Part shown: positions 1-64,000 of the stretch, piece by piece
Position numbering within the stretch: the first letter of the stretch is position 1
Layout of the letters: each line of letters starts with the position of its first letter
Source of the DNA: Leptothermofonsia sichuanensis E412
Lineage (GTDB): Bacteria; Cyanobacteriota; Cyanobacteriia; Leptolyngbyales; Leptolyngbyaceae
Reading direction: 5' to 3'
DNA length: 64,000 nt
NCBI RefSeq assembly: GCF_019891175.1
Contig: NZ_CP072600.1
Span: forward strand, 2,790,001-2,854,000
The notes under the pieces: generated by a model
The model's database searches: none
The model's input: the letters and a program-made list of their open reading frames with translations, nothing else
Told to the model about the DNA's origin: nothing
Position numbers and translations under genes: made by a program

Positions 1-731
1 GGGGTGGGGCAAGTTCTAATGGATCTGCCAGATCCTATGCGGCTCCCAGTTCATCGATCGCCGGTGGGGGAGGATATGCATCCATCCGCCGTCTGGCTCC
101 TGAGGTGGCACAGCAGGTCAGCCAGTTGCTTGCCCAGGGTTGCCAGGTAGGGTTGGAGTATGCCGATGAACGCCGGTTTAGAACCAGTTCCTGGAATAGT
201 GTGCCTCCGATTCAGTCTGGGCGAGAGTCAGAGGCGATCGCCGCGCTGGAATCTTTCCTGAGTGAGCATAGCAGAGACTACGTGCGGCTGGTAGGCATCG
301 ATCCAAGGGCAAAGCGCCGGGTACTTGAGCAAATCATCCATCGTCCGGGTGATAAGCCGGTGCCTGGTACACCAGTTTCGTCCTATTCATCCCCTTCAGC
401 GGCAGGGAGTTCCTTTAGTAGTGGTTATTCTGCAAATAGTAGTTCTGCTGGAAGTTCTGGTGGATCTGAAGTGAGTCAGCAGGTGCGGCAATTGCTGGCA
501 CAGGGCTACCGGGTGGGGGCAGAGTATGCCGATGAACGTCGTTATAAAACCAGTTCCTGGCAGACGGGAAGTATCCAGGGATCCCGCGAATCAGAGGTTG
601 TGTCTTCCCTGCAATCCTTTCTAAGGGATCATCAGAATGACTACGTGCGGTTAATTGGAATTGATCCCAAAACCAAACGGCGTGTCGCTGAGACGGTAAT
701 CCATAAGCCAGGAAAAGCAGCGGTTCGTTAG
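1..731 (+). CDS. ccmM: Carboxysome assembly protein CcmM, C-terminal part (5' end outside window)
   Basis: The reading frame is open from base 3 and ends at TAG 729-731, so the gene enters from the left. Two RbcS-like (SSUL) modules are visible, about 110-350 and 475-712. Each carries the Y-A-D-E-R-R, K/R-T-S-S-W and V-R-L-x-G-I-D-P signatures of CcmM. They are separated by Ser/Gly-rich linkers. In beta-carboxysomes these modules bind Rubisco and cross-link it into a condensate. The N-terminal gamma-carbonic-anhydrase-like domain must lie upstream. More SSUL modules could also lie upstream, because the window opens in a Ser/Gly linker. The first visible module has a Cys (Q-G-C-Q) where the second has Tyr. 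In some CcmM proteins SSUL cysteines are redox-active, but one Cys here proves nothing. ccmN follows on the same strand. Confidence 0.95.
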   Translation, partial: GGASSNGSARSYAAPSSSIAGGGGYASIRRLAPEVAQQVSQLLAQGCQVGLEYADERRFRTSSWNSVPPIQSGRESEAIAALESFLSEHSRDYVRLVGIDPRAKRRVLEQIIHRPGDKPVPGTPVSSYSSPSAAGSSFSSGYSANSSSAGSSGGSEVSQQVRQLLAQGYRVGAEYADERRYKTSSWQTGSIQGSRESEVVSSLQSFLRDHQNDYVRLIGIDPKTKRRVAETVIHKPGKAAVR

Positions 732-736
732 AGGCT

Positions 737-820
737 GGCAGTCCCTTTTCTGGGGCTGCCTGACTATCGAACTCAGAAACTGTTTGTCAATGAATACAAT
801 CGCCTTAATCAACAGTTTCT
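737..820 (+). promoter_or_regulatory. Two successive stem-loops between ccmM and ccmN
   Basis: The first is a 9-bp stem, GGCAGTCCC (737-745) pairing with GGGGCTGCC (752-760) with one G-T pair and a 6-base loop. The second is a perfect 10-bp inverted repeat, AGAAACTGTT (775-784) with AACAGTTTCT (811-820). Neither is followed by a T-run. They are therefore more likely attenuation, processing or stability structures than strong terminators. ccmN starts 24 bases after the second arm. Confidence 0.55.
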
Positions 821-844
821 CACCGTGGTTAAGAGGTTTTGTGA

Positions 845-1468
845 ATGTCTGTGCCGCCACTCCAGTTGCGACCAATCAGCACCTCCCACTACTACGTGAG
901 TGGGGAGGTGTCCATTCAGGATGGTGTGGCGATCGCCCCTGGGGTTTTGCTACAGGCCGATCCAGATTGTCGTGTCATCATCAAGGCAGGAGCCTGTATT
1001 GGCATCGGGTCTATTCTTCATGCCAGCAATGGCACTGTTGAAATAGGAGAGGGGGCCAATATTGGTGCAGAGGTGCTGCTGATCGGGAATGTAACTGTTG
1101 GAGCAAAAGCCTGCATTGGCTCTTCCACCACCATTGTCAACAGTTCGGTGGAGTGGGGGCAGATTATTCCTCCAGGTTCTTTAATTGGGGACGCCAGCCG
1201 CCAGAACAACCCGGATGAGCTGCAAGCAACGGATACCGTAACCTGTCCGGCTCCTGAAGCACAACAGAATGGGCAGTCACCTTCTGCGACTCCTGCGGTT
1301 GAAGCCGTTGAGGCTGTTCAGCCAGTTGAGAGTTCTGGAGTCAATGTTTATGGCCAGGTTTATGTGAATCAACTTCTGGTCAAAATGTTTCCTCACAGTC
1401 GCAGGGGGATAGAGCCGCCATCCAATTCAGCGAAACTGACCACATCCGACGATCCCTGGGAGGACTGA
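845..1468 (+). CDS. ccmN: Carboxysome assembly protein CcmN
   Basis: This 207-residue protein begins with a left-handed beta-helix of hexapeptide repeats (about residues 15-120, e.g. V-E-I-G-E-G-A-N-I-G). A low-complexity linker follows (about 125-165), then an amphipathic segment V-Y-G-Q-V-Y-V-N-Q-L-L near residue 170. That segment is the CcmN encapsulation peptide, known to bind the CcmK shell. In the family CcmN bridges CcmM-Rubisco condensates to the shell. The ATG has an AGAGG Shine-Dalgarno 8 bases upstream. It sits between ccmM and a small Cys-rich gene on the same strand. Confidence 0.93.
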   Translation: MSVPPLQLRPISTSHYYVSGEVSIQDGVAIAPGVLLQADPDCRVIIKAGACIGIGSILHASNGTVEIGEGANIGAEVLLIGNVTVGAKACIGSSTTIVNSSVEWGQIIPPGSLIGDASRQNNPDELQATDTVTCPAPEAQQNGQSPSATPAVEAVEAVQPVESSGVNVYGQVYVNQLLVKMFPHSRRGIEPPSNSAKLTTSDDPWED

Positions 1469-1495
1469 TAAATGGCTCTCATTTAGTAATGGCAA

Positions 1496-1756
1496 ATGTC
1501 CACACCTGACCATATCCGTGCCCATCGGCATTCGATATACCATCGTGAAGAACTGCTTGCCAGTGAGCAATGCGGTTGTTTTTATTGTTGTGCTATTTTT
1601 CCTCCCTCCCATATTCGTAAATGGACTGACTGCTGGGAGTCCGTGGGACAAACAGCTCTCTGTCCTGAATGCGGCATTGATTCCGTGATTGGTTCCGAGT
1701 CTGGTTATCCGATTACACACGAATTTTTAATGGAAATGAGAGCCTACTGGTTTTAG
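1496..1756 (+). CDS. Small Cys-rich conserved cytoplasmic protein inside the ccm cluster
   Basis: The product is 86 residues with seven cysteines. Six fall in two clusters, C26-x-C28-x2-C31-C32 and C56-x2-C59, and one is at C46. The pattern looks like a compact zinc-binding fold, but metal binding is not shown. I recognise it as a widely distributed bacterial 'cytoplasmic protein' family of unknown function. Shared family features are H-R-E-E-L-L-A-S near the start, Q-T-A-L-C-P-x-C-G-I-D-S-V-I-G and a terminal W-F. It lies 27 bases after ccmN and 82 bases before ccmO on the same strand. There is no clear Shine-Dalgarno; the ATG at 1496 is preceded by another ATG that reads into a stop. Confidence 0.8.
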   Translation: MSTPDHIRAHRHSIYHREELLASEQCGCFYCCAIFPPSHIRKWTDCWESVGQTALCPECGIDSVIGSESGYPITHEFLMEMRAYWF

Positions 1757-1838
1757 GGACAGAAGGTGATGAAGCGATGGAAAGCGGACGGGATAGTTAG
1801 GATAGTAGTACTGAAGAAAACCACGGTTTCTTAAATCA

Positions 1839-2792
1839 ATGAACCGCCGAGAAGACTTTACAGACACCGCACTGGGGCTGGTTTCTGCCCAGAGCTTCCC
1901 TGCCATTGTGGGAATCGCAGACCACATGTTGAAGTCATCGGGGGTGACCCTGGTGGGCTATGAAAAGATTGGCAGTGGTCATTGTACGGCGATCGTGCGG
2001 GGAGGAGTGGCGGATGTGCGGCTGGCAGTCCAGGAAGGCGCAGAGCGGGCACAGCAGTTTGGGCAGCAGCTTTCGACCCTGGTGGTGCCCCGTCCAATGC
2101 CCAATCTGGAAGCCGTCCTGCCAATTGGCAACCGACTGGCACAGCTTGCCACGGGACGGGGACACAGCAAATTGAGTAACCAGGCGGTTGGATTGCTGGA
2201 AACACGCGGCTTTCCGGCAATGGTAGGAGCTGCCGATGCTATGTTGAAAGCGGCGGATGTGGCGCTGGCAGCCTACGAAACGATTGGGGCTGGACTTTGT
2301 ACGGCGATCATCCGGGGTTCGGTGGCAAATGTTGCGGTGGCACTGGATGTGGGAATGGTTGAAGCCGAGCGGATTGGTGAATTGCATGCGGTCATGCTGG
2401 TGCCCCGCCCGCTGGAAGATCTGGATCAAACCTTGCCCCTGGCAAGTTGCTGGATTGAGGAATTGCAGCCACTTAAGATTCCGATCTCGGTGAAGGAAAC
2501 GGAGAAACAACTGATTGCCTTACCGGAATTGAAGCAACAGCAAAAAACACTGGCAATGGCGGAACAACCTGTGATGCCAGAAGTCGAACCCCTGGCTATA
2601 GAACCCCTGGCAATGGAACCTGTGGCAGAGCCGCCAGAACTCAAGCAACCGACCAGTTCCAACCCGCCCCAGACAATACCTGAACATTCTTCCCTGGAGC
2701 TTCCAGCAACGGAGGAATTCGGCAATCTCGATGCTCAACCTGCGCCAGCCGAGGAAGAGGTCCCTAAACTGAAACGAAAACGAAAAAGTTAA
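1839..2792 (+). CDS. ccmO: Carboxysome shell protein CcmO (tandem BMC domains)
   Basis: The 317-residue product has two bacterial-microcompartment domains, about residues 10-95 and 112-200. Both carry A-L-G-L/A-V-G-L-L-E-type starts, the C-T-A-I-I/V-R-G core and V-P-R-P ends. A Pro/Glu-rich tail of about 115 residues follows and ends in a basic K-L-K-R-K-R-K-S. CcmO is a shell component of beta-carboxysomes. Its tandem BMC domains pack as pseudohexameric trimers. It is the last ccm gene here; a convergent GNAT gene ends 10 bases away, so the ccm transcription unit ends here. Confidence 0.93.
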   Translation: MNRREDFTDTALGLVSAQSFPAIVGIADHMLKSSGVTLVGYEKIGSGHCTAIVRGGVADVRLAVQEGAERAQQFGQQLSTLVVPRPMPNLEAVLPIGNRLAQLATGRGHSKLSNQAVGLLETRGFPAMVGAADAMLKAADVALAAYETIGAGLCTAIIRGSVANVAVALDVGMVEAERIGELHAVMLVPRPLEDLDQTLPLASCWIEELQPLKIPISVKETEKQLIALPELKQQQKTLAMAEQPVMPEVEPLAIEPLAMEPVAEPPELKQPTSSNPPQTIPEHSSLELPATEEFGNLDAQPAPAEEEVPKLKRKRKS

Positions 2793-2802
2793 CCTGACTC
2801 AC

Positions 2803-3768
2803 TCACACCGATCTGGCAAACACGATATTGGTCAATATTCGTTTGAACCCAACAGATTCATAGAGATGGTTGGCTCCAGAAGGGTTTTCGGTATCAACCC
2901 CCAGTCTGGCAATTTCCATTCCCGCTGCCTGGAGTCGGTGCAGACCTGTCAGCAACATTGCCCGCCCCAAACCGATGCGGCGAAATCCCCGACGGCTGCC
3001 TAACAGGTGAACTCCTCCAATCTGTTTCCCGACATGGGCATTGTAGATGGGATCAATTTCGCTGTAGCAGAATGCCGCAAAGGTGCCGTCGGGGGCGATC
3101 GCCACCAGGTCCAGTTCCGGCTGATAATTCGGACCGTGTCTGATCCCGTGGAAGTACTCTTCCAGGGTCATCTCATGGTGGTTCCAGTGATCAATAAAGG
3201 ACTGATTAAACATATCCACCCAGGCATGAATATCCTGTTCATCATTCATTGAATAGAGGGTAAAGCCCTCTGGCAGTCTGGGTGCTGGAATGGAATCCTG
3301 GAGCGATCGCTCCATTCGGAAGAAGTAGCGAATGGGTTGAAAGCCCTCCCGTTCCAGAAAAGCAATCCGGTGAGTCAGGGTTTCCCGCACAGCCGTATGC
3401 AGCCTGGTTGAAACACCGCGCTCTTGACCGATTCTCCGCATTACCGTTTCTGCCCAGCCAATCATTTCCTGTTCTCCTCCGCGATCGCGGACCTCTGGAT
3501 GCAGATTGAACCAGAGATTTCCTGCCGGAATTTCACTGGATTCTGGAATCCACAGCATGGCAAACCCAATCAATTGACCACTTGCGTCCTCCCACAGACG
3601 CAAGTCTCGTGCCGGTTGAAAGGACGGAGCATTGAAATCAGCTCGAAGTTCATCAACAGAAGTGAACGAATCGGGAATTTGATCGCCGATCGCGCACCGA
3701 TTGGCGAGATCGGCGATCGCACATAAATCCTGTTCTCCCTGGTAGGAGCGCCAAGTTAGGGTATTCAT
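2803..3768 (-). CDS. GNAT-family acetyltransferase with two GNAT modules
   Basis: This 321-residue protein has an N-terminal GNAT-like half (about 1-150) and a better conserved C-terminal half (about 160-321). The C-terminal half carries the acetyl-CoA-binding loop R-R-I-G-L-G-R-A (about residue 265) and the typical ending N-H-L-Y-E-S-V-G-F-K. Substrate is unknown; double-GNAT proteins in actinobacteria and cyanobacteria include mycothiol-synthase-like enzymes, but that function is not implied. The ATG at 3768 lies in a 20-bp tandem duplication. That duplication places a 7-codon mini-ORF immediately upstream, and its TGA overlaps this ATG. No separate Shine-Dalgarno is visible. The gene converges with ccmO. 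Confidence 0.85.
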   Translation of the reverse strand: MNTLTWRSYQGEQDLCAIADLANRCAIGDQIPDSFTSVDELRADFNAPSFQPARDLRLWEDASGQLIGFAMLWIPESSEIPAGNLWFNLHPEVRDRGGEQEMIGWAETVMRRIGQERGVSTRLHTAVRETLTHRIAFLEREGFQPIRYFFRMERSLQDSIPAPRLPEGFTLYSMNDEQDIHAWVDMFNQSFIDHWNHHEMTLEEYFHGIRHGPNYQPELDLVAIAPDGTFAAFCYSEIDPIYNAHVGKQIGGVHLLGSRRGFRRIGLGRAMLLTGLHRLQAAGMEIARLGVDTENPSGANHLYESVGFKRILTNIVFARSV

Positions 3769-3800
3769 AATTTAATTAGGGTATTCATAATTTAATTAGA
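3756..3800. repeat. 20-bp tandem duplication over a start codon
   Basis: The unit GTATTCATAATTTAATTAGG occurs at 3761-3780 and, with its last base changed to A, at 3781-3800. A partial third unit (ttagg) precedes it. Each unit contains CAT, an ATG on the minus strand. One ATG is the GNAT start (3768); the other (3788) opens a leader M-N-T-L-I-K-L that stops at 3765-3767. Confidence 0.9.
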
Positions 3801-3807
3801 TGGAGAA

Positions 3808-4193
3808 TTAGAGGAACAGTCTGCGTTCCAGGTGATAGGTCTGTTGGATGGCATGGATAGCTTTTCCTGCCCTATCCCACCGGACAGGTTCCTGAATCCT
3901 GTCATCCAGAGGTACTGCTGGCTGCGAAACGGGTTCAGGTGGTTCAGTGCTTTCGCTGGGTTTTGGAGGGGAGTGGGATTTGGCATCCAATGCCTTTGCT
4001 GAAAGAATCTGCATAATAGTCGTCTCGGCTTGAGCGAAATACCCGGCTGTAGCAGCGAACCCCGCCTCTGAACCAGGAGTACTACAGATACTACAGATGT
4101 ATTTTGGGAATTCCAGAATTCTCGCCAGCCCTCAGATAAATTCATCCCCAGACTCCGCAATGCCTGATTCAGAATAATGGGAATCGTGGGCAA
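3808..4193 (-). pseudogene. Decayed or frameshifted small ORF of unknown identity
   Basis: Two overlapping minus-strand frames each read as plausible protein for part of this stretch. The upstream frame (from ATG 4193) gives R-S-L-G-M-N-L-S-E-G-W-R-E-F-W and then becomes Arg/Pro-rich. The downstream frame is open from about 4120 to TAG/TGA at 3808. It includes A-E-T-T-I-M-Q-I-L-S-A-K-A-L-D and ends H-L-E-R-R-L-F-L. One frameshift near 4100 would join them. The downstream frame could also be a stand-alone 68-residue ORF from ATG 4014. I do not recognise a family. Confidence 0.3.
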
Positions 4194-4257
4194 TGCTTCA
4201 TACCGGATCTGCCTGATTCCATAGGGAATGTGAAAGCCCAGCTAAAGAACGAGAATT

Positions 4258-4366
4258 TTATAACCTGAAGTTTCACCATAGAGACACAGAGAACACAGAG
4301 TAATTCCTGTGTGCCCTCTGTGCCTCTGCGGGAGAACGCCAAATTCTTCGGTTTTTTAATCCACGC
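4258..4366. repeat. Dispersed hairpin repeat (gagacacagag family), copy 1
   Basis: A C-A/T-rich inverted repeat with arms like gagacacagagaacacagag and its complement tgtgccctctgtgcctctg is followed by a flank containing the complement of aaaccgaa. Other copies lie at about 25595-25680, 32771-32845, 39696-39786 and 46143-46290. All are intergenic. Confidence 0.75.
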
Positions 4367-4703
4367 TCCTGAATGGAAAATGGCATTTTTCAGGAACGGC
4401 TCTCAAAATGGCTGTAATCGATATGAATCAGAATTTTCAGGGTTTTTACATCACAATTTGGTTGCACCCCAGATTTTCCCCATGTTGGGAAGCATGAATC
4501 AAAAACTTAGTGTGGCAGCACCCTCACCAGGGGCATTTCCAGGCGGAGCCTGGAAACGAGAGGGGTTTGTTCCTGAAAAAGTTGCCCATCGTGTGATTTG
4601 CAACTAAATAAGATCCCTGATAAGATCCCTGCTCGTAGCAGGCATTTTTTTCGTGCAGATCCCTTAAGTTAGCCGCCATTCCAGTTAAATTGATTTGCAT
4701 CCA
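4367..4703. other. Gene-poor interval with a short CCAGGC palindrome
   Basis: I see no convincing gene. At 4526-4562 lies a small palindrome, tttccaggcggagcctggaaa. It is of the type also present near 28880, 19710 and 54560. The open frame 4311-4607 runs through repeats and has no recognisable product. A direct repeat taagatccctg occurs twice at about 4608-4630, just before a terminator-like hairpin. Confidence 0.5.
4628..4651 (+). terminator. Rho-independent terminator-like hairpin without an obvious gene
   Basis: CCTGCT (4628-4633), loop CGT, AGCAGG (4637-4642), then a run of seven T (4645-4651). On the plus strand no convincing coding gene precedes it. It could end an uncharacterised small RNA or be a relic. 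Confidence 0.5.
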
Positions 4704-5120
4704 TCAGAAATACTGACAGTGATCTGCTTTAATTGCCTTCTCTTCCAGGAACCAGAGTGAATCTACAATGCCTTCTGCCTCTGGGATCAGTTGCGATTCC
4801 ATCACGTCGAATGTGGCTGCTGCGAGTTGACATCCATAGAACCGTGCATTGCCTGTCCGTTTCACCAATTTGATGAAATCATGGATCGCAAGTGGATCAC
4901 CATCCCGTCGCACTCTGTCCTTGAACCATTCTTCTTCCGTCGCGTGCTGGCGATCGATTTTGACGGATTCAGCACCCTGTTTGGTTAGCACTCGCACTGC
5001 CCATAGCACAAATAAAATATCAACCTCAACACCCTGCCTGGCTGCCACATAAGCAAAGGTCAATGGCGTATAAAGCCGATCATAGCCGTCATCTCGAACG
5101 ACAATAGCCATCTTTTTCAC
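4704..5120 (-). CDS. DsrE/DsrF-like family protein
   Basis: The start is taken as GTG 5120 because GGAGG lies 9 bases upstream; ATG 5111 is the alternative. This gives about 138 residues beginning M-K-K-M-A-I-V-V-R-D-D-G. The product has the DsrE-like Rossmann core: a beta-strand followed by D-D-x2-D, Y-V-A-A-R-Q-G-V-E-V-D-I-L-F and a C-terminal helical region. Family members include sulfur-relay and peroxiredoxin-like small proteins. One Cys is present late (Y-G-C-Q-L), so sulfur transfer is possible but unproven. It is divergent from an AraC-type regulator across a 345-bp interval containing a palindromic element. Confidence 0.72.
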   Translation of the reverse strand: MKKMAIVVRDDGYDRLYTPLTFAYVAARQGVEVDILFVLWAVRVLTKQGAESVKIDRQHATEEEWFKDRVRRDGDPLAIHDFIKLVKRTGNARFYGCQLAAATFDVMESQLIPEAEGIVDSLWFLEEKAIKADHCQYF

Positions 5121-5254
5121 AGTAAGTTTCCTCCGATTAGTCCAGAGATAGTACAAACAGTTAGAGAAAATAGCGCATTGAATAGTATCTTTCAGCCCTG
5201 AATGGATAGGGGGTTTAGAACTTCTACTCGACTTGCCAATCGCGCTAACTCCAT

Positions 5255-5363
5255 CCTTGAATGTCACTGAATTCAGCCGAATGGGTTTGCTCAGATCTCC
5301 ACTTCTTTCGAGAAGTTGGAGATCTTTAACCCCCTAGGTCAGTGCCACTCCTCTATGCTTGAC
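5255..5363. repeat. MITE-like palindromic element, copy 1
   Basis: A central near-palindrome, agatctccacttctt/cgagaagttggagatct (about 5293-5325), is flanked by imperfect terminal inverted repeats. The left end reads ttgaatgtcactgaat; the right end is a diverged complement. Copies are at 48509-48617 (best preserved) and 16799-16841 (core only). No transposase is encoded. Confidence 0.7.
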
Positions 5364-5465
5364 TATTTGCTTCTAATATGAAATGACTAAGACACCAGGA
5401 TTCTTGACCAGGACTCCAGACGATGCCTACTGGTAAAGCACGTCTCCCCCAATACCCGTTACGCC

Positions 5466-6422
5466 ATGGATGTACTTTCAGATATACTGCGGGCCGTCCG
5501 ATTTTCTGGAGTCATTGACCTGCGTCCAGAATTCTCTGCCCCCTGGGTCATTGAAACTCCCTCCTGCGCCAACTTTGCAAGCAGCATTCAGTCTGAAACG
5601 ACCCAGATTGTTCCGTTTCATATCATTGCAGAAGGGAACTGCTGGGTAAAAGCTAAACCTGATATTTGTCAGGCGCTTTCCCCTGGAGATATCATCATTT
5701 TTCCCCATGGAGATGCTCACATTTTGGGCGATCGCCTCGACCAAGCTCCAATACTGATCGCGGATTTGCTGCCTGCCCCACCCTGGAAAGAACCCCCAAT
5801 CTTCACTTATGGCGGCGGGGGGAAAATCACTCGTTTGGTCTGTGGATTTTTGCAATGTGAACAACTGCTAATGCATCCCTTCCTGAAAAGCCTGCCCGGG
5901 TTTATGCACATTCAGGTGTTTGCAGAACCAACCACACCGCTGCTGAAAACTGGTGTCCAACATATTATTCAAGAAGTTAACTGTGTTCAACCTGGAAGTG
6001 TGTGTTTATTGACCCGACTGGTGGAACTCATGTTCATTGAAATTCTGCGGAACTATATGCAGAATTCTCTAAATGAACCAATGCATGGGGTACTGGCTCT
6101 GAATGATCCAATCATTGGTCAGGTCTTGAACTGGATACACACCGATTCGGCTCATCCCTGGACCGTTTCTGAACTCGCCAGACAGGTTAATGTTTCCCGT
6201 TCAGCTTTAGCAACCCGCTTTACTGAACTTTTAGGGCAACCGCCAATGCAATACCTGACCCAATGGCGACTCCAGCTGGCTGCTCACCATTTGCAAAGTA
6301 CCAATGAGAGCATTGCCAAAATTGCCAGCCAGGTCGGTTACGAGTCAGAAGCTGCTTTTAGTCGTGCGTTTAAGCGCTATGTAGGAAAGCCTCCTGGGGC
6401 ATGGCGATATCCCCTTAGGTAA
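5466..6422 (+). CDS. AraC-family transcriptional regulator with cupin sensor domain
   Basis: The 318-residue protein has an N-terminal cupin-type ligand domain (about 15-190; L-S-P-G-D-I-I-I-F-P-H-G). A C-terminal AraC/XylS DNA-binding domain with two helix-turn-helix motifs spans about 215-318. Conserved features are S-E-L-A-R-Q-V-N-V-S-R-S-A-L, P-M-Q-Y-L-T-Q-W-R and I-A-S-Q-V-G-Y-E-S-E-A-A-F-S-R-A-F-K. The cupin_6-type sensor architecture is known; the ligand is not deducible. It is divergent from the DsrE-like gene and may control it, though no operator was identified. Confidence 0.9.
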   Translation: MDVLSDILRAVRFSGVIDLRPEFSAPWVIETPSCANFASSIQSETTQIVPFHIIAEGNCWVKAKPDICQALSPGDIIIFPHGDAHILGDRLDQAPILIADLLPAPPWKEPPIFTYGGGGKITRLVCGFLQCEQLLMHPFLKSLPGFMHIQVFAEPTTPLLKTGVQHIIQEVNCVQPGSVCLLTRLVELMFIEILRNYMQNSLNEPMHGVLALNDPIIGQVLNWIHTDSAHPWTVSELARQVNVSRSALATRFTELLGQPPMQYLTQWRLQLAAHHLQSTNESIAKIASQVGYESEAAFSRAFKRYVGKPPGAWRYPLR

Positions 6423-6457
6423 GGGGCAATGCCCTGTTCACGCAGCCACTCAATTTC

Positions 6458-6545
6458 ACGACATTGCTGAATCGGGGGATGAAAAAGATGCTGGATGTTT
6501 GAAACTTTGTTTCAATTCATCCTGCTTTTCAGCAACGCCCGGTTT
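6458..6545. repeat. Dispersed palindromic repeat (cattgctgaat family), copy 1
   Basis: The segment begins acattgctgaatc and ends with the near-complement tttcagcaacgccc. Its interior contains gaaactttgtttcaattcat. A second copy at 19785-19864 shares order and spacing. Both copies sit at the 3' ends of minus-strand genes. Confidence 0.7.
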
Positions 6546-6556
6546 CACAAATACTG

Positions 6557-7396
6557 TCAGGCAATTTCTTTATAAATCGTAGCAGCGGCCTCACGGAACT
6601 TGCGGGGGTCGCCTTCTGGTAGGGGTTCTTCTCGCCGTTTGCGAGCGTACAGACGATCCAGGGTAGCCTGCCAGTCCAGATCAAGTGCACTGACCAGTGT
6701 TTTGACTTCCGGGTCTGGTTGCTTCTCCAGCATACTGACGGCGTATTCATGGATTTCTTTCTGTGCCATCCAGATGCGAGCCATCACGGCCTGGCTATCC
6801 TCCACCTCAATTCGTTGCTCAAATTGGGACAGAATTCGCATTGCCCAGTCCGTATCGGAAACTGCCATCGCGATCGCCAGCTCCTGCAAGCCGGTCACTG
6901 CCGCATAGCGCACCACCCACTCCGGGTCCTGTAAAACTTCTAACAGAACTTCCGCTGCCTCAGCCTGGGCAGATTTTGCCTGTTCTGGTGAGAGTTCTTC
7001 CCAGTTCACTGTTCCCAGCCCTCTGGCAGCCGCTCGCCGAACGCTGAGCGCAAAGTCATTTTTAGCCGCCTCTATCAACAGACCTAACCCGCGTGGGTCG
7101 CCAATCCCAGCCAGTGCCCGAATTGCCCAGGCTCTTGCCCCATAGTTATAGGTATCTACCAGTTCAAGTAACGGCGCAACCGCCGCCTTTCCCAGCATAA
7201 TCAGCCCATCTACGGCAGCAACCGCCGCCCCTGGATTGTTATAGCCCAGTGCCGCAATCAGGGTCGGAATGGCGGCTTCCAGACGTGCTTCTGACAATTG
7301 CTGGACTGCTTCCAGCAGGCGGGCAGAGGAATCTGCGGTTTCAACCGCTTGAATTAACGTTTTGGCGAGGTGCGTTTCAGCAGGGTCAGCGGTCAT
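6557..7396 (-). CDS. cpcF: HEAT-repeat phycobilin lyase subunit, CpcF-like
   Basis: The product has 279 residues arranged as HEAT-like helical repeats. It contains N-N-P-G-A-A-V-A-A-V-D-G-L, N-Y-G-A-R-A-W-A-I-R-A-L-A-G-I-G-D-P-R and F-A-L-S-V-R-R-A-A-A-R-G-L-G. These match the CpcE/CpcF lyase family, and CpcF best from memory. CpcF works with CpcE to attach phycocyanobilin to the phycocyanin alpha subunit. No cpcE or cpcBA lies nearby, so assignment to CpcF rather than another E/F-type lyase (PecF, CpeF) or an NblB-like protein rests on sequence alone. It is followed on the same strand by a palindromic repeat. Confidence 0.68.
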   Translation of the reverse strand: MTADPAETHLAKTLIQAVETADSSARLLEAVQQLSEARLEAAIPTLIAALGYNNPGAAVAAVDGLIMLGKAAVAPLLELVDTYNYGARAWAIRALAGIGDPRGLGLLIEAAKNDFALSVRRAAARGLGTVNWEELSPEQAKSAQAEAAEVLLEVLQDPEWVVRYAAVTGLQELAIAMAVSDTDWAMRILSQFEQRIEVEDSQAVMARIWMAQKEIHEYAVSMLEKQPDPEVKTLVSALDLDWQATLDRLYARKRREEPLPEGDPRKFREAAATIYKEIA

Positions 7397-7501
7397 AGCG
7401 GTCTTAAATGTTTATCTGAAATCTCTCCTAAATTTTAGTCCAGTAGGGAGCCGGGCAACGTGGATGACCCAAAAGCCCGGTTGACTTTTCCTGTCCATGA
7501 C

Positions 7502-9220
7502 TCAACATCCAACCACGGGACCCGCTGCCACAATGTCCTGGCGGGCACTGGCAAACTGCTTGAAGTTTTCTGCAAATTGTATTGCCAGTTTTTGGGCTTG
7601 CTGGTCGTAGGCGACCGGGTCATGCCAGGTCTGCTTCGGGTCTAAGAGTTCGGCAGGGACCCCAGGGACTGACTCTGGTACAAGAATCTTAAAAATGGGA
7701 TGGGGGTTGTAGTTGACGGACTCCAGAAAGCCACTCAGGGCCGCAGACACCATTGCACGGGTATGTTGAATGGAAACTCGTTTGCCAACCCCGTAGGGAC
7801 CACCTGACCAGCCAGTGTTGACTAAATAAACCTGCGTTTCTGGGTGTTGCAGCAGGCGATCGCCCAGCATCTCTGCATATACCATGGGTGACCGTGGGAA
7901 AAAGACCTGTCCAAAGCAGGCAGAAAAAGTGCTTTGGGGTGTGGTCACCCCTCGCTCAGTGCCCGCCAGTTTACTGGTGTACCCCGACAGGAAGTGGTAC
8001 ATTGCCTGTTCCCGCGTCAACCGGGAAATGGGAGGCAACACACCGAAGGCATCGGCAGTCAGAAAAATGATGGTTCGGGGATGATTACCCATGCCAGAAG
8101 CAACACTGTTAGGAATAAATTCCAGGGGATAGGCAGCACGAGTATTTTCAGTCAGGCGATCGCTGTCATAATTTAGCTTGCGAGTCACTGGATCAAGCGC
8201 CACGTTTTCCAGTAATGCACCAAATCGGATGGCTGACCAGATCTGAGGTTCATTCTTCTGGGACAATCGAATGGTCTTTGCATAGCACCCTCCTTCAAAA
8301 TTGAAAATGCCATCCTTTGACCAGCCATGCTCATCATCTCCAATCAGGCTTCGCTCTGGATCGGCAGAAAGGGTTGTCTTGCCGGTTCCCGAAAGCCCAA
8401 AAAACAGGGCTGTGTGACCATCGGCAGCAATATTAGCGGCTCCATGCATGGGTAACACATCGCGTTTGGTCATCACGTAGTTCAGCAGGGAGAAAACCGA
8501 CTTTTTCATTTCTCCTGCGTAGCAGGTACCACCAATCAGCACCAGTTTCCGGGTCAGGTGCAGAAGGATAAATGCTTCACTATTCAGGCCATCTATCTCT
8601 GGATCGCCCTGCAATCCAGGTAAGGCAATTACAGTGAAATCTACAGAATGGTTTCCCAGTTCTTCGGCGGTGGGGCGGCGGAAGAGTTGATGGACAAACA
8701 AGTTCTGCCAGGCAAATTCGTTAATCACACGTACCCCAAAGCGATATTTGGGGTCAGCTCCCACATAGCCATCAAACACATAAAGGTCACGGTGCTGTCC
8801 ATAGGCCAGTGCCTTTTGATACAGCCGTTCAAAGGTAGCCTCAGAAATGGGACGATTAATCTCGTTCCAGTCAATTTCATGATGAGTTTCTGGTTCATCG
8901 ACAATGAATCGGTCCCTGGGGGAACGCCCTGTATATTTTCCAGTCTCGACACAGAGGGCACCATTATCAGCCAGTTGTCCCTCACCCCGAATCACCGCAT
9001 GTTCTATCAGTTCGGGAACAGAAAGGTTGTGGTAGACCGGATGTAGATTTTTTATTGCCAGTGATAATAAATCATCCGACCTGTTGATGGCTGGCTTTTT
9101 AGCTTCTGGAAAGCCATTCTTTTTAGAAATTTCAGCCAAAGGAGATTGAGCTGGATGCCCTTTCCATTCCGGTTCTGTTGCAATGGAATGATTATCGGAT
9201 GGAATTGCTTCAGGATTCAT
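7502..9220 (-). CDS. pckA: Phosphoenolpyruvate carboxykinase (ATP)
   Basis: ATP-dependent PEPCK interconverts oxaloacetate + ATP and PEP + CO2 + ADP. The sequence shows G-K-Y-T-G-R-S-P-R-D-R-F near the N-terminus and a P-loop G-L-S-G-T-G-K-T-T around residue 275. G-D-D-E-H-G-W follows, and N-T-G-W-S-G-G-P-Y-G-V-G-K-R lies near the C-terminus; all are diagnostic. ATG 9220 gives 572 residues and has AAGGGA about 9 bases upstream. An in-frame ATG at 9343 with GGAG at good spacing, and a TTG at 9358, would add about 41-46 residues. Even the short form has an N-terminal extension of about 45 residues relative to typical enzymes of about 530. Confidence 0.95.
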   Translation of the reverse strand: MNPEAIPSDNHSIATEPEWKGHPAQSPLAEISKKNGFPEAKKPAINRSDDLLSLAIKNLHPVYHNLSVPELIEHAVIRGEGQLADNGALCVETGKYTGRSPRDRFIVDEPETHHEIDWNEINRPISEATFERLYQKALAYGQHRDLYVFDGYVGADPKYRFGVRVINEFAWQNLFVHQLFRRPTAEELGNHSVDFTVIALPGLQGDPEIDGLNSEAFILLHLTRKLVLIGGTCYAGEMKKSVFSLLNYVMTKRDVLPMHGAANIAADGHTALFFGLSGTGKTTLSADPERSLIGDDEHGWSKDGIFNFEGGCYAKTIRLSQKNEPQIWSAIRFGALLENVALDPVTRKLNYDSDRLTENTRAAYPLEFIPNSVASGMGNHPRTIIFLTADAFGVLPPISRLTREQAMYHFLSGYTSKLAGTERGVTTPQSTFSACFGQVFFPRSPMVYAEMLGDRLLQHPETQVYLVNTGWSGGPYGVGKRVSIQHTRAMVSAALSGFLESVNYNPHPIFKILVPESVPGVPAELLDPKQTWHDPVAYDQQAQKLAIQFAENFKQFASARQDIVAAGPVVGC

Positions 9221-9691
9221 GTCAGAATTCCCTTCACGATTATTCGCCGTAATAATTTCGCAACGGCTTAAGCGAGAGCAAATTAGCCATGAAATGACCT
9301 GACGTTTATACTCTTGAGCTTCCAGGCTGCTCTGGACTTCCATAATTAAAGTCTCCAATTGCTGAATGGTAATAAGGTGTCTCTGGTTAAAAAGGTTGAT
9401 TAATTCCTTAAGTAGCTGTTTGAAAAGGGGGAGACGGTTAAAGCCGTCACTACAAACCCAGAGTTTTAGGGGTATGAATTGGGATTTTTCAGCTTGTAAT
9501 GATGACTTTAGTCATCGAAATGACTTAACATAAGACCTTTAAGGCATCTTCTAAAATCGTGTTTCTACAATGTTTTCTTTCTGGTGGAAGTACCCTTGAT
9601 AGCAGGGAACAGGGAACAGGGGACGGGGGATAGGGAAGAAAAGATAACGGGGTCAGATTTTAAGGTTTCTAATTTGTCCTGACCTGGATAG

Positions 9692-9886
9692 CGACTTATC
9701 TGCCTGACTCAAGAGGTCCACAGCCATGCCTGTACCTCACTGATTCAAAACCGCTATCAAGAGGTTAAATGGTGCAAAGAAAGAGAAAAAGAAAGAGAAA
9801 TTAAGGGCAGAACTCGAGGTGAAGAATTGCTATATCTTGACTATGTTTCTGGCTATATTTGCAGCTATTTTGTGAATAGAAATTAA
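9692..9886 (+). pseudogene. Possible remnant of a coding sequence
   Basis: The frame is open for 64 codons from just after TAG 9689-9691 to TAA 9884-9886 and contains no ATG. It reads Q-N-R-Y-Q-E-V-K-W-C-K-E-R-E-K-E-R-E, then G-E-E-L-L-Y-L-D-Y-V-S-G-Y-I-C-S-Y-F-V. The charged helix followed by a hydrophobic segment looks protein-like. I do not recognise the family. Confidence 0.25.
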
Positions 9887-9959
9887 ACTCAATTCAAAGT
9901 ATGTCTGTGTCCAGAATTATGTCCAGAATGAGTGACATGATTCCAGTAATCTGGTTCAC

Positions 9960-10018
9960 GGATGCTTCTATCAAAACTGTTGCTATTAGATGCTTCTATC
10001 AAAACCGTTGCTACTGTA
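9960..10018. repeat. 28-bp tandem duplication
   Basis: gatgcttctatcaaaac-t/c-gttgcta is present twice in direct succession with few differences. Confidence 0.85.
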
Positions 10019-10225
10019 GAGATAGTGAAAATAAAGGCAGCGATCGCCCTTCACCCTCTCTCACCTGAAGTTTCTGTTGTTGAGTAATGACTTCAAGCGG
10101 GAACATCATATTTTTAATCATATTTCTAATATGTCTGATCCCAACTTAAATATAGCAGTTCTATATTCAGTTGTGAGAGTGAGAGGCTTTGTGAGAAAGG
10201 ATACCCTAGAGCATCGGTTCAGAAT

Positions 10226-10298
10226 TCCAAGAAATCGGATTTCTTGTGAGAAATTCAACGAAACCTAGGCATCCGGTAGAAGAAATCCGATTTCTGTA
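10226..10298. repeat. Pair of short palindromes (agaaatc/gatttct)
   Basis: agaaatcggatttct (about 10229) and agaaatccgatttct (about 10281) are each palindromic and complementary to each other. Together they can form either two small hairpins or one long one. Similar agaaaccgggtttct palindromes are common in cyanobacterial intergenic DNA. Confidence 0.7.
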
Positions 10299-10729
10299 CC
10301 GGCGTTCTAGGAATCCCTTCTTACAATCCAGATAGGATCGCTATATCAAGTTAACAATTGTATGTTGACTGACCGGAGTTTGCAGCATTTACAAGCAGTT
10401 GCAGAATTTGGAAGTGTTTGCAGAATTGACAGGCAGTTGCGACCCATTAGCCGGAGTCCTCACCATTCCAGCCTTGCTGATGTCATGATTCTATCTATCC
10501 AGATAACAGGCGTCCATGAACTCCTCAAAATGTTCAAGTAGATGAACTAACCATAAATTAAGTTCTATGTAGCAGTGCTGAATCATTGCCATCCATCCCT
10601 TGCAGACCCGTTGCCGCCACAGAGAACTCAATCAGTACCGGGCATTGACCAGGACTGTTCGGCTCAAACGCTATGGCGGCAAGTGCTCAGTCCCTGAATT
10701 CCCCATCCAGGCCCAGGGATTTCAGTTTG

Positions 10730-12217
10730 CTAACACTCCCGCAACCGCGTCAGTGCCACGACCAGATCATCCACGGCACTGCGCATTGCCGATACCGAAC
10801 CATCGGGTTGATTCACCAGGATGCTAAAGACCAGCGGCGGATAATTGGGTGGAGAGAGATAGCCTGAGAGTGCTACTACTCCTGATATGTAGCCAGTTTT
10901 AGCCGCAACCCTCCTTTCTGCTGGGGTATGGCGAAACCGCCGCTTTAGTGTGCCACTGTCGCCTGCGATCGCCAGCGTGTTGCGAAAAGCCTGAGCCTCT
11001 TCCGGGGCACTGGTCATGGTTTGCAGAGTTTGCACCAATGCCGCTGCACTGGCCCGGTTGCGGTCTGCCAGTCCCGACCCATCAACCATCTGGTAGCCGT
11101 TGGGATTAACTCCCCGGGCTGCCAGGATCGCTTTCACCGCTGCAACGCCACTGGCGGTGGCATTCCCATTGTCGGGAGACTGCACTTTACCCAGGGTTTT
11201 CAGGAGAGCCTCCGCATAAACATTGTTACTCTCCAGATTGGTTTCAATAATCAGTTCCCGCAGTAAGGGAGATTCCACTGCCGCCAGTTCAATTTCCCCA
11301 GGTGGAGCTGGTGTGGTTTTGACCACTGTTGCGCTGGCAACTGCAATGCCTGCCTTTTCCAGGGCAGCCCGGAACTTTTGCACCAGATAATTTCCAGGGT
11401 TAGGGACAGAAACAGACGTAGACTCTGGCTCAGAACCTGCCCGCAGTTGAGCCTCGATCAGCATTGCTGTTTGATTCCCAATTCGATAAGCACTGACAAA
11501 CTCTTCACCGGTGGCTGGAACCGTCACCGAGCGATTGGTAACCCGCCACTGGCTGGCATCGGCAGGGTCATCCCACTGAATGCGTAAGGGTTGACCAACG
11601 CGCTGCGGAAAGAGCATCAACCCGACCCCATTCTGGTTCAAAATCAGACTATTGACTGCCGCACCATAGCCTGTCAGGGTATGCTCCCGTTTCCAGTTCG
11701 GGTTGATGGCATCCCCGCGAAAGTAGGTGTCATCTCCAATCAACTGATTGACCTGACGAATTCCTTTCTGGCTTAACTGCTGCGCCAGCCTATGCAGATG
11801 AGCCGATGTCAGACTGGGATCTCCCCGACCAATAATTCTGAGGGTTTCTACGGTTGGCGACTCCCGATCGCCCATCACCGGGGTACGAATTTGATAGTGC
11901 TGCCCCAGCCGGATCAGGGCAGCCGCAGTTGTGAATAATTTGCTGTTGGAAGCGGGAATCAACAGGGTGGATGGATTGCGGGCAAATAGGGTTTGGCGAT
12001 GGTCTGGATAGGCCGATAGGGTCTGGACTAGGACGCCCCAGCGGGCATTTCTGACCGCCGGGCGGTTGAGGATGGGAGCGATCGCCCCATTCAACTGGGC
12101 TGGACACAGTCCTGCCCTTTGCACCCCCTGAGCAAGGGCATCGGCAGAGCTGAACATACCCGCCAGCATCAGAGAGGTGATTGCCGTTGCCAGTCGTGGA
12201 ATGAATCGGATAGCCAT
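10730..12217 (-). CDS. dacB: D-alanyl-D-alanine carboxypeptidase/endopeptidase (PBP4, peptidase S13)
   Basis: The enzyme trims peptidoglycan peptides outside the cytoplasmic membrane. ATG 12217 gives 495 residues starting with a signal peptide (M-A-I-R-F-I-P-R-L then a hydrophobic run ending S-A-D-A-L-A-Q). ATG 12250 is an in-frame alternative that would extend it by 11 residues. The three S13 active-site motifs are visible: S-N-S-K (about residue 88), S-N-N in E-S-N-N-V-Y-A-E, and K-T-G in A-K-T-G-Y-I-S-G (about 438). It lies downstream of treS-mak on the same strand, 76 bases away, separated by a fragment of a dispersed repeat. Confidence 0.93.
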   Translation of the reverse strand: MAIRFIPRLATAITSLMLAGMFSSADALAQGVQRAGLCPAQLNGAIAPILNRPAVRNARWGVLVQTLSAYPDHRQTLFARNPSTLLIPASNSKLFTTAAALIRLGQHYQIRTPVMGDRESPTVETLRIIGRGDPSLTSAHLHRLAQQLSQKGIRQVNQLIGDDTYFRGDAINPNWKREHTLTGYGAAVNSLILNQNGVGLMLFPQRVGQPLRIQWDDPADASQWRVTNRSVTVPATGEEFVSAYRIGNQTAMLIEAQLRAGSEPESTSVSVPNPGNYLVQKFRAALEKAGIAVASATVVKTTPAPPGEIELAAVESPLLRELIIETNLESNNVYAEALLKTLGKVQSPDNGNATASGVAAVKAILAARGVNPNGYQMVDGSGLADRNRASAAALVQTLQTMTSAPEEAQAFRNTLAIAGDSGTLKRRFRHTPAERRVAAKTGYISGVVALSGYLSPPNYPPLVFSILVNQPDGSVSAMRSAVDDLVVALTRLREC

Positions 12218-12271
12218 GTTGATCCATTTTCGGTTTATAGCGGTAGCCATGCAGGTTACAACAAGTTAGCA

Positions 12272-12299
12272 ATTGCTCACCCTTGAAAAGGGCTATAGT
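12272..12299 (-). repeat. Partial copy of the cttttcaagggtg dispersed repeat
   Basis: On the minus strand it reads ctatagcccttttcaaggg-tgag, matching the left end of full copies at 24791-24886 and 57051-57155. The treS-mak stop codon (TAG, 12293-12295) lies within it. Confidence 0.6.
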
Positions 12300-15200
12300 G
12301 TCTGAAATTGCAAAACCCGCTGTAGCTGGATTTGAATCGACTCAGAACGGTGCAGGAGTTTGTAACCCAGGTCATAGACTGCCCGTTCCAGGAGATAGTT
12401 ATCTAACAGTACTTTAAGTTCCTGGTGGTTTTCAGGGAGGAAAGAATCCTGACGGGCCGTTTTCAGGTAGGCATTTAAGAAGGCGGCGCTGACCCAACTC
12501 TCCCATAACTGCGCCCATTGCTCCATTCGGAGAAATTGATCAGCGTGAATAAATCCGTTTTCAACTTCGTTTTGGAGGGCGTAACTGGCAGCGTAGTAAA
12601 AGGACTGCAACATTCCTGCCACATCTCGCAGAGGCGATCGCTTCATTCGGCGTTCATTCACATTACGGGTGGATTCCCCTTCAAAATCAATGATGAAAAA
12701 GTCTTTGCCGGTGTAGAGGATCTGCCCCAGATGATAATCGCCATGATAGCGGGTCCGCAGGGCAGTGATTTTTTGATCCAGAATTAACCGGAAGCGTTCC
12801 AGATAGTCCTGGTGATGATTCAACACAATTTGAGCCAGGGGCTTTTCATCCGGTAGCAGGGAGTTGAGGCGTTCTTTTAACAATAAAAAGACTTGCCCGA
12901 CCAGATTGCGGGAGTACTGATAAATCGATCGCTGATAAAACGAGGTAAACGGTTCCGGGGCAAAGTCAGGATCCTCTGGATCCGATGCCAGGGCAACATG
13001 CAGTTCAGCAGTGCGCTGCCCTAATAACTGCACGTTTGCCAGATAGGAGCCAATCCTGTGAGAGGCAAATAACCGGGCGGCAACGCCTTCTGAAGGATCA
13101 GTCCCATAATGGGTGGCAGCCGCGAGCAGGGTTCCAGTTTCTCCAGGTGTCCGGGCGGGGGAGTCGTCTCCTGGCAGATCTTCGTCAAAGACTGCCTGTA
13201 ACTCCAGTAAGGGCATTGAGGGAACAGGCACTTCAGCCACTTCGGCTGGCTGCATGGCGACGTGTTCAAAGTAGTCTCGCAGGCTATCCAGAGTGTAGTC
13301 CCAGGTGTTGCGGGCATCGGCAATGTATTGTTGTAGAATACCGACGGTGATGGAAGCGGCTTGGGAGGGGTGGTATTCCAGGTATCCAGCTATGGAGGTG
13401 ATATGTTCAAACCGATGCTGCCGATCTAGAAACCGTCGAATTTCCAGGTCCGGGTTAATCCCAGTCTCGGCTTTGCGAAACAGTTTCAAAATCAATTGGG
13501 GCGAGGTTCCGCTTCTGGTCGCATCGCAATAAACGATGGAGGTATTGCTATGCCTTCCGGTTACAGGGGAGGGTTCAACCTGGAGGTTACCGCCACTGAG
13601 GGGTTCAAATAATTCGGTTGCTGTGACAGTAAGTTCCCCGGAGAGACCTCGATAGGTCTGGTTGTGGGCAGTGGCTTCCAGGATGGCCACCAGGAAACAC
13701 CGGTCGGCGATCGCATCAAACAAAACCGCCACATTATCGCTACCAGTGGTTCGTAAACGTGCAACCACTGCCTGGGGAGTTTCGGTCAAAAGCTGGATGG
13801 CATTTTCGTCCCGGGCATAGCTCAAATATAGCCAGTAGGTCTGTGGATCACCCTGGATGTAATCGACGTGCAGACGGACCATGAATGCCTGCCGATTTTT
13901 GTAGGGAATGGCGATCGTCTCTGTAATGGTGGCAGTTTGAACCGTGCGGGTTCTGCCCCCAAACCAGTGGAACTGGCACAGGTAATCAGGTAGCCAGGAC
14001 TCCAATTTGCCTTTCAAGTCAGGTTGGGAGAAGACCGACGGCCATGCATCCCCCACGACCAGGGTTGGAATGTCTACCGGGGGGGATGACGCCAGGGAAT
14101 CGGGTTGCAGTTTCAGCGTAAACCAGTAAAAGGCATAGGGTCCAATGCTGAGGAAGTAGGGCGTGTCGGTGATCTCTGGAAACTCGGTACGACCAGAGAT
14201 TTCCACGGGCACCCGTCCTTGCAGGCTGCCCAGGTCCAGCCTGACCGTTTGTACAAAACGGGATAGATTTGCCACGACCAGAATTTGCTCATCCCCATAG
14301 GTACGGATGAAGGCAATCACTTTGCGGTTATCTGAATGGAGCAGGTGAAAATCACCCAGTCCCAATGCCTGAAACCGCTTGCGGGTAGCAATCAACCGTT
14401 TCATGGAATTGAGCAGGGAATTGGGATTTGCCCGCTGGGCTTCGACGTTCACAGTGTTGTAGTGGTATTCCGAATCCACAATCAGGGGCAGGTAAAGCCG
14501 ATGGGGATTGGCACGGCTGAAGCCCGCATTACGATCCGGACTCCACTGCATTGGGGTGCGAACTCCGTTGCGATCGCCCACGTAGACGTTATCCCCCATA
14601 CCAATTTCATCGCCGTAATAGAGAACAGGGGTTCCCGGCAGGGACAGCAGCAGACTGTTGAGGAGTTCAATCTGACGGCGATCGTTGCCCAGCAGCGGTG
14701 CTAACCGCCGCCGAATTCCCAGATTCAACCGCATTTCGGGGTCTTCCGCATAGACCCGGTACATATAGTCCCGGTCTTCATCGGTGACCATTTCCAGCGT
14801 GAGTTCATCATGGTTACGCAGAAACAGCCCCCACTGGCAGTTATCGGGAATCGGTGGGGTTTGCTGCAAAATGTCCACAATTGGAAAGTTATCTTCCATC
14901 CGCAGTGCCATAAACAGGCGCGGCATCAGGGGGAAATGGAAGTTCATGTGGCACTCATCCCCGTCCCCGTAGTAAGCCGCCGCATCTTCGGGCCACTGGT
15001 TTGCCTCTGCCAGTAACATTCGATTGGGGTAGCGATCGTCTACATACCGCCGCATTTGCTTCAGAAAGGCGTGGGTTTCCGGCAGGTTTTCGCAGTTGGT
15101 TCCTTCCCGCTCATACAGATAGGGCACGGCATCCATCCGCAGACCATCCACCCCCATACTGAGCCAGAAATCCAGGACTTCAAACACGGCCTGCCGTACC

Positions 15201-15751
15201 GCTGGATTGTCGTAGTTCAGGTCCGGCTGGTGAGCATAGAAACGATGCCAGTAATAAGACTGTGCCAGGGGATCCCAGGTCCAGTTAGAAGATTCAAAAT
15301 CCTGAAAGATGATGCGGGTTTCCCGGTACTTATCAGGAGTGTCACTCCACACATAGAAGTCCCGCTCTGGACTGCCTTTGGGTGCTTTGCGGGCACGTTG
15401 AAACCAGGGATGCTGGTCAGAGGTGTGGTTGACAATCAGTTCAATAATGACCCGAATCCCTCGCTGGTGGGCAGCTTCCAGAAATTCTTTGAAATCGTCC
15501 AGGGTGCCGTAGATGGGGTTGACGTTAGTGTAGTCAGCAATGTCATACCCATCATCGCGCAGAGGGGATGGAAAAAAGGGCAGAATCCAGACCGCCGTAA
15601 TTCCCAGGTCTTGCAGATAGCCCAGTTTCCCGGTTAATCCCTTAAAGTCGCCGATGCCGTCCCCATTGCTGTCGGCAAAAGCACGGACAGGGACCTCATA
15701 AATGAGGGCATTTTTGAACCAGAGCGCATCGTTTTGCAAGGATATCCCCAT
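12293..15751 (-). CDS. treS: Trehalose synthase / maltokinase fusion (TreS-Mak)
   Basis: This 1152-residue fusion has an N-terminal GH13 trehalose synthase (about 10-550) and a C-terminal maltokinase (about 590-1152). TreS interconverts trehalose and maltose; Mak makes maltose-1-phosphate, the GlgE donor for alpha-glucan synthesis. Visible catalytic residues are D207 (G-L-R-M-D-A-V), E249 (L-L-A-E-A-N-Q-W) and D315 (R-N-H-D-E-L-T). The kinase half has H-G-D-Y-H-L-G-Q-I-L (about residue 1000) and I-I-D-F-E-G-E (about 1015), the aminoglycoside-phosphotransferase-like catalytic and metal sites. No glgE or glgB is in the window. The C-terminus ends inside a dispersed-repeat fragment. Confidence 0.95.
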   Translation of the reverse strand: MGISLQNDALWFKNALIYEVPVRAFADSNGDGIGDFKGLTGKLGYLQDLGITAVWILPFFPSPLRDDGYDIADYTNVNPIYGTLDDFKEFLEAAHQRGIRVIIELIVNHTSDQHPWFQRARKAPKGSPERDFYVWSDTPDKYRETRIIFQDFESSNWTWDPLAQSYYWHRFYAHQPDLNYDNPAVRQAVFEVLDFWLSMGVDGLRMDAVPYLYEREGTNCENLPETHAFLKQMRRYVDDRYPNRMLLAEANQWPEDAAAYYGDGDECHMNFHFPLMPRLFMALRMEDNFPIVDILQQTPPIPDNCQWGLFLRNHDELTLEMVTDEDRDYMYRVYAEDPEMRLNLGIRRRLAPLLGNDRRQIELLNSLLLSLPGTPVLYYGDEIGMGDNVYVGDRNGVRTPMQWSPDRNAGFSRANPHRLYLPLIVDSEYHYNTVNVEAQRANPNSLLNSMKRLIATRKRFQALGLGDFHLLHSDNRKVIAFIRTYGDEQILVVANLSRFVQTVRLDLGSLQGRVPVEISGRTEFPEITDTPYFLSIGPYAFYWFTLKLQPDSLASSPPVDIPTLVVGDAWPSVFSQPDLKGKLESWLPDYLCQFHWFGGRTRTVQTATITETIAIPYKNRQAFMVRLHVDYIQGDPQTYWLYLSYARDENAIQLLTETPQAVVARLRTTGSDNVAVLFDAIADRCFLVAILEATAHNQTYRGLSGELTVTATELFEPLSGGNLQVEPSPVTGRHSNTSIVYCDATRSGTSPQLILKLFRKAETGINPDLEIRRFLDRQHRFEHITSIAGYLEYHPSQAASITVGILQQYIADARNTWDYTLDSLRDYFEHVAMQPAEVAEVPVPSMPLLELQAVFDEDLPGDDSPARTPGETGTLLAAATHYGTDPSEGVAARLFASHRIGSYLANVQLLGQRTAELHVALASDPEDPDFAPEPFTSFYQRSIYQYSRNLVGQVFLLLKERLNSLLPDEKPLAQIVLNHHQDYLERFRLILDQKITALRTRYHGDYHLGQILYTGKDFFIIDFEGESTRNVNERRMKRSPLRDVAGMLQSFYYAASYALQNEVENGFIHADQFLRMEQWAQLWESWVSAAFLNAYLKTARQDSFLPENHQELKVLLDNYLLERAVYDLGYKLLHRSESIQIQLQRVLQFQTL

Positions 15752-15788
15752 TTGATTTGACGCCAGTTTCCGCCAACAGGATAACGAA

Positions 15789-16772
15789 TCACCCTGGTTT
15801 TCCCATCTTACGCAGGGAAGAGTCTCTGTTCAGCCAGGCTTGAATTTGGGACATTTTCACAGCGTAGTTAACGACATTACCGTCTACTTTTCTCCAGCCA
15901 GCATGGAGAGCTACGATGTAGTGCTTGCTGCCAATTTTTGCCAGGATAGGACCACCGGAAGCACCACCCTTTGTATCACAGTCATGCAAGAGCAAACCCG
16001 CCTGCTCTCCCACAACACTACATCCCTGATGGACCCCGGCTGTTAGCCCCGGACCAGCGGTCAGTTCCAACCCGCCATAGGTTTTGGGATTTTGGGGAAA
16101 GTCCGCAGAATACCCCACCAGCGCCAGCCGATTTGATTTTTGGGCAAACTCCGGAGCGGAGGGAGCACGCCAACCCAGGAAACCGTATTTTTCACCAAGA
16201 GGCTTGTCTAACTTCAAAACCGCCCAATCATCCGCATCGGTGCTGGTCTTGTTGGCCTTAAAGTCTGTGCCATAGTAGTAGGACTCTACCACCCCGACAT
16301 CGGCATCATCCTGTAAAGCGCCATTGATCAGGTTGGGCTTGAATTGGATGATTCGACTGACCGTTTGGGTATTCGGATTGATCACACAATGGGCGTTGGT
16401 CAGAACAATATTTTTGGCAATCAAAGTTCCGGTGCAACTGTAGCGCTTACCATCAGCGGTGACCCCTTCAATCCGTCCGATCGCCGACCAGGGAAACTGG
16501 CGACTCACCATTGGCACCCGGTCATCCCTGCCCACAATAGCTCGAAATGGAAAGGGATTGTCCGATCGCCCTAACCCTGGGGGAAAAAATGGCTCACCCG
16601 TTTCCTTGAGATTAAAGATGGCTGGATCGGTAATCCGATGCATGGAAGTGTTGGCTGGTGTCTGTGAATCTTCAACCGGGTTTGGACGGAGGTGGGCACT
16701 GGCAATCATCAGATGGCTGAGAACCACCACACCTGAGAGTCCACTGGCCATGACCTGAGATTTCCTGCTCAT
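15789..16772 (-). CDS. Secreted trypsin/V8-like serine protease
   Basis: The 327-residue protein starts M-S-R-K-S-Q-V-M and has a hydrophobic signal segment ending A-S-A-H. The chymotrypsin-fold catalytic triad is visible: His in L-T-N-A-H-C-V, Asp in D-A-D-D-W-A-V-L and Ser in G-G-A-S-G-G-P-I. It resembles glutamyl-endopeptidase (V8-like) family members; the substrate is unknown. An upstream in-frame GTG at 16793 would add seven residues. The first 46 bases around the start are duplicated upstream beyond a palindromic element, creating a 23-codon leader ORF (16806-16877). Confidence 0.88.
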   Translation of the reverse strand: MSRKSQVMASGLSGVVVLSHLMIASAHLRPNPVEDSQTPANTSMHRITDPAIFNLKETGEPFFPPGLGRSDNPFPFRAIVGRDDRVPMVSRQFPWSAIGRIEGVTADGKRYSCTGTLIAKNIVLTNAHCVINPNTQTVSRIIQFKPNLINGALQDDADVGVVESYYYGTDFKANKTSTDADDWAVLKLDKPLGEKYGFLGWRAPSAPEFAQKSNRLALVGYSADFPQNPKTYGGLELTAGPGLTAGVHQGCSVVGEQAGLLLHDCDTKGGASGGPILAKIGSKHYIVALHAGWRKVDGNVVNYAVKMSQIQAWLNRDSSLRKMGKPG

Positions 16773-16898
16773 TAATCTATGGTTGAATAGCACAGACGTA
16801 AGGGGTTAAAGATCTCCAACTTCTTCGAGAAGTTGGAGATCTGAGCGACTGACCATGACCTGGGATTTCCTGCTCATTAATCTATGGTTGAATAGCAC
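16748..16898. repeat. 46-bp direct repeat of a gene start flanking a palindromic element
   Basis: Bases 16748-16793 recur at 16853-16898 with one difference (a/g in gacctg-a/g-gattt). Between them lies the core of the agatctccaacttct palindrome family (16799-16841). The upstream copy retains the ATG (16877). It reads M-S-R-K-S-Q-V-M-V-S-R-S-D-L-Q-L-L-E-E-V-G-D-L and stops at TAA 16806-16808. Confidence 0.88.
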
Positions 16899-16919
16899 GA
16901 AAAGGGCCATTTATGGTTT

Positions 16920-17366
16920 CTATCCCCGGCTGGGAGGCGGTTCATTGAGCAATAGCCAGTACATGCCCAACTGCTGCACAGCCTGAGAAAATTGGATGAA
17001 ATCAACGGGTTTGCGAATGTAGCTGTTGCAGCCCAGACTGTAGCTGTTGAGTACATCCTGCTCCTCTTCAGATGTTGTCAAAACGACCACGGGCAGAAGC
17101 CGGGTTGTTTCGTGCGATCGCAGTTGGCGCAGCACTTCAATCCCATCCATTCTAGGCAGTTTTAAGTCCAGCAAAATCACCGCAGGTTGAACACTGGTAT
17201 CGCGTCCAGCGTAGGTTCCCTGTCCCAATAGATAGTCCAGCGCCTCTACCCCATCGTGGACAACCACAATCTCGTTCGTAATCCGGCTGCGCTGGAGTGC
17301 CCGAATTGCTAGTGCCTCATCATCCGGGTTATCTTCTACCAGAAGAATTGAACGCCCACTAACCAT
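16920..17366 (-). CDS. Rcp1-type single-domain response regulator
   Basis: The 148-residue receiver domain has the acidic pocket E-D-N-P-D-D (residues 11-16), the phospho-acceptor D67 in I-L-L-D-L-K-L-P-R-M-D-G and the conserved K in S-Y-I-R-K-P-V. The layout with D-Y-L-L-G-Q-G-x-Y and the Q-L-G-M-Y-W-L-L-L-N-E-P-P ending is typical of the Rcp1 subclass, which partners phytochrome-type kinases. Its ATG (17366) immediately follows the TGA of the tandem-GAF kinase, so the two are almost certainly translationally coupled cognates. Confidence 0.93.
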   Translation of the reverse strand: MVSGRSILLVEDNPDDEALAIRALQRSRITNEIVVVHDGVEALDYLLGQGTYAGRDTSVQPAVILLDLKLPRMDGIEVLRQLRSHETTRLLPVVVLTTSEEEQDVLNSYSLGCNSYIRKPVDFIQFSQAVQQLGMYWLLLNEPPPSRG

Positions 17367-19439
17367 TCATTCCCCCACTCCCAACGTAAAGTAAAAAGTG
17401 GCACCCTGCCCAACAGCCCCCTCTGCCCACACACGCCCGCCGTGGCGATGGATAACCCGCTGAATGGTGGCCAAGCCAATACCATTGCCGGGAAAGTCTG
17501 CCATTGAGTGCAGCCGCTGAAATGCCCCAAACAGCTTATGGGAATACGCCATGTCAAATCCCGCACCGTCATCTTTAATAAAGTATATTTTTTTACCGGT
17601 ATCATTGACAACCCCAAATTCGATCCGGGCCTGGGGTTTTCTGGAGGTGAACTTCCAGGCATTCTCCAGCAGGTTTACCAGCACTACCCGCAACAGGTGG
17701 GAGTCGCCAGATACCCTCAAGCCTTCCTGAATGACGAACTGGACATCTCGATTAGGAGCAGATTGCCGGAGATCAGAGGTAATTCCCAGGGCGATCGCGC
17801 TTAAGTCTACGAGTTCCTGCTTCAGGTCACTGCGAGTTACCCGTGACAGGGCAAGCAAATCATCGATCAATTGCCCCATGCGTTGGGTTGCCGATCGAAT
17901 TCGCCGCAAGTAATCCTGTCCAGTGGCATCGATTTGCTCATAATAGTCCTCCAGGATTGCCTGACTGAAACCATCAATACTGCGGAGAGGTGCCCGCAGG
18001 TCATGGGAAACCGAATAGGCAAAGGATTCCAGTTCTTGATTGATTGTGCTGAGTTCAGCATTCCGTTTTTGTAAATCCAGATTCAGTTGTTTGACCTGCT
18101 CTTCTGCCTGCTGGCGCTCAATGATTTCCCAGCGCAGGTTGGCAATCAGTTCTGCCTGTTGCAGGGCAATCCCCAGTTGAACCCCAATTTGAACCAGCAA
18201 ACTGACTTCTTCAGCTTGCCAGGAACGGGGACCAGTGTTTTGATAGGCTGCCAGCAATCCCCAGAGTCGAGTTCCCATAAAAATGGGAGCGATCACAAAT
18301 GCTTTTGCCTGAAACTGCTCTAACAGGTCAATGTGGCAATCGGTCAATCCGGCTGTGTAAATGTCGTTTACAGCCCAGTTCTCATGGTTGCGATAGCGAC
18401 CGCCCTGGGTTTCTTGCAGGTAGGTATCTTCCCACACCGTTTGAATGTCTGGTCCAACCAGCCTGACCCATCCTTCACTACATGCTTCGGCAATGAATTC
18501 GCCATTCCAGTCTTCTGTAAAGCGATAGACAGCGACCCGATCTGCCTGCAACAGGTGGCGAGTTTCCTGGGTGGTTGTTTCAAGAATGGTTGGGATATCC
18601 ACTGGTTCACGGATGCGATCGGCAATATTGGCAATCAGGTGTCTCCGCTCGGCTTGCAATTGGGCTTCCTGGATAGAATCTGCCAGTTGGAGGGCGGCTC
18701 CCAGTTGTTGCCCAACCTGGCTCAGCAGGTTAACTTCTGATTCCTGCCATTGGCGCGGTCCCGAATTTTGATACGCCGCCAGTAGCCCCCAGAGATTTTT
18801 CCCCAGATAAATCGGGACAATTGCATAAGCCCGAACCTGGTACTGTTGCAGGGTTTCGATGTAGCAGTCGGGAAAGCCGCTATTGTAGATGTCATAGGCG
18901 ACAAAGCTTTCCCGTTGTTGCAGAATCTCACCCTGGGTTTCCTGCACACAAGGGTCGATAAAACTGGAGTTAGTAAAGTTGCCAGCGCCGATATAGTCGT
19001 CTTTTGCGATCGGATAGGTTCTCAGGGCACACTCACTGATATCTCTCAACAAACCCGCCAGCTTGTGCTGTTCTTCCAGTAGGGAAAGCCAACCCTCTCC
19101 TACAGATTCGCTAATAAATTCACCACTCCAGTCCGGGTGAAAGCGGTAGACGGCTACCCGATCCGCTTCCAGAAAATGCCGGACTTCCTCCAGGGTGGCG
19201 TGGAGAGTGTCGTTAAAGTTAAAAGACTGTTGAATCCGATCAATGATGGATTGTCCCAATTTACCAATGACACGGATAATGCTGCTTTCTCGCTCTGCAG
19301 CTTTTTGCGATCGCCTTGCCTGTTCTTTCAAGACTTCTAAATCGTGTCCTAATTCCGCATTCAAAATTTGCCGAAGCTGCTCAAAGGCCGCCTCATCTCG
19401 ACAGCATTGCTTTAATTTGGTTAACAATTCTTTGTTCAT
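17367..19439 (-). CDS. Tandem-GAF histidine kinase, probable cyanobacteriochrome photoreceptor
   Basis: The 690-residue protein comprises a short N-terminal helix, GAF1 (about 70-255), GAF2 (about 275-432), a coiled coil, HisKA (H479 in S-V-S-H-D-L-R-A-P) and a C-terminal HATPase (N-box L-L-E-N-A-W-K-F, G-N-G-I-G-L-A-T). GAF2 has the canonical cyanobacteriochrome Cys-His pair C368-H369 in D-I-Y-T-A-G-L-T-D-C-H-I, preceded by W-E-D-T-Y-L-Q-E-T-Q-G-G-R-Y. This closely fits bilin-binding GAFs. GAF1 is similar but has C192-Y193 in place of Cys-His. No transmembrane segment is seen, so it is probably soluble. Output is to the abutting Rcp1-like regulator. Bilin attachment and colour response are inference. 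Confidence 0.9.
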   Translation of the reverse strand: MNKELLTKLKQCCRDEAAFEQLRQILNAELGHDLEVLKEQARRSQKAAERESSIIRVIGKLGQSIIDRIQQSFNFNDTLHATLEEVRHFLEADRVAVYRFHPDWSGEFISESVGEGWLSLLEEQHKLAGLLRDISECALRTYPIAKDDYIGAGNFTNSSFIDPCVQETQGEILQQRESFVAYDIYNSGFPDCYIETLQQYQVRAYAIVPIYLGKNLWGLLAAYQNSGPRQWQESEVNLLSQVGQQLGAALQLADSIQEAQLQAERRHLIANIADRIREPVDIPTILETTTQETRHLLQADRVAVYRFTEDWNGEFIAEACSEGWVRLVGPDIQTVWEDTYLQETQGGRYRNHENWAVNDIYTAGLTDCHIDLLEQFQAKAFVIAPIFMGTRLWGLLAAYQNTGPRSWQAEEVSLLVQIGVQLGIALQQAELIANLRWEIIERQQAEEQVKQLNLDLQKRNAELSTINQELESFAYSVSHDLRAPLRSIDGFSQAILEDYYEQIDATGQDYLRRIRSATQRMGQLIDDLLALSRVTRSDLKQELVDLSAIALGITSDLRQSAPNRDVQFVIQEGLRVSGDSHLLRVVLVNLLENAWKFTSRKPQARIEFGVVNDTGKKIYFIKDDGAGFDMAYSHKLFGAFQRLHSMADFPGNGIGLATIQRVIHRHGGRVWAEGAVGQGATFYFTLGVGE

Positions 19440-19851
19440 GTTTTTGTCCAGGGCAGAGGATAAGGGGGGAGGAGGGAGAAGAGAGAAGAGAATTGTTGTT
19501 GGTTGTTAATTGTTATGTAATCCTTTTCAAGCGTGTGAGGTACAGTCAAGGTTCGAAGCACCCCACTCAATCGAGAAGCACTATAGCTATAGCCATGAAG
19601 GTCAGGACAAATTAGAAGGCTCAATACCTGAGTCCCATCATCCTTTCCTCCCTGTCCCCTGTTCCCTGCATAACACATCTACAGCGAGGCAGAGCTTCCT
19701 GGATGCCATTGGAAGCTGGAGCTTCCAGGTCAGCATTACCAGGCTGGAGTCTAGTAACGAGTAAACACCTCCTCACTCCTCGGCATTGCTGAATCTGGGT
19801 ATGAATTAGAGCGTGTATGAATTGAAACTTCGTTCCAATTCATACTGCTAT
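19440..19851. other. Repeat-filled interval between two kinase genes
   Basis: No gene seen. In order it holds a purine-rich stretch (about 19455-19495), ttgttggttgttaattg-type heptamers, a copy of the cttttcaagggtg repeat (19521-19590), the complement of ttctaatttgtcctgacct (about 19598-19616), a small ccaggc/agcttcc palindrome cluster (19680-19760) and the second cattgctgaat palindromic repeat (19785-19864). Confidence 0.65.
19521..19590 (+). repeat. Dispersed repeat (cttttcaagggtg family), copy A
   Basis: Reads ccttttcaagcgtgtgagg-tacagtcaagg-then agcaccccactcaatcgag-aagcactatag. It is shorter than copies B (24791-24886) and C (57051-57155) because the middle is deleted. Confidence 0.75.
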
Positions 19852-19864
19852 TCAGCAGCGCCCA
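19785..19864. repeat. Dispersed palindromic repeat (cattgctgaat family), copy 2
   Basis: Begins ggcattgctgaatctggg and ends ctattcagcagcgccc. The interior tgaattgaaacttcgttcca forms a smaller palindrome. It overlaps the last codons and stop (TGA 19852-19854) of the receiver-PAS kinase gene. Confidence 0.75.
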
Positions 19865-21519
19865 CTCCTCTCCTCTCTGCCTTCCCTGCTGCTATTAAGC
19901 GGTAGATTAACTGTAAACGTAGTCCCCCTGTCAACCTGACTCTGCACAGTCAACGCCCCTTGGTGAATTTGCACCGATTGGTAGACGATCGCCAGTCCCA
20001 GACCAGTGCCGGGAATTTTGCCGACATTGCTGCCTCGATGGAAAGATTCAAACAACTGTTCCAGGTCAGCTTCAGGAATCCCAATCCCTTCATCCTGGAT
20101 CTGAAAGATGACCCGCTCCTGCTGGAGAGCCAGGGTAAAGTGAATCCATTTGTTGTGGGGAGAGTACTTGATCGCATTGGACAACAGGTTCGTCAGGATG
20201 TGCCTCAGCAGCAATTCATCCATGCAGGCAACAATCTCTGCTTCTGAACAGGTAAAGGTAATCGTGTGGTCGCTGTTGCTGGTTGACTGCATTTCTTCCA
20301 CCAACTCTCGACAGAACTGTACCAGTTCCATTGGTTCAGGCTTAAACTCCTGTTTCCCCAACTCTGTTTTGCCTAAAAACAGGACATCATCCAGTAGTTG
20401 AGTCATTCGTTTAGCCGCCGCCTGAATTCGATCCAGATACAATAACTGTTTTGCTTCAGGGGCAACTTTGCGGAACCGTTCCAGCAACTGGGCTGAAAGA
20501 ACCACCACACTCAGCGGAGTCCGAAACTCATGGGACACCATCGAGACAAAGCGGGATTTAAGGTCGTTGAGTTCTTTTTCCTTTTGCAGGGCTTTGCGAG
20601 TTTCCTCTGCCTGTTTGCGATCGGTGATGTCCCGCGAATTGATCACCAGATTTCCTTTGCCATCAGGTTCCACAAAATGCTTGCCAATGGCTTCCAGTAA
20701 CCGCCAGGAACCATCTTGATGACGAAATCGAAACTCTACGGAGATGGTCTGGTCAGGGTTTTGAATGGTTTGTTGAAAAGCCAGGATCATCTTTTCGACA
20801 TCATCAGGATGCACATAGTCGAATTCCACGTTGCCGATCAGCGTCTCTGGTGCGTAGCCCAAAACCCGTGCAATTGAGGGACTGACGTAGGTGATCGTTC
20901 CCGCTTCATCCAGGACGGTGATGATATCCAGGGCATTTTCAATCAGCGACCGAAATCGTCTTTCGCTGTCCCGCAGGGCCTGTTCTGCCTCGCGTCGTTT
21001 CTGACGTTCCTGCGCTTCCCGCAATTCTCGCTCAACTGCCGGAACCAGTCTGGTCAGGTTATCTTTCATCAAATAATCATGGGCACCGGCTTTCATGGCG
21101 GCGACAGCCGTATCTTCCCCAATGCTGCCCGACACAATAATAAACGGTAAATCCAATTGCTTATCTTGCAGCAGTTTCAAAGCATCCAGGGCATTAAAGT
21201 GAGGGAGGTTGTAATCAGCAATAATCAGGTGCCAGGGGTGACTTTCCAGTGCTGCACTCATTTCGTCACGATTGTCTACCCGCCTGTAGGTCAGAATATA
21301 CCCCCTGCGCTGAAGTTCTCTAACAATCAGGAGGGTGTCGTCTTCAGAATCCTCAACAACCAGGACTGCCAGTGCTCGATGGGTGGCTTCAGTGGTATCC
21401 GCCATTGACACACTGGTGGCTGCGATCGCCGGATCAGGTGCCGGGGCTGATTCAAGTTCCACCGGAACCGTTGGGGGAGATGGGATTTTTTCGTGAGGAT
21501 CTGGATCTGATTGCGACAT
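19852..21519 (-). CDS. Receiver-PAS-histidine kinase hybrid
   Basis: The 555-residue protein has a Pro-rich leader (1-48) and an N-terminal receiver domain (about 50-165) with E-D-S-E-D-D and phospho-acceptor D102 in I-I-A-D-Y-N-L-P. A PAS/PAC module (188-305), HisKA with H330 in M-V-S-H-E-F-R-T-P, and a HATPase follow. The HATPase has N-L-L-S-N-A-I-K-Y-S, D-E-G-I-G-I and G-T-G-L-G-L. It is probably cytoplasmic and takes phosphate or a signal through its own receiver; partners are unknown. The final residues (R-E-G-R-E-E-R-S-G-R-C) come from purine-rich DNA and a dispersed repeat, so the native C-terminus may have been replaced. Confidence 0.92.
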   Translation of the reverse strand: MSQSDPDPHEKIPSPPTVPVELESAPAPDPAIAATSVSMADTTEATHRALAVLVVEDSEDDTLLIVRELQRRGYILTYRRVDNRDEMSAALESHPWHLIIADYNLPHFNALDALKLLQDKQLDLPFIIVSGSIGEDTAVAAMKAGAHDYLMKDNLTRLVPAVERELREAQERQKRREAEQALRDSERRFRSLIENALDIITVLDEAGTITYVSPSIARVLGYAPETLIGNVEFDYVHPDDVEKMILAFQQTIQNPDQTISVEFRFRHQDGSWRLLEAIGKHFVEPDGKGNLVINSRDITDRKQAEETRKALQKEKELNDLKSRFVSMVSHEFRTPLSVVVLSAQLLERFRKVAPEAKQLLYLDRIQAAAKRMTQLLDDVLFLGKTELGKQEFKPEPMELVQFCRELVEEMQSTSNSDHTITFTCSEAEIVACMDELLLRHILTNLLSNAIKYSPHNKWIHFTLALQQERVIFQIQDEGIGIPEADLEQLFESFHRGSNVGKIPGTGLGLAIVYQSVQIHQGALTVQSQVDRGTTFTVNLPLNSSREGREERSGRC

Positions 21520-21767
21520 AAAGCCAAGTCAGTTTATTCAGTAGGTTGACCGGGTTGAACCGAGGTAACTTCCAGTTCAACCCCTTGCAGCGTAGGATTT
21601 GGGGGCTTCACTTTTCTTTACATCACCCGGCTTTCCAGGGCATTCTCAATCCCTGTCTGGAAAGGCATAACTATCAAACCTGATACTCTATCCAGGAAGT
21701 TTTTACAAGGACTTTCAGGAGGTTCTATTCTGACGATGCATGCAGGTGATGTGTGGCAACGTTCTGA

Positions 21768-22379
21768 TGTCAGGATTCACCAAATGGCTCTCAAAATGAC
21801 GATCGCCCCCCAACTGAAGCTCCCAACGTCACCGCCAGTTCTCCTCCCCGCACAACCGACCCCTGCAAACTGGGGGATGGGGATACGCGCATCAGCCCAA
21901 CTGAACTGGCAATTCTGGCTTCCACCTTTCAGCAAACCTTCCAGCTTTCAGATTCGGAGTTGCTCAATGAATACCCCGGCTTGCCAGAGAATTTCTGCGT
22001 CGCAGTCCTAACCTGCTCAGAACCCAACTGGCAGCAAGGCTGCGATCGCACCTGCGGCATCGGGTGGCTAAAGAGTTTCATGGCACCTGGGTGGGTGGAG
22101 GGCACCTCTTTCGCCAGCCCAGCGGTTGCTGGGGTGGTGGCATTGATGAAAGGTGAGGATCCACAACGACGGTTAAATCGCTATCGCCTGGTTACCATTC
22201 TCAAATCGACTGCCACCTATGATGGGTTGAGCCTCTCCCCAGCAGAAGCCGAGCGATACCGCTCACTCCTGCAAAATCATCAGGTGGCTGCTGCAATACC
22301 GCCAGAGCAGTATTTCTTTGGAAGTGGTTTGGTGAATGCAGAAGCGGCGATTCGGGAGGTGAGGCGATCGCTAAAGTAA
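21768..22379 (+). pseudogene. Truncated subtilisin-like (S8) protease remnant
   Basis: An open frame follows TGA 21765-21767 and reads to TAA at 22377-22379. Only the C-terminal part of an S8 domain is recognisable: G-T-S-F-A-S-P-A-V-A-G-V-V-A-L-M-K with the catalytic Ser. It is followed by a C-terminal helix region ending F-G-S-G-L-V-N-A-E-A-A-I. The Asp and His catalytic motifs are absent. The preceding 60-70 codons are Cys/Thr/Pro-rich and not S8-like, and no clear ATG precedes them (TTG 21960 is the best start). It probably arose by internal deletion. Confidence 0.7.
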
Positions 22380-22456
22380 TTGCCAGATAATTTGAGCCAA
22401 CTTCTCCAGGCTGTGGGACGGATCTATTACGCTATATGAAGTGTTGATCGCAGGTT

Positions 22457-23629
22457 ATGGAACAACTCAAGCCTCGCTACTCGATTGCCTGGATTAATCG
22501 AATTGCTGAGATCCCCCAGGCGGTATGGAACGCTCTGGCAGTGCCGCTCAAAACCCCCTTCCTGGAGTGGGAATGGCTGAACAATATGGAAACCTCTGGC
22601 AGTGTAACTGCCAGAACGGGCTGGTTGCCCAATCATTTGACAGTCTGGCGCGATCGCAGCCTGATTGCCATCGCCCCTCTTTACATCAAAACCCATAGCT
22701 ACGGCGAATTCGTGTTCGATCATCAGTGGGCAGATCTGGCAGCAAGATTGGGAATTGACTACTACCCCAAACTGCTGGGCATGTCACCCTTTACCCCCGC
22801 AGAGGGATACCGATTCTTAATCGCACCGGGAGAGAATGAAGATGAACTGACCGCTTTTATGGTCAGTGCCATTGACCACTTCTGCGATCGCAACGGCATC
22901 TCTGGCTGTAACTTTCTCTATGTGGATCCAGAATGGCGACCGGTGATTGAACGTCATGGCTTTATCAGTTGGCTCCACCACAGCTTTATCTGGCAGAACC
23001 AGGGATTTCAAACCTTTGATGATTATTTGAATTTGTTCAACGCTAACCAGCGGCGCAACATAAAGCGGGAACGCAAAGCCGTTGAAAAAGCCGGATTGAC
23101 CCTACGGGTCCTGACTGGCGAAGAAATTTCCAGAACGTTGTTATCGCTGATGTATGCTTTCTACAGTGACACCTGTGACAAATTTGGCTGGTGGGGCAGT
23201 AAATACCTGACCCAAAAGTTTTTTGAACAGCTTTACCCCCACTACACCCATCGGATTGTGTTGATTGCTGCCTACCAGGAACATAATCCTCACCATCCAA
23301 CCGGCATGTCCTTTTGCCTGACCAAAGGCAACAACCTCTATGGCCGCTACTGGGGAGCATCCCAGGATATTGATTGCCTCCACTTTGATGCCTGTTATTA
23401 CACACCAATCGAATGGGCAATTGACCAGGGCATCCAGATGTTTGACCCCGGTGCAGGTGGACGACACAAAAAAAGACGGGGCTTTCCAGCCACTCCAAAC
23501 CATTCAGTCCATCGTTTCTATCATCCACGTCTGACCCAAATTTTCCGTGCCTATATTGGTGAGGTCAATGCCATGGAACAGCAAGAAATGGATACCATCA
23601 ATCAACAGTTACCCTTTAAGCAAAGTTAG
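22457..23629 (+). CDS. FemAB-like (DUF482/COG3146) acyltransferase-fold protein
   Basis: This 390-residue protein matches the FemAB_like/DUF482 family of GNAT-fold proteins. Diagnostic stretches are P-F-L-E-W-E-W-L, A-N-Q-R-R-N-I-K-R-E-R-K, G-R-Y-W-G-A, and near the end F-D-P-G-A-G-G-R-H-K-K-R-R-G-F. Members are annotated as possible peptidoglycan or amino-acyl transfer proteins, but no substrate is established. There is no signal peptide, so it is cytoplasmic. The gene starts 77 bases after the subtilase remnant on the same strand. Confidence 0.88.
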   Translation: MEQLKPRYSIAWINRIAEIPQAVWNALAVPLKTPFLEWEWLNNMETSGSVTARTGWLPNHLTVWRDRSLIAIAPLYIKTHSYGEFVFDHQWADLAARLGIDYYPKLLGMSPFTPAEGYRFLIAPGENEDELTAFMVSAIDHFCDRNGISGCNFLYVDPEWRPVIERHGFISWLHHSFIWQNQGFQTFDDYLNLFNANQRRNIKRERKAVEKAGLTLRVLTGEEISRTLLSLMYAFYSDTCDKFGWWGSKYLTQKFFEQLYPHYTHRIVLIAAYQEHNPHHPTGMSFCLTKGNNLYGRYWGASQDIDCLHFDACYYTPIEWAIDQGIQMFDPGAGGRHKKRRGFPATPNHSVHRFYHPRLTQIFRAYIGEVNAMEQQEMDTINQQLPFKQS

Positions 23630-23782
23630 CTTCCTTAAGCACCCTCAATACAAGACTGAGAACTGATCGTTTCCAGTGCTCTACCCGAAACGAGTGACTC
23701 CTAAGAAATTAGATTTTCAACAAGCATAAATACTCATCAAGCACATTTGATTTCTTCCACCCTGAAGGTGCCAGGCGCGTGG

Positions 23783-23945
23783 AATGCTAACTACTAACCA
23801 CTAATCACTAATCACTTCCCCTGCCGCCCGTCTCCTGTCGCCAGTTATCAAAATTGCCAGTCCCCTACAACTTTACAGATCAACGACTCTGGGCTTGGCT
23901 GCATCCGCAGTCGCCAGTTATCAAAATTGCCACTCCCTACAACTT
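23783..23945. repeat. Heptamer tract and 36-bp direct repeat at the uppS 3' end
   Basis: Bases 23783-23815 carry ctaacta/ctaacca/ctaatca heptamers. gtcgccagttatcaaaattg plus about 16 further bases occurs at 23837-23873 and again at 23910-23945. The second copy includes the stop codon of uppS (23937-23939). The rest of the 23630-23936 interval shows nothing else I can support. Confidence 0.75.
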
Positions 23946-24686
23946 CCCAAACCGCCGTTCTCGCTGTTGATAGTCGCACAATGCCTGGTGAAATTCCTTC
24001 CGGTCAAAGTCGGGCCACAGGGTATCCGTGACATAAATTTCAGCGTATGCCATTTGCCAGAGCAAAAAGTTGCTGATCCGCATCTCGCCACTGGTGCGGA
24101 TCAATAAGTCAGGATCGCAGGTGCCACAGGTATAGAGATGGCGTTCAAACAACGCCTCATCAATTTGCTCCGGTTGAAGAAGCCCCTGCTCTACTTTGCG
24201 GGCGATCGCCCGACAGGCTTGCACAATCTCCTGTCGTCCACCATAGTTGGTCGCCACGGTGAATCGGATGCCTGAATTGTTCTGAGTTGCTGCCATTGAA
24301 CGTTCAATCTCTTCCTGCAAGGATTTGGGCAGCGCATTCAAATTACCAACAAACTGAATGCGGACATTTTCCTGCATCATCTCTCGGAGTTCCTGGCGCA
24401 GAACCCGTTCAAACAGCGTCATCAAAAATTCGACTTCTTCCACAGGTCTGCCCCAGTTTTCGGTTGAAAAGGCATAGGCAGTCAATGCTTCAATTCCCCA
24501 GTCCCGGCAGCAGCGGAGTAAATCTTTGAGGACATCAACTCCTCGACGGTGTCCCATAATTCGGGGCATCCCTCGACGCTTTGCCCAACGTCCATTGCCA
24601 TCCATAATGACAGCAACATGCCGGGGCAACCGTTCTCGCATCAGGTCAGCAGGCAGGTCTTGCAAAACAGTTGAATTTGCAGTCAT
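23937..24686 (-). CDS. uppS: Isoprenyl transferase (undecaprenyl diphosphate synthase)
   Basis: The 249-residue cis-prenyltransferase condenses isopentenyl diphosphate units onto a short prenyl diphosphate to form the undecaprenyl carrier for cell-wall glycans. Family signatures are complete: [13 protein letters not shown] with catalytic D29, A-F-S-T-E-N-W, and near the C-terminus [21 protein letters not shown]. It is usually cytoplasmic or membrane-associated. It stands alone here, with repeats on both sides. Confidence 0.96.
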
Positions 24687-24790
24687 GTTTTCTCTCAGAC
24701 AGAAGATAAATGAACCTCAGATTAGGAGAAAGCAGCGTTTTTTCATAAACAGCAACAGAATAGCGCAGTCAGTATAGCCTGGCCCCCTTT

Positions 24791-24886
24791 TATAACCCTT
24801 TTCAAGGGTGTGAGGTCCAGTGAGGGTGCGGAACACCCCGCTGTGCCTCACACTCCCGTACCTTACTCAATTGCGAAACGCTATAG
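24791..24886 (+). repeat. Dispersed repeat (cttttcaagggtg family), copy B
   Basis: A full-length copy: cccttttcaagggtgtgagg, then gaacaccccgctgtgcctca, then ccttactcaattgcgaaacg-ctatag. It aligns along its length with 57051-57155. Confidence 0.8.
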
Positions 24887-24942
24887 AGGGGGTGTATCCA
24901 GACAGGGGGGCAGGTTCAAAGAGATCTTTGGGATAGCGATCA

Positions 24943-25208
24943 TTAACCTGCGTAAGTCCAGTTTTTCCAACTTCTTTCATCGCTATTAACGCCAGCTTTG
25001 CCTGTGGCGTCAATGACTTTGCTGCCAACCTCGTGAATTCTTAGCCCAGACTTAATATTTTTCAAGATCCTTCTACCATCTCACGAATCAAGTCTGTTTT
25101 TTCTGTATCCACCTGGTTTGTCATACCATTTTGAATGTTGGGTTGTTCCCACAATTGCTCAACAGGAGCGGCAAATTTGACAGAATAGGGTTGTGATTGA
25201 GGAGTCAT
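24943..25208 (-). pseudogene. Small gene broken by frameshifts, function unknown
   Basis: ATG 25208 (preceded by agaaagagg) opens 48 codons reading M-T-P-Q-S-Q-P-Y-S-V-K-F-A-A-P-V to T-D-L-I-R-E-M-V-E-G-S, ending at TGA 25062-25064. A second frame, open from a TTG at 25065, reads K-N-I-K-S-G-L-R-I-H-E-V-G-S-K-V-I-D-A-T-G to TAA 24943-24945. A third frame carries on as L-T-Q-V-N-D-R-Y-P-K-D-L-F-E-P into repeat B. Two frameshifts would restore one protein of roughly 110 residues. An overlapping two-gene arrangement is the alternative. I do not recognise the family. Confidence 0.45.
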
Positions 25209-25246
25209 CCTCTTTCTTGGTTCAGCCCAGTGTTTAGGAAAAGGGT

Positions 25247-25570
25247 ATGGATAGTAACAATTGGCTCACTCAGCTACTGATGCTGGGGGTCGGCACCACC
25301 TCCATCGTGGCAGAAAAGATTAAGGAAGTCAGCGATGAACTGGTCAAAGACGGCAAACTCAATCCTGACCAGGCAAAGGTGGTCATGGATGATCTGGTTC
25401 ACAAGCTGAAGTCAGAGCAAGGGAATTTTGAAAGCAATATGCAGCGTCAGATGCGTAACCTGCTGCAAGATATTGGTGTTCCCCGACAGGCTGAAATGGA
25501 TGAATTGCGGGGACGCATCGATCGCCTGGAACGGCAGGTCCGAGATCTGGAAAATAAGCTGTGGCGCTAA
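25247..25570 (+). CDS. Phasin-like small coiled-coil protein
   Basis: The product is 107 residues, with a short apolar N-terminus (W-L-T-Q-L-L-M-L-G-V-G-T-T). A long amphipathic helical region follows, ending in a heptad coiled coil, E-L-R-G-R-I-D-R-L-E-R-Q-V-R-D-L-E. It resembles the PhaI/PhaF phasin-type family (polyhydroxyalkanoate granule-associated). Many cyanobacterial members occur without PHA genes, and no PHA genes are nearby. AGGAAAAGGG precedes the ATG. Confidence 0.72.
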   Translation: MDSNNWLTQLLMLGVGTTSIVAEKIKEVSDELVKDGKLNPDQAKVVMDDLVHKLKSEQGNFESNMQRQMRNLLQDIGVPRQAEMDELRGRIDRLERQVRDLENKLWR

Positions 25571-25594
25571 AAACTGTGGTACTGAAGGATGAAA

Positions 25595-25680
25595 CCTTTA
25601 TAACTTGAAATTTCACCCCAGAGGGCACAAAGGAATGACTCTGTGCCCTCGGTGTCCCGGTGGTAGAACGTGGGTTTCAA
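25595..25680. repeat. Dispersed hairpin repeat (gagacacagag family), copy 2
   Basis: accccagagggcacaaagg and its complementary arm ctgtgccctcggtgtcccgg lie between the phasin-like gene and the 3' end of argC. Confidence 0.7.
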
Positions 25681-25690
25681 CGCCAGCGTT

Positions 25691-26749
25691 CTACGGATAA
25701 AATGCCAGTTGAGGCAATCCCAGTGTCTCTTCCCAGCCCATCATGATATTGAGGCATTGAATCGCCTGTCCTGCCTGGCCTTTCAGCAAATTGTCGATCG
25801 CGGACATGACAATCACCCGATCCGTGCGGGGATCAACTTCTACGCCGATGTAGCAGAGATTGGTTCCACACGCCCATTTGGTTTGAGGGTAAACCCCATT
25901 CGGTAAGATCTTGACCCAGGGGCAGTTCCGGTAAAAAGCGCTGTAAATGGTCAGCAAGTCCTCCCGCACCAGTCCGGGATCGCGCAGGGTGGCATAGACC
26001 GTTGCCAGGATGCCCCGCACCATCGGGATCAGATGTGGCGTAAACTGAACCAGGACTTCGTGCCCTGCCAGCTCACTGCAAATCTGTTCAATCTCTGGAG
26101 TGTGGCGATGGCGAGACACTCCATAAGCCGCCAGGGAGTTGTCTGCTTCAGCCAGGAGCATGTTGGTTTTTGCCTGCCGCCCACCGCCAGAGGTCCCCGA
26201 TTTCGCATCGATAATGGCAGTTTCTGGAACAATTAACCCCTGTTTCAGGAGGGGAGAAAGCGCCAGCAAACTTGCCGTTGGGTAACACCCCGGACAGCCA
26301 ATCAGTTGGGAGCGAGCAATGCGATCGCGATATAGCTCAGGTAACCCGTACACCGCGGTCTCCGCCACGGACTGATCGGATCGCTCCCCACCGTACCAGG
26401 ATGTGTACGTTGTCAGATCAAAAAAGCGATAATCTGCTGACAAATCCAGCACCTTACAGCCTTTATCCAGTAAGGTGGGAACCATTTTGAATGCCAGTCC
26501 ATTGGGCAAGGAAAGAAAGACGACCTGGCAGCGTTCTGCGATTTGATCCAGATCCATTGGTTCTACGATTTGCTGTACCCGATGCCCCAGGTGAGGATAA
26601 ATCTCGCCAAAGGGTTGTCCCACACTACTCTCACCGCCCAGGTAGGCAAGTTCTAAACGCGGATGGTCCATCAAAAGCCGCACCAGTTGTACTCCCCCAT
26701 ACCCTGACGCACCAATGATCCCAACCGGTATGCGTCCTGTGTCCCCCAT
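25691..26749 (-). CDS. argC: N-acetyl-gamma-glutamyl-phosphate reductase
   Basis: ArgC reduces N-acetylglutamyl phosphate to the semialdehyde with NADPH in arginine synthesis. The 352-residue sequence has the Rossmann G-A-S-G-Y-G-G-V (residues 13-20) and the active-site Cys C155 in [10 protein letters not shown]. The substrate-site stretch G-T-S-G-G-G-R also fits. The start is ATG 26749. It diverges from ribBA over a 327-bp interval holding an inverted repeat. Confidence 0.96.
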
Positions 26750-26835
26750 GATGGTTTACCTTTTCGATGGTCGATTTACTAAAAAATAGTGTTCCGGTAG
26801 AAATAGATCTTTGCGTTGCAAAAATCGACCTTCTA

Positions 26836-26905
26836 AAACCCTATCCAGACAGTCTTAACGGCCAGAGGCATAGCACCAAACCCAGACAATTTCTGGATAG
26901 GATTT
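26836..26905. other. Inverted repeat in the argC-ribBA divergent interval
   Basis: CCTATCCAGA (26840-26849) and TCTGGATAGG (26892-26901) are perfectly complementary; extending each arm to 14 bases adds one mismatch. The 42-base spacing suits a folded RNA element or a pair of half-sites. Nothing else in the 26750-27076 interval is identifiable, and there is no FMN-riboswitch-like conserved sequence. Confidence 0.5.
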
Positions 26906-27076
26906 AAACCCGACTCAGGCATTATGCAAGAGTTTTGACGTTTGCTGCATTGTAATACCAGATAACCCATTTTTGGTGTAATCACTGCCTCTGTTTTTGT
27001 TCATGCAGTTAACCAGCTAAACGGACTACAATTTTAAATGTGAGTAAGCTTTAAGAAACTTTACGGAATTGTCGTC

Positions 27077-28765
27077 TTGAGCCGTCCTGTAGAATCTTCC
27101 TCCTCTGCACTTCCCTTCCAATTCGACCCAATTGAGTCTGCACTAGCAGATTTGATGGCAGGTCGGGCGATCGTCGTAGTTGACGATGAAAACCGCGAAA
27201 ATGAGGGAGATCTGATCTGTGCTGCTCAGTTTGCCACACCGGATCTGATTAACTTTATGGCGGTTTATGCCCGTGGTTTGATCTGTCTGGCAATGACCGG
27301 TGAACGGCTGGATGAACTGGACCTGCCGTTGATGGTGACTAACAACACGGACAGTAACCAGACGGCCTTCACAGTTAGCATCGATGCTTCTCCCAGTGTG
27401 GGGGTAACGACGGGTATTTCGGCGGAAGATCGGGCACGCACGATTCAGGTTGCAATTAATCCCCTCACCCGGCCACAAGATTTACGCCGTCCGGGGCACG
27501 TCTTTCCCCTGCGGGCAAAGGAGGGAGGCGTACTGAAGCGAGCAGGGCATACTGAAGCGGCTGTGGATCTGGCACGGCTGGCGGGACTATATCCTGCCGG
27601 AGTCATCTGTGAAATTCAAAACCCGGATGGCTCGATGGCACGATTGCCAGAGCTGATTGAATATGCCAGGGAACATCACCTCAAAATTATCAGTATTGCC
27701 GACTTAATTGGCTATCGGTTGGAACATGAACGGCTGATCAGTCGGGAGGCGATCGCCGATCTGCCCAGTGATTTTGGCCATTTTCAGATTTATGCTTACC
27801 GGCATACGCTCGACAACTCCGAGCATGTGGCAATTGTCAAAGGCGATCCGACTGAATTTGCCGATCAACCCGTGCTGGTGCGAATGCACTCTGAATGTTT
27901 AACCGGGGATGCCCTGGGTTCCCTCCGGTGCGACTGTCGGATGCAATTGCAAGCTGCCCTGAAGATGATTGAAAATGCCGGTCAGGGAGTCCTGGTTTAC
28001 CTGCGTCAGGAAGGGCGGGGAATTGGTCTGGTGAATAAGCTCAAGGCTTACTCCCTGCAAGACATGGGGTTTGATACGGTGGAAGCGAATGAGCATCTGG
28101 GTTTTCCGGCAGACTTGCGAAATTACGGGATGGGTGCTCAAATTTTGAATGATCTGGGTGTACGCCAGATGCGCCTGATTACCAATAATCCCCGCAAAAT
28201 TGCAGGACTGAAAGGATACGGATTGGAAGTTGTCGAGCGAGTCCCCTTATTGATTGAAGCAACCACCTACAACTCTGGGTATCTCACAACTAAAGCAGAA
28301 AAGCTGGGTCACTGGATGTTACGGGCTTATCTGGTGACGATCGCCCTCCACTGGTGCAGTGGCAATCTGACAACGACTGAACGCTACACCCGTCTGGAGA
28401 AACTCCGCTATCTGGCAAAAACGAGTGACCTGCTGCTTCAGGAAGAGACACGACCCGTTGCCGCAGCCCTGTTCAGTGAAGCAGACTTAGTAGTGCATCT
28501 GGGGTTTGAGCAACCTTTAGTGGGTGATCCTGAATGGTATCAGCAGCCCAGCCATCCCTACACCACTGCCATCGCCCAGATTCTGGATTCTCTATCCACC
28601 CTACCCGAGTTACAAACCCTGGAATTCATTGTTTCCCCCGGTTCTGACCCGCTCATCGGTTTACAAATGAAACTCGACCGCCAGAGCTTTCCCCTCAATC
28701 AGAAACCTTCTTCTATTCGCGATAGCCTGCAAACTCAGGTGATTTATAGCTTTGGGAAGGAGTGA
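27077..28765 (+). CDS. ribBA: Bifunctional 3,4-dihydroxy-2-butanone-4-phosphate synthase / GTP cyclohydrolase II
   Basis: RibBA supplies both precursors of riboflavin. Residues about 15-215 form the RibB domain ([14 protein letters not shown]). Residues about 220-415 form the RibA domain, with zinc ligands in [14 protein letters not shown] and [10 protein letters not shown] further 145 residues follow that are not part of either catalytic domain; such a tail occurs in other cyanobacterial RibBA proteins. The frame has no ATG between the upstream stop and conserved residues. The start is therefore taken as TTG 27077; the next in-frame ATG would cut conserved sequence. Confidence 0.93.
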
Positions 28766-28935
28766 GAAGTGAGGAGTGAGAAGTGAGGAGTCAGGATTGA
28801 GAGGTCTTCGCCTTTAGCGTTCCCGAAGGGTAGAGGAAGGGGTTGTTAGTTGTTAGTTAACCCAAGTTGCTCGTTACCAGACTCCTGCCTGGTAACGCCG
28901 GGTTGGCAGTTCCAGCTTCCAATAAAATCCGGGAA
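28762..28935. repeat. gaggagtga heptamer tract and gcgttccc/ctcgttacca palindromes
   Basis: Starting at the ribBA stop, gaagtgaggagtgagaag repeats for about 40 bases. Next come tagcgttcccgaagggtag and a Tn-like small palindrome ctcgttaccagac/gcctggtaacg. All are short dispersed words seen elsewhere in the window. Confidence 0.7.
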
Positions 28936-28985
28936 ACCCTGGCTCTTTATCGAAAGGTTAGAAACTGTTTGTAAACTAATGGTTC

Positions 28986-30407
28986 TCAACTCTCGATCAA
29001 TTGCCCCAATGCCTCAGCCACTTCTCCAGCGTTTCTGTAGCGATCATCTGGGTGAGGGCTGGTTAACTTGCGAATAATCGTCACCATGCCTGGAGCAAGG
29101 TTGGGGATGTACTCTGGATAGAGACGAAAACCCTGCTCCCGATGGGCATAGAATTCGCTGGGGTCTTTGCCCGTCAGAAGGTAGACCAGCGTGGTGCCCA
29201 GTGCATAAAGATCTGAGGCAGGGATAGGATGCCCTTGTTTTTGCTCCGGGGCAAGGTATCCCGAAGCCGCCAGTTGCGATCCAATTGCCAGTTCATTGAG
29301 AGAGGCAAAACCAACGACTGCAATTGTGTAGGGATTGAAGGCAGAGGGACGCTGAATTAGACTTTCCGGCTGGATATTCTGGTGGATGAAGGGAGGGGAC
29401 TGATGATGAAGATAATCCAGGACATCACAGACTTGCAGAAGCGTGGCGATCGCTTCGTCCTTAGAAAGCGGTCCCTGTTTTGCAACTCGCTGGCTCAGAT
29501 CCTGTCCATGAACCCACTCTGTAATCAGATAAGGGTGCCCCTCCAGTGAGAAGTAGTCAATAAATCGAGGAATTCCTGGATGACTGAGCTGAAGTAACGG
29601 CTTTGCCTGTCGTTGAAATATCTCCAGCGCTCTGGGTTGGTTAACCCAGGCAGAACTGAGGGTTTTTAACAAAAGACTTTGACCGTTCCGCCAGACAACC
29701 TGGGTTACCCCAAAACCATCGTCTTTCAGGGTCTTAACAACCTGATATTCCACCAGGGTTTTCAGTACGCGCAGGGGTTGACCACTGTTCTGGCAGAAGA
29801 GAAACTCTTCTGAGGGATCGTCAGATAATCTGCCGGTGGGTTCTTCGGTTTCTGCCAGTCTCAGTTCAGGGGCGGGAGAGCCTTCTTCATCGACGACCGT
29901 AGCGGGTAACCTGGCAGGGGTTGGTGCTTCACTGCTCTCTGATGTCAGTTGGTTGGTGGTCGATGACAGTGTCCCGTCTCTGGCAGGGGCAGAGTGCATT
30001 GATTTTCCGCCATTCATTGATTTTCCGCCATTGTCTTCAGTCCGGCTCTTAATTCGTTGAGCCACCGTATTTTCACCAGCTAAATTTTGGGAGGCTGTTG
30101 AAGCGGATGGACCAATATGGATTTGAATGTTCGGACCGGAACGTGCCAGACGAATGATAACGCCATCCTGAATCGGAACCTGAGTAATGCGTTTACCATC
30201 CAGATAGGTCCCATTTGCACCCAGATTCACAATCTCCCATTGGGAGCCAACCTGTCGCAATTCCACATGATGACGGGAGACAACCGCGCTGTATAGGATG
30301 ACATGGTTGTCTGTTGACCGTCCAATGCGAATGACAGGCTCCTGTTCAAAACTCCAATTTTGAACAGGGATTGATTGAATTGGGTGGAGGAGCGTTAGCG
30401 TAATCAC
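28986..30407 (-). CDS. FHA domain fused to a Ser/Thr kinase-like (pseudokinase) domain
   Basis: The 473-residue protein has an N-terminal FHA domain (about 25-95; I-R-I-G-R, S-R-H-H-V-E-L, N-L-G-A-N-G-T-Y-L-D), a low-complexity linker (100-205) and a kinase-fold domain (about 221-473). The ATP-binding Lys is kept (K248 in L-L-L-K-T-L), as are A-P-E (386-388) and S-D-L-Y-A-L-G. The catalytic H-R-D is H-Q-N (342-344) and the D-F-G is V-G-F (365-367), so both key Asp residues are missing. It is most likely a scaffold or allosteric pseudokinase. The linker has a tandem N-G-G-K-S-M, from an 18-bp duplication near 29999-30034. A zinc-ribbon/FHA gene lies upstream on the same strand. Confidence 0.88.
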   Translation of the reverse strand: MITLTLLHPIQSIPVQNWSFEQEPVIRIGRSTDNHVILYSAVVSRHHVELRQVGSQWEIVNLGANGTYLDGKRITQVPIQDGVIIRLARSGPNIQIHIGPSASTASQNLAGENTVAQRIKSRTEDNGGKSMNGGKSMHSAPARDGTLSSTTNQLTSESSEAPTPARLPATVVDEEGSPAPELRLAETEEPTGRLSDDPSEEFLFCQNSGQPLRVLKTLVEYQVVKTLKDDGFGVTQVVWRNGQSLLLKTLSSAWVNQPRALEIFQRQAKPLLQLSHPGIPRFIDYFSLEGHPYLITEWVHGQDLSQRVAKQGPLSKDEAIATLLQVCDVLDYLHHQSPPFIHQNIQPESLIQRPSAFNPYTIAVVGFASLNELAIGSQLAASGYLAPEQKQGHPIPASDLYALGTTLVYLLTGKDPSEFYAHREQGFRLYPEYIPNLAPGMVTIIRKLTSPHPDDRYRNAGEVAEALGQLIES

Positions 30408-30629
30408 ACGTGCGGTGAAAAGTCCGAATTGTAGACTGCGGCGGAGACTGAATACGGCCTGAAGCTTGTTTCTATCCTACGTTGCTTTTGCTGAAGTTGA
30501 ACTTTCGACTTTGTATTCAAGTGGGTATCCAGAGATCAGAATTCTAACTTCGCACAGAAGTCAGCAGATCCAAACGGAAAATTTATTAAATTCCTATCTG
30601 TCTATACCCTAGCTCAAGCAGAGCCATAC

Positions 30630-31370
30630 CTAGGAAAGTTGAAACAGAAATGTCACTTTGTCTCCCTTACCCAGAGCGATGCGATCGCCTGATCGCAGTC
30701 TGTGGCGGTTTCCCATTGGCAAAGGAGAATTGTTGATGTAAGTTCCATTGGAGCTGCCCACATCTTCAATATAGAAAGCATCTCCTTCAATGCGGATATC
30801 CGCATGAATCCGCGAGACAATTTCAGAGTCAGGGAAGCCTGAAACGTCAATATCTGGAGGAATCCGATCATTCGGTTTGCCCAAATGAATGACGGATAAA
30901 TTTTGAGGTAACTCAATCGAAGTACTCGTTTGCACATGGAGAAGCCGCACCACCTGCTGCTGCAACCGGGTGCTGGTTCCGCCCGCTGCCGGGGAAGCTT
31001 GAACAGACTTTGCGGCCTCGACTGGCTCACTGGTGAGCGGAATCGGTGGCGGCTGACTGGGTAAGACGGGATTCTCTAAGGAAGGTTCATTCACCAGTGG
31101 TTCGGGGGCAACCAGTGGATCCGGCGGAATTAGGTCGGGCAGGTCAGACATAGGGGAAGACATTCCTGAAGATGAACTGGCTCCACTGTTTGCCATCGAA
31201 ATACCTGCTGCCCGCAGATTAAATCCACACTGTCCACAGAAGCTTGCATCAACCTGTACCGTCGTACCACAGTTAGGACAGTTCATCGTAGCAGGCAGGG
31301 GCGTATAACAGGCCTCACACTGAATCGCTCCATCGGGATTTTGATGATTGCAATTGGGGCAAACAATCAT
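30630..31370 (-). CDS. Zinc-ribbon and FHA domain protein
   Basis: ATG 31370 (AAGGAAA upstream) gives 246 residues. Four C-x2-C knuckles (C4/C7, C18/C21, C31/C34, C45/C48) form two zinc ribbons. A Pro/Ser-rich linker follows, then a C-terminal FHA domain (about 160-245; S-R-I-H-A-D-I, D-V-G-S-S-N-G-T-Y-I-N). FHA domains bind phosphothreonine; the partner kinase is unknown. Longer upstream readings run into the neighbouring glycosyltransferase and are not protein-like. The next minus-strand gene downstream also has an FHA domain. Confidence 0.85.
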   Translation of the reverse strand: MIVCPNCNHQNPDGAIQCEACYTPLPATMNCPNCGTTVQVDASFCGQCGFNLRAAGISMANSGASSSSGMSSPMSDLPDLIPPDPLVAPEPLVNEPSLENPVLPSQPPPIPLTSEPVEAAKSVQASPAAGGTSTRLQQQVVRLLHVQTSTSIELPQNLSVIHLGKPNDRIPPDIDVSGFPDSEIVSRIHADIRIEGDAFYIEDVGSSNGTYINNSPLPMGNRHRLRSGDRIALGKGDKVTFLFQLS

Positions 31371-31525
31371 TGGATATTTTCCTTGCAACACACAGGAATG
31401 AGAATGTGATTTTACAGCCTCATTTGCCAAATATAGCAGGCGACAGGCGATGGGCAATAGAGGGGTGAAAAAGTGAGGAGGGAGGGGAGATGAGGTGAAA
31501 GGGTATGGGGTAAAGGGTAGCGTTA

Positions 31526-32482
31526 TCACACTTCGTGGGTTTGCCGTAACTCGGCATAGGCAGCATAGACTCCCTGGACGTTGTACCAGTTGAGAAAAAT
31601 TCGGGCGGCTTCCAGGGCAAGTTGAGGTTTGCCCTGATTGATCAACCACTGCAGGAAGGGGGCCATTGTGCGTTCGTTGAGCAGACCACCCAGGGAAAGG
31701 ATGCCCCACAATAGCCGATGCAGCCAGGTCATCTGGATCATCATGCGAACCTCCCAGGTGGGGTGTTTCTGGTAGAATAAAACGCCCATTCTGCCGCGCT
31801 GATATTCTTTCTCGATTAAGTTGGGGATTTGTTTCAGGGTAAAGGGTGGGTGCCAGTGGTAGCCAACGGCTTCCGGGCACTTGACCAGCTTTAAACCCAG
31901 TTGCTTCAGACGTACTCCCAGTTCCAGGTCTTCCCAGCCATAGAGTTGAAAGCGGGTATCAAAGAGTCCAGCTTTTTCCAGCCAGATGCGGGCGATCGCT
32001 ACATTCCCGGTGGCAAAAAACGCCTGGGAAAAGTCTGTGACTTTGAATGGTTCCGAAGTTGGGTCGTCAAAATTGCAGGTGTTGATCACCCGTCCGTAGG
32101 TGAAGAGGCGATCGCTGCCCAGATCCTTTTTTCCTTTAAGCAACCCACTGGCATGGGATTGCAAAAATGTCTCCGTCACCACCAGGTCACTGTCAATAAA
32201 GATAATCGTGTCCCCTGCGGCCTTTTCAACTCCCAGGTTGCGAGCGGCTGCCGGTCCCTGATGTTCCTGCTGCAACAGTTTTACGTGGGGAAACTGAGCA
32301 ACGGAGGCATGGAGCCAGTCTACAGTCCCATCCGTTGAACCATCATCCACCACTACCACTTCGTATCGCTCAACATCGATTGGGTCAAACTGCTGCTGCT
32401 CCAATGCTCTCAGGCATTTTTCCAAAATTGGTTTGCGATTGTAAGTTGGAATCACTACGCTAAAAAACACGGCGTTTCCCAT
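31526..32482 (-). CDS. Family 2 glycosyltransferase
   Basis: The 318-residue GT-A enzyme starts F-S-V-V-I-P-T-Y-N-R and has V-V-V-D-D-G-S-T-D-G-T, A-A-A-R-N-L-G and the metal/nucleotide-binding D-S-D (about 97-99). The acceptor-side motif W-E-D-L-E-L-G-V-R is also present. There is no transmembrane segment beyond a possible membrane-contacting C-terminus. Donor and acceptor cannot be told from sequence. The tRNA-Arg gene lies 76 bases upstream on the same strand. Confidence 0.9.
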   Translation of the reverse strand: MGNAVFFSVVIPTYNRKPILEKCLRALEQQQFDPIDVERYEVVVVDDGSTDGTVDWLHASVAQFPHVKLLQQEHQGPAAARNLGVEKAAGDTIIFIDSDLVVTETFLQSHASGLLKGKKDLGSDRLFTYGRVINTCNFDDPTSEPFKVTDFSQAFFATGNVAIARIWLEKAGLFDTRFQLYGWEDLELGVRLKQLGLKLVKCPEAVGYHWHPPFTLKQIPNLIEKEYQRGRMGVLFYQKHPTWEVRMMIQMTWLHRLLWGILSLGGLLNERTMAPFLQWLINQGKPQLALEAARIFLNWYNVQGVYAAYAELRQTHEV

Positions 32483-32558
32483 CCACTAAACGAAGAAGTC
32501 TAGCTGCATTAACAATGACTGGCAGCTATCGCCAGCTATGCTGAATTGATAATCAGAA

Positions 32559-32631
32559 CGAGCATGGAGGGATTCGAACCCCCGACCCTCAGAACCGGAA
32601 TCTGATGCTCTATCCACTGAGCTACATGCCC
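32559..32631 (-). tRNA. trnR-CCG: tRNA-Arg (anticodon CCG)
   Basis: The minus strand folds into a full cloverleaf of 73 nt. The acceptor stem is GGGCATG/CATGCTC with one G-T pair, the D-stem is GCTC/GAGC and the anticodon stem is TCAGA/TCTGA with loop TTCCGGT, placing CCG as anticodon. The T-arm is GGGGG-TTCGAAT-CCCTC, and the discriminator is G. CCA is not encoded. It reads CGG arginine codons. Confidence 0.96.
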
Positions 32632-32770
32632 TGGTTACCCTGAGAGTATAACACGGTGGAGGAGCAAGGGGCAGAGAGTATGGGGAAGAGTCCGGGGGAT
32701 GTTGCTGAATGGCCCGATGACTTGGAGAAGATGAGTGCAGGTTGGCGAAAATAACCCGCCAGGTCTGTTT

Positions 32771-32845
32771 GAACCCCAAAGACACCAGGCGCACTAAGAA
32801 ACTTTAGTGTTCCTTTGTGTCTTCGTGGTGAAAAACTTCTGCCCC
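32771..32845. repeat. Dispersed hairpin repeat (gagacacagag family), copy 3
   Basis: A diverged copy: gaaccccaaagacaccagg ... tcctttgtgtcttcgtggtg. It lies just beyond the 3' end of the M23 peptidase gene. Confidence 0.6.
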
Positions 32846-32872
32846 AATCCACCAGAGCAAATGGTATCTTTC

Positions 32873-34102
32873 CTACAGATAGTTCATGGGGTCAGTTGGT
32901 TCACCATTTTCGCGGACTTCAAAGTGGAGATGGGGACCCGTAGAAAGTCCGCTGGAGCCAACGGCAGCGATCGCCTGTCCCCGTTGCAGGGTTTGTCCTT
33001 CATGGACATACAGTTCACTGGCATGGGCATACAGACTCGTAATCCCACCCCCATGATCAATGATGACTGTATTTCCATAGCCCCCATACCAGCCGGCCAG
33101 GATGACGGTTCCACTATCCGCCGCATGGATCAGGGTCCCGTAGTCAGCGCCAATATCCAGACCGGCATGGAACCGCTCGTAGCCCAGGATGGGGTGAGTC
33201 CGCCAGCCAAAGACACTGGTAATTTCGCCAAGGCTGGGGAAGAGCATCTGTCCAGTACCCCGATAGGCAATCCCTCCAGGAATCCGTTGTCGAATCAACC
33301 GGGTAATCGCCTGGGAGTCTTTGGCGAGTTGGGCTTCAGCCGCTTCCAGGGCTTTATTGTCCGAGTTTAACCGGGCAATCAACCCTTTTTGAGATTCAGC
33401 CTCGGCTTCAACATCGGCCTTTTGCGCCAGAAGCTGCTGGGTCAACAGCGCAATTTCATTTTTTTTCTGTTCAACCTGAGCGCGCTGCCGGTCCAAGCGA
33501 TCGGTTTCCTGTTTCAACTCAACCAGCATTTCTCGATCAGCAGCATAGATCAGCTTCAGTTGACGGCGGCGGTCTAAAAACTCATTCAGGTTCTGGCTTT
33601 GAAGCAAAACTGCCCATCCGCGTTCCATCTGCTGACGCTGGAGAAACCGCAGACGAGCAACGGTCGCATACTGTTTTTGCTGGTAAGCCTGTTCTGCTTT
33701 AACCAGGGTGGCTTCCAGTGCTCTCAACTGGCTGGTCGCTTTCTGAAGCTGGGCTTCGCTGGTTTTGATCTGATTGGCAGTGGCTTTAATGGTTTTTTGG
33801 AGTCCTTTGAGATTGCCTTCGGCTGCCTTTTGCAGATTCCGAACCCGATCGCGCTCTTTGAGGATTTGCGATCGCTGCTGCTCAAGTCGTTGCTGCTGTT
33901 GTCGTAAACTTTCAACGGACTCCGCCTGAGCCACCTGTACTGGCCCCGGAGATATTTGTGCAGAAACTGGAAGACTCCTGCCCATCCAGAACACGACTCC
34001 CACAAGCAGCACTCCCCAGAGCACCGCAACTAAAGCCAGCCTCAAACGCTGCCAGTATCCCATTGCTTTCTTGGGAGCCAGGGGTGAAAAAACAGATTTC
34101 AT
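32873..34102 (-). CDS. Coiled-coil M23 (LytM) peptidase, EnvC/NlpD-like
   Basis: ATG 34102 gives 409 residues; AAGGAGA abuts the start. A membrane anchor or signal segment (about 20-45) is followed by a long coiled coil (about 60-270, Gln/Lys/Glu-rich heptads). The C-terminal LytM domain has zinc and catalytic motifs H-A-G-L-D-I-G-A and H-L-H-F-E-V-R. The architecture matches EnvC-type septal regulators and murein hydrolases acting in the periplasm. Both metal-site motifs look intact, so it could be an active endopeptidase rather than a degenerate activator. It diverges from lexA. Confidence 0.9.
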   Translation of the reverse strand: MKSVFSPLAPKKAMGYWQRLRLALVAVLWGVLLVGVVFWMGRSLPVSAQISPGPVQVAQAESVESLRQQQQRLEQQRSQILKERDRVRNLQKAAEGNLKGLQKTIKATANQIKTSEAQLQKATSQLRALEATLVKAEQAYQQKQYATVARLRFLQRQQMERGWAVLLQSQNLNEFLDRRRQLKLIYAADREMLVELKQETDRLDRQRAQVEQKKNEIALLTQQLLAQKADVEAEAESQKGLIARLNSDNKALEAAEAQLAKDSQAITRLIRQRIPGGIAYRGTGQMLFPSLGEITSVFGWRTHPILGYERFHAGLDIGADYGTLIHAADSGTVILAGWYGGYGNTVIIDHGGGITSLYAHASELYVHEGQTLQRGQAIAAVGSSGLSTGPHLHFEVRENGEPTDPMNYL

Positions 34103-34345
34103 TCTCCTTACAGCCACAGCAATGCCAAACAAGACACCATCAAACAAGACACCATTATGACGAGGCTGAAAATTTCGGCAAGGGGATGACAGGTAGATTC
34201 ATACTTCTCAGAAAAATTTATTGCAGAAGTAAAATCAACATCGTCGATCCTGGGACTGGTCAGGCCCTGGAAGGAGCGAGCAGACTGACTCTGAGCCAGT
34301 CAAGACAAAATTGTAAAAAAAGTGGCTTTATCAATACATGCGAAC

Positions 34346-34351
34346 TATAAT
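34346..34351 (+). promoter_or_regulatory. Candidate -10 box of lexA
   Basis: A consensus TATAAT lies 30 bases before the lexA ATG. No good -35 hexamer is spaced 16-18 bases upstream (tggctt is weak). I found no convincing LexA box of the cyanobacterial GTAC-n-GTTC type in the interval. Confidence 0.4.
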
Positions 34352-34380
34352 ACAGACAAACTACCTAAAACTGTAGATAC

Positions 34381-34995
34381 ATGCATTCCCTGACCCGTCT
34401 TGAGCAAGAGTTATTTAACTGGCTGCTTGAATTTAGCCGCGAACATGGACACTCCCCCACCATCCGGCAGATGGTGGAAGCGATGGGACTGAGATCCAAC
34501 TCTCCCATTCAAAACCGTCTGCAACGCCTCAAAGATAAGGGCTACATCGCCTGGGAGAAAGGCAAAATGCGGACAGTGCAGATCCTCTATGAGCCGGATC
34601 AGCGCACAGGTGTCTATCTGCTGGGTACGATCGCTGCCGGGGGAGTGGTGGAGTCTTTCACAGACCACGAGCCAGAATTGTTAGATGTCCCGGAGAAGTT
34701 AAGACATCCAGGCAACTATGCTTTGCGTGTGATTGGCGACAGTATGATCGATGCCCATATCTGCCCCAATGACATTGTGATTCTTCGCCCTGCACCCGAT
34801 CCTCAGCAACTTAAACCGGGAAGCATTGTGGCTGCCAGGGTTGAGGGAGAAGGGGTCACGCTCAAACACTTTTATCAAAAGGGACACCACATTACCCTGA
34901 TGCCTGCCAATCCCAACTATCCCCCCATTGAAGTGGCAGATGCCACACGGGTACAGATTCAGGGAGTTTTGGTGGGAATGGTAAGAGATTACTGA
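34381..34995 (+). CDS. lexA: LexA repressor
   Basis: The 204-residue protein has an N-terminal winged-helix domain (P-T-I-R-Q-M-V-E-A-M-G, residues 26-36) and a C-terminal S24 autoprotease domain. The cleavage site A86-G87 (T-I-A-A-G-G) and the Ser-Lys dyad S121 (G-D-S-M-I-D) and K162 (V-T-L-K-H) are all present. Self-cleavage in response to RecA is therefore possible. This matters because some cyanobacterial LexA proteins (e.g. Synechocystis) lack these residues and act outside the SOS response. Targets are not shown here. Confidence 0.95.
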   Translation: MHSLTRLEQELFNWLLEFSREHGHSPTIRQMVEAMGLRSNSPIQNRLQRLKDKGYIAWEKGKMRTVQILYEPDQRTGVYLLGTIAAGGVVESFTDHEPELLDVPEKLRHPGNYALRVIGDSMIDAHICPNDIVILRPAPDPQQLKPGSIVAARVEGEGVTLKHFYQKGHHITLMPANPNYPPIEVADATRVQIQGVLVGMVRDY

Positions 34996-35014
34996 TTTTG
35001 AAGATTATTGATTT

Positions 35015-37288
35015 TTAGTTCCGTCGCAGATCCAGAGTTAATGGATATTCCGGGCAAATCTGTAAGGGAGCTAATGGCGTTTTGAGAGGAGCGGGTGGCT
35101 GGGGAATGAACCGTTCTTGCATCCGGGATACGGCGGCCTGTTCTGTGGCAGGCAACGACTCGTAAACTGCCCCGCCGGGATGGTTGACGTGATAGGTGCA
35201 GGCTGCGATCGCCTGGTTCTGTTGCTGATCCACTATTTCAAATACCAGAGGGGCATGGGGTTCAAAGGCAGGATGAGCCAGTGTCCCAAGTTGCCGTGCC
35301 CGGAAGCGGACAGCCCCAACGTATTCACCGACCACTCCAGTCGAATGGAGTGGGACGGGGCGGTGATTACACATCACCCCATATCGGGATAACTGGCTGT
35401 GGGGATTGGGAGAATGACCGATCGCACCCCGCAGGGTAACCTGAATTCGCTCCATGGAAGAATCGACATAGCGGGCAGTTCCACTACGGGTGACTTCTTC
35501 TCCCAGGACATTCCAGATTTCGATCGCCTGACGCAATTCCAGAGAGAGGAATGCTCCACCACCCATTTCAACGATGATTTTGCCATATTGAGGGAACCGA
35601 AATTCCAGGAAGGGCAAGAACCATTCAAATTCAAACGGAAAGCCTGCCTGATGCAGATCGGTCACCACCGTTTGCAGGTCAGCCGCAATGTAGTGAGGCA
35701 GCAGAAAGCGATCATGGAGCGTCGTGCCCCAGCGAATTAAATCATGGCTATAAGGATACTCCCAGAACCAGGCGACCAGTGCCCGGATCAGCAGCAGTTG
35801 CAGCGATCGCAGGTGCTCATGGGGTGGCATTGAAATGGCTCGAAATTCCAACAGCCCCAACTGCATTCTGAGGTTGTCCACCGGGAACAGCTTATCAATA
35901 CAAAATTCAGCCCGGTGAGTATTTCCGGTGACATCAATCAGCAGGTTCCGCAGGAGACGGTCAACCAGTGGAGGAGCAACCTCTTTCTCCGGTTGCAGGG
36001 CTTGAAAAGCCAGTTCCAGTTCATACAAACTCTCATGGCGGGCTTCATCCACTCGCGGTGATTGGCTCGTCGGTCCAACAAACTGCCCGGAAAACAGGTA
36101 AGACAGTCCAGGATGGTGTTGCCAGTAAGTCAGCAGACTGCGGAGCAGGTCAGGCCGGCGCAGCACAGGGCTTTCAGCAGTCGTTTTGCCGCCGATGGTA
36201 ATATGAGCACCCCCTCCCGTACTGAAACGTCGCCCATCGATCCCATACTTTTCAGTGCATAAGCGACATTGGCGGGCCTCTTCGTAGAGCATCCTGTGGA
36301 TGGCGACCAGTTCCCCCCAGCTTTCTGCGGGATGGATATTGACCTCAATCACACCGGGGTCTGGAGTGATTTGAAACCCCACAACGCCCATGTTTCCAGG
36401 CGGAGTATAGCCTTCAATGCGCACTGGCGTAGTGGTTGCCGCCGCCGTATCTTCAATAGCCGCGATTAAATCCACATAGCTACCGGCAGAACTCAGGGGG
36501 GGCAGGAAAACATGAATCGTCCCCTGGCGAACTTCGACACCCAGGGCAACCCGGATAGAGTTGTCAGGAGAGGTGGGAGGTGCCGGGTGGGAGGTGCGGA
36601 AAATAGAATCTAAAGGAGCGATCGCCTCATCTGCGAGTACATCGGAGGGGGCGATCGCCTCCAGTGGCAGTCGGTAACCAATGGGCGACTCTCCCGCAAT
36701 CAGCCATAGCCGTTCCCCATCGGCAGCGTCAGAAAATGTCCAGCGGCAGGTACTCCAGCAGAGTTGATCATCCCTTAACACGGGCAACAGGGGCACAGCA
36801 AATCCTGCGAGGGTAGCCGTGCCAGGTTCATAGGCTGGCAGTATCCCGTCTGGATTTACCGCTAAACGCTGAATGAATGCCTGAGTAAACTGTTCAGCCT
36901 GTTCTAATGTGTGCCCATAATTCTTGCCGTCGTCTGCCTGCCAGATCGGATTCCGCCAGATCGGAACCCCATCACTGCGCCAGTAGCACCCCAACGCCCA
37001 ACGGGGTAGCACCTCCCCCGGATACCACTTGCCCTGCCCATAGTGGAGCAACCCTCCCCCTCTGGCAAATCGGGTTTCTAGCCGTTTCAAGAGTTCTCCT
37101 GCCAGTCGCCGTTTATCCTCACCCAGCGCTTCTATTCGCCATTGGGCTGACTCAAAATCGTCCGCGGAGATGAAGGTAGGCTCCCCACCCATCGTCAGCC
37201 CAACATTCAGAGTTTGCAGCCGCTCATCGACCATACAGCCGAGTGCATCAATCCTCTGCCACTGGTCATCCGTGTAGGGGGGCTTCAT
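35015..37288 (-). CDS. DUF2126 protein (transglutaminase-associated, without transglutaminase domain)
   Basis: The 757-residue protein begins T-M-G-G-E-P-T-F-I and has G-G-G-L-L-H-Y-G-Q-G-K-W-Y-P-G-E and G-G-A-H-I-T-I-G-G. Late motifs are N-T-H-R-A-E-F-C-I-D-K and R-A-I-S-M-P-P-H. These are the hallmarks of the DUF2126 region usually fused C-terminal to a transglutaminase-like domain in large proteins. The transglutaminase part is absent, so this may be a split version whose partner lies elsewhere. Conserved acidic and H-x-E residues suggest an ATP-grasp- or ligase-like enzyme, but the activity is unknown. The Met-rich gene lies 15 bases upstream on the same strand and may be co-transcribed. 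Confidence 0.82.
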   Translation of the reverse strand: MKPPYTDDQWQRIDALGCMVDERLQTLNVGLTMGGEPTFISADDFESAQWRIEALGEDKRRLAGELLKRLETRFARGGGLLHYGQGKWYPGEVLPRWALGCYWRSDGVPIWRNPIWQADDGKNYGHTLEQAEQFTQAFIQRLAVNPDGILPAYEPGTATLAGFAVPLLPVLRDDQLCWSTCRWTFSDAADGERLWLIAGESPIGYRLPLEAIAPSDVLADEAIAPLDSIFRTSHPAPPTSPDNSIRVALGVEVRQGTIHVFLPPLSSAGSYVDLIAAIEDTAAATTTPVRIEGYTPPGNMGVVGFQITPDPGVIEVNIHPAESWGELVAIHRMLYEEARQCRLCTEKYGIDGRRFSTGGGAHITIGGKTTAESPVLRRPDLLRSLLTYWQHHPGLSYLFSGQFVGPTSQSPRVDEARHESLYELELAFQALQPEKEVAPPLVDRLLRNLLIDVTGNTHRAEFCIDKLFPVDNLRMQLGLLEFRAISMPPHEHLRSLQLLLIRALVAWFWEYPYSHDLIRWGTTLHDRFLLPHYIAADLQTVVTDLHQAGFPFEFEWFLPFLEFRFPQYGKIIVEMGGGAFLSLELRQAIEIWNVLGEEVTRSGTARYVDSSMERIQVTLRGAIGHSPNPHSQLSRYGVMCNHRPVPLHSTGVVGEYVGAVRFRARQLGTLAHPAFEPHAPLVFEIVDQQQNQAIAACTYHVNHPGGAVYESLPATEQAAVSRMQERFIPQPPAPLKTPLAPLQICPEYPLTLDLRRN

Positions 37289-37303
37289 CAGATGCCTGCC
37301 TGA

Positions 37304-37840
37304 TTAATCAAGCGGATGACCGCAACTGGAGCAGAAGCGATCGCCCACTTTGACTGCCACACCACACTGACTACAGAACCGTCGTGTTCCTGTTGTTGAT
37401 CCCGCCGTTGTTGATCGCGCATTTGCACCCATCCGCATTTCCATATCACCCATCCGCATTTCCATGGGATTCATATTCATTTGCATATCGCCCATTTTCA
37501 TGGGTTCCATCGGTTTCATCGGTGGCATAACAGAGGACGAAGTGCTGGTCGCAGTTTGCATTTGCTGAAAACCAGCCCCCGCGTGAGCGCCCCCCATCAT
37601 ACTGACGCTATTCCCCTGCACCTGGACAAAATACTGCCCCTCAGCCGTCATAATCTTAATCACAGCACCGCCAGCAGTTTGAGAAACCTCCGGTGCGGCT
37701 GTCCACACTCCCGTTTGAAATCCACAACTGGACTGCTGTTGTTGCCCTGGACTGGTGGTAGAAACCGTCACTATTGTCTGAGTACCCATATTATCCAGAT
37801 GAACCCGCTGCCCACTAACCAGTTCACACACGTATGCCAT
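37304..37840 (-). CDS. Met-rich protein with C-terminal zinc ribbon
   Basis: The 178-residue protein has three parts: an N-terminal part of unknown fold (1-95), a strikingly Met-rich stretch (about 105-140, with repeated M-E-M-R-M-G-D and M-K-P-M-E-P-M-K-M) and a C-terminal zinc ribbon C-S-Q-C ... C-S-S-C. The last part has the G-D-R-F-C-S-S-C-G-H-P-L-D pattern of zinc-ribbon tails. Met-rich segments bind Cu(I)/Ag(I) in known copper proteins, but there is no signal peptide. A metal role is therefore conjecture. The DUF2126 gene begins 15 bases downstream of its stop. Confidence 0.72.
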   Translation of the reverse strand: MAYVCELVSGQRVHLDNMGTQTIVTVSTTSPGQQQQSSCGFQTGVWTAAPEVSQTAGGAVIKIMTAEGQYFVQVQGNSVSMMGGAHAGAGFQQMQTATSTSSSVMPPMKPMEPMKMGDMQMNMNPMEMRMGDMEMRMGANARSTTAGSTTGTRRFCSQCGVAVKVGDRFCSSCGHPLD

Positions 37841-38177
37841 AAATCCTCTTGTGTCAGGTATCAGGTGTCAGGTATCCGATGCCAGTGTCCGGCTTTGTGA
37901 ATTTACGAATCTGCCTTTGCACCATCTTTTCAGTGTTTGAGCGTATCAGATCACCATTTCTTCATGAACGACCTATGTGACTGAACACCTGGATGGGCAG
38001 GTGCCGTGAACTGAACATGCATCATCAGGACAGGCTTCAATTACCAGAAATTATAAAGGGAACATCAAGGCTTTTCCAGCAGGGAACAATGTCCTGGCAG
38101 AAAAAATCTCTGACTTAGCATCGACCGGGTCAATTATTGAAACCTGTTCACAGACGTTAAGGAGGAAGAAAACCCTA
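37841..38177. other. Interval with gtcaggtatcag repeats
   Basis: Bases 37853-37880 carry gtgtcaggtatcaggtgtca, a short tandem also seen near 39612 and 58480. Just before the next gene is a strong AAGGAGG Shine-Dalgarno (38158-38165). No gene, RNA or promoter could be identified. Confidence 0.5.
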
Positions 38178-39575
38178 ATGCTAGGTTCACCTGTCCTTTC
38201 AATACTGGGCAAAAGCACACTCGCTGTTAGTCTTGCCATGCTCTCTGCCCTTCCAGGTTCAGCCACTGCCCTGGTTTTATCCAGTCCAGAAAGCGTATCT
38301 GAAGGTTCAAACTTTCAAACTCAAACCAAATCTCCATCCATTTCGGAGAGCCTGAATCGCGCTACTCAATCAAGCTGGCTGATGGCGGATAGAGACGATG
38401 ATGACGATGATGACGATGATGATGATGACGATAAGAAGCGGCGAGGCAATCGGAGGCATCGCCGCGATCGCGACGATGATGATCACAGACGTTCTGTCAG
38501 GATTGACCTCAATCGGGCGAAGAATCTTGCCCGCCAGGCAGCGGAAGAAGCCAACGGTGGACTGCGGTACTACCGTGCCGAAACCTCCATGCATGGACCC
38601 GCCCACCAGGCTCCCTGTGTTGACAATGGCGACTCCTGGACCTTTACCTTTCTGGGTGGGCGTCCCGGTGCCGCAACGATGACGACTGAAAGTGTAGTCA
38701 CGGTCTATAAGGCAACCCAGCGCGTGGTGATTAACTATAACGGAGCTATTCGCAAAGCTAAACGAAATCACTGGAAGGGATTATTGAAGGTCGCCCGCCT
38801 AGTCAGCCGGGACGCTCTGGTTCTTCAGCTCGACGTACTGGACAAGCCTGTAACCCAGTCTGCGGCAGCATTCTATGAGGTTTTCGTTCGACGCAATAAT
38901 AACTGGGTGTCTGTCTACCGCACTACTACCACCCAACTGATTACCAATTCTGCTGGACGGGTCAATCTGTCACCTGTGGTGATTCCAATCAGGGATCTGC
39001 GCCTGGGCAATGTGGACTGGTCAAAGCTGGAATTGAAAACCGTTGCCCATGTAAACCACGGCGGTCAACAAGTTATTTTACAGGACGTGGTTCATCGCTA
39101 TCAGTCGATTACTGAAATCACCAATATTCAGCAAATCAGCACCATTAACACCACCTCTTCAAGCACGACAGCAGGAACGCTGGTTCAAACCAGTGGTGGG
39201 CAAACCATAACGCTGGCAAATGGATTTCGCCTGACTTTTTTGGGAGTGACCTATGGCAACAGCACTTCTACCTGGCGGTACCAAGTGGAGGAGTTACCCA
39301 GGGCCAGAAATCTGAGCAATTGGGTTTTGGGATTACCTACCTGCGCTCAGGTGGTCAGTGTCACACCCAAAGGAAAGCTGGTCAACCCTGACCCCAATGC
39401 CCGTATCAGGGGCATCAAGTGGGAACCTGGCAGCAAGTTTCGGCAGGGTGAGTTTGCGGTCACCCTCAATCAGCGGCTAGCCGTAGGAACCATTGAGGTT
39501 GCGGCTAAAGGTCCTGATGTTGCCCGTGGGGTACTGGCTGGACCAAGCTGTAACATCACTTCAGCCGGTCAGTAA
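38178..39575 (+). CDS. Secreted protein with an Asp13 tract, unknown function
   Basis: The 465-residue protein starts with a signal peptide (hydrophobic to about residue 35, then S-S-P-E-S). Residues about 72-108 are an acidic/basic low-complexity region: R, then thirteen Asp, K-K-R-R, then [10 protein letters not shown]. The rest is a globular, beta-rich region with N-N-N-W-V-S-V-Y-R and a C-terminal domain near [11 protein letters not shown] know of no family function. The Asp tract is encoded by a gat/gac triplet repeat and could vary in length. It might bind cations or mineral surfaces outside the cell. Confidence 0.8.
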
Positions 39576-39883
39576 AAGGAGATAGGGGGTGGAGAGGCAA
39601 GGAAAAAGAAGTTCAGGTATCAGGTACAGGATATCAGGCGATCGCCTGCCTCTCTACTCTCTTCATATGTTTTGCTCAGAATCGTGAATTCAATAAACCG
39701 AAAAACTTAGCGTTCCACCACAGAGACACAGAGGGCACAGAGGAATTGCTCTGTGCCCTCTGTGGTGAAGTTTCAGGTTATAAGATCCTCAATTCCTTAA
39801 CGTATCCTGGTTTACCTAATTCCCCCCGGTTCCGTATGATGGGAGGATAAAGTTTTCCAATTGTTAATTTCTAACCGAAGGAT
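39576..39883. repeat. Interval with hairpin repeat (gagacacagag family), copy 4
   Basis: After a gtatcaggta tandem near 39615, a near-complete copy of the hairpin family lies at 39696-39786. It has the flank aaaccgaaaaacttagcg, then ccacagagacacagagggc and its complement. The psb28 Shine-Dalgarno (GAAGGA) directly precedes its ATG. Confidence 0.75.
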
Positions 39884-40222
39884 ATGGTAGCTCGAATTCA
39901 GTTCTCCCGTGGGTTTGATGAAGAAATCGTGCCAGATGTACGAGTTACACGGTCACGAGATGGCAGCAACGGGACTGCAACCTTTTACTTTCAGAATCCA
40001 AAAGCGCTGGACCGGGACAATACTGAAGAAATTACTGGTATGTATTTGATTGACGATGAGGGGGAAATCGCCACCCGAGAAGTGAAAGCGAAGTTTGTCA
40101 ATGGTCAGCCAGAGGCAATCGAGGCTGTACTTTTGATGAAATCAGAAGCCGATTTTGATCGCTTTGTGCGATTCATGAATCGATATGCGGAAGAGAATGG
40201 TCTGGGGTTCAGCAAATCCTGA
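39884..40222 (+). CDS. psb28: Photosystem II assembly factor Psb28
   Basis: The 112-residue protein matches Psb28: I-Q-F-S-R-G near the N-terminus, [15 protein letters not shown] and [11 protein letters not shown]-terminal [12 protein letters not shown] follows. It binds PSII assembly intermediates on the cytoplasmic side, near CP47 and cytochrome b559. moaB starts four bases after its stop on the same strand, which suggests an operon. Confidence 0.95.
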
Positions 40223-40226
40223 CGGA

Positions 40227-40733
40227 ATGATTGCGAGTCCTCACCCGGATGCTTCTGAGATTTCAGTTCGCTGTGCGGTAATAACCGTCAGCGACACACG
40301 CACCGTTGAAACGGATCAAAGTGGGCAGCGCATTCAACAACTGCTGAATCAATCAGGACACCAGGTGGGTGCTTACGCCATTCTCAAAGATGAACCAGAG
40401 CAAATTCGATCTCGCCTCATGACCTTAGGGCAAGACCCGGATCTGGACGCTGTGATCTTTAATGGGGGTACCGGCATTGCCCCCAGAGACACTACCTACG
40501 ATGCGATTGAAGGGTTGTTGGAGAAGACAATACCCGGTTTTGGAGAATTGTTTCGCTGGTTAAGTTATCAGGAAATTGGCTCACGGGCGATCGCTTCCCG
40601 TGCCGTTGCGGGCGTTTTTTGTAATCGGCTGGTGTTTTCTCTGCCTGGCTCTACAAATGCGGTCACACTGGCAATGGAAACCCTGATTTTGCCGGAACTG
40701 AGCCATCTGGTCAGCCAGATTCGCAAATGTTAG
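40227..40733 (+). CDS. moaB: Molybdenum cofactor biosynthesis protein B
   Basis: The start is taken as ATG 40227, four bases after psb28; an upstream frame that begins inside psb28 is less likely. The 168-residue protein has the MoaB/MogA MPT-adenylyltransferase fold: V-S-D-T-R-T near the start, [12 protein letters not shown] and S-L-P-G-S-T-N-A-V. MoaB activates molybdopterin in moco synthesis in bacteria that use it in place of MogA. No other mo-genes are in the window. Confidence 0.93.
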
Positions 40734-40773
40734 AAGTTGAGTGTTGAAGGTTTGGGGTTCGGAGTTCAAATCT

Positions 40774-42240
40774 CTACTGTTTCGGCTGTTGGGAAATTTG
40801 CTGAATTTGAGTGATGAAATAGTCTTCTCTGTATTTGAGTTGGCGGGCTAGCACCAAAGCTCTTTGAAAAGCAGTCACCGCTTGAGGATAAGCCTGACGC
40901 GATACATAAATTTTTCCGATCCGGTCATAGGCATCCATCATGCCATAGACGTTATATGCCTGTTGCTCGACACCAACCAGGAAGTTGTAGACGCGCAGGG
41001 CGGCATCGGGGCGATCGTTGGCAAGATACAGAACCCCCAGTTTCTTGAGAGCATCGCTGGCATACCCTAGCTGAACCAGGGGTTGGGCAAGCTGGTAGGC
41101 TGCTTGATAATTCTGCTCTGCTAAGTCTAACCGGGAGATGGCCTGATAGTTATCTCCCAGGTTGATCCGGAGTGCCGGTATGGGTTTGGGGTTATTCAAT
41201 GTCTGATACAGGCTCACCAGTTGCTCTTGATAGGAGATTGCCTGAGCGGGTTCTTTTGCCTGCTCGTGGATATAGGCCAGTTGGGTCAGGTAGGCAACCT
41301 GGTTTTGGGTATTCCGCTGCTCCCGTGCCCTTGCCAGCAACTGTTTGTAGGTTTCAGCCGCTTTGGGGTAGTTAAACCAGTCCAGGTAAAGCTGCCCCAG
41401 GGTAATCAATGTGCTGTCTATCTTCTTTTCATCCCGCCGCTGCCTAGACTCGATCAGCAACAACTCATACGCCGCAACGGCGGTCTGGGGCAATCGCACC
41501 TGCTGGTAGGATGCGCCAAGAGCCTCCAGTAACGCTACGCGATCAGCAACACTGGTTCTGCCAAAACTGACATTGTTGCCCAGTCCCGGCGTGGGTTCTC
41601 TGGCATCAGCAAAAATCTGGTCTAACCGGTCTGTAATCCACCGGACCTGGGGGGTGTTATTTTCCTTCCAGGCCGCATCCCCAACTCGACCCAGTGCTCT
41701 CACCTCTTCTACCGGACCCAGGTATCGCCGCAGGCGCAGTTCACGATTCCAGGTGTCGAAAGCTCCCACGGCATCCCTTGCCTTTAGTTGGGCGGCTGCC
41801 TGGGCATCTAACTGGTTGAGCAGAGGGATTAACTGCTGGCGTTCTGCGGGCGTCAGAGGGCGCTGGTCTATATCCTTTCGCACCAGGGGGTCGGGAGTTT
41901 TCAACTCCAGCGGGTTTGGAGGAAACTCGTCTTTTCTGGGTGCTGGCTTTGCTCCTTCAAGCGGTGGAATGGGCTGAACCAGATTGCCGGGTTGTCCCGT
42001 TGGGGTGGGTTGACCTGTTTGGGCGGGTTGTCCGCCTGGTGGTGGCGGTGGCGGCTGGGCTGGTGAATCCTCCCTTGATCCAGGTTGGGTGGGGAGATGG
42101 ACACCGGGCTGATCCTGTTGACTAGGGGGGAGACTTTGAATGGGTTGATCCAGTTGAGCCAGCGTCCGGGTTGCCAGAAGCCAACTACCCAGCATCCCCA
42201 GAATCACAAGCCAGGGATAATTTTTATGCGATCGCCCCAT
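40774..42240 (-). CDS. Secreted or anchored TPR protein with Pro-rich N-terminus
   Basis: ATG 42240 (GGAG 9 bases upstream) gives 488 residues. It starts with a signal or anchor segment (P-W-L-V-I-L-G-M-L-G-S-W-L-L-A). A Pro/Gln-rich low-complexity part (about 30-130) follows, then tetratricopeptide repeats covering about 140-485 (A-Y-E-L-L-L-I-E, A-A-E-T-Y-K-Q-L-L-A-R-A, A-V-T-A-F-Q-R-A-L-V-L-A-R). TPRs mediate protein binding; partner and site are unknown, but the N-terminus places it at or beyond the cytoplasmic membrane. It converges with moaB. Confidence 0.85.
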   Translation of the reverse strand: MGRSHKNYPWLVILGMLGSWLLATRTLAQLDQPIQSLPPSQQDQPGVHLPTQPGSREDSPAQPPPPPPGGQPAQTGQPTPTGQPGNLVQPIPPLEGAKPAPRKDEFPPNPLELKTPDPLVRKDIDQRPLTPAERQQLIPLLNQLDAQAAAQLKARDAVGAFDTWNRELRLRRYLGPVEEVRALGRVGDAAWKENNTPQVRWITDRLDQIFADAREPTPGLGNNVSFGRTSVADRVALLEALGASYQQVRLPQTAVAAYELLLIESRQRRDEKKIDSTLITLGQLYLDWFNYPKAAETYKQLLARAREQRNTQNQVAYLTQLAYIHEQAKEPAQAISYQEQLVSLYQTLNNPKPIPALRINLGDNYQAISRLDLAEQNYQAAYQLAQPLVQLGYASDALKKLGVLYLANDRPDAALRVYNFLVGVEQQAYNVYGMMDAYDRIGKIYVSRQAYPQAVTAFQRALVLARQLKYREDYFITQIQQISQQPKQ

Positions 42241-42554
42241 AAATATCAACTCCGTTCCGGTGGTGGATGTAATGACAACCAATAGCGAACAACTGGCAAT
42301 ACCAACTAGCAGTTCTATCCCTCACTCATGTTACGCCATCAGGACTTTAACTTTTTTTTGCCAAATGAGCTGGTGGTCTGTGTCAAATTCAATCTAAAAG
42401 ATTGGTTTAAGGTTAAATGTTGAGAGGCTGCAACCCGTCAAAAATTTCCTGGCAAAACACTAGTCATTTGACGGTAAGAGCGTGACATAATTAAATGCAT
42501 TTGACTGAGCAACTCGTTGCTCACTGGGTTCATGAACTTAGACGGAAAACCATT

Positions 42555-43847
42555 GTGAAAGTTCTGGTTGTTGGTAGTGGCGGTCGTGAACATGCCCTGG
42601 CCTGGAAACTCCTGCAATCCCCCAGAGTGCAACAGGTCACCTGTGTTCCTGGAAATGGTGGTACAGCGTCGATGAAGCGCTGCCAGAATCTGGCTCTGGG
42701 GGTCAATGATTTTGAGGGCATTGCCCGGTTCGCCCTGGTGAATGGGGTGTCGCTGGTTGTCGTGGGTCCTGAAGTGCCCCTGGCAGCCGGGATTACGGAT
42801 TTCTTGATGGATCAGGGGGTGATGGTATTTGGTCCCACCCGTGCTGGCGCACAGATTGAAGCCAGTAAGGCATGGGCAAAGGAGTTGATGCTGGAAGCCA
42901 GAATTCCAACTGCCCGGTCAGCCGTGTTTAGGGATGAGCAGGCAGCCCAGGCCTATGTGCGATCGCAGGGTGTGCCGATTGTGATCAAAGCGGATGGGTT
43001 GGCGGCTGGAAAGGGCGTCACGGTGGCAACCACGCTGGCAGATGCCTCAGAGGCGATCGCGGCTGTGATGGGAGGGCAGTTTGGTGAGGCCGGCAACCAG
43101 ATTGTGATTGAAGACTGCCTGACAGGTCAGGAGGTATCTGTCCTGGCATTGACCGACGGCATAACGATTCGTCCCCTCCTCCCGGCTCAGGATCACAAGC
43201 GAATTGGTGACGGAGATACAGGTCCAAATACGGGCGGCATGGGAGCATACGCCCCGGCACCAATAGTTACCCCTGAACTGATGGAACGCATTCAGACCGA
43301 GATTTTGGAACCTGCGATTGCGGCTCTGCGGAAGCGTGATATTGACTACCGGGGAGTTCTTTATGCCGGGCTGATGATTACGCCTGCCGGAGATCCCCAG
43401 GTGATAGAGTTTAATTGTCGGTTTGGTGATCCGGAGACTCAGGCTGTGCTCCCCCTGCTGGACACCCCCCTGGAAGATTTGCTGCTTGCCTGTGCCCAGC
43501 AACGGTTAGGAGACATGCCCCCCATTGCCTGGAAGCCAGGAGCCGCCACCTGCGTGGTGGTCGCGGCGGACGGATATCCCGGTTCATACCAGAAAGGACA
43601 CCCCATTACCGGCATTGATGCCGCAGAAGCCCAGGGGGCGGTTGTGTTTCATGCAGGAACTCAACTGAAACAGCAGGCTCTGGTCACTGATGGCGGCAGA
43701 GTATTGGGCGTAACTGCTGTGGGAGAAACCTTTGATAGCGCGATCGCCAATGCCTATGCGGCTGTTCATAGCATCCACTTTGACGGCATGTACTATCGCC
43801 AGGACATCGGGTACCGGGTCAAAACCGTTCAATCTGATTCCAGTTAA
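42555..43847 (+). CDS. purD: Phosphoribosylamine-glycine ligase
   Basis: PurD makes glycinamide ribonucleotide in purine synthesis. The GTG start at 42555 gives the canonical M-K-V-L-V-V-G-S-G-G-R-E-H-A-L-A-W-K and 430 residues. ATG 42495 in the same frame would add 20 residues not seen in the family. ATP-grasp motifs are visible: K-A-D-G-L-A-A-G-K-G-V, G-D-G-D-T-G-P-N-T-G-G-M-G and E-F-N-C-R-F-G-D-P-E-T-Q. It is followed by nblS on the same strand after a 164-bp interval of tagttagt-type heptamers. Confidence 0.95.
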   Translation: MKVLVVGSGGREHALAWKLLQSPRVQQVTCVPGNGGTASMKRCQNLALGVNDFEGIARFALVNGVSLVVVGPEVPLAAGITDFLMDQGVMVFGPTRAGAQIEASKAWAKELMLEARIPTARSAVFRDEQAAQAYVRSQGVPIVIKADGLAAGKGVTVATTLADASEAIAAVMGGQFGEAGNQIVIEDCLTGQEVSVLALTDGITIRPLLPAQDHKRIGDGDTGPNTGGMGAYAPAPIVTPELMERIQTEILEPAIAALRKRDIDYRGVLYAGLMITPAGDPQVIEFNCRFGDPETQAVLPLLDTPLEDLLLACAQQRLGDMPPIAWKPGAATCVVVAADGYPGSYQKGHPITGIDAAEAQGAVVFHAGTQLKQQALVTDGGRVLGVTAVGETFDSAIANAYAAVHSIHFDGMYYRQDIGYRVKTVQSDSS

Positions 43848-44011
43848 CATATAGTAGTTAGTACTTAGTTGTTAGAAAAGGGATGAAGAGCACGGTGAGT
43901 GGTTAGTTGTTGGCTTCGACATAAGCGTGGCTCGACGGAGCACTCGCTCAATGTCTCAGCCAGACGGTTGTTCCTCACCCTTCACCCCCCCTCACTCTTT
44001 ACCAAATTCCC

Positions 44012-46108
44012 TTGTTTGCCTTTCTGAAGCAGATTAGAGAAATCTTAACCAGTTGGTGGTCTGAGTTTACACTCCAGACCAGACTCATGGCTGCGGCAAC
44101 CCTGGTTGTCTCACTCATCATGAGTGGTTTGACCTTTTGGGCAGTCAACACCATCCAGCAGGATGCGCGTTTGAACGACACTCGCTTTGGGCGTGACCTG
44201 GGCCTGTTGCTGGCAGCTAATGTAGCCCCGCTCGTGGGAGAGAATAACCGCACAGAACTGGCACGCTTTTCCCATCAGTTTTACAGTAGTACCTCCAGTA
44301 TTCGCTACATGCTGTATGCCGATGAGGAAGGCAACATTTTTTTTGGCATCCCGTTTTCCGAATCAGAAGTTCAGAACTCACTGACGATTCGCCGCAAAAT
44401 TCACCTGCCTGACAACTACGCTGAGCATACCGATCTACCAATGGTGCGGCAGCATCTGACCCCAGATGGGGAAGTGACCGACGTCTTTGTGCCATTGATC
44501 TATGAAGGGCAGTACAAGGGCATATTGGCGATCGGTACAAATCCCAACCCGACGGTAGTGACATCCTCTCACCTGACACGGGATGTGACGATCGCTGTGT
44601 TTGTTTCCATCTGGGTAATGGTGATTTTAGGAGCCGTGTTCAATGCGCTGACCATCACCAAGCCGATTAAAGAACTGCTGGTTGGGGTAAAAAATATTGC
44701 CTCTGGCAACTTTAAGCAACGGGTAGATCTGCCCCTGGGGGGAGAACTGGGTGAGCTAATCGCCAGCTTTAACGACATGGCAGAGCGGTTAGAACGCTAC
44801 GAAGAGCAAAATATTGAAGAACTGACGGCGGAAAAAGCCAAGCTTGAAACCCTGGTTTCGACGATCGCCGACGGAGCCGTCCTGCTGGATATTGACCTGA
44901 AAGTGATTCTGGTCAATCCCACTGCCCGGCGTCTGTTTGGCTGGGAAGGCAAACCCGTTGAAGGCACCAACGTCCTTTATCTGCTGCCTCCAGCGGTGCA
45001 GACTGAAATCACCCGCCCCCTTTACCGGGTTGCCAAAGGCGAGCTGAGGGAAGGAGCGGAGTTTCGGATTGCCATCAAAGAGCCGGACGATTCCCCACCA
45101 GAAACCTTGCGAGAACGCACAGTTCGTATCCTGCTCACGACCGTTTTAGATCCGGCACGGGAGAATGTGAAAGGGATTGCCATGACCGTTCAAGACATTA
45201 CCCGCGAAGCAGAACTAAACGAAGCCAAGAGCCAGTTCATTAGCAATGTTTCCCATGAGTTAAGAACACCCCTGTTTAACATCAAGTCCTTTATTGAAAC
45301 CCTGTACGAATATGGCGAAGACCTGAGCCATGAGGAACGGCAGGAGTTTTTAGAAACAGCAAACCGCGAAACCGATCGCCTGACTCGACTGGTGAACGAT
45401 GTTCTGGATCTGTCTCGCCTGGAGTCTTGTAAGCTTTATCAGATGGAATCTGTAGATCTGGCACAACCCATTGAACAGACATTGCGGACCTATCAACTGA
45501 ATGCGAAAGACAAGGGAATTGAGCTAATCCAGGACATTGAACCGGATTTGCCCCCTGTGGTTGGGCACTATGATTTGTTACTTCAGGTGTTTACCAACCT
45601 GGTAGGTAATGCCCTCAAGTTCACTGAACCGGGCGGCAAAGTAGCAATACGGGCTTATCGCCTGGGCAATAACCTCAAAATGGTCTCCTATCAAACTGGC
45701 GATTTTCTCTCCCCTCCGGCAGAAGACGTTCTGGGTAATGATAATTCTGACCCAGTTTCCCAGTTTGTTCGGGTAGAGGTTGCCGATACAGGCATTGGCA
45801 TTGACTTTGAAGACCAGAATGCTATTTTTGATCGGTTCTTCCGCGTCGAGAATCGGGTCCATACCCTGGAGGGCACAGGGTTAGGGTTGTCCATCGTCAG
45901 AAATATTATTGAAAAACACAGCAGTAGAGTTCACCTGGTCAGTGAAGTGGGCAAGGGGACTACCTTCTGGTTTGATCTGCGGGTTTTCCAGGAGCAGTCT
46001 GTTGCCGACATTGGCAACACTAGCAAAATCAGTAATGAGGAAATTCCTCAGGTTCCTCTAGTAGCCAGCGATACTGTGGACTCTGAATCCAATCCTGTTC
46101 CAGCCTGA
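44012..46108 (+). CDS. nblS: Membrane sensor histidine kinase NblS (Hik33/DspA)
   Basis: The 698-residue protein has a first membrane segment (about 25-47), a periplasmic sensor region, a second membrane segment (about 190-215), HAMP, PAS, HisKA (His in S-N-V-S-H-E-L-R-T-P, about residue 418) and HATPase (G-N-A-L-K-F-T, D-T-G-I-G-I, G-T-G-L-G-L). The N-terminal E-F-T-L-Q-T-R-L-M-A-A-A-T-L-V-V-S-L is typical of NblS. This kinase controls high-light, nutrient-stress and phycobilisome-degradation responses through RpaB/NrrA-type regulators. The frame has no ATG near the conserved start, so TTG 44012 is used. Confidence 0.93.
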   Translation: MFAFLKQIREILTSWWSEFTLQTRLMAAATLVVSLIMSGLTFWAVNTIQQDARLNDTRFGRDLGLLLAANVAPLVGENNRTELARFSHQFYSSTSSIRYMLYADEEGNIFFGIPFSESEVQNSLTIRRKIHLPDNYAEHTDLPMVRQHLTPDGEVTDVFVPLIYEGQYKGILAIGTNPNPTVVTSSHLTRDVTIAVFVSIWVMVILGAVFNALTITKPIKELLVGVKNIASGNFKQRVDLPLGGELGELIASFNDMAERLERYEEQNIEELTAEKAKLETLVSTIADGAVLLDIDLKVILVNPTARRLFGWEGKPVEGTNVLYLLPPAVQTEITRPLYRVAKGELREGAEFRIAIKEPDDSPPETLRERTVRILLTTVLDPARENVKGIAMTVQDITREAELNEAKSQFISNVSHELRTPLFNIKSFIETLYEYGEDLSHEERQEFLETANRETDRLTRLVNDVLDLSRLESCKLYQMESVDLAQPIEQTLRTYQLNAKDKGIELIQDIEPDLPPVVGHYDLLLQVFTNLVGNALKFTEPGGKVAIRAYRLGNNLKMVSYQTGDFLSPPAEDVLGNDNSDPVSQFVRVEVADTGIGIDFEDQNAIFDRFFRVENRVHTLEGTGLGLSIVRNIIEKHSSRVHLVSEVGKGTTFWFDLRVFQEQSVADIGNTSKISNEEIPQVPLVASDTVDSESNPVPA

Positions 46109-46142
46109 TGCCCTTTGTTGTGAGTAATCCACCAGCTCTGAT

Positions 46143-46290
46143 TTGAACCACAAAGACACAAAGTTCACTGAGGATCGTGGATTAAAGAAACCGAAAAACC
46201 TGGCGTTTTACCACAGAGACACAGAGGGCACAGAGCAATTCCTTTGTGTTCTCCGTGCCTCTGTGGTGAAAACCTTCTGCCGCAATACGC
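46143..46290. repeat. Dispersed hairpin repeat (gagacacagag family), copy 5 (longest)
   Basis: A partial copy (accacaaagacacaaag) is followed by aaagaaaccgaaaaacctgg and then a full hairpin ccacagagacacagagggc ... gtgcctctgtggtgaaaac. It lies between the 3' ends of nblS and the next GNAT gene. Confidence 0.8.
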
Positions 46291-46306
46291 CAGTTTTTCA
46301 AAAGGC

Positions 46307-47506
46307 TCACAGTCGTTTCTCATAAATTCGATAGGTTTTGTGAATTTTGCCTCCAGAGGCTTCAATGAGTTTGCGGGAAGGAAAGTTGTCTTCATAAACC
46401 CAGGAAAGCTCTGCCCGTTTATAGGGTTTACCCTTCTGGATGCCACCCATCATACCCAGATAAATTAGCGCCAGAGGCACCATTTTACGGCGATATTCTG
46501 GCAAAGCGCAGATGGCAAGGACCCGTCCCTGATCAATCTGGCGACGAAACCAGAGAAACTTCAAAATTCCCCAGAGATCTAGTTTGCCCTTCACATGTTT
46601 CAGGGGAATGTTGTAGTCCGGTAACCCCATAAAGAAGCCAATCATTTCACCGTTATATTCCGCGATCGGAAAGACATCCGGATCTACCAGCGATTGCAGT
46701 GATTTCGCTTCCTCCAAAAATTCCTCCTGAGTACGGGGGGTAGAGCTCCAGTTGTTAGAAAATGCTCTGGTAAACAGGTGATAAAGACTGATACAGTCCT
46801 GCTGAAACCCGTCGCCTTTGGTCCGCAGGGGGCGGAAAGTCACCCCCGACTTGCAGGCAATTCGGTAGGCTTTTTCAAACTCATGGGGTAAGGGTTGATC
46901 AAGGCGAAAGTCATAGGCATAAGCATCTTTGGCTTTAGACCAGCCATCCTGCTCCAGGAACTGAGGATAGTAGGGGGGATTGTAGGGCATCATTACCATA
47001 GGAGGCGAGTTAAACCCATCCACCAGAAATAAACAGTTGTTGTGGGTTGAAAGATCGATCGGTCCCCGGGCGATCGCCATCCCCTCTTCCTGCAACCACT
47101 GACAGGCAGCCTGGAGCAATGCCTGGGCAACTGAAAAATCATCAATACACTCAAAAAAGCCAAATAGCCCGACCTTTTGACCTTCCTTTTCAATTAAGCG
47201 GTGATTAACCGCTGCAACGATGCGACCAATCGGGGCATTGGATTGCATACCTCCCCGACCGCCTCTAGACTGTGACTGATTGCCTGTCACTGCAACAAAT
47301 TGCTGTAATTTGCCATACTCAAAAAAAGGATTAGTAAGCGCAAATTTTTTGGCAACATCGCTCTGTAACGGCGGCACCCAATGGGAGTCACTGGCATAAA
47401 CGATCGTTGGAACTTCTAAAAATAGCTCCTGTTCGCTGGCCGTTGTGACAGAGATGATTTGAAAATTAACAGACTGTGGCGGCTGAAGATTGGTGGAAGA
47501 ATTCAC
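46307..47506 (-). CDS. GNAT-superfamily protein of unknown substrate
   Basis: The 399-residue protein has a GNAT-like fold, e.g. G-R-I-V-A-A-V-N-H-R, V-G-L-F-G-F-F-E and L-L-Q-A-A-C-Q-W-L-Q-E-E-G. Later it has R-G-P-I-D-L-S-T-H and a second GNAT-like region with V-L-A-I-C-A-L-P-E-Y-R-R-K. It ends E-L-S-W-V-Y-E-D-N, a pattern known from the cyanobacterial and proteobacterial 'N-acetyltransferase' family of unknown function. No signal or membrane segment is seen. It is convergent with nblS and upstream of nothing obviously related. Confidence 0.75.
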   Translation of the reverse strand: MNSSTNLQPPQSVNFQIISVTTASEQELFLEVPTIVYASDSHWVPPLQSDVAKKFALTNPFFEYGKLQQFVAVTGNQSQSRGGRGGMQSNAPIGRIVAAVNHRLIEKEGQKVGLFGFFECIDDFSVAQALLQAACQWLQEEGMAIARGPIDLSTHNNCLFLVDGFNSPPMVMMPYNPPYYPQFLEQDGWSKAKDAYAYDFRLDQPLPHEFEKAYRIACKSGVTFRPLRTKGDGFQQDCISLYHLFTRAFSNNWSSTPRTQEEFLEEAKSLQSLVDPDVFPIAEYNGEMIGFFMGLPDYNIPLKHVKGKLDLWGILKFLWFRRQIDQGRVLAICALPEYRRKMVPLALIYLGMMGGIQKGKPYKRAELSWVYEDNFPSRKLIEASGGKIHKTYRIYEKRL

Positions 47507-47579
47507 AGGTGGCTGCTCGCTCCATAATGCCCTTTTATTTACAGATTGATATTATAAGTGGCAGTGCCCTCGCAGCCAT

Positions 47580-48071
47580 TCATTCTGATCGCCCCCGAAG
47601 TTTGCCAAGTTCAGCCATCAACGCATGGATTACATCATGGTCATGTTCCAGCTCTTCGTCAGCCAGACGCTCAACTTTTGTGATCGTGTCTTCTGGTAAA
47701 GCCAGCAACTCCATGAGTCGGCGGTAAGCGGCTTTTTCCTCCGGATTGATCAGGGGTTCACCTGGATGACGGCGACTTGCCCGGATCACCATATAGCTGA
47801 GCTTAAGCACCAGTTTCCGATCATCCTCACTTTTGATTTTGGGCACCAGTTCTTCCAGGGGAATATTCTGGGTGACATATTCTCTGAGTTCCTGGCGAAG
47901 GTGGTGTTCTTCTGCTTCATCCTGAGCAAACAATTTTGAGAATTCAGATATCATCAACTCAAGTTCTTGAGTTGACAACTCACCATCAGACCATGCCATT
48001 GAGCAGACAACACGGAGCAAGGTCATTCTCTGGGGAGAAATACCAGGTGGTGGTGGCACTTTCATCGTCAT
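47580..48071 (-). CDS. TerB-like (tellurite-resistance-type) protein
   Basis: The start ATG 48071 has AGAGG seven bases upstream, giving 163 residues. It is all-helical and TerB-like: L-L-R-V-V-C-S-M-A-W-S-D-G-E-L-S with a D-G-E metal-site pattern, L-V-L-K-L-S-Y-M-V-I-R and a second acidic segment. TerB-fold proteins are cytoplasmic, and few have a proven role. It is a single gene with the GNAT gene downstream on the same strand. Confidence 0.7.
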   Translation of the reverse strand: MTMKVPPPPGISPQRMTLLRVVCSMAWSDGELSTQELELMISEFSKLFAQDEAEEHHLRQELREYVTQNIPLEELVPKIKSEDDRKLVLKLSYMVIRASRRHPGEPLINPEEKAAYRRLMELLALPEDTITKVERLADEELEHDHDVIHALMAELGKLRGRSE

Positions 48072-48508
48072 AATAAACCTCTTGTTAAAAAAGTTTGTCA
48101 ATCAATTCAGATAATCTTCAGGGAAACCCATCCAGGGCTGATAGCACGCTTCGGTGAGCTAAGCGTCCTTCTTGGATAGCTGCCTGGTCTTTGTAAGCTG
48201 TCTGGTTTTTGTAAACAAAGTTATGAAACGGTGTCAAATCAGCAATGAGTCAGTGACAGTGGAAAATTACGTCTTACAATTAAAGTGGTAGAAATACCTA
48301 AGAACTGAATGATAAATCCTGTTGAAAGACTTTATCCAAAAAGTTTTAACTATATGATACCGATTTCTAAACTTAGAAATTTTTTGGATAGACTTTGAAA
48401 TGCTTTGCGAACAAAATTCCTTCGGTTTGACTCCAGAGAAAGGTAGAACCCCATTGTAGGGTGCTGTATACCTCAGCATCATTACTTCTAAGTTGATGTT
48501 GAAGTCAG
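48072..48508. other. Gene-free interval with small tandem and nested inverted repeats
   Basis: gctgcctggtctttgta and gctgtctggtttttgta are tandem near 48179-48215. tatccaaaaa (about 48338) and tttttggata (about 48378) form an inverted repeat enclosing a smaller hairpin tttctaaacttagaaa. I see no gene; the 81-codon open frame here has no protein-like features. Confidence 0.5.
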
Positions 48509-48617
48509 TCATGGTTGAATGTCACTGAATTAAGCCAGATACGATCGCTCAGATCTCCAACTTCTCGAAGAAGTTGGAGATCTTTAACCCCTTACATCAG
48601 TGTCATTCAGTCATGCT
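48509..48617. repeat. MITE-like palindromic element, copy 3 (best preserved)
   Basis: The left end is catggttgaatgtcactgaa; the right end is its imperfect inverse (catgactgaatgacactga on the other strand). The centre is the near-perfect palindrome agatctccaacttct-cg-aagaagttggagatct. Total about 105 bp with no coding capacity. Confidence 0.75.
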
Positions 48618-48733
48618 TGTTTCCCTATGGGCACAGTAACGGCAGTGCTGGAAAAACTGGGACACTCATAGGCTAGTCTGTTGCCAAATCCTCATACGCC
48701 TTACGTGATGGAGGGGTTGACCCATACCACTGT

Positions 48734-49831
48734 TTACCGTAATTCCCAGTTTCCTGTTTCTTGCAAAACGGCTCTTTTCTGATGTAATTCCTCCAGGGAA
48801 TATATGGGTAGACCTTCAGCCCGTTGAGCGATCGCATGACCGTCTTCATGGTCCAATCCAATGCGGGCATGGAGTCGCCGTCGCCAGGGATGCCAGTAGG
48901 CTTGATGAAATTTTTCCAACACGGCTACAGTGGGTTCCTCCGCAAATTCGGAAGGATATTCCATTAAACAGGTCATGACGATTTCTGCGATTGCCAAACT
49001 GACATCTTCATCGGCAAAATCGCCACTGTCCACTAATAAGCTAATGGATTGAGCATCAGGATGGGACTGTATTTCCCGCAAAACCTGGGAAATTTCCAGT
49101 CTCAGTTGAGCTTCGGACTGGTACCAATCCGGGAAAATGACTAAATTGATCTCCCGCAACTGAGGATAAAATTTTTGTGTAAATAGAGCTTTGTTGCGAA
49201 GATTCAAATCATTTTTTGGCAACCGCCCGTCATCTCCGGTCGTTCCACCCAAATGTCGGATAAAAGCGGCTTCGTAGCGTTCTCGAGCCGTTGGCGATTT
49301 CCAGTTGTCGCTCACAAACTCCGCTGAATACCGCAGGGGAAACCCTTTCAGAACTGCCCGGTGGCAGAGATCCACATCATCCCAATAGCCCGGGCCATAA
49401 TCCTCACACCAGCCCCCAATCGCCTCCAGGGTTGATTTGCGAATGCAGAGTGCCCAACCTTCAACGCAGATATCGTGCGCTTCTGTCAGAAGGGGACCCG
49501 GACCCGAAATTCCGTCGCCAGCTAATTCACATAGGTATTGAACAGGTGGCTTGAGCACTTCTATATCGTTATTGAAAAACAGGATGTAGTCTCCTGAGGC
49601 GGCACGGGCACCCTGATTATTCGCCACGGCATACCCCCGGTTTTGCTCGTTGCGGAGGAGCTTAACCGGATGGCGCTGACAAAACGCTTCTAAAGCGGCC
49701 TTACCTTCTGCTGAACTGCCATTGTCAATAAAAATGATTTCGGCATCCTGCAAATGGTGCAGATTATTTTCCCACAGGCTTAATAAATCAGTGTGATCCC
49801 ACCAGGGAACCACTACAGATGCACTATACAT
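48734..49831 (-). CDS. Family 2 glycosyltransferase (rhamnosyltransferase-like)
   Basis: The 365-residue protein has a GT-A domain (about 1-230): S-V-V-V-P-W-W, F-I-D-N-G-S-S-A-E-G, N-R-G-Y-A-V-A-N-N-Q-G and the metal site F-F-N-N-D-I-E-V. Later motifs are W-A-L-C-I-R and Y-W-D-D-V-D-L-C. A C-terminal extension of about 130 residues of unknown role follows. The closest class is rhamnosyltransferase-type GT2; the acceptor is unknown. It lies downstream of the ABC permease on the same strand, 30 bases away. Confidence 0.87.
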   Translation of the reverse strand: MYSASVVVPWWDHTDLLSLWENNLHHLQDAEIIFIDNGSSAEGKAALEAFCQRHPVKLLRNEQNRGYAVANNQGARAASGDYILFFNNDIEVLKPPVQYLCELAGDGISGPGPLLTEAHDICVEGWALCIRKSTLEAIGGWCEDYGPGYWDDVDLCHRAVLKGFPLRYSAEFVSDNWKSPTARERYEAAFIRHLGGTTGDDGRLPKNDLNLRNKALFTQKFYPQLREINLVIFPDWYQSEAQLRLEISQVLREIQSHPDAQSISLLVDSGDFADEDVSLAIAEIVMTCLMEYPSEFAEEPTVAVLEKFHQAYWHPWRRRLHARIGLDHEDGHAIAQRAEGLPIYSLEELHQKRAVLQETGNWELR

Positions 49832-49861
49832 AGTTCCTGTCAGTGAAACTGGCTTACCGAC

Positions 49862-50743
49862 TCAGTGTACCCGCAACTTTGGGTTCAGCCACTCATTCAA
49901 CCCCTCGCCCAGGAGTGACAACCCCATCACCATCACCATCATTGCCAGTCCAGGAAACAACGTCGTCCACCAGATGCCCCCGGTGGAAAGCCCATCTAAT
50001 GCCTGCCGTAAATCCTGCCCCCATTCTGGGGTTTCTTCTGGCAAGCCCAGGCCCAGGAAACCCAGGCCACCCAGCGTCAGAATGGCATCGGCAGCATTGA
50101 GGGTGAACAGCACTGGCACACTCTGTACCACATTGAGGAACAGATAACGCCGCAGCACATGCCAGGTGGAAGCCCCCATTGCCTGCGCCGCTTCAATGAA
50201 CAGTTCAGTTTTGACACTGACGGTATGATTTCGCACAACCCGGTAGTACTGGGGAATGTAGGCAATACTGAGGGCGATCGCCGCATTCAGCACCCCCCGC
50301 CCTACAACAAAGGCCAGCGTAACTGACAGCAGCAGTCCCGGCAAGGTATAGATCGTATCCATCAAAAACAACAGCACACGGTCGAGCCTGCCGCCCAAAT
50401 AGCCGCTCACCATACCCAGCGGTACCCCAACCACCAGACTTAAGAGTGTTGCCAGGACGACCACCTGTAACGCAGCCTGACTGCCAAACACCGTGCGGGA
50501 GAACACATCGTAGCCCAGGCGGGTTGTCCCAAACCAGTGCTGGGGCGAGGGGGGGGTATAGGGAGGATTGTCTAAAAACTCGATCGGGTCTTGCAGCCAG
50601 CCAATGCCTTGCAACAGAGGAGCCAGCACTGCCAGTGCCACGAAGAACAGGGTGATCACCAGACCAATGCGTGTCATCTGGATCGAGAGGCTGGGGCGAT
50701 CGCTGGGCTTAAAGAACCGGGATAGTGGTAGGCGTACAGTCAT
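49862..50743 (-). CDS. ABC transporter permease (DppC/OppC type)
   Basis: The start ATG 50743 gives 293 residues; ATG 50755 is an alternative. The product has a soluble N-terminal region with the W-F-G-T-T-R-L-G-Y-D-V-F-S-R signature of DppC/OppC permeases. About six membrane helices follow, and an EAA loop, E-A-A-Q-A-M-G-A-S-T-W. It should act with a DppB-type permease, ATPases and a binding protein, none of which are nearby. The substrate is probably peptide or nickel-like, but this is not assigned. Confidence 0.9.
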   Translation of the reverse strand: MTVRLPLSRFFKPSDRPSLSIQMTRIGLVITLFFVALAVLAPLLQGIGWLQDPIEFLDNPPYTPPSPQHWFGTTRLGYDVFSRTVFGSQAALQVVVLATLLSLVVGVPLGMVSGYLGGRLDRVLLFLMDTIYTLPGLLLSVTLAFVVGRGVLNAAIALSIAYIPQYYRVVRNHTVSVKTELFIEAAQAMGASTWHVLRRYLFLNVVQSVPVLFTLNAADAILTLGGLGFLGLGLPEETPEWGQDLRQALDGLSTGGIWWTTLFPGLAMMVMVMGLSLLGEGLNEWLNPKLRVH

Positions 50744-50780
50744 AATGAGAAGCACTTTACCTCATGCTCTGGTCCAAAGG

Positions 50781-51017
50781 CTACAGATCCCAGCAATACC
50801 CGGACCGGGCAAGGTCACACCCAGGAATTGCGGCATTGGGTGATGCCGAATAACTGTATGAAGTTGCCTGATCCGATGCCACCAGAATCGCACCAAATGG
50901 ATGATGACCAAACCCACGGGCACGTATTGCCATCTGATTTGCTCTCCGCAGGTGCTGCATCATTTGTTCCAGGGTTGGATCTGGGCTGAAGGTTGATAAC
51001 AGTCTGTCATTACACAT
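50781..51017 (-). pseudogene. N-terminal fragment of a nucleoside/dCMP deaminase
   Basis: The first 50 or so residues (L-R-R-A-N-Q-M-A-I-R-A-R-G-F-G-H-H-P-F-G-A-I-L-V) match the start of the cytidine/dCMP-deaminase family. The zinc-binding H-A-E and P-C-x2-C motifs that follow in intact proteins are absent. The ORF continues for about 28 unrelated residues and stops. It therefore looks truncated, perhaps by insertion or deletion near base 50870. Confidence 0.68.
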
Positions 51018-51053
51018 ACATCGCCGTAGAAACCTTGAGTTAAACCAATGAGA

Positions 51054-51082
51054 TGTACCTCACCCAGAAGGGAAACGCTATA
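51054..51082 (+). repeat. Partial copy of the cttttcaagggtg dispersed repeat (right end)
   Basis: gtacctcacccagaagggaaacgctatag resembles the right end of the full copies (gtacctcattcaattgag-aaacgctatag). It sits between the deaminase fragment and dtd. Confidence 0.5.
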
Positions 51083-51124
51083 GGATCGCGGGAGGAATTC
51101 CTATTTGTATGCAGAACATCTCTT

Positions 51125-51574
51125 ATGCGTGTGGTCATCCAACGAGTCACGTCTTCCCAGGTCACAATTGATGGCGAAGTGGTAGGCAAAATTGGGCGGG
51201 GGCTAAATTTACTCGTTGGGATTTCAGAAGCGGACACTGAAGCTGAACTGGAGTGGATGGCCCGTAAGTGTCTGGAACTGCGGCTGTTTCCCAAGGGGGA
51301 AGGGGGCAGGTTTGACCAGTCTGTCCAGGAAATTGGCGGCGAATTGCTGGTGATCAGCCAGTTCACGCTTTATGGGGACTGCCGTAAAGGCCGCCGTCCT
51401 TCTTTTGATCAAGCAGCGACTCCAGCAGTGGCAGAAGCCCTTTATGAACAGTTTGTGGACAGGCTTCGTTCCAGCGGGCTGCGGGTCGAAACAGGGAAAT
51501 TTGGGGCAATGATGCAGGTATCGATTGAGAATGAAGGTCCCGTTACACTCTTGCTGGAACGGGAGTCAGAGTGA
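51125..51574 (+). CDS. dtd: D-aminoacyl-tRNA deacylase
   Basis: DTD hydrolyses D-aminoacyl-tRNAs, a chiral proofreading step in translation. ATG 51125 gives the canonical 149-residue form (M-R-V-V-I-Q-R-V); an in-frame start at 51053 would add 24 residues unlike the family. The motifs S-Q-F-T-L-Y-G and N-E-G-P-V-T (cross-subunit Gly-Pro) that form the active site are present. Confidence 0.95.
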
Positions 51575-51673
51575 GCGCTGAGGTGGGTGATGGGAGTGAG
51601 TCATGAGTGGTTAGATTACCCTTTTCATCACTAAAAACCAAAAACTAAAACCTGTTTATCGGACACCTGCTAC

Positions 51674-53164
51674 CTAATCCAACTCGTTCTCCAACACCGT
51701 TGCGATCGCCGTTTTCGCATTGGTAATGAACTCTTCAACATTGACACGGCTCAACAACCAGACTGCCACAATCATTGCCACAGCCTCTATCAGAAAGACC
51801 AGGCCATAGGAAAGCAGTGGTTCTGAGAATAAAGTTCTCCCCAGATCCAAAATTGTTGTACCGCTGATAGTTGCAAATCCCCTTGCCCAGGCTTGGGACA
51901 GCCCCCAGGCACCAATGAAAGTTCCTGCTGTTTCTGCGGCGGTCAGATCCAGCATCAGGCTGATTGCTCCAGTAGTGGTAATACCGGAAGCCAGACCAAA
52001 CAGCAGCATCGAAAATTGCAGCAGTTTGGGGTTTTGGGTCAAGCCTGAGAGAATCAGTAATCCGGCACAAAAGGCAACCAGCAGACACCCCAATCGAGTC
52101 GTCAGGGGTTTGCCCAGACGAGGCACAACATAAAACCCCGTCGTGGTCATGGCAATAATGGTGCCAATGCCAAAAAAGACATTCAACAACGTGGTTTCGG
52201 CAATTTTCATCCCAAAGACTTCACCGCCATACGCCTCAAGAACAGGATCCTGCATAAACAGTCCCATCGTCATCACGATCAGGAAGGTGAAGAACAGCCC
52301 GGTCTGGCGAGAAGCCGTCAGAATTTTCCAGGAACGTCCCAGGGTAATTTTATTTTCCTGGTTCACCAGCATTGATCGGGATGTATAGCGAGAATACTTT
52401 TTTTCAACATTCAGTGTGGACAGAATTGCCAACCCAAATACAATCACAGGGATGACCACAAACAATCGAGTGATGGAGGCCTGCAACACCTCTGGAGGAG
52501 CATTTGTCGTGAGCCGACTGAGGGAGCCAAAAATCCCCCCCGCCCCAATCACCGTGCCGAAGATCAGCATTGCCCAGACAATCCCCACCAGTTTAGAGCG
52601 ATTGTCCTCATCAGACACATCCACAATCAATGCCGCAAAAGGGGTTGAACAGGCACTCAGGGCCAGTCCATACAGAGCAAATACCCCTGCCAGCATCAGC
52701 GCCCATCCCCGACTTTGGCTGCAAGGGGCTTCTGTAAAAAACTCTTGCAGGGCATTAAATCCCTCTGAATCAACAGCACAACCGCCAGCGGTAAAACTGT
52801 TGCCCAACTGCCAGACGACCTGCACCGCCAGGAAGGAGGCTAATGCCATCGCCGCTGCCCCAATCCAGACGTAACCAGAGCGATGTCCACCAAACAGTGG
52901 CTTAGAATCTGAAATTTGCCCAAACCAGACGCGGGCAGGAGCCACAAAGTAAGGAACTGCGAGAATAGCGCCTACTATCGTGGGTGCGATCGCCAGTTCC
53001 TTGATCATCACCCGATTCAGTAAACCCAGCGTCAGAATCGACATAATGCCCAAACCCATTTGAAACAAACCAAGCTGTAGCATCCTGGGCAGTTTCACGG
53101 CGGGTAGTTGTTTTGGCATGGCTTGCTCGTCGAATTGAGAGTTTGAGAACTTGCTGGTCGCCAT
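51674..53164 (-). CDS. BCD/PucC-family MFS transporter-like protein
   Basis: The start is taken as ATG 53164 (496 residues; ATG 53236 and 53116 are alternatives). The 12-helix MFS protein has Q-L-G-L-F-Q-M-G-L-G-I-M at the start of helix 1, W-F-G-Q-I-S-D and H-R-S-G-Y-V-W-I-G. D-N-R-S-K-L-V-G-I lies mid-protein, and the C-terminal half has T-G-A-I-S-L-M-L-D-L-T. These fit the BCD (bacteriochlorophyll-delivery/PucC) family. In phototrophs such proteins are linked to pigment or light-harvesting assembly, but their cyanobacterial role is not fully settled. Confidence 0.88.
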   Translation of the reverse strand: MATSKFSNSQFDEQAMPKQLPAVKLPRMLQLGLFQMGLGIMSILTLGLLNRVMIKELAIAPTIVGAILAVPYFVAPARVWFGQISDSKPLFGGHRSGYVWIGAAAMALASFLAVQVVWQLGNSFTAGGCAVDSEGFNALQEFFTEAPCSQSRGWALMLAGVFALYGLALSACSTPFAALIVDVSDEDNRSKLVGIVWAMLIFGTVIGAGGIFGSLSRLTTNAPPEVLQASITRLFVVIPVIVFGLAILSTLNVEKKYSRYTSRSMLVNQENKITLGRSWKILTASRQTGLFFTFLIVMTMGLFMQDPVLEAYGGEVFGMKIAETTLLNVFFGIGTIIAMTTTGFYVVPRLGKPLTTRLGCLLVAFCAGLLILSGLTQNPKLLQFSMLLFGLASGITTTGAISLMLDLTAAETAGTFIGAWGLSQAWARGFATISGTTILDLGRTLFSEPLLSYGLVFLIEAVAMIVAVWLLSRVNVEEFITNAKTAIATVLENELD

Positions 53165-53399
53165 AGCTGCTTCAAAGACCTTTTGTAAAATGGGCAAATG
53201 GGTAATCGGTGATTGAGAATGGAGTCCTGGACGCAAGGAGTAATGATTTCATACCCTTTCAAAGATAAGCTGTGAGGGATTCAGAATTGAACCCCCTTTT
53301 TGTCCTGACCTGAATGGCAACGGCTATATACCCAAAGAGAGCCGCGGCTTGGAGAATGCGGCGCTACACTCTAAGATATGTAACAAAGTGTGAATAGTC

Positions 53400-54359
53400 A
53401 TGTTGCAATCTGTTCAAACAATCAACCTTGGTAAAAATGGTCCGGCGGTCAAACCCCTGGGGATTGGTGCCTGGGCCTGGGGTGACAAACTTTTCTGGGG
53501 CTATGGTCAGGACTATGGTGCCCCGCAGGTGCAAGAAGCGTTCCATGCGGCACTGGAAGCAGGCGTCAACTTTTTTGATACCGCTGAAGTGTATGGTCCT
53601 GGTGAGTCAGAACGATTGCTGGGAACGTTTATGAAACAGACGAGCCAGCCTGTCCAGATTGCCACCAAGTATTTTCCCTATCCCTGGCGATTGAGTGCCC
53701 AGTCCGTTGCCGATGCCCTGACCGCCAGCCTGGAGCGGCTTCAGGTCGAAAAGGTTACCCTTTATCAGGTTCATGCCCCCTTTGACTGGTTCATCGGACA
53801 GCGGGAGCTGATGAATGCGCTGGCAGATGAAGTGGAAAAAGGCAGAATCGAGTCCATCGGCGTCAGCAATTACCCGGCAGAAAAGATGCGGCAGGCGCAC
53901 AAATATCTGGCAGACCGGGGAATTCCCCTGGCTGTGAACCAGGTCCGCTACTCCCTCCTGTCCCGCAAGATTGAAACGAAGGGCATCCTGAATACTGCCC
54001 GCGAACTGGGTATTACGATTCTGGCCTACAGTCCACTGGCACAGGGATTGCTGACGGGCAAATATACAGGCGAAGGAGCGCGATCGCCCCAGGGAGCACG
54101 TCGGATTGATCCCAACTTCAGTTCAGGCGGGCTGCAAAAGGTTACCCCCCTGATCAACACCCTGCAAGCCATCGGAGAAAAGTATCAACGCACCCCTGCC
54201 CAGGTTGCGCTCAACTGGCTGATAGCCCAGGGAAATGTGATTCCGATTCCGGGGGCTAAAAACGCAGAGCAGGCACGGCAAAATGCAGGCGCTTTAGGTT
54301 GGAGCCTGAGTCCAGACGAGGTTGCGCACTTGGATGAAATGAGCCGTCCCTGGAAGTAA
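53400..54359 (+). CDS. Aldo/keto reductase
   Basis: The 319-residue TIM-barrel NADPH-dependent oxidoreductase shows the catalytic tetrad in order: D in F-F-D-T-A-E-V-Y-G, Y in the same motif, K in I-A-T-K-Y-F and H in Y-Q-V-H-A-P-F. N-P-type cofactor contacts near P-I-P-G-A-K-N also fit. The physiological substrate is not deducible. There is no Shine-Dalgarno upstream of the ATG. Confidence 0.93.
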   Translation: MLQSVQTINLGKNGPAVKPLGIGAWAWGDKLFWGYGQDYGAPQVQEAFHAALEAGVNFFDTAEVYGPGESERLLGTFMKQTSQPVQIATKYFPYPWRLSAQSVADALTASLERLQVEKVTLYQVHAPFDWFIGQRELMNALADEVEKGRIESIGVSNYPAEKMRQAHKYLADRGIPLAVNQVRYSLLSRKIETKGILNTARELGITILAYSPLAQGLLTGKYTGEGARSPQGARRIDPNFSSGGLQKVTPLINTLQAIGEKYQRTPAQVALNWLIAQGNVIPIPGAKNAEQARQNAGALGWSLSPDEVAHLDEMSRPWK

Positions 54360-54858
54360 AGGGAAGGGAAGCGTAAGGGGTGAGGAGTCAGGAGTGAGAA
54401 GTGAGGAGTGAGGAGTGAGGAGTGAGAAGTGAGGAGTGAGAAGTGAGGAGTGAGGAGTGAGGAGTGAGGGGAGTTGTTAGTTGTTGGTTGTTAGCTATTA
54501 ATTGTTTAGACAGAGTTTTCGCCGTTGGTGTATAGCCTCGTTCCCGCTCGTTCCCAGGCTCTGCCTGGGAATGCCCATAGCGAGGCTCTCCTCGTAATGA
54601 AGGAAAAATCATCCGGTTTGAAACATCACCTTCCCCCCGATGTTGGAGATTTAACTAATTGTGTGAATTAAGGAGTGATACGATGCCTGAGGTAGATCGA
54701 TTGGGCACTCTTTAGTCAGTGAGGATTTCAAGACATTGAAGGGGCACGGATGTAGCTTTTCTTGAAAGGAAATTTCTCCTGCGATCCCGCTTTTTGAATT
54801 TGTAAACACGCTAAACTAGCTCTTTACCTGCTTCCTATCACTGAGCCAAACCGGGAGT
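54360..54858. repeat. Interval rich in gaggagtga heptamers and short palindromes
   Basis: From 54378 to about 54470 the seven-base words gaggagt, gagaagt and gaggag-type variants repeat more than ten times. They are followed by gttgttagttgttggttgtt (54474-54495). At 54525-54600 lies a palindrome of the type cgttcccaggctctgcctgg-gaatg followed by gcgaggctctcctcg. No gene is seen. The CheY-like gene's GGGAG lies at the end of the interval. Confidence 0.8.
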
Positions 54859-55233
54859 ATGACCACTGTTTTGATTGTTGACGATAGCCATACTGTACGG
54901 GAGATGCTCTCGGATCAGTTAAAGCGGAGCGGCTTTACTGTCGTTGAAGCCGCAGATGGCGAAGAGGCAATAGAAAAAATCAAGGTCAGTTCTCCTGATC
55001 TGGTTGTCACGGATATTGTAATGCCCCGTAAGAATGGCTACGAACTCTGTCGCTGGATTAAGAACGATCCAGCAACCAGGCATATTCCCGTGGTGATGTG
55101 TACCAGCAAGAGTGAAGAGTTTGATGTTTACTGGGGCATGAAACAGGGAGCTGATGCTTATATTACCAAGCCCTACCATCCCCCCGATATGCTGGAAGCA
55201 GTCAAGAAACTACTGAGTCAGGCAAAGGGATAA
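54859..55233 (+). CDS. CheY/PilH-like single-domain response regulator
   Basis: The 124-residue receiver has D-D-S (residues 8-10), phospho-acceptor D52 in V-V-T-D-I-V-M-P-R-K-N-G, T/S switch residues in V-M-C-T-S-K and K104 in Y-I-T-K-P-Y. It resembles PilH/PixH and other CheY-like proteins that act downstream of chemotaxis-type phototaxis kinases. No such kinase is adjacent, so the partner is unknown. Confidence 0.92.
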   Translation: MTTVLIVDDSHTVREMLSDQLKRSGFTVVEAADGEEAIEKIKVSSPDLVVTDIVMPRKNGYELCRWIKNDPATRHIPVVMCTSKSEEFDVYWGMKQGADAYITKPYHPPDMLEAVKKLLSQAKG

Positions 55234-55395
55234 ATCAGGGAATAAGGGGTAAGGGGTGAGGGATTTTCACCCCTGGCGTTTCCGCAAGGTGGGGTGAACC
55301 TGGCTTTTCGCGTTTCCCCAGACTGACGTGGAGCAGAATTCTTCACGGTTTGTCAGTCAGTTGTTGAATTTCAGTTGAACATTGGCAGGTAGCGG

Positions 55396-57051
55396 GTGAA
55401 TCGCACGGTTGTCTGGTTTCGGCGGGATTTGCGTATTGTGGATCATGCTCCGCTGCACCGGGCGGCGATCCGGGGGGCAGTCATTCCCGTGTTTGTGTTT
55501 GACCGTGCTCTGTTGCATCACCCGGAAACGGCGGTGGCAAGGGTCGAGTTTATGCTGGCATGTCTGAGATCGCTGGATCAGGACTTGCGCGATCGCGGTG
55601 GACGCCTGATCCTGCGCTGTGGAGATCCCGTGGAAGTGTTACCCCAACTGGTTCGGGAAACCCAGGCAGAAGGAATCTATGCCCACATTGATTTTGAACG
55701 CATCTATGGCCGTGTCCGGGATGCCCGCCTGAACCAGGCGCTTACATGCCAGCATCTGAAGATTCGCTGGTTTGAACCGCCGGGTACCATTCCCGACCTC
55801 GTCCCCTATCCCCACTACCGGGAGCGGTGGTATACCGACATGGGGGCAGAACCAGTGCCTGCCCCCAGTCACATCGTGGTACCGCCGGAGATCCCCAGTG
55901 ACCCCCTGCCAGCCCTCAGGGAGTTAGGCATGATACCCGATGGTAAGCCCATTCCCCCCGCTGGCACCCAGGCTGCCCGCGAGTTGCTGCAAGCATTCTT
56001 AGCCGAAAAGAGCGATCGCTACTACTGGCAGCTTTCCTATCCGGCAGCGGAGGCAACAACAGGACTGAGTCCCCATATTAAATTTGGTGCGATCTCGATT
56101 CGGGAATGTTACCAGACCGCCCAGGCTATACAATCCTCCGATTCCCGTGTCCAGCGGAGTTGTAGTCAGCTAATTTCCCGCCTGCGGTGGGGCAGTGGCT
56201 TTGCTCAACGCTTCCGCTATCTACCCCAGTTAGAATTGCGATCGCTTTACAGCGTCTTTGACGAAGATGGCTGGTACTTTGACGAAGATCTCTACCAGGC
56301 ATGGCAACAGGGACAAACTGGCTTTCCGATAGTGGATGCTGCGGCTCGTTGTCTCCAGGCAACTGGGGGCTGGAAAGCCCTCAACTTCCGCAGCCGTGCC
56401 CTCTATGCCAGTTTCCTTAGCAACCTGCTGGGTATGGACTGGCGCTATGGGGCGCTTCACTTCATGCGGCACCTGATTGATGGCGACTGTCCCATTGACC
56501 ATTACCAGTGGGCAATGCAGTGTGGGGTTACTCACTGCGTCGATAAGACCTGGACCCGCATCTACAATCCCCAGCAGGTTGCGGTAGACCGCTGTGACCC
56601 GGAGGGAACTTTCATCAAACGCTGGGTTCCTGAACTGGCCCACTTACCATCTGCCTGTCTGGGTTCTCCCCCTCCCACCAGAGGCTATCCTGCCCCCATC
56701 CTGGACTACCAGCAGGCCCGCAAACGACGCATAGAAACCCTGGAGCGCCAGCGCCAGATCTTTCTCAACCAGGAAAATGTGGTGCCTTATCTTGCCCGCC
56801 TGTCGTCAGATGTGGTGCCCTTTGGGGCAACCCGCTTCCCCAGTGAAGTGGGTTGGGCATCCACACCCCACCCTGAACTATTTCCCCCTCCCCTCCATCT
56901 GGATGGGCTGGATTGGGAGCAGGCAAAAGCACTCCGTACCTGGTTCGTTGCTCACGTCAACATCCCGCCTCGCAAGCCAGCTCGCCGCAGGTCTAAAGCA
57001 TCTGAAGATGGGCAGTTGAGTTTGTTTTATAGCAGGGGACAGTATATATAG
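55396..57051 (+). CDS. Cryptochrome/DNA photolyase family flavoprotein
   Basis: GTG 55396 (AGG about 6 bases upstream) gives 551 residues. The N-terminal Rossmann domain (V-V-W-F-R-R-D-L-R) is followed by the FAD domain with T-G-L-S-P-H-I-K-F-G-A-I-S and F-P-I-V-D-A-A-A-R. The electron-transfer Trp triad is conserved by position: about W302 (Q-A-W-Q-Q-G), W349 (M-D-W-R-Y-G) and W372 (Y-Q-W-A-M-Q). R-I-Y-N-P-Q-Q matches the FAD-site consensus. Repair by light is likely. A 90-100 residue C-terminal extension beyond the photolyase core is unusual. Whether it acts as CPD photolyase or cryptochrome cannot be settled from this. Confidence 0.88.
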   Translation: MNRTVVWFRRDLRIVDHAPLHRAAIRGAVIPVFVFDRALLHHPETAVARVEFMLACLRSLDQDLRDRGGRLILRCGDPVEVLPQLVRETQAEGIYAHIDFERIYGRVRDARLNQALTCQHLKIRWFEPPGTIPDLVPYPHYRERWYTDMGAEPVPAPSHIVVPPEIPSDPLPALRELGMIPDGKPIPPAGTQAARELLQAFLAEKSDRYYWQLSYPAAEATTGLSPHIKFGAISIRECYQTAQAIQSSDSRVQRSCSQLISRLRWGSGFAQRFRYLPQLELRSLYSVFDEDGWYFDEDLYQAWQQGQTGFPIVDAAARCLQATGGWKALNFRSRALYASFLSNLLGMDWRYGALHFMRHLIDGDCPIDHYQWAMQCGVTHCVDKTWTRIYNPQQVAVDRCDPEGTFIKRWVPELAHLPSACLGSPPPTRGYPAPILDYQQARKRRIETLERQRQIFLNQENVVPYLARLSSDVVPFGATRFPSEVGWASTPHPELFPPPLHLDGLDWEQAKALRTWFVAHVNIPPRKPARRRSKASEDGQLSLFYSRGQYI

Positions 57052-57155
57052 CTCTTTTCATATAGCTCTTTTCAAGGGTGCGAGGTACGGCAAGGGGATG
57101 GAGCACCCCGCTACCTCACATCCCCGTACCTCATTCAATTGAGAAACGCTACAGC
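57051..57155 (+). repeat. Dispersed repeat (cttttcaagggtg family), copy C
   Basis: The copy begins with a doubled tatagctctttca. It then reads aagggtgcgaggtacgg, gagcaccccgctacctcac, and tacctcattcaattgagaa ending cgctacag. It begins at the photolyase stop codon (57049-57051). Confidence 0.8.
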
Positions 57156-57272
57156 AGAGGACAGGGGACCGGGAACAGGGTCACAAGGACGGAGTGACAG
57201 GGATTTGCGATCGCTAACGTGTTCTGGCCTGTATGGCTATTGCCTATGCTTTTGAAGCATTGGTATGCCCAA

Positions 57273-57307
57273 TAAAAAACCGACAGTTTCTAATGAAACC
57301 TGCCGGC
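57273..57307 (-). terminator. Rho-independent terminator
   Basis: On the minus strand, CCGGCAGGTTTC pairs with GAAACTGTCGG across the loop ATTA and is followed by TTTTTTATT. It is a strong intrinsic terminator downstream of the EamA transporter gene (57523-58443, minus strand), after an interval of about 215 bases. Confidence 0.85.
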
Positions 57308-57522
57308 AGTCGTGTGTTCCCTGTTGATGACTCGGCTAAAGTTGAGTCTCCTTAAGTATGTTGTCTATGCCATACTGACGGCGCGATCGAGATCATCCAT
57401 TTGTGTGATCTTGGTCACGGCAGAGTGGAACGGGAGAGGAGGGGGAGGAGAGAGGAGAGAGAAGAGAGAAGAGAGAAGAGAGAAGAGAAAAGGGAGAAGG
57501 GAGGGGGAGGGGACGATCGCTA
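57308..57522. repeat. Purine-rich heptamer tract
   Basis: Between about 57430 and 57511 the plus strand is a run of gagagaagagaga-type repeats with gggaggggga ends. No gene lies here; it is transcribed, if at all, as the 3' tail of the EamA gene. Confidence 0.65.
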
Positions 57523-58443
57523 TCAGAACTGTCTGGTCCTGTTGATGGGGATGACCGCGATCGCGACTCCTGCCAGCAGCACTGCCGCACCCACCAGGAC
57601 TGGCAAACCTGGCACTTCTGCAAAGATCAGGTATCCCAACAGGCTGGAGGCAACAGGTTCAAATAAAATTGCCAGGGTAACGATTGTGGGCGATAGCCAG
57701 CGAACTGACCAGTTAAGGCTGGTATGTCCCACCAGTTGGGGCAACAGTGCCATCAATACCATGTAGCCATAGGCAAGGGCAGGGTAGCCAGTGTAGGAGG
57801 TTCCCACCAGCAGGGGCAGCGGCAGGAGAGCGATCGCCGCAACGCTGTAGGCAACAGTGGCATAGTGCCCCACACTAAACCCATGCCGCTGGGCTTCCCG
57901 TCCCAGCAGAAAGTACAGGCTGGCAGCCCAGGAGCCAGCCAGTGCCAGTCCATCTCCCAGGAGTGGATTGGTTCCAGAATGGGTGGTTTCCACACCGCCC
58001 ATTCCGATCAAAATTCCTCCAGAGAGGGCGATTCCTGTACCCAGTAAGGTCAACCGGGAGGGTTTCTCCCCAAACCAGAGCCAGGAAAGCAAAGCAACCC
58101 AGACTGGATTGGTAGTGACCAGGGCAGTGGAAGCCGCGATCGAGGTATAGGAGAGAGATGTAATCCAGGTGGCAAAGTGGAGAGCGAGGGCAACACCTGC
58201 TCCCACGGCAAAACCGATGGCAGTCAGCCCAGGCGGACTGGGAGATATAGTGCGCCAGGTGGGCAGGAGGGCGATCGCCGCCAGGGTCAACCGGGAAGCT
58301 GCCAGCACCAGACTGAAGCCCAGCCCCGATGCACCTGCCGCCGTAATTGCCAGCCGCACCAAAATGGCGGCTGTTGAGGTTGCCAGGATGCCAGTCAATA
58401 GAATCAGCGCGATTTGCCAGTTTCTTGGTTGTGGTAGCTTCAC
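57523..58443 (-). CDS. EamA-family (DMT superfamily) transporter
   Basis: The 306-residue protein has ten predicted membrane helices in two EamA repeats. Landmarks are T-S-T-A-A-I-L-V-R in helix 1, H-F-A-T-W-I-T-S-L-S-Y-T-S and T-N-P-V-W-V-A-L-L-S-W-L-W-F-G-E-K-P, plus E-P-V-A-S-S-L-L-G-Y in the second repeat. Substrates of this family are diverse (amino acids, metabolites) and cannot be inferred. The gene is followed by an intrinsic terminator at 57273-57307. Confidence 0.92.
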   Translation of the reverse strand: MKLPQPRNWQIALILLTGILATSTAAILVRLAITAAGASGLGFSLVLAASRLTLAAIALLPTWRTISPSPPGLTAIGFAVGAGVALALHFATWITSLSYTSIAASTALVTTNPVWVALLSWLWFGEKPSRLTLLGTGIALSGGILIGMGGVETTHSGTNPLLGDGLALAGSWAASLYFLLGREAQRHGFSVGHYATVAYSVAAIALLPLPLLVGTSYTGYPALAYGYMVLMALLPQLVGHTSLNWSVRWLSPTIVTLAILFEPVASSLLGYLIFAEVPGLPVLVGAAVLLAGVAIAVIPINRTRQF

Positions 58444-58838
58444 AGGGATTGGGGATTGGGGATTTATCGGGTATCGCTGGTGTCAGGTGCCGGATGCCTG
58501 GCTTCGACGTGAGTGCTCTGCCGATTAGAGTTCAATTTTTTTGATGGGTTTACGGTTATCAAAATTTTCCTGACGGAACACGGGTTGGTGTGACTTGGTA
58601 CAATCCTGATTCGGAGATTTTTTTAAGCTATGAGCTTGTATGATTCCCTTTTCCCCTTGATCTCTTCCCTATCCTTTCCCTCTTCTCATCTTCACTGACA
58701 ACCAGCCACTAACCACTAACAACTGTTTCTTTCTCTCTTCCTCGCCCCACCCTGTGGGAACGCCAGAAGCGAACACCCCTCACCCCTCTCTAGCCACTAC
58801 CCCCTTCTCCTTCCCCTCTCACCTCATTTCACTGCACC
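58444..58838. other. Pyrimidine-rich interval upstream of the malic enzyme gene
   Basis: It contains gtcaggtgccgg, caaccagccactaaccact heptamers (58682-58720) and the complement of gcgttcccacaggg (58748-58764). No gene is visible. The malic enzyme ATG at 58839 lacks a recognisable Shine-Dalgarno. Confidence 0.5.
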
Positions 58839-60230
58839 ATGACTGACCTTACTCCCAATTCCAGTTTCAGCCTGACAATTCGCTTTCAAGTGCCCAACCG
58901 CCCCGGTATGCTGGCAAGTGTCACCCAAGCCATTTCAACCCTGGGCGGTAGTATGGGACAAATTGACCTGATCGAGCAGACCCGCCAGATTTCGGTGCGC
59001 GATATCACCGTGGATGCTGCCAGTACAGAACATGCTGAAACGATTGTGAATGCGGTCAAGGCACTGCCCGAAATTAAAGTACTGGAGGTCTACGATCGCA
59101 CCTTTACCCTGCACCGGGGCGGTAAAATTAGCGTCGAAAGCCGGATTCCGCTGCGGGGGCAGGCAGATCTGGCAATGGCATATACCCCTGGAGTGGGGCG
59201 AATCTGTACCGCGATCGCCCAAAACCCTGATGAAGTTTACAACCTGACCATCAAGCAGAATACGGTTGCCATTGTCACGGATGGTAGTGCGGTTTTAGGA
59301 CTGGGCAACCTGGGACCAGAGGCAGCCCTGCCCGTGATGGAAGGCAAAGCCATGCTTTTCAAGGAGTTTGGCGGGCTGGATGCCTTTCCTATCTGTCTGG
59401 CAACGCAGGATGTAGATGAAATCGTCAAAACCGTAAAATACATTGCCCCGGTTTTTGGCGGAGTTAATCTGGAAGACATTGCCGCCCCCCGCTGTTTTGA
59501 AATTGAAGCCCGCCTCCAGCGCGAGCTGACTATTCCTGTATTCCATGATGACCAGCATGGAACCGCCATTGTGACATTGGCCGCGTTATTTAACGCCCTC
59601 AAACTGGTTCACAAGTCAATCGCAGAAGTCAGGATTGTGATCAATGGAGCAGGTGCCGCCGGGGTCGCGATCGCCCGGCTGTTGCGAAAAGCGGGAGCCG
59701 AGTCCATTTGTCTGTGTGACTCCAGAGGCATTCTCTGTACCAGCCGGCCTGATCTGACCGAACAAAAGCGAGAATTTGCGATTGAGCAGGCCGGTACCCT
59801 GGCAGATGCCATGAAAGAAAGTGATGTCTTTTTGGGGGTCAGTGCACCGGGAGTAGTGACTCCAGAAATGGTGCGGTCAATGGCAAACAACCCAATTGTT
59901 TTTGCGATGGCAAACCCGATTCCTGAAATTCAACCCGAACTGATTGCAGAAGATGTTGCTGTGATGGCAACTGGACGCAGCGACTATCCCAACCAGATCA
60001 ATAACGTCCTGGCCTTTCCAGGCATTTTCCGGGGAGCACTGGATTGTCGTGCTTCCAGCCTGACCACCAGCATGTACCTGGAGGCTGCCCAGGCGATCGC
60101 CTCCCTGATCAAACCCACCGACCTGGACCGGGAACACATTATCCCCTCTGTGTTTGACGAACGAGTTGCCACAGCCGTTTCTGCGGCTGTTCAGCGCTCT
60201 GCCCGTCAGGACGGGGTTGCCCGGCATTAG
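58839..60230 (+). CDS. NAD(P)-dependent malic enzyme with N-terminal ACT domain
   Basis: The enzyme decarboxylates malate to pyruvate and CO2. Residues about 9-85 form an ACT domain (R-F-Q-V-P-N-R-P-G-M-L-A-S-V). The catalytic core follows, with T-D-G-S-A-V-L-G-L-G-N-L-G, the metal-site region H-D-D-Q-H-G-T-A-I-V and the cofactor-binding I-N-G-A-G-A-A-G-V-A. ACT domains bind amino acids, so allosteric control is possible. It is 463 residues. A palindrome resembling a terminator (60251-60282) follows. Confidence 0.93.
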   Translation: MTDLTPNSSFSLTIRFQVPNRPGMLASVTQAISTLGGSMGQIDLIEQTRQISVRDITVDAASTEHAETIVNAVKALPEIKVLEVYDRTFTLHRGGKISVESRIPLRGQADLAMAYTPGVGRICTAIAQNPDEVYNLTIKQNTVAIVTDGSAVLGLGNLGPEAALPVMEGKAMLFKEFGGLDAFPICLATQDVDEIVKTVKYIAPVFGGVNLEDIAAPRCFEIEARLQRELTIPVFHDDQHGTAIVTLAALFNALKLVHKSIAEVRIVINGAGAAGVAIARLLRKAGAESICLCDSRGILCTSRPDLTEQKREFAIEQAGTLADAMKESDVFLGVSAPGVVTPEMVRSMANNPIVFAMANPIPEIQPELIAEDVAVMATGRSDYPNQINNVLAFPGIFRGALDCRASSLTTSMYLEAAQAIASLIKPTDLDREHIIPSVFDERVATAVSAAVQRSARQDGVARH

Positions 60231-60250
60231 TCAGGGACGTTCACCGCTCA

Positions 60251-60282
60251 GACCCCGGAGGTTTTGGAAAACCTCTGAGGTC
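60251..60282. promoter_or_regulatory. Stem-loop between the malic enzyme gene and radC
   Basis: GACCCCGGAGGTTTT pairs imperfectly with AAAACCTCTGAGGTC (60251-60282). There is no T-run, so it may be a processing or stability element rather than a strong terminator. A near-identical gaccccggaggtttt word occurs widely in cyanobacterial intergenic DNA. Confidence 0.55.
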
Positions 60283-60408
60283 TTGAGGGCTTCAAACTTT
60301 AAAAAAATCTATATTTACAAATAATTTAGCCCACTTATGCCGTGTGTTAGTGAACCGCTTTTCCAGGGGATTAATGAGTTTAATCTTCTGGAAGCTTCTG
60401 GTGCATCA

Positions 60409-61140
60409 ATGACCTACAGTCTTAGAGTCGCAGATATGCCGGTGGACGAGCGGCCCCGCGAACGGTTAGTGGTCTATGGATCTAAACATCTCTCCACCGC
60501 TGAACTGATTGCCATCCTGTTAGGAACTGGACAGGGACCGGGGAAGTTGTCCGCCGTAGGATTAGGTCAATATATTTTGAAAAAACTGGGGGAGAATCAA
60601 GGCGATCCATTATCCAGATTGCGGGACATCAGCGTAACTGAGTTAACGGAGATTCCAGGTGTGGGGAATGCCAAGGCTGCCAGCATTCTGGCGGCAATCG
60701 AACTGGGAAAGCGGGTGTTTCAGTCCCGTCCGGCTGAAAAAACAGTTGTGGATGACCCATCAGTGGCAGCAGCGGCGCTCAGCCATGAACTGATGTGGCA
60801 GACTCAGGAACGATTTGCTGTCTTGCTACTGGATGTAAAACACCGTTTACTGGGAACCCAGGTAATCACCATTGGGACCGCAACCGAAACCCTGGCACAC
60901 CCACGCGACATCTTCCGTGAAGTGCTCCGCAGTGGTGCCACGCGCGTCATTGTAGCCCACAACCATCCTTCAGGCAGCCTTGATCCCAGTTCTGAGGATA
61001 TTTCCCTGACCCGCCAACTGCTGACAGGCGCACAGTTCTTGGGAATTCCACTCCTGGATCATTTAATTCTCGGTAATGGTGACTTTCTGAGCATGCGCCA
61101 GGTTACAAACCTGTGGAATGAATGCCCCCAGGATGAGTAG
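60409..61140 (+). CDS. radC: RadC-family JAB/MPN-domain protein
   Basis: ATG 60409 gives 243 residues. An N-terminal UPF0758 helix-hairpin-helix region ([21 protein letters not shown]) precedes a JAB/MPN domain. The JAMM metal motif H-N-H-P-S-G-x8-D is complete ([15 protein letters not shown]). The name reflects a historical DNA-repair claim; the enzymatic role is not established. The 3' end overlaps a questionable minus-strand ORF that I did not accept. Confidence 0.92.
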
Positions 61141-61292
61141 CGGTCTGTCAAGAATGATTTCGGGGGTTTCAACTCCCAAAATCATAACTTTTTCCCGATC
61201 CCAGACTCGCAATTTCAAGGTTGACAAACCCGCAGGCACAGGAAGCAGCAGGAGAGTTCTGGGACGGGCAGGCAAAAGGGCCTGCTTTGCGC

Positions 61293-61595
61293 TCAACCAT
61301 AGAATCGGGAATGAAACCGGGGATGGAGGAGCCGTTCAACGGGTTTTCCCTGCTTCAAATGGTACTCAACAATCTCCGGCACATCTTCGGGCTTTACCCG
61401 GCAGTACCAGGTTTCATCCGGTAACACGCGCACTGTGGTCCCCATGTTGCATTGCCCCTGGCATTCACTGCCAGTAACCGCCACCCCTGGAACCGGATCG
61501 CTCATAAATGCTGCCAGCACCTTAGCAGAGCCATTGGCACAGCAGTTGACATATTGACAAACCAGAACCTGACGGGTGGTGTGTTCAGTCTGCAT
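61293..61595 (-). CDS. Thioredoxin-like [2Fe-2S] ferredoxin
   Basis: The 100-residue protein has C13, C18/C19, C45 and C49 in V-C-Q-Y-V-N-C-C and S-E-C-Q-G-Q-C-N-M-G. This is the pattern of the thioredoxin-like ferredoxin family, which holds a [2Fe-2S] cluster. The rest (G-T-T-V-R-V-L-P, V-E-Y-H-L-K-Q-G-K-P-V) also fits. Its ATG (61593-61595) immediately follows the TAA of the CobW gene, so the two are translationally coupled. Confidence 0.88.
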   Translation of the reverse strand: MQTEHTTRQVLVCQYVNCCANGSAKVLAAFMSDPVPGVAVTGSECQGQCNMGTTVRVLPDETWYCRVKPEDVPEIVEYHLKQGKPVERLLHPRFHSRFYG

Positions 61596-62732
61596 TTACT
61601 TTCCAAAACCCTTACCCCAGTTTGTAGGCAGGGTAAAGCAGTGTTCCACCTGCGATCGCAGGGTGTCGTGATCCAGATTTTGCCCAATTAGCACCAACTG
61701 ATTCTTCGGTGTGCCCTTCCACTCCTCATCTTCCAGCGAGAAGCGCTTACCGCTCAGATGGAAAATATGACGCTTTGGACTTTCATTGAACCAGAGAATT
61801 CCCTTCGCCCGGAAAACATTTTCGGGAAGCTGGTTGTCGAGAAAATTCTGAAACTTCTTGATATCCAGCGGTTTGTCACTCTGGATCGAAACTGAGGTGA
61901 ATCCATCATTCTCTAAATGGTTGGAGTGATGGTGATGGTGATGGTCATCGTGGTCATGGACACAGTGCCCGTGGTCATGGTCGCAGGCAGAATGGTCATG
62001 GTGAGCCTGATCAAGGTGGTCGTGATCAGGATGATGGTCATGATCGTGACTATGCCCCTTGTCTTCTGGGGTAAAGTACTTGTCCGACTCAAACAGCCCT
62101 ACGCTCAACAGCATTGGCAGAGGAGCCTGCCCTTTGACTGTCCGCAACAGTCTGGCTCCCTGCTTAATGTCACGAATTCGGACTTCTAACGCATCCAGAT
62201 CAGCTTCTTCCACCAGGTCAGCTTTGTTCAGTAAGATAATGTCGCCGTAGGCGATCTGGCTGTAAGCAGCTTCACTGTTGAACAGATCCAGGCTGAAGTT
62301 TTCCGCATCTACCATCGTAATAATGGAATCCAGGCGGGTCATATCGCGCAGTTCAGTACCCAGGAATGTGAGCGCTACGGGCAGGGGATCAGCAAGCCCT
62401 GTGGTTTCGACCACCAGATAATCAATCCCATCCTGCCGTTCCAGCACCTTATAAACAGCCTCTACCAGATCATTATTAATCGTGCAGCAAATACAACCGT
62501 TGCTCAGCTCTACCATGCTGTTATCTGCATCGGTGGTGACGATCAACTCGTTATCGATGCCAATTTCGCCAAACTCATTGACCAGTACGGCTGTTTTCAA
62601 TCCCTGCTGATTGGTCAAAATGTAGTTGAGTAGGGTCGTCTTACCACTGCCTAAAAAGCCAGTAATGATGGTAACGGGCAACCCATGTTTGGGGGCTTCC
62701 ATCTCTGAAGCGGGAGTCACTGCTGATTGCAT
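61596..62732 (-). CDS. CobW/ZNG1-family GTP-binding metallochaperone with His-rich tract
   Basis: The 378-residue G3E GTPase has the P-loop G-F-L-G-S-G-K-T (25-32), the family metal motif C-I-C-C (80-83) and V-E-T-T-G-L-A-D-P. About residues 220-285 are rich in His and Asp (H-D-H-x-H-D-type repeats), followed by the CobW C-terminal domain. Such proteins insert or store zinc, cobalt or nickel; the extended His tract makes metal storage or transfer plausible. A ferredoxin gene abuts its stop codon. Confidence 0.92.
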   Translation of the reverse strand: MQSAVTPASEMEAPKHGLPVTIITGFLGSGKTTLLNYILTNQQGLKTAVLVNEFGEIGIDNELIVTTDADNSMVELSNGCICCTINNDLVEAVYKVLERQDGIDYLVVETTGLADPLPVALTFLGTELRDMTRLDSIITMVDAENFSLDLFNSEAAYSQIAYGDIILLNKADLVEEADLDALEVRIRDIKQGARLLRTVKGQAPLPMLLSVGLFESDKYFTPEDKGHSHDHDHHPDHDHLDQAHHDHSACDHDHGHCVHDHDDHHHHHHSNHLENDGFTSVSIQSDKPLDIKKFQNFLDNQLPENVFRAKGILWFNESPKRHIFHLSGKRFSLEDEEWKGTPKNQLVLIGQNLDHDTLRSQVEHCFTLPTNWGKGFGK

Positions 62733-62978
62733 GGCACGATTGTGAGAAAAGTCAGGTTTTAGGAAACGTTAGAAATTGAAGACCAGAAAATTGGGCAAAA
62801 GAATGGGTAGTGAATACTATACAGTGAGATGCTGGAAGCTGCATCGTCCTTATTCTTACCTTATCACTGGGAAAGGGAATAGGTATAAGTACTGGGTATC
62901 GGTGGTTCTCGGAACCCTGTTCCTGAAACCCCGGCTCCTGTCTCCGATCTTCTTCGTTCCTTCTTTCAATAAAGTCCC
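62733..62978. other. Interval upstream of cysS
   Basis: It lies between the divergent CobW gene (minus) and cysS (plus). No small gene, riboswitch or clear promoter motif was identified. Confidence 0.5.
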
Positions 62979-64000
62979 ATGTCTTTAGTCATCTACAACA
63001 CGTTAAGCCGCCGCAAAGAGCCGTTTGAGCCAATCGAACCGGGGAAGGTGCGGATGTATGTGTGTGGGATTACGGCTTATAACTACTTTCATGTGGGGAA
63101 TGCCAGAGTATTTGTGGTTTTTGATGTAGTGCGGCGCTATTTGATCTGGCGGGGGTATCAGGTGCGCTATGTCCAGAACTTTACAGATATTGATGACAAG
63201 ATCCTCAAGCGGGCGATCGCAGAAAATTCCACCATGCAGGAGGTGGCAGAGCGCTTCATTGCAGCTTATTTTGAAGACGCCGATCGGCTCAATATTCTTC
63301 GAGCTGATTCCTACCCCAGGGCAACCCACACCATTGATGGCATTCAGCGCCTGATCCATGAACTGGAGCAAACCCATTACGCCTACGCCGCTGGCGGGGA
63401 TGTCTACTACTCAGTTCACAAATTTTCCGAATATGGCAAACTCTCCGGGCGCAGACTGGAGGATATGCAGGCGGGTGCCAGTGGGCGGGTCGATGTGGAG
63501 GAGGAAAGCGACAAAAAGAAAGACCCGTTTGATTTTGCTTTGTGGAAAGCCGCTAAACCCGGTGAACCGGCCTGGGAATCTCCCTGGGGGGCAGGTCGTC
63601 CGGGCTGGCACATTGAATGTTCGGCAATGGTGCGGCAGGAGTTGGGCGAGTCGATCGACATCCACGCCGGTGGGATGGACCTCACCTTTCCTCACCACGA
63701 AAACGAAATTGCCCAGAGTGAAGCCGTCACCCATCAACCACTGGCACGCTTCTGGATGCACAATGGTTTTGTCAACATGGACGGGGAGAAGATGTCCAAG
63801 TCCCTGGGGAACATCCGCCTCACCCGTGACCTGCTGAAGGAGTATGACCCGATGGCCTTCCGCCTGTTTGTATTGCAGGCCCACTACCGCAAACCCATTG
63901 ACTTTACCAGTGAGGGGCTGGAAGCGGCTGCCAGCGGTTGGAAGACTTTAAAGGAGGCGTTACAAGCTGGTGTTGACTTTGCCAGATTGCCAGGATGGTC
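62979..64000 (+). CDS. cysS: Cysteinyl-tRNA synthetase (3' end outside window)
   Basis: ATG 62979 opens a frame that stays open to the end of the window, about 340 codons. The class I motifs are present: the HIGH-type H-V-G-N-A-R (about residue 39), the zinc ligands in V-C-G-I-T, H-I-E-C-S-A-M and H-H-E-N-E, and the K-M-S-K-S (about 270). It attaches Cys to tRNA-Cys in the cytoplasm. The remaining C-terminal anticodon-binding region lies to the right of the window. Confidence 0.95.

Follow-up and report, generated by a model that had tools for sequence, protein, structure and literature searches.

The window analysed here (the whole stretch of 64,000 nucleotides from Leptothermofonsia sichuanensis E412) encodes, on the minus strand at 28986..30407, a protein of 473 aa in which an FHA region is joined by a linker to a protein kinase fold that has lost both catalytic aspartates. 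We lean, with no great margin of confidence, towards the view that this window protein is a scaffold that reads phosphothreonine and in which the kinase fold has been re-used for binding. The gene has a GTG start, and its coordinates and strand agree with an earlier reading made from the letters alone (the sequence-only reading). FHA (58 bits, residues 26-87, cut-off 20.7) and Pkinase (65 bits, residues 242-418, cut-off 31.7) are the sole Pfam families above cut-off. From Pfam and homologue counts, the FHA region covers residues 1-97 (30117..30407, minus strand); it is followed by a disordered linker of residues 102-199 (29811..30104, minus strand) with pLDDT below 50, which contains GENTVAQ from residue 111, and by the pseudokinase region of residues 220-473 (28989..29750, minus strand) as delimited by Pfam and AlphaFold2. 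The AlphaFold2 model was built on a 25-row alignment of the window protein and 24 of the 40 loci from the alignment scan described below. Its mean pLDDT is 78.1 and the kinase fold is confidently predicted, most of the kinase part scoring over 90; a strand at 362-364 ends just ahead of G366. The top solved structure in Foldseek is Rad53 1-466 (5xzv, E 4.3e-19), with PknB, PknA and PknI ranking after it within the top ten; by sequence, StkP, PknA and PknB lead among 623 matched PDB sequences. The hydropathy maximum over 19 residues, a mean of 1.36, lies within the kinase fold.

All catalytic positions described here are on the minus strand. In the homologue alignment the HRD motif is H342-Q343-N344, with Asn344 (AAT, 29376..29378) at the position of the aspartate, as the sequence-only reading had it. 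The same reading took DFG to be V-G-F; it was right that the aspartate is missing, but its columns were shifted by one, the D-F-G columns being G366-F367-A368 with Gly366 (GGT, 29310..29312) in place of the aspartate. The window protein is thus without two of the three key residues of which a bacterial pseudokinase lacks at least one (VAIK Lys, HRD Asp and DFG Asp), and only Lys248 on beta3 (29664..29666) is kept. Its retention had been noted earlier, together with that of APE and of D-x-Y/W-x-x-G, and A386-P387-E388 (29244..29252) and the alphaF stretch D399-L-Y-A-L-G404 (29196..29213) are indeed present. Degradation goes further than was then described: the catalytic-loop Asn position is Ser349 (29361..29363), the catalytic-loop Lys is replaced by Gln346, and the glycine loop is degraded. 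Also broken is the zinc knuckle that 53 of 71 homologues show, by pattern, ahead of the kinase; C205 is kept in the remnant (29784..29795, minus strand), the fourth Cys position is S208, and a pattern search of the window protein did not find the upstream C-x-H. With both catalytic Asp gone, the domain probably no longer transfers phosphate.

Relatives were sought in 386 genomes of the phylum, in 42 genomes of the same family and in a named genome collection, in which a single-protein query returned no relative and an alignment query returned 40 loci. In total 83 reading frames had matches to the FHA half as well as the kinase half, and removal of 11 duplicate sequences left 72 distinct ones, of which the broken L015 was excluded from residue counts (71 aligned homologues). 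A kinase tree of 65 rows was inferred by a quick and a careful method after removal of the HRD, DFG and Lys columns, with L015 and 14 active-type rows kept out. The window protein falls in clade A (20 rows, support 100/98). Clade C (14 rows, support 100/97) holds Thermosynechococcus, Acaryochloris and their kin, and group D, which comprises FHA-zinc-kinases mostly from family f7, has 12 tree rows (100/99) and 24 alignment rows; the other 13 fused rows are called group B as a grouping, with no clade status implied. The DFG Asp is present in 0/20 members of A (all Gly), 13/13 of B, 2/14 of C and 24/24 of D, and the HRD Asp in 15/20, 12/13, 0/14 and 24/24, respectively. The beta3 Lys is found in 6/20 of A, where the position is otherwise Arg (12), Ile (1) or Thr (1), in 13/13 of B, in 13/14 of C and in 24/24 of D; Lys248 is therefore no family constraint. 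The APE Glu is kept in 20/20 of A, 12/13 of B, 13/14 of C and 24/24 of D, and the alphaF Asp and the alphaH-alphaI Arg are likewise retained throughout clade A.

The possibility that an active kinase has been disfigured by an assembly error or by a very recent inactivating mutation has hardly anything to recommend it. The HRD change is a single base, AAT against GAT in the same-genus relative L041, which keeps HQD, as such an event would leave it, but the loss of the DFG Asp is common to all 20 clade A sequences, each of them distinct and from a genome of its own, which rules out an assembly error as its source. The sequence-only reading had proposed aligning these columns over orthologues and had named retention of both motifs there as the sign of such an event. 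The alignment gives a divided answer: most of clade A, L041 included, keeps the HRD Asp and L010, 53% identical to the window protein, retains both motifs, whereas no clade A member keeps the DFG Asp.

Selection was gauged from dN/dS by simple counting in 17 near pairs. These figures are rough, since synonymous sites approach saturation in many pairs and some pairs share a sequence, and we rely on the pattern rather than on the exact digits. With that caveat, the kinase part gives 0.044-0.109 in clade A (7 pairs; 0.077 for the window protein and L041), 0.049-0.071 in clade C (3 of 4 pairs, one being saturated), 0.068 in group B (1 usable pair of 2) and 0.041-0.113 in the active paralogues of group D (4 pairs). 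Pooled, the ten usable pairs from clades A and C span 0.044-0.109. Purifying selection acts on the pseudokinase part, which is constrained about like an active kinase; this upholds the earlier proposal of selection for the fold rather than for phosphotransfer. For the FHA, the ratios are 0.004-0.109 in A and 0.016-0.055 in C (11 pairs in all), 0.027 and 0.082 in B, and 0.121-0.215 in the four active pairs of D; the FHA is more constrained in A and C than in the active paralogues. Linkers are looser than the domains in most pairs, with saturation leaving no linker ratio for L050/L056, L012/L014 and L077/L078 and no kinase ratio for L012/L014. The L063/L067 pair was excluded from the kinase part as no kinase boundary was found.

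A conserved fold could also mean an unconventional enzyme, one whose site binds nucleotide and works by metal-independent or altered chemistry. Nucleotide binding is possible because Lys248 is kept, and 15 of the 20 clade A members combine a retained HRD Asp with DFG changed to G[F/L]x, an arrangement resembling that of the metal-independent kinase CASK. New chemistry has been described for the bacterial pseudokinases SelO and SidJ (passages of PMC12599244). Nevertheless, the window protein is without the HRD Asp, the catalytic-loop Asn and Lys, the DFG Asp and the glycine loop, and the beta3 Lys is absent from 14/20 members of clade A, and we regard this explanation as quite improbable for the window protein.

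By fewest changes, the whole kinase tree requires 5 changes at HRD, 4 at DFG and 6 at Lys. Three losses of the HRD Asp fall within clade A: in the window lineage, in L054 and in the group of L057, L058 and L066. Because the DFG Asp is gone from every clade A member while the HRD Asp is kept in most, the DFG loss is old and the HRD loss recent; within this clade, loss of the DFG Asp preceded that of the HRD Asp. In clade C, the HRD Asp is gone from all members while two still have DFG. The AU test does not reject a topology that joins clades A and C (p-AU 0.415), nor one that unites all fused kinases, as a single origin of the fusion would have it (p-AU 0.686). Separate HRD losses follow nonetheless, because the HRD Asp is kept in 15/20 of A versus 0/14 of C. 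The relatives thus show that catalytic residues were lost more than once, beside the same neighbouring gene.

The kinase half itself has also been lost in some relatives. In another scan, 80 genomes have a match, classed by their open frames: 8 carry the fused form (one of them broken), 65 carry FHA-only forms and 7 carry the active type only; L089, which is cut by a contig end, was not scored as FHA-only. On the gene-pair tree there are at least 6 changes in the presence of the kinase half, with the direction clear only where remnants show loss. One such case is L119 (G185, same family as the window), in which the frame stops just after the zinc-knuckle remnant and an endonuclease/exonuclease-family gene comes next in place of the kinase; in L124 (G289, also of the window's family) the FHA gene stops earlier than in L119. 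In L123/L015 (G089, a relative from clade C), the kinase half is cut short, and after the break comes a transposase-like frame that carries an integrase core domain (Pfam rve). The FHA is whole in L119, L124 and L123/L015 despite loss or interruption of the kinase half, which some lineages can evidently do without. It is conceivable, and to us unlikely rather than implausible, that the kinase half of the window protein is a vestigial passenger en route to loss and that the FHA works alone. The wide spread of FHA-only orthologues, the truncations within the window's own family and the broken L123 all fit that account. Against it stand the low kinase-part ratios in clades A and C and the structural motifs kept in 20/20 of clade A, features that one would not expect to survive over that divergence in a domain of 250 residues left to decay freely.

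The gene lies downstream of a conserved companion. At 30630..31370 on the minus strand, 222 bp upstream, Pfam identifies a protein of 246 aa with a double zinc ribbon, a middle region and a C-terminal FHA, which from its layout of zinc ribbon and FHA we take to be FraH-like. At 39 of the 40 loci from the alignment scan (L104 is the exception) the zinc-ribbon FHA gene precedes the second gene in the same orientation, and this holds for fused and FHA-only second genes alike; the pairing, which the sequence-only reading had thought uncommon, is in fact common. In the clade C members L077, L078 and L080 the gap is a few bases, which suggests a single transcript. The pair lies within 500 bp in 8/8 sampled fused genomes (one broken); of the 65 FHA-only genomes, 27 have the two genes within 500 bp of each other, another 4 have them within 3 kb, 32 have the partner elsewhere and 2 give no match. 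At four g154 genus loci (L063-L065 and L067) the zinc-ribbon FHA gene was not found within 1.5 kb. RibBA and ArgC, as we presume the neighbours to be from their Pfam families, adjoin at 2/40 loci (L076 and L087). The sequence-only reading had also pointed to a nearby glycosyltransferase (31526-32482, family 2 by Pfam); this gene was found at none of the 40 relatives' loci (flanks up to 6 kb, shorter at contig ends), so its proximity carries no weight and the link was dropped.

The FHA appears fit to bind its ligand. The window protein has the signature GR, SR-x-H and NGT, and the phosphothreonine-binding residues R30, S44, R45, H47, N65, G66 and T67 are invariant in 71/71 homologues, which suggests that the ligand is a phosphothreonine. 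A possible source of such a site is the linker itself. The motif [GAS][DE]xT[LVIM]xQ occurs in linkers of 13/20 members of A, 4/13 of B and 0/14 of C, where shuffled linkers would give 0.095, 0.04 and 0.02, although the motif was composed after viewing the sequences and serves as a lead only. The recurrent threonine (that of GENTVAQ in the window protein) is a candidate phospho-site in the same sense. Separately, [KR][DE]T[LFI][IVL] occurs in 12 of 32 FHA-only tails (e.g. L092, L130 and L137) against 0.04 expected, again a lead only as the motif was chosen after viewing the sequences; the count covers 32 of 35 tails, with L089, L099, L136, L139, L140 and L141 outside it and L103-L106 kept. This tail motif resembles the phosphothreonine switch of GarA/OdhI.

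The genome itself has 34 kinase-domain matches, and 33 loci were examined. The window gene, L158 and L161 are without both Asp and L164 is without the HRD Asp only, while L163, L165, L166 and L167 are fragments or ambiguous. The motifs are HGN/NYG in L158 (G000:C1:82250-83200), HGN/GFD in L161 (G000:C1:2118600-2119500), which also lacks the beta3 Lys, and HLN/DFA in L164 (G000:C1:196100-197050). Pfam recognises FHA and Pkinase in the paralogue L108 (446 aa), which keeps HRD and DFG and has a whole zinc knuckle; its FHA-zinc-knuckle-kinase gene (L108:1112-2452) lies beside a PP2C gene (2554-3492), and the two are a candidate writer and eraser for FHA proteins. Because an intact FHA-kinase paralogue stands beside a PP2C in the same genome, it is plausible that the window FHA reads phosphothreonine made by another kinase, as the sequence-only reading had suggested.

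Eukaryotic pseudokinases switch active kin on or off, and the window protein might likewise pair with its active FHA-kinase paralogue and control it allosterically. The presence of that paralogue, and of another that keeps HRD and DFG in the same-genus relative (L111), would suit such a role, as would the 40% identity between the kinase parts of the window protein and L108 and the retained structural motifs of the kinase. However, a long distance separates the two genes in the genome, and among the matches seen all 22 family f7 loci are of the active type, so the active kinase may occur in that family without a fused pseudokinase. We hold this to be rather unlikely, and we rank the rivals as vestigial domain, allosteric partner and altered chemistry, in that order.

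On the scaffold reading that we favour, the FHA would dock on a threonine to which a different cellular Ser/Thr kinase has added phosphate, and the former kinase domain, which would transfer no phosphate, would be carried on the long flexible linker as a folded surface for binding. The working partner of the window protein would most likely be the zinc-ribbon FHA protein of the adjacent upstream gene. A broader and distinctly tentative version of this proposal is that, on at least two occasions and by opposite routes, an FHA-tethered kinase became a scaffold that reads phosphothreonine, with the DFG Asp lost first in the Leptolyngbyaceae-type clade and the HRD Asp lost first in the Thermosynechococcus/Acaryochloris clade, and that the pairing with the FraH-like zinc-ribbon FHA protein was retained through all stages. 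Under this version, the HRD-keeping G[F/L]x members may be metal-independent intermediates beyond which the window copy has moved, and the GExT[LVI]xQ threonine would be a phospho-switch for the protein's own FHA or that of its partner.

Few bacterial pseudokinases have a known role (passages of PMC12599244). In the family described here, a single gene at a conserved locus occurs in active-looking, half-inactivated, fully inactivated and kinase-less forms, so that both the order of loss and the purpose of the kept fold can be tested. FraH is needed for honeycomb thylakoids in heterocysts (passages of PMC11500504), and if the neighbour is FraH, the window protein would become a candidate partner, one that reads phosphorylation, of a protein linked to the organisation of thylakoids. 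The literature searched, mostly outside subscription journals, contained no recognised description of an inactivated cyanobacterial FHA-kinase family, which is weak evidence of novelty. In the portions available, FHA appears once in the main text of PMC12599244, for FhaA binding MviN, and PMC4057619, PMC6584798 and PMC4632739 contain only mentions of FraH or other FHA proteins.

With respect to known systems, Rad53/Chk2 has the FHA before the kinase, as in the window protein, but is eukaryotic and active. The upstream neighbour at 30630-31370 presumably resembles FraH of Anabaena in its zinc ribbon and FHA layout. Closer to the window protein are the cyanobacterial proteins that share an FHA with GR, SxxH and NG and a Hanks-type kinase, among them cbSTKII with FHA (PMC2176072) and FHA and kinase proteins of species including Thermosynechococcus elongatus and Nostoc (PMC1262709); FHA is listed among the domains tethered to cyanobacterial kinases in the part available of PMC2877116. 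In contrast to these FHA-kinase proteins, the window protein is without intact catalytic motifs. Some of the proteins in PMC2176072 and PMC1262709 may be members of its family, but according to their passages the two surveys excluded kinase-like sequences that lack the catalytic base or portions of the catalytic domain, and these passages describe neither an inactivated FHA-kinase subfamily nor the neighbouring zinc-ribbon FHA gene.

Three bacterial pseudokinase systems, as presented in passages of PMC12599244, allow a direct comparison. The CP1 pseudokinases of cyanobacteria and proteobacteria have no transmembrane region and show varied motif degradation, but all are linked to a COG3899 ATPase domain; this domain is missing in the window protein, and membership of CP1 was rejected. 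EssB/YukC of type VIIb secretion is a scaffolding pseudokinase with all three motifs degraded, yet it is transmembrane and no FHA is described in its chain, whereas the window protein has no such transmembrane segment. In MviN/FhaA of mycobacteria, a pseudokinase is paired with an FHA through phosphorylation, a pairing of domains also found in the window protein. The motifs of ActPs3/MviN (VALT, LSIDHPSR and Y--; Table 1 of PMC12599244) are not matched by those of the window protein (LLLK, HQNIQPES and GFA), and the FHA of the mycobacterial system sits in a separate protein that binds the pseudokinase protein's phosphorylated tail, whereas in the window protein FHA and pseudokinase are parts of one chain.
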